Shown here: in pieces, positions 1 through 5,374 of the stretch | Layout: each line of letters opens with the position of its first letter | Numbering within the stretch: the stretch's first letter is position 1 | DNA from: Euryarchaeota archaeon Ods04 | Lineage (GTDB): Archaea; Halobacteriota; Halobacteria; Halobacteriales; Halorutilaceae | Reading direction: 5' to 3' | DNA: 5,374 nt | NCBI GenBank assembly: GCA_028751055.1 | Contig: JAQZDD010000095.1 | Coordinates: 1 to 5,374 of the forward strand | Position numbers and translations under genes: made by a program | Notes under the pieces: model-generated | The model's input: only the letters and a program-made list of their open reading frames with translations | Database searches by the model: none | Told to the model about the DNA's origin: nothing

Positions 1-488
1 GAACCGAAGTTGCCGACGTGATACGCGGTATCTCGGAGCACGACGCGATAGCCGATGTCGACATACTCTGGACCGACGAACAGGACGCGCTCGTCCAGTT
101 CCGGACACGCAGACCTATGATGCTCTTGGCGGCGCGCAGGTCGAACGTTCCCGTTCGTATGCCGTTCGAGATACGTGACGGCGTCGGCGAATGGAACCTA
201 ACGGCACCGCGTGACAGGCTGTCCGAACTGAGCGAGGTCTTCGACAGTATGGGTGTGAGCTACGAGGTCAAGAGCGTCCACAAGATAAGGTCGGACAGCT
301 TCCTCACCGAAAAACAGCGCGAGGTCATAGAGACTGCTCTGGAGATGGGATACTACGACACGCCGCGGAAGGCGTCGCTGTCCGATGTAGCCGAAGAGTG
401 CGGGATAGCCAAGTCTACGTGTAGCGAAACTCTGCACCGTGCCGAGGAACGCATAATCAAGGACTCGGTCGGCTCGGAGAGCGTATAA
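1..488 (+). CDS. HTH-10 (Bat-type) transcriptional regulator, 5'-truncated by window edge
   Basis: This is a DNA-binding regulator of the haloarchaeal HTH-10 family. The reading frame is open from base 3, so the N-terminus lies outside the window. A GTG at 18 is an internal in-frame codon, not a convincing start. By alignment to the complete paralogue at 4499-5125, about 45 residues are missing. The visible part is the end of an N-terminal sensor-like domain (with PFEIRDGVGEWNLTAPRDRL) followed by the HTH at about bases 303-459. The HTH begins LTEKQREVIE, continues GYYDTPRKASLSDVAEE, and has the recognition-helix segment AKSTCSETLHRAEE. The family usually controls nearby metabolic or respiratory genes. 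No PAS, GAF or Cys-cluster sensor is visible; the only Cys residues are in the HTH. It ends in TAA and converges on the cupin gene with a 21-bp gap. The family call is secure; the effector and targets are unknown. Confidence 0.9.
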   Translation, partial: TEVADVIRGISEHDAIADVDILWTDEQDALVQFRTRRPMMLLAARRSNVPVRMPFEIRDGVGEWNLTAPRDRLSELSEVFDSMGVSYEVKSVHKIRSDSFLTEKQREVIETALEMGYYDTPRKASLSDVAEECGIAKSTCSETLHRAEERIIKDSVGSESV

Positions 489-509
489 CCGACGCAGACG
501 CCCCGAAAG

Positions 510-818
510 TCACGCCAGAAAGACGAGTGCCTCGGAGTCCGTGACAGCGACCGGCGAGACCTCTTTCGTGCCTTCGAACCTGAGAGCCTCGTCTTCGGCG
601 ATTTCGTGGCTATCTCCGTCGAGACGTACGTCGAACCTTCCCGAGACTACGTAGAAGACGACGGTCTTGTCGGGATGTCTGTGTGGCGGAACCGCCTCAC
701 CTTCTCCGAGCGAAAGACGGACGGTAGTGGGGTCGTCGAAGAGACGGCTTCTTTCCCCGTCCGCCTGCGTAATCTCCGCTGTTTCTACCTTCTTTTCGTC
801 GACGTTTCTTTCTCCCAT
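510..818 (-). CDS. small single-domain cupin protein (102 aa) with degenerate metal site
   Basis: A small beta-barrel cupin, probably cytoplasmic. Motif 1 is seen as GEGEAVPPHRHPDKTVVFYVVSG, with His46 and His48 in the HxH pair and the closing Gly60. The usual metal-binding Glu of motif 1 is replaced by Val53. In motif 2 (EDEALRFEGTKEVSP) the usual His is missing, with Ser or Val in that area. Metal binding may therefore be lost or altered, which would fit a ligand-binding or structural role rather than a dioxygenase. The ATG at 818 is chosen because the length matches small cupins and because a TATA-like box lies about 25 bp upstream, below a palindrome. The frame stays open upstream, so an N-terminal extension to 1004 cannot be excluded. 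It converges on the regulator ending at 488. Substrate unknown. Confidence 0.8.
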   Translation of the reverse strand: MGERNVDEKKVETAEITQADGERSRLFDDPTTVRLSLGEGEAVPPHRHPDKTVVFYVVSGRFDVRLDGDSHEIAEDEALRFEGTKEVSPVAVTDSEALVFLA

Positions 819-839
819 GCAGTCCGTACGGCACAGGGG

Positions 840-870
840 CGTATCCGGCTTCTCCCGAACCTGTTCGGGA
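840..870 (-). promoter_or_regulatory. predicted cupin promoter with 18-bp palindromic operator
   Basis: On the minus strand a TATA-like GATACG (840-845) lies 22-27 bp before the ATG at 818, with a purine-rich BRE-like GAGAAGCC just upstream (847-854). This spacing fits a leaderless haloarchaeal transcript. Overlapping and upstream, bases 853-870 read TCCCGAACCTGTTCGGGA, a perfect palindrome with 8-bp arms around a 2-bp centre. Its core, CGAAC-CT-GTTCG, also appears with one mismatch before the respiratory operon at a similar distance from the TATA box. The palindrome is seen directly; its role as a regulator-binding site is inferred. Confidence 0.5.
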
Positions 871-1001
871 ACGACTGTATGGGGCTGTGGCACCTGTCTC
901 CTGACATGAAGGTAGACCGAACTGTCGAGGACCGCAAAGCCGCCGACCACGACGGCGAACCGCGCGACTACACGTGGTCGGTCAGCCTCGGAGAACCCGA
1001 A

Positions 1002-1018
1002 CATGCTGACGAAGCATG
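1002..1018. repeat. short inverted repeat overlapping the start codon of the 1016 gene
   Basis: CATGCT (1002-1007) and AGCATG (1013-1018) are perfect 6-bp inverted arms around GACGA. The right arm contains the ATG of the gene at 1016. It could be an operator or a small mRNA hairpin at the start codon, but arms this short can occur by chance. Confidence 0.3.
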
Positions 1019-1285
1019 ACGGTCGGTGAACAACAAAGTCGGATGACCGAGGGACTCGCCGACTCTGTAAGACAGGGTACCGAACGCGTTGTCGAGGAGG
1101 AGGTTGACGTAGCACTGCGCCGTATGGACGGTGTCGACGAGTACGAACGCGAGGTAATCGAGGAAGTCGCCGAGAACGTCGCCCAACGTCTCATGCAGCC
1201 CGTCTTCGATTCGCTCGAAGACGGCAACGTAGACGGACGCCGTGTCGGAGCGAAGCTTTTTGAGGAGATGCTGTCCGAGGACTGA
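1016..1285 (+). CDS. acidic 89-aa helical protein resembling the GluTR C-terminal dimerisation domain
   Basis: A small, acidic, Cys-free protein with no membrane segment. Residues about 22-68 (VEEEVDVALRRM, then EYEREVIEEVAENVAQRLMQP) have the helical spacing of the C-terminal dimerisation region of glutamyl-tRNA reductase (HemA). In that family the pattern is helix, ALxxL, then EREVIEEL-type helix ending in LLxPP before a short helix. The catalytic and NADPH domains (about 300 residues) are absent: there is an in-frame TGA at 1007-1009, and the sequence upstream reads in other frames. The start is ATG 1016, with ATG 1043 as an alternative; no Shine-Dalgarno or TATA box is evident for either. 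The opposite-strand frame through this stretch is not acidic and is taken as a shadow. The gene stands just before the heme-copper operon, so a link to heme supply is conceivable but is only inference. The similarity is from pattern recognition, and the protein may instead be an unrelated helical protein. Confidence 0.6.
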   Translation: MTVGEQQSRMTEGLADSVRQGTERVVEEEVDVALRRMDGVDEYEREVIEEVAENVAQRLMQPVFDSLEDGNVDGRRVGAKLFEEMLSED

Positions 1286-1309
1286 AAACGTGGTATTCAC
1301 CGCCGAACG

Positions 1310-1336
1310 CGAACATGTGCGGGAAAACCCCTAACG
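1310..1336 (+). promoter_or_regulatory. predicted operon promoter with palindromic upstream element
   Basis: Bases 1310-1321 read CGAACATGTGCG, which pairs at five of six positions (a perfect form would be CGAACATGTTCG). Immediately downstream are a BRE-like GGGAAAAC (1321-1328) and a TATA-like CTAACG (1331-1336), 26-31 bp before the ATG at 1362. No Shine-Dalgarno precedes that ATG, so a leaderless transcript is likely. The palindrome centre is about 18 bp upstream of the TATA centre, the same geometry as at the cupin gene (about 19 bp). From memory, this element resembles the one proposed for haloarchaeal denitrification promoters controlled by NarO; I could not check this. Confidence 0.5.
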
Positions 1337-1361
1337 ACGAACTATGTTAAGTATGAACCAT

Positions 1362-1511
1362 ATGACGGAGTCAGACACGGAGACAGAGATACCGTGGATA
1401 CAGCGACTGTACGACAGGATATGGCTAATCGGTCTAGCCGCGCTCGTGTTCTTCTTCCTGTCGTACGTCCTGTGGGGAATAATAGACATCTTGATGATAC
1501 CGGAGGGGTAG
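1362..1511 (+). CDS. 49-aa single-helix membrane peptide, subunit IIa-like
   Basis: A short acidic N-terminus (MTESDTETEIPW), the basic-containing stretch QRLYDRI, and one hydrophobic helix (about residues 21-44, WLIGLAALVFFFLSYVLWGI and onward), ending IDILMIPEG before TAG. The length, single helix and position directly before the CuA subunit gene match the small accessory subunit (IIa, CbaD-type) of ba3-like heme-copper oxidases, which packs beside subunit I and supplies the helix missing from subunit II. In-frame ATGs at 1344 and 1353 would add 6 or 3 residues; ATG 1362 is preferred because it fits the TATA spacing. It ends two bases before the next ATG, and its 3' end carries the next gene's ribosome-binding site, so the genes are co-transcribed. 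There is no diagnostic motif; the role rests on size and context. Confidence 0.75.
   Translation: MTESDTETEIPWIQRLYDRIWLIGLAALVFFFLSYVLWGIIDILMIPEG
1502..1508 (+). promoter_or_regulatory. ribosome-binding site of the CuA subunit gene
   Basis: GGAGGGG lies 5 bp before ATG 1514 and inside the last codons of the preceding gene. It decides the start: a GTG at 1394 in the same frame would overlap the whole membrane helix of the upstream gene and has no such site. Confidence 0.7.
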
Positions 1512-1513
1512 AG

Positions 1514-2068
1514 ATGGGTTCACCCATAAAACCGCCCGACGAAGAAGACTGGTGGAACGTGCCGGTCGACAGACGCGAGTCGATATGGCTCAGCCTCAGT
1601 GCCATCTGGGCTGTCATAATCTTCGGATGGATGAGCATCTGGACACGTATAGGCGACCAGAACCCGATAGGCGAAACCTACCGTGTTAGCACCGACGAGT
1701 TTCAGAAGAAGGTCAGTGGCTACATGGATGAGGCGGAGAGGCTCGACGGGGCTATCGTGCCACCCGGCGACGACGTGTATATAGCCGGAGTGACGTTCCA
1801 GTGGCGTGGTCTGCCTGTCGTCCTTGAGACGGGCAGGACGTACAAGTTTCACATGAGTTCTTACGACGTACAGCACGGCATATCGATACGTCCCGAGGAG
1901 GTGCTGAGCCAGCACACGAACCTCCTCGTCATACCCGGATACGAATGGGTGATAGAGATGGAGTTCGACGAACCCGGGACATACCACGTCATCTGCAACG
2001 AGTTCTGCGGCGTCGGACACAGCAGCATGCACGGACGTATCGAGGTACGTGAGGAGGTCGACGTATGA
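1514..2068 (+). CDS. heme-copper oxidoreductase subunit II with CuA site
   Basis: The electron-entry subunit of a ba3-like heme-copper enzyme (184 aa). It receives electrons from a soluble or membrane donor, probably a halocyanin or cytochrome in haloarchaea, and passes them through the binuclear CuA centre to the low-spin heme of subunit I. One N-terminal helix (about residues 24-44, including SLSAIWAVIIFGWMSIW) anchors an external cupredoxin domain. All CuA ligands are present: His121 in YDVQHGISI, Cys161 and Cys165 with the backbone ligand Glu163 in CNEFC, His169 and Met172 in GHSSM. The single helix and short length match the ba3/CbaB type rather than the two-helix A-type subunit II. Its stop overlaps the next start as ATGA, indicating translational coupling. 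CuA is also found in some nitric oxide reductases, so this subunit alone does not define the substrate. Confidence 0.95.
   Translation: MGSPIKPPDEEDWWNVPVDRRESIWLSLSAIWAVIIFGWMSIWTRIGDQNPIGETYRVSTDEFQKKVSGYMDEAERLDGAIVPPGDDVYIAGVTFQWRGLPVVLETGRTYKFHMSSYDVQHGISIRPEEVLSQHTNLLVIPGYEWVIEMEFDEPGTYHVICNEFCGVGHSSMHGRIEVREEVDV
2053..2058 (+). promoter_or_regulatory. ribosome-binding site of subunit I gene
   Basis: GGAGGT lies 6 bp before ATG 2065, within the end of the CuA subunit gene. Together with the ATGA stop/start overlap it fixes the start of subunit I. Confidence 0.7.
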
Positions 2069-3780
2069 TATTCGGGCTGTTCGACAACGACTACGACGAC
2101 GAAGGCTTCCGTACGTGCAGCGTGACCGGCATGGAGATACACCGCACGGTTGAGAACCACGTCAAGGTCTTCGGTCTCACGGCTGTCGTCGCTCTCTTGG
2201 TCGGCGGCTTCTTCGCAATAACGGTTGCACTCACACGCTGGGAACTCGTCGGTCTACTGGAAGCCGACGCCTTCTACATACATCTCAGCCTGCACGCTTG
2301 GAACCTCCTGATATTCTGGATGGTCTTCATGGAGATAGCGATTCTGTACGTCGGAGGACCGATGGTGCTCGGACGCAGACTACCTATAACCAAGGCGGCG
2401 AAGGCGGGATGGGGAACGATGGTCACGGGCGCGCTCGTCATCAACTACGCAATCTGGACGACGACACCGCCTGACCAAGCACCCCTTCTGACTTCTTACG
2501 CGCCTATGCCATCGTCACCCTACTTCTACGCTGGCGCGATAATCTTCTTAGTCGGTGCCGTCGTCGCCGCTCTACCGTTCTTCGTCGCTCTCTGGCAGGA
2601 GAAGAAATGGGGTAGCGGCGGAAGCCTGCCGCTCGTGACGTTCGGGGCTTTTGCGACGGCGATAATCGCTGTCGAGGCACTCGTCGGCGGTCTCGTCGTC
2701 TTCGTCTACGCCTTCCTCTGGCGTATAGAGGTGATAGGCTCCATAGACGCCGCGCTCTACAGACAGATATTCTGGATAGTCGGACACGGCACACAGCAGA
2801 TAAACTTAGTGGCGATGGTCACGGTCTGGTACTTCCTGACACACGTCGTCGGCGGCGCGGAGGTCGTAAGCGAGAAGGTGTCGCGCACCGCGTTCGTCCT
2901 CTACGTCTTCTTCATCAACATGGGTGCGGCGCACCATCTACTGTCCGACCCTGTCGTCTCGACGGGCTGGCGTATCTGGAACGCGTCGTACGCGTTCTAC
3001 GGCGCGACGCTCGCAAGCATGATACACGCCTTCGCCATACCCGCCGGAATCGAGGCAGGACGACGTAAACGTGGAAAGGGCGGCGGACTGTTCGGCTGGC
3101 TCACGGGCGCGCCGTGGAAGAACCCCGTCTTCTCCGCGACCATCTTCTCCATCATCCTGTTCGGCTTCGTCGGTGGCATCACGGGTGTCGTCATGGGTCA
3201 GTTACAGACCAACATGACGTGGGTGCGTACGATGGCGACCGTCGGGCATTTCCACGGTACGGTCGTCCTCGGCACGACGATAGCGTTCATGGGACTCGTC
3301 TACTTCGTCATAAGGACGATGTTCATGCGTGACCTCGCTCTCGGCAGGTTAGCGTCGGCACAGCCGTTCCTTTACGCCGGAACGATGACGCTCGCCACAC
3401 TGATGCTGATGTACATGGGTCTCCTGTACAGCGTCCCGCGCAGGATACACACCGTCGTCCGTGACATACCCGGGAGTGACTTCAGCCTTTCCGCCGCTGA
3501 ACCGCTGATGCTGCTCTTCGGCATCTTCGCGCTCCTTGCAATCGTCTCGGGCGCGCTCTTCCTTGTCGTCGCGCTCGTGTCGCTGCTTATCGGCGACAGG
3601 AAGACGCCGGGTGCCGACCTCGTACCCGACGGCGGCGTCGACTTCGAGAGCGATGAACCCGTACACAAGTTCGAGATGCGCGGGACGTTCGTGATTACGT
3701 TGATATTCTTGGGTGTCTTTATAGTCGCCTACATCGCCAACTGGTATCTGCTGTCACAGCTCTGGAACATAGGACCATAG
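2065..3780 (+). CDS. heme-copper oxidoreductase subunit I lacking the active-site Tyr; NO reductase-like (CuA-type) candidate
   Basis: The catalytic membrane subunit (571 aa, about 13 predicted helices, as in ba3-type subunit I). Ligands seen: His78 in LSLHAWN for the low-spin heme, His241 in VGHGTQQ for CuB, His290-His291 in GAAHHLLSDP for CuB, and His395 (active-site heme) and His397 (low-spin heme) in VGHFHGTVV. In oxygen reductases the helix VI motif is HPxVY, with Tyr four residues after His cross-linked to it. Here the motif is H-G-T-Q-Q and Gln245 occupies the Tyr position; the Pro is also lost. The cNOR/qNOR motif (HxxVEGxWE) is absent too. The known alternative is a divergent NO reductase with a CuA subunit, the eNOR-like group. 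Glu90 and Glu204 lie within predicted helices and could serve proton delivery. The N-terminus (residues 1-34) is acidic and cytoplasmic with CSVTGMEIHR. Pumping and substrate are not determinable from sequence. Confidence 0.93.
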   Translation: MIFGLFDNDYDDEGFRTCSVTGMEIHRTVENHVKVFGLTAVVALLVGGFFAITVALTRWELVGLLEADAFYIHLSLHAWNLLIFWMVFMEIAILYVGGPMVLGRRLPITKAAKAGWGTMVTGALVINYAIWTTTPPDQAPLLTSYAPMPSSPYFYAGAIIFLVGAVVAALPFFVALWQEKKWGSGGSLPLVTFGAFATAIIAVEALVGGLVVFVYAFLWRIEVIGSIDAALYRQIFWIVGHGTQQINLVAMVTVWYFLTHVVGGAEVVSEKVSRTAFVLYVFFINMGAAHHLLSDPVVSTGWRIWNASYAFYGATLASMIHAFAIPAGIEAGRRKRGKGGGLFGWLTGAPWKNPVFSATIFSIILFGFVGGITGVVMGQLQTNMTWVRTMATVGHFHGTVVLGTTIAFMGLVYFVIRTMFMRDLALGRLASAQPFLYAGTMTLATLMLMYMGLLYSVPRRIHTVVRDIPGSDFSLSAAEPLMLLFGIFALLAIVSGALFLVVALVSLLIGDRKTPGADLVPDGGVDFESDEPVHKFEMRGTFVITLIFLGVFIVAYIANWYLLSQLWNIGP

Positions 3781-3786
3781 CCCGAG

Positions 3787-4452
3787 ATGCTCGACAAGAT
3801 TTCGAAGACAGCGCGCCGTGCTTGGCGGGACATGCTGAGTATCTACTACGCCAACACGCCGATATGGAAGCTCCTCAAGAGCGGCGCGCTCGTCATGCTC
3901 GGCTTGTTCTGCTGGGCTGGCGGAAACCTTTTCCTGTCGTACCATCCCGAAGCAACGTGGCTCAACTACCTCGTGGCGTACGGCGCGCTTCTGGTGTTCT
4001 ACGGTCCCTTCACGCATCTCGTCGTGGTGCCGCTCGCAATACGTTGGAGACGCCGCGACAAGGATATGCTTAACAAGCTTTCTAAGAGGATGTCGAAAAT
4101 CAACATCACGTTCTTCATCATACTCGTTATCGTGGTCGGAACCTATCCGCCCTCGGTCATGATGCTTGAGTTCGACGTCGCCAACGAAGGCGTCGACGTG
4201 GACCCCGACCTCGACTGCGTCGACCACAGCGAGGTCGTCGAATGCGAACTCTCCGACGACACGGGTATCGCACAGGTCGTCGTCACGTCGGGAGAGCGCG
4301 AACTCGTCGTACTTGACGAACCGCCTTACGAGTTCGAGATACAGAAGGACGATATGGTCGAGTCAGTCGGACAGAAACGTTTCGTCGTGGAGCTACGTGA
4401 CGAGGACGGCGGTATGCTGAGAAGGTACAGCCGGTCGGTACCGGCTAACTGA
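3787..4452 (+). CDS. three-helix membrane protein with exported Ig-like domain; putative accessory subunit
   Basis: Not a family I recognise by name (221 aa). Hydrophobic segments lie at about residues 33-50, 60-85 and 106-128. The basic loop RWRRRDKDMLNKLSKRMSK between helices 2 and 3 and the basic N-terminus place those parts inside by the positive-inside rule, so the C-terminal 90 residues are outside. That domain has the pattern of bacterial Ig-like folds: DDTGIAQVVVTSG, then EPPYEFEI, then GQKRFVVELRDEDGG and a final beta strand. Cys144 and Cys153 could form an external disulfide. The ATG follows the subunit I stop by 6 bp with no strong Shine-Dalgarno, so it is probably translated by coupling within the same operon. 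It may be a structural subunit or assembly factor of the enzyme, possibly docking an electron donor. The function is inferred from position only. Confidence 0.85.
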   Translation: MLDKISKTARRAWRDMLSIYYANTPIWKLLKSGALVMLGLFCWAGGNLFLSYHPEATWLNYLVAYGALLVFYGPFTHLVVVPLAIRWRRRDKDMLNKLSKRMSKINITFFIILVIVVGTYPPSVMMLEFDVANEGVDVDPDLDCVDHSEVVECELSDDTGIAQVVVTSGERELVVLDEPPYEFEIQKDDMVESVGQKRFVVELRDEDGGMLRRYSRSVPAN

Positions 4453-4461
4453 GCAGTAACG

Positions 4462-4475
4462 GAAACGGATTTACG
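4462..4475 (+). promoter_or_regulatory. predicted promoter of the second HTH-10 regulator
   Basis: A BRE-like GAAACG is followed by the TATA-like ATTTACG (4469-4475), 24-30 bp before ATG 4499. There is no Shine-Dalgarno in the 46-bp gap, so a leaderless start is likely. The CGAAC-NN-GTTCG element found upstream is absent here. An imperfect hairpin (CCGGGG-CAT-CTCCGG, 4480-4494, one G-T pair) lies between the box and the start codon. Read-through from the operon is also possible. Confidence 0.4.
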
Positions 4476-4498
4476 TACGCCGGGGCATCTCCGGTCAG

Positions 4499-5125
4499 AT
4501 GACAACTGCCGAGATACGGATAAAGCTACCTGAAGGGGGCTGGATGCACGAAACATCGACGGAGTTCCCCGATGCCGTCTTCCGTGTCCTCTCGGTTCTG
4601 TCCGACGAAGACAGGGGTGTGGGAACGCTCGAAGTAGAGTCGGACGACATCGACTCTGTTCTGAAAGAACTCGTCGGCGATGACTCGGACGTGAGCTTCG
4701 AACCTCTGTACGCGGACGAAAGGAGGGCTGTCGTGCAGTTCGAGACGCCGACGCCCGGAATACATCTCGTGGCTACGGAGTCGGGGGTGCCGCCCGAAAC
4801 GCCTTTCGAGATACGTGACGGCGTCGTACGTATGCGTATGACCGCACCCCGTTCACGTATATCCGACTTCGTCGGGAGGCTCGAAGAGATGGGTATCGGC
4901 TCCTCGGTGAGCTACATGAGAAGCGTAGACGTGGACGACATACTGACTGAGAAACAACGCGTGCTCGTTGAGAAGGCTGTCGAGATGGGCTACTACGACA
5001 CTCCGCGCAGGTGCTCGCTCACAGAACTCGCCGACGAGGTGGGTGTGGCAAAGTCGACGTGTAGCGACACGCTACACCGCGCGGAGGAAAACATCATGAA
5101 CGAGTTCATGGGTGCGGGCGAATGA
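4499..5125 (+). CDS. HTH-10 (Bat-type) transcriptional regulator, complete, paralogue of the gene at 1-488
   Basis: A complete 208-aa regulator. Residues 1-about 145 form a sensor-like domain starting MTTAEIRIKLPEGGW and containing TPFEIRDGVVRMRMTAPRSR. Residues about 148-203 form the HTH-10 domain: LTEKQRVLVEKAVEMGYYDT, then SLTELADEVGVAKSTCSDT with LHRAEE. The N-terminal half has no Cys, so the multi-Cys oxygen-sensing motif described for NarO is absent; the only Cys residues are 172 and 188 in the HTH. No PAS or GAF domain is recognised. It is clearly related to the regulator at the left end of the window, sharing an exact 22-bp DNA match (165-186 and 4805-4826). It lies 46 bp downstream of the operon on the same strand and is a natural candidate to control it. 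It converges with glycerol kinase, with 7 bp between the stops. The ligand is unknown. Confidence 0.93.
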   Translation: MTTAEIRIKLPEGGWMHETSTEFPDAVFRVLSVLSDEDRGVGTLEVESDDIDSVLKELVGDDSDVSFEPLYADERRAVVQFETPTPGIHLVATESGVPPETPFEIRDGVVRMRMTAPRSRISDFVGRLEEMGIGSSVSYMRSVDVDDILTEKQRVLVEKAVEMGYYDTPRRCSLTELADEVGVAKSTCSDTLHRAEENIMNEFMGAGE

Positions 5126-5132
5126 ACCGTGC

Positions 5133-5374
5133 TTACTCCCAGCCGCGTGCCCTCTCGACAGCCTTCTTCCACCGCCCGTAGTCCGCCTCGACCTTGTGCT
5201 CGTGCTCCTCCGAACCGAAGACACGGTCGACCTTTCTGTTTTCGCGGAGTTCTTCGAGCGTCTCCCAGTAGCCGACCGTCAGCCCTGCTGCGTAAGCCGC
5301 GCCGAGTGCGGTCGTCTCGTCGACGACGGGACGGTCGATGTCGACGCCTACGATGCCCGCCTGTAGCTCGCATA
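5133..5374 (-). CDS. glpK: glycerol kinase, C-terminal 80 residues (5' end beyond window)
   Basis: Phosphorylates glycerol with ATP to sn-glycerol 3-phosphate, in the cytoplasm. Glycerol is a major carbon source for haloarchaea in brines with Dunaliella. The fragment shows the end of the second FGGY-kinase domain: LQAGIVGVDIDRP, then the hallmark ETTALGAAYAAGLTVGYW, then the closing GRWKKAVERARGWE before TAA. The alignment to glycerol kinase is continuous through to the end, so the C-terminus is intact; the family is about 500 residues, so most of the gene lies beyond base 5374. The frame is offset by two bases at the window edge. It converges on the regulator and appears unrelated to the respiratory operon. 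A related FGGY kinase is unlikely, given the glycerol-kinase-like C-terminal signature. Confidence 0.92.
   Translation of the reverse strand, partial: CELQAGIVGVDIDRPVVDETTALGAAYAAGLTVGYWETLEELRENRKVDRVFGSEEHEHKVEADYGRWKKAVERARGWE

Follow-up and report, generated by a model that had tools for sequence, protein, structure and literature searches.

An eNOR-family heme-copper enzyme with a CuA subunit, likely an NO reductase, and its near-obligate partner protein in haloarchaea

The genes at positions 1344–3780 of a 5,374-nt stretch of DNA from Euryarchaeota archaeon Ods04 (Halorutilaceae; contig JAQZDD010000095.1, positions 1–5,374; referred to here as the window) very probably code for an eNOR-family enzyme that contains CuA and likely converts two NO into N2O. 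Judged by its sequence, the enzyme firmly belongs to this family; NO reduction is very likely, and energy coupling is plausible. Since eNOR genes have already been reported throughout other Halobacteria (PMC8756737, in the part available), this is a known enzyme class to which the window adds a new member. What is added here are counts of co-occurrence with NirK, a gap in Halorutilus that is likely filled, and a near-perfect partnership with the downstream gene ORF3. The relevant features of the window are the following:

3–488, + strand: upstream HTH_10 regulator, truncated at its 5' end by the start of the window (PF04967, 77.2 bits; locus L103 has a homologue at 9794–10420)
1344–1511, + strand: small one-helix protein of 55 aa directly upstream of subunit II, a probable small subunit (match at the relatives' loci)
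1514–2068, + strand: subunit II, a CuA cupredoxin of 184 aa (PF00116, 23.0 bits, cut-off 22; alignment to Thermus subunit II)
1994–2029, + strand: CuA-ligand loop CNEFCGVGHSSM of subunit II (alignment to Thermus subunit II)
2065–3780, + strand: eNOR subunit I, the heme-copper catalytic subunit, 571 aa (intact ORF; PF00115, 156 bits; tree)
2785–2805, + strand: active-site motif H241-G-T-Q244-Q245-I-N247, with Q245 on the Tyr of the oxidases (alignments, translation)
3787–4452, + strand: ORF3, an unnamed membrane protein of 221 aa for which three long helices and an Ig-like C-terminal domain are predicted (profile search, predicted model)
4499–5125, + strand: HTH_10 regulator downstream (PF04967, 70.7 bits; locus L003 has a homologue in the corresponding position)

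The sole Pfam match of subunit I is COX1 (PF00115), and with the cytochrome oxidase model of NCBIfam, which has a cut-off of 670.75, the protein reaches only 35.3 bits; the mean pLDDT of its predicted model is 82.9. All six metal and heme ligand histidines are present in the translation (H77, H241, H290, H291, H395, and H397), as claimed in the initial annotation, which had put the first of them one residue off, at 78, and the other five correctly. The replacement of the active-site Tyr in helix VI by Gln, also proposed there, is borne out: Q245 aligns with the Tyr of Thermus ba3 in a HMMER alignment and falls in the same column of the multiple alignment, in which all 11 B-family and all 7 A-family references have Tyr. 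Four residues after the helix VI His, the place of the B-family Tyr, stands Gln245. The cNOR/qNOR signature HxxVExxxE, carried by 11 of the 11 cNOR and qNOR references, is absent from subunit I, again as noted before.

Conservation was assessed across 165 subunit I sequences, namely, the window's own, 120 database proteins, and 44 genome loci, the last two sets overlapping. E90, Q244, Q245, I246, N247, Y256, S318, and H321 are identical in all 165; Y280 is found in at least 98%, and H290 is replaced by Gln in one. Q244, Q245, N247, and Glu90 are also kept in the four distant bacterial plasmid sequences fetched, so that the Gln is a family trait, neither chance nor a sequencing slip. Residue 204 is Glu in 130 sequences, Gln in 34, and Met in one, and is not Glu in any of the four plasmid sequences; hence E204 is not a key residue. 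The initial annotation had singled out Gln244, Gln245, Glu90, and Glu204 as candidate active-site or proton-path residues, and the first three stand as invariant, the fourth does not. Glu90, located 13 residues past the heme ligand H77, probably has a proton-route or structural role rather than one in the active site.

Subunit I homologues passed the search in 5,184 cases among 8,000 scored, and the best 120 listed are 64–91% identical to the window's protein; where these carry a name, it is cytochrome c oxidase or cox-type terminal oxidase, the automatic naming that had been anticipated. Because databases name the genes in this manner, surveys can miss likely N2O-producing enzymes of salt lakes and salterns. 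Haloarchaea account for part of the 44 loci found on genome contigs; the others lie on contigs that bear the label Rhodothermus, Salinivenus, Bacteroidota, or uncultured bacterium.

For the phylogeny, 52 proteins were aligned with L-INS-i (538 columns) and analyzed with IQ-TREE. They include 17 sequences from the 44 genome loci, 4 from the 12 plasmid records (38–41% identity), and, as references, members of the A and B families, cNOR, and qNOR; alignment A1 has 58 rows. The eNOR rows, labelled by motif and similarity and including no biochemically studied eNOR by name, form one clade of 23 with 100/100 support, outside the B-family references. Phylogeny had been suggested as a check of the initial annotation, and against the A, B, cNOR, and qNOR references it places subunit I in this clade of its own and not inside B. 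The eNOR clade is sister to the 11 B-family oxidases (95/82), and cNOR together with qNOR lies apart from it (100/100); the supports of the reference groups are 100/99 for B, 100/99 for A, 100/97 for qNOR, and 99/98 for cNOR. Long branches meet at several points, according to a warning of the tree program, among them the junction of A+B with eNOR, which leaves the relative branching of A, B, and eNOR less certain than the individual clades. Within the eNOR clade, the window's subunit I pairs with that of Ods01 (100/96) and then with that of Halorutilus salinus (100/100).

The biochemically studied eNOR is reported to have come from Rhodothermus marinus, and the family is reportedly treated by Hemp and Gennis in 2008 and by Murali et al. 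in 2024. In the available part of PMC8756737, the diagnostic of eNOR is Gln at the Tyr position plus a cupredoxin subunit II immediately upstream. The window shares with the eNOR of that source the Gln, the upstream CuA subunit, and the occurrence in Halobacteria, and in addition shows the six His and a grouping beside the B family; eNOR is described as related to the B family and as one of four biochemically characterised NORs (PMC11388526, excerpt). The published diagnostic, the 100/100 clade, and the association with NirK described below support the initial guess of a CuA-containing, eNOR-like NO reductase in a halophile. Other classes were considered as well: for bNOR/CuANOR, sNOR (Asn), and gNOR (Asp), the residue at the Tyr position given in Table A4 of PMC8756737 (as far as that source was available) does not agree with the window, which has Gln and neither Asn nor Asp, and the lack of HxxVExxxE and the distant clade speak against cNOR/qNOR. 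The Natronomonas pharaonis protein P0077, 68% identical to the window's subunit I and bearing the motif HGSQQ, probably corresponds to coxA3/coxB3, which are listed under terminal oxidases in the accessible text of PMC8305020; a table in the same text ties the purified ba3 of this species to the cba genes (NP_2966A), not to coxA3/coxB3.

The stop of the subunit II gene overlaps the start of the subunit I gene. The loop CNEFCGVGHSSM and an upstream His occupy the CuA-site positions of the aligned Thermus subunit II, so the catalytic subunit is indeed paired with an intact CuA subunit, as initially proposed; none of the 49 aligned subunit II sequences departs from the two Cys, the His, and the Met of the loop or from the upstream His121, and Glu22 is present in 48 of these. 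The 55-aa protein, which an ORF cut-off of 60 aa misses, was matched at 43 of the 44 genome loci and, weakly (E up to 0.003), at four distant plasmid loci; in the one genome locus without a match, the contig has only about 230 bases ahead of subunit I.

A line of evidence on function comes from a single sample of the class comprising 391 genomes, with the host's own 64% complete genome among them, in which eNOR was detected in 72 genomes, NirK in 213, qNOR in 204, and ba3 in 262. NirK is present in 67 of the 72 eNOR genomes vs 146 of the 319 others (odds ratio 15.9), in 154 of the 204 qNOR genomes vs 59 of the 187 others (6.7), and in 165 of the 262 genomes with ba3, the control, vs 48 of the 129 others (2.9); the Fisher tests of the association ignore shared ancestry. 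Since nirK shows a weaker association with the ba3 control as well, part of the effect reflects a general respiratory repertoire. Among the genomes without qNOR, NirK was found in 25 of 27 with eNOR vs 34 of 160 without it. Within the best-sampled genus (44 genomes listed, with or without qNOR), the counts are 6 of 6 vs 7 of 38 (p = 2.4e-4). Such an association is the expectation for an NO reductase and therefore supports the eNOR reading. Five of the 72 eNOR genomes yielded no nirK (the host's own, G252, G268, G298, and G364), three of them at least 91% complete. The qNOR enzyme (NorZ) has the same predicted substrate and product as eNOR and likewise co-occurs with nirK; unlike the window's eNOR, it carries the Glu signature HxxVEGxFE and belongs to a distant clade, and it is not known to have a CuA subunit. 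It was detected in 45 of the 72 eNOR genomes. The 72 eNOR genomes among 391, 27 of them without detected qNOR, contrast with a 2021 survey according to which haloarchaea have no NO reductase class other than qNOR (PMC8400030, in the portion available).

In some of the genomes, the two genes also lie close together. A nirK place was listed for 36 eNOR genomes; in 11 of them, the distance between NirK and eNOR is 3.7–10.2 kb, and in the other 25 it is not within 20 kb; for the ba3 control, nirK is within 20 kb in none of ten cases, the nearest being 21.9 kb away and five of the ten on other contigs. Of 48 loci, 21 have a NirK-like ORF in the fetched flanks, four of them as a weak or truncated match, and 29 have a related P-type ATPase there. 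All six NirK proteins tested (L025, L028, and L034 from these flanks, and L102, L103, and L106 from longer stretches) pass the TIGR02376 cut-off of 296 bits; the protein on the Thermus plasmids, at 155 bits, is only NirK-like. NirK adjoins eNOR both in haloarchaea and on Bacteroidota-labelled contigs, an Rrf2 regulator and DUF542 adjoin the Thermus copies, and eNOR is in an operon with NirK in Ardenticatena maritima (PMC4653789, excerpt). An earlier description of the linkage in haloarchaea was not found in the open-licence literature, to which any claim of priority is accordingly limited.

Three related genomes show the same combination: Ods01 (G001) and H. salinus F3-133 (G002), placed in the host's genus, and Ods02 (G003), placed in its family, all have eNOR and NirK and no qNOR match. 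Among the host and these three, NosZ exceeds the cut-off solely in Ods02 and NarG in none. No nirK was found in the host assembly, which is 64% complete. In Ods01 (L103), NirK (ORF 3140–4435) and the blue-copper, SCO, and Cu-ATPase genes lie with eNOR within about 12 kb, the set preceding eNOR consisting of NirK, blue-copper, SCO, Cu-ATPase, a TIGR04053 radical-SAM protein, and HTH_10. In L103, the nirK side is followed by the HTH_10 gene, and because the first position of the window falls within the corresponding gene, the part with nirK would be expected immediately to the left of the window; TIGR04053 gave two weak matches in the host assembly, both below the cut-off. The description of H. 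salinus reports that nirK was found and norBC was not, and that the organism reduces nitrate and nitrite (PMC10134839, in part). The eNOR likely fills this NO-reductase gap, and because H. salinus is cultured and has no qNOR match, the function is directly testable there.

In the mechanism that we propose, a blue-copper protein (halocyanin) would donate electrons to CuA, from which they would travel by way of the low-spin heme to the heme/CuB site, where NO, supplied by the NirK that clusters with eNOR in relatives, would be reduced; the six conserved His would hold heme b, heme b3, and CuB. The usual O2 splitting is unlikely at this site because the cross-linking Tyr is gone. Protons would arrive from the cytoplasm via a changed K-type path, to which we presume the compared residues belong. 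Column 252 is Tyr in 11 of 11 B-family references and Val or Ile in eNOR; column 280 is Phe in all 11, whereas the 23 eNOR rows all have Tyr there; and column 321 is Thr in all 11, Lys in 3 of 7 A-family references, and His in all 23 eNOR rows. Y256 and E330 are common to eNOR and the 11 B-family references, and S318 is shared with 8 of these. Because the B-family path residues are kept or exchanged, the K-path of eNOR looks exchanged, not lost, with depth in the membrane protein estimated from residue count only: Y256 and S318 would be retained, Thr would give way to His321 and the helix VI Tyr (252) to the helix VII Tyr280, and the conserved Glu22 of subunit II would take part. ORF3 may be a structural or assembly subunit, with its outer domain beside the CuA domain. 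Activity data on the window's protein or any haloarchaeal eNOR were not found in the literature examined.

It is conceivable, if rather unlikely, that the enzyme purely detoxifies NO coming from NirK or from neighbours, with no proton-motive force gained. The path is short, in that narG and nosZ over the curated cut-off were not found in H. salinus and Ods01, and genomes with nor alone have been treated as likely detoxifiers (PMC12569097, excerpt); however, the candidate cytoplasmic proton-path residues, which pure detoxification does not require, are invariant, and one predicted proton channel is given for eNOR in Table A4 (PMC8756737, in the part available).

We regard it as very improbable that the protein is a B-family oxygen reductase that lost its Tyr and still mainly reduces O2, perhaps with the help of Tyr280 of helix VII. 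The ba3 oxidases are its closest solved relatives by sequence, database relatives bear the name cytochrome c oxidase, and Tyr280 is eNOR-specific, the B-family references all having Phe; yet the window's enzyme differs from the B-family ba3 of Thermus thermophilus in the missing active-site Tyr, the exchanged K-path residues, and a clade separate from all 11 B-family references, the host already owns a Tyr-bearing ba3 oxidase (L001, motif HMVVY), and eNOR is associated and linked with NirK. A Tyr supplied by another helix had been named at the outset as evidence that would count against an NO reductase. At the C-family Tyr place, which we take to be six residues before the HH pair, it is not found, the residue there being I284, although Tyr280, one turn further along helix VII, might reach the active site. 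Still less credible is the view that this heme-copper enzyme mainly reduces some other small substrate and acts on NO only incidentally. This reading draws on the lack, in the literature examined, of any assay of a haloarchaeal eNOR-clade enzyme and is opposed by the NirK genes that neighbour eNOR in haloarchaea and on contigs labelled Bacteroidota, by the NirK-like protein, below the cut-off, on Thermus plasmids, and by the Rrf2 regulator and DUF542 beside the Thermus copies.

The freshest point of this analysis, and a concrete unknown to test together with eNOR, is ORF3, which is a near-obligate partner of haloarchaeal eNOR. A profile built from alignment A2 (39 rows: the window and 38 of the 41 loci with ORF3) detected it in 74 of the 391 genomes, namely, 71 of the 72 with eNOR and three without. 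In the one eNOR genome that lacks it, G052, the eNOR match extends no further than residue 525, and the three eNOR-less genomes (G054, G292, and G345) contain ORF3 fragments only, with 88–130 profile positions matched. Of the 78 ORF3 matches, 75 follow subunit I on its own strand, at a median distance of 89 bases and at most 1,585, and each of the four genomes with two eNOR copies (G220, G323, G381, and G396) has two ORF3. A Pfam search with six ORF3 members gave nothing above the curated cut-off, and there was no NCBIfam match and no PDB sequence match at E 10. The database search gave 109 matches, the window's own included, which are called hypothetical or uncharacterized where named; two odd names, aldo-keto reductase and efflux pump, also occur among them. 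The predicted model (pLDDT 90.7, pTM 0.62) opens with one helix, followed by three more long ones and by a beta sandwich at 141–219, which by the positive-inside rule would be outside, on the side of the CuA domain; C144 and C153 are invariant in the 39 rows. Both ORF3 and a Halorutilus-type host are found here and go unmentioned in the available portions of the eNOR literature examined; an earlier description of ORF3 was not found in the open-licence literature, and a claim of priority extends no further than that.

Taking these observations together with the NO reductase assignment, we tentatively put forward, as a possibility somewhat short of an expectation, that the eNOR of haloarchaea and of the Rhodothermus type works as a complex of four subunits. 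ORF3 would be a real subunit whose Ig-like domain, with the two invariant Cys, docks on the CuA domain; protons would enter via a re-plumbed K-path, with the helix VI Tyr replaced by a helix VII Tyr and the A-family Lys or B-family Thr by His; and with NirK, the enzyme would make up a compact nitrite-to-N2O module, such that haloarchaea like Halorutilus would be unrecognised N2O producers. The downstream HTH_10 regulator may have a role in controlling the eNOR cluster.

The host genome, that of Ods04, encodes a second COX1 protein, which is of the ba3 type and retains the tyrosine (HMVVY; contig locus L001, 1462-3177); an ORF resembling subunit II lies directly 5' of its gene. The eNOR-like subunits encoded by two Thermus thermophilus plasmids carry lysine in place of the second histidine of the helix X pair (H397, the low-spin heme ligand, in the window), that is, GHFK versus GHFH:

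L094, 4983-6668, eNOR-like subunit, helix X GHFK
L096, 4022-5704, eNOR-like subunit, helix X GHFK

The neighbourhood of eNOR and NirK, the NO-making nitrite reductase, in some haloarchaea and on Thermus plasmids contains a TIGR04053 radical-SAM/SPASM protein related to AhbD, the heme b synthase, and to NirJ2; modification of heme or of a peptide in connection with this pathway is an idea of interest. The loci are:

L102 (Halorutilus salinus), 12598-13617
L103 (Ods01), 8658-9713
L104, 10323-11438
L105, 2-1120
L094 (Thermus plasmid), 635-1762

In the window, the eNOR genes are flanked by the following features:

510-818, (-), small cupin-like protein
1016-1285, stand-alone 89-aa protein, PF00745, 28.1 bits
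5133-5372, (-), putative glycerol kinase C-terminal end

The cupin-like protein has a homologue (Cupin_2) that adjoins NirK in H. salinus (L102, 18669-18956). The 89-aa protein, encoded just 5' of the eNOR genes, matches the glutamyl-tRNA reductase dimerisation domain and has a weak homologue at a similar position in H. salinus. The glycerol kinase assignment reflects what the translation reads like by eye.

ORF3, the membrane protein that is the near-obligate partner of haloarchaeal eNOR, was matched in the absence of an eNOR match in only 3 of the 391 genomes, in each case partially:

G054, C2, 672534-672878
G292, C1, 2742450-2742848
G345, C1, 456404-456679

These partial matches are possibly remnants of lost eNOR operons.

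Ods01 has been published as the class Ca. Ordosarchaeia; the taxonomy used here places it in the same genus as H. salinus, and the eNOR tree of 52 proteins is consistent with this placement. The Ca. Ordosarchaeia and Halorutilus proposals may be two names for one lineage.

At loci L025, L026 and L028, which are on Bacteroidota-labelled contigs, NirK is encoded divergently, just 5' of eNOR; JAJCYR010000091.1 contains two equally scoring eNOR loci separated by about 114 kb.
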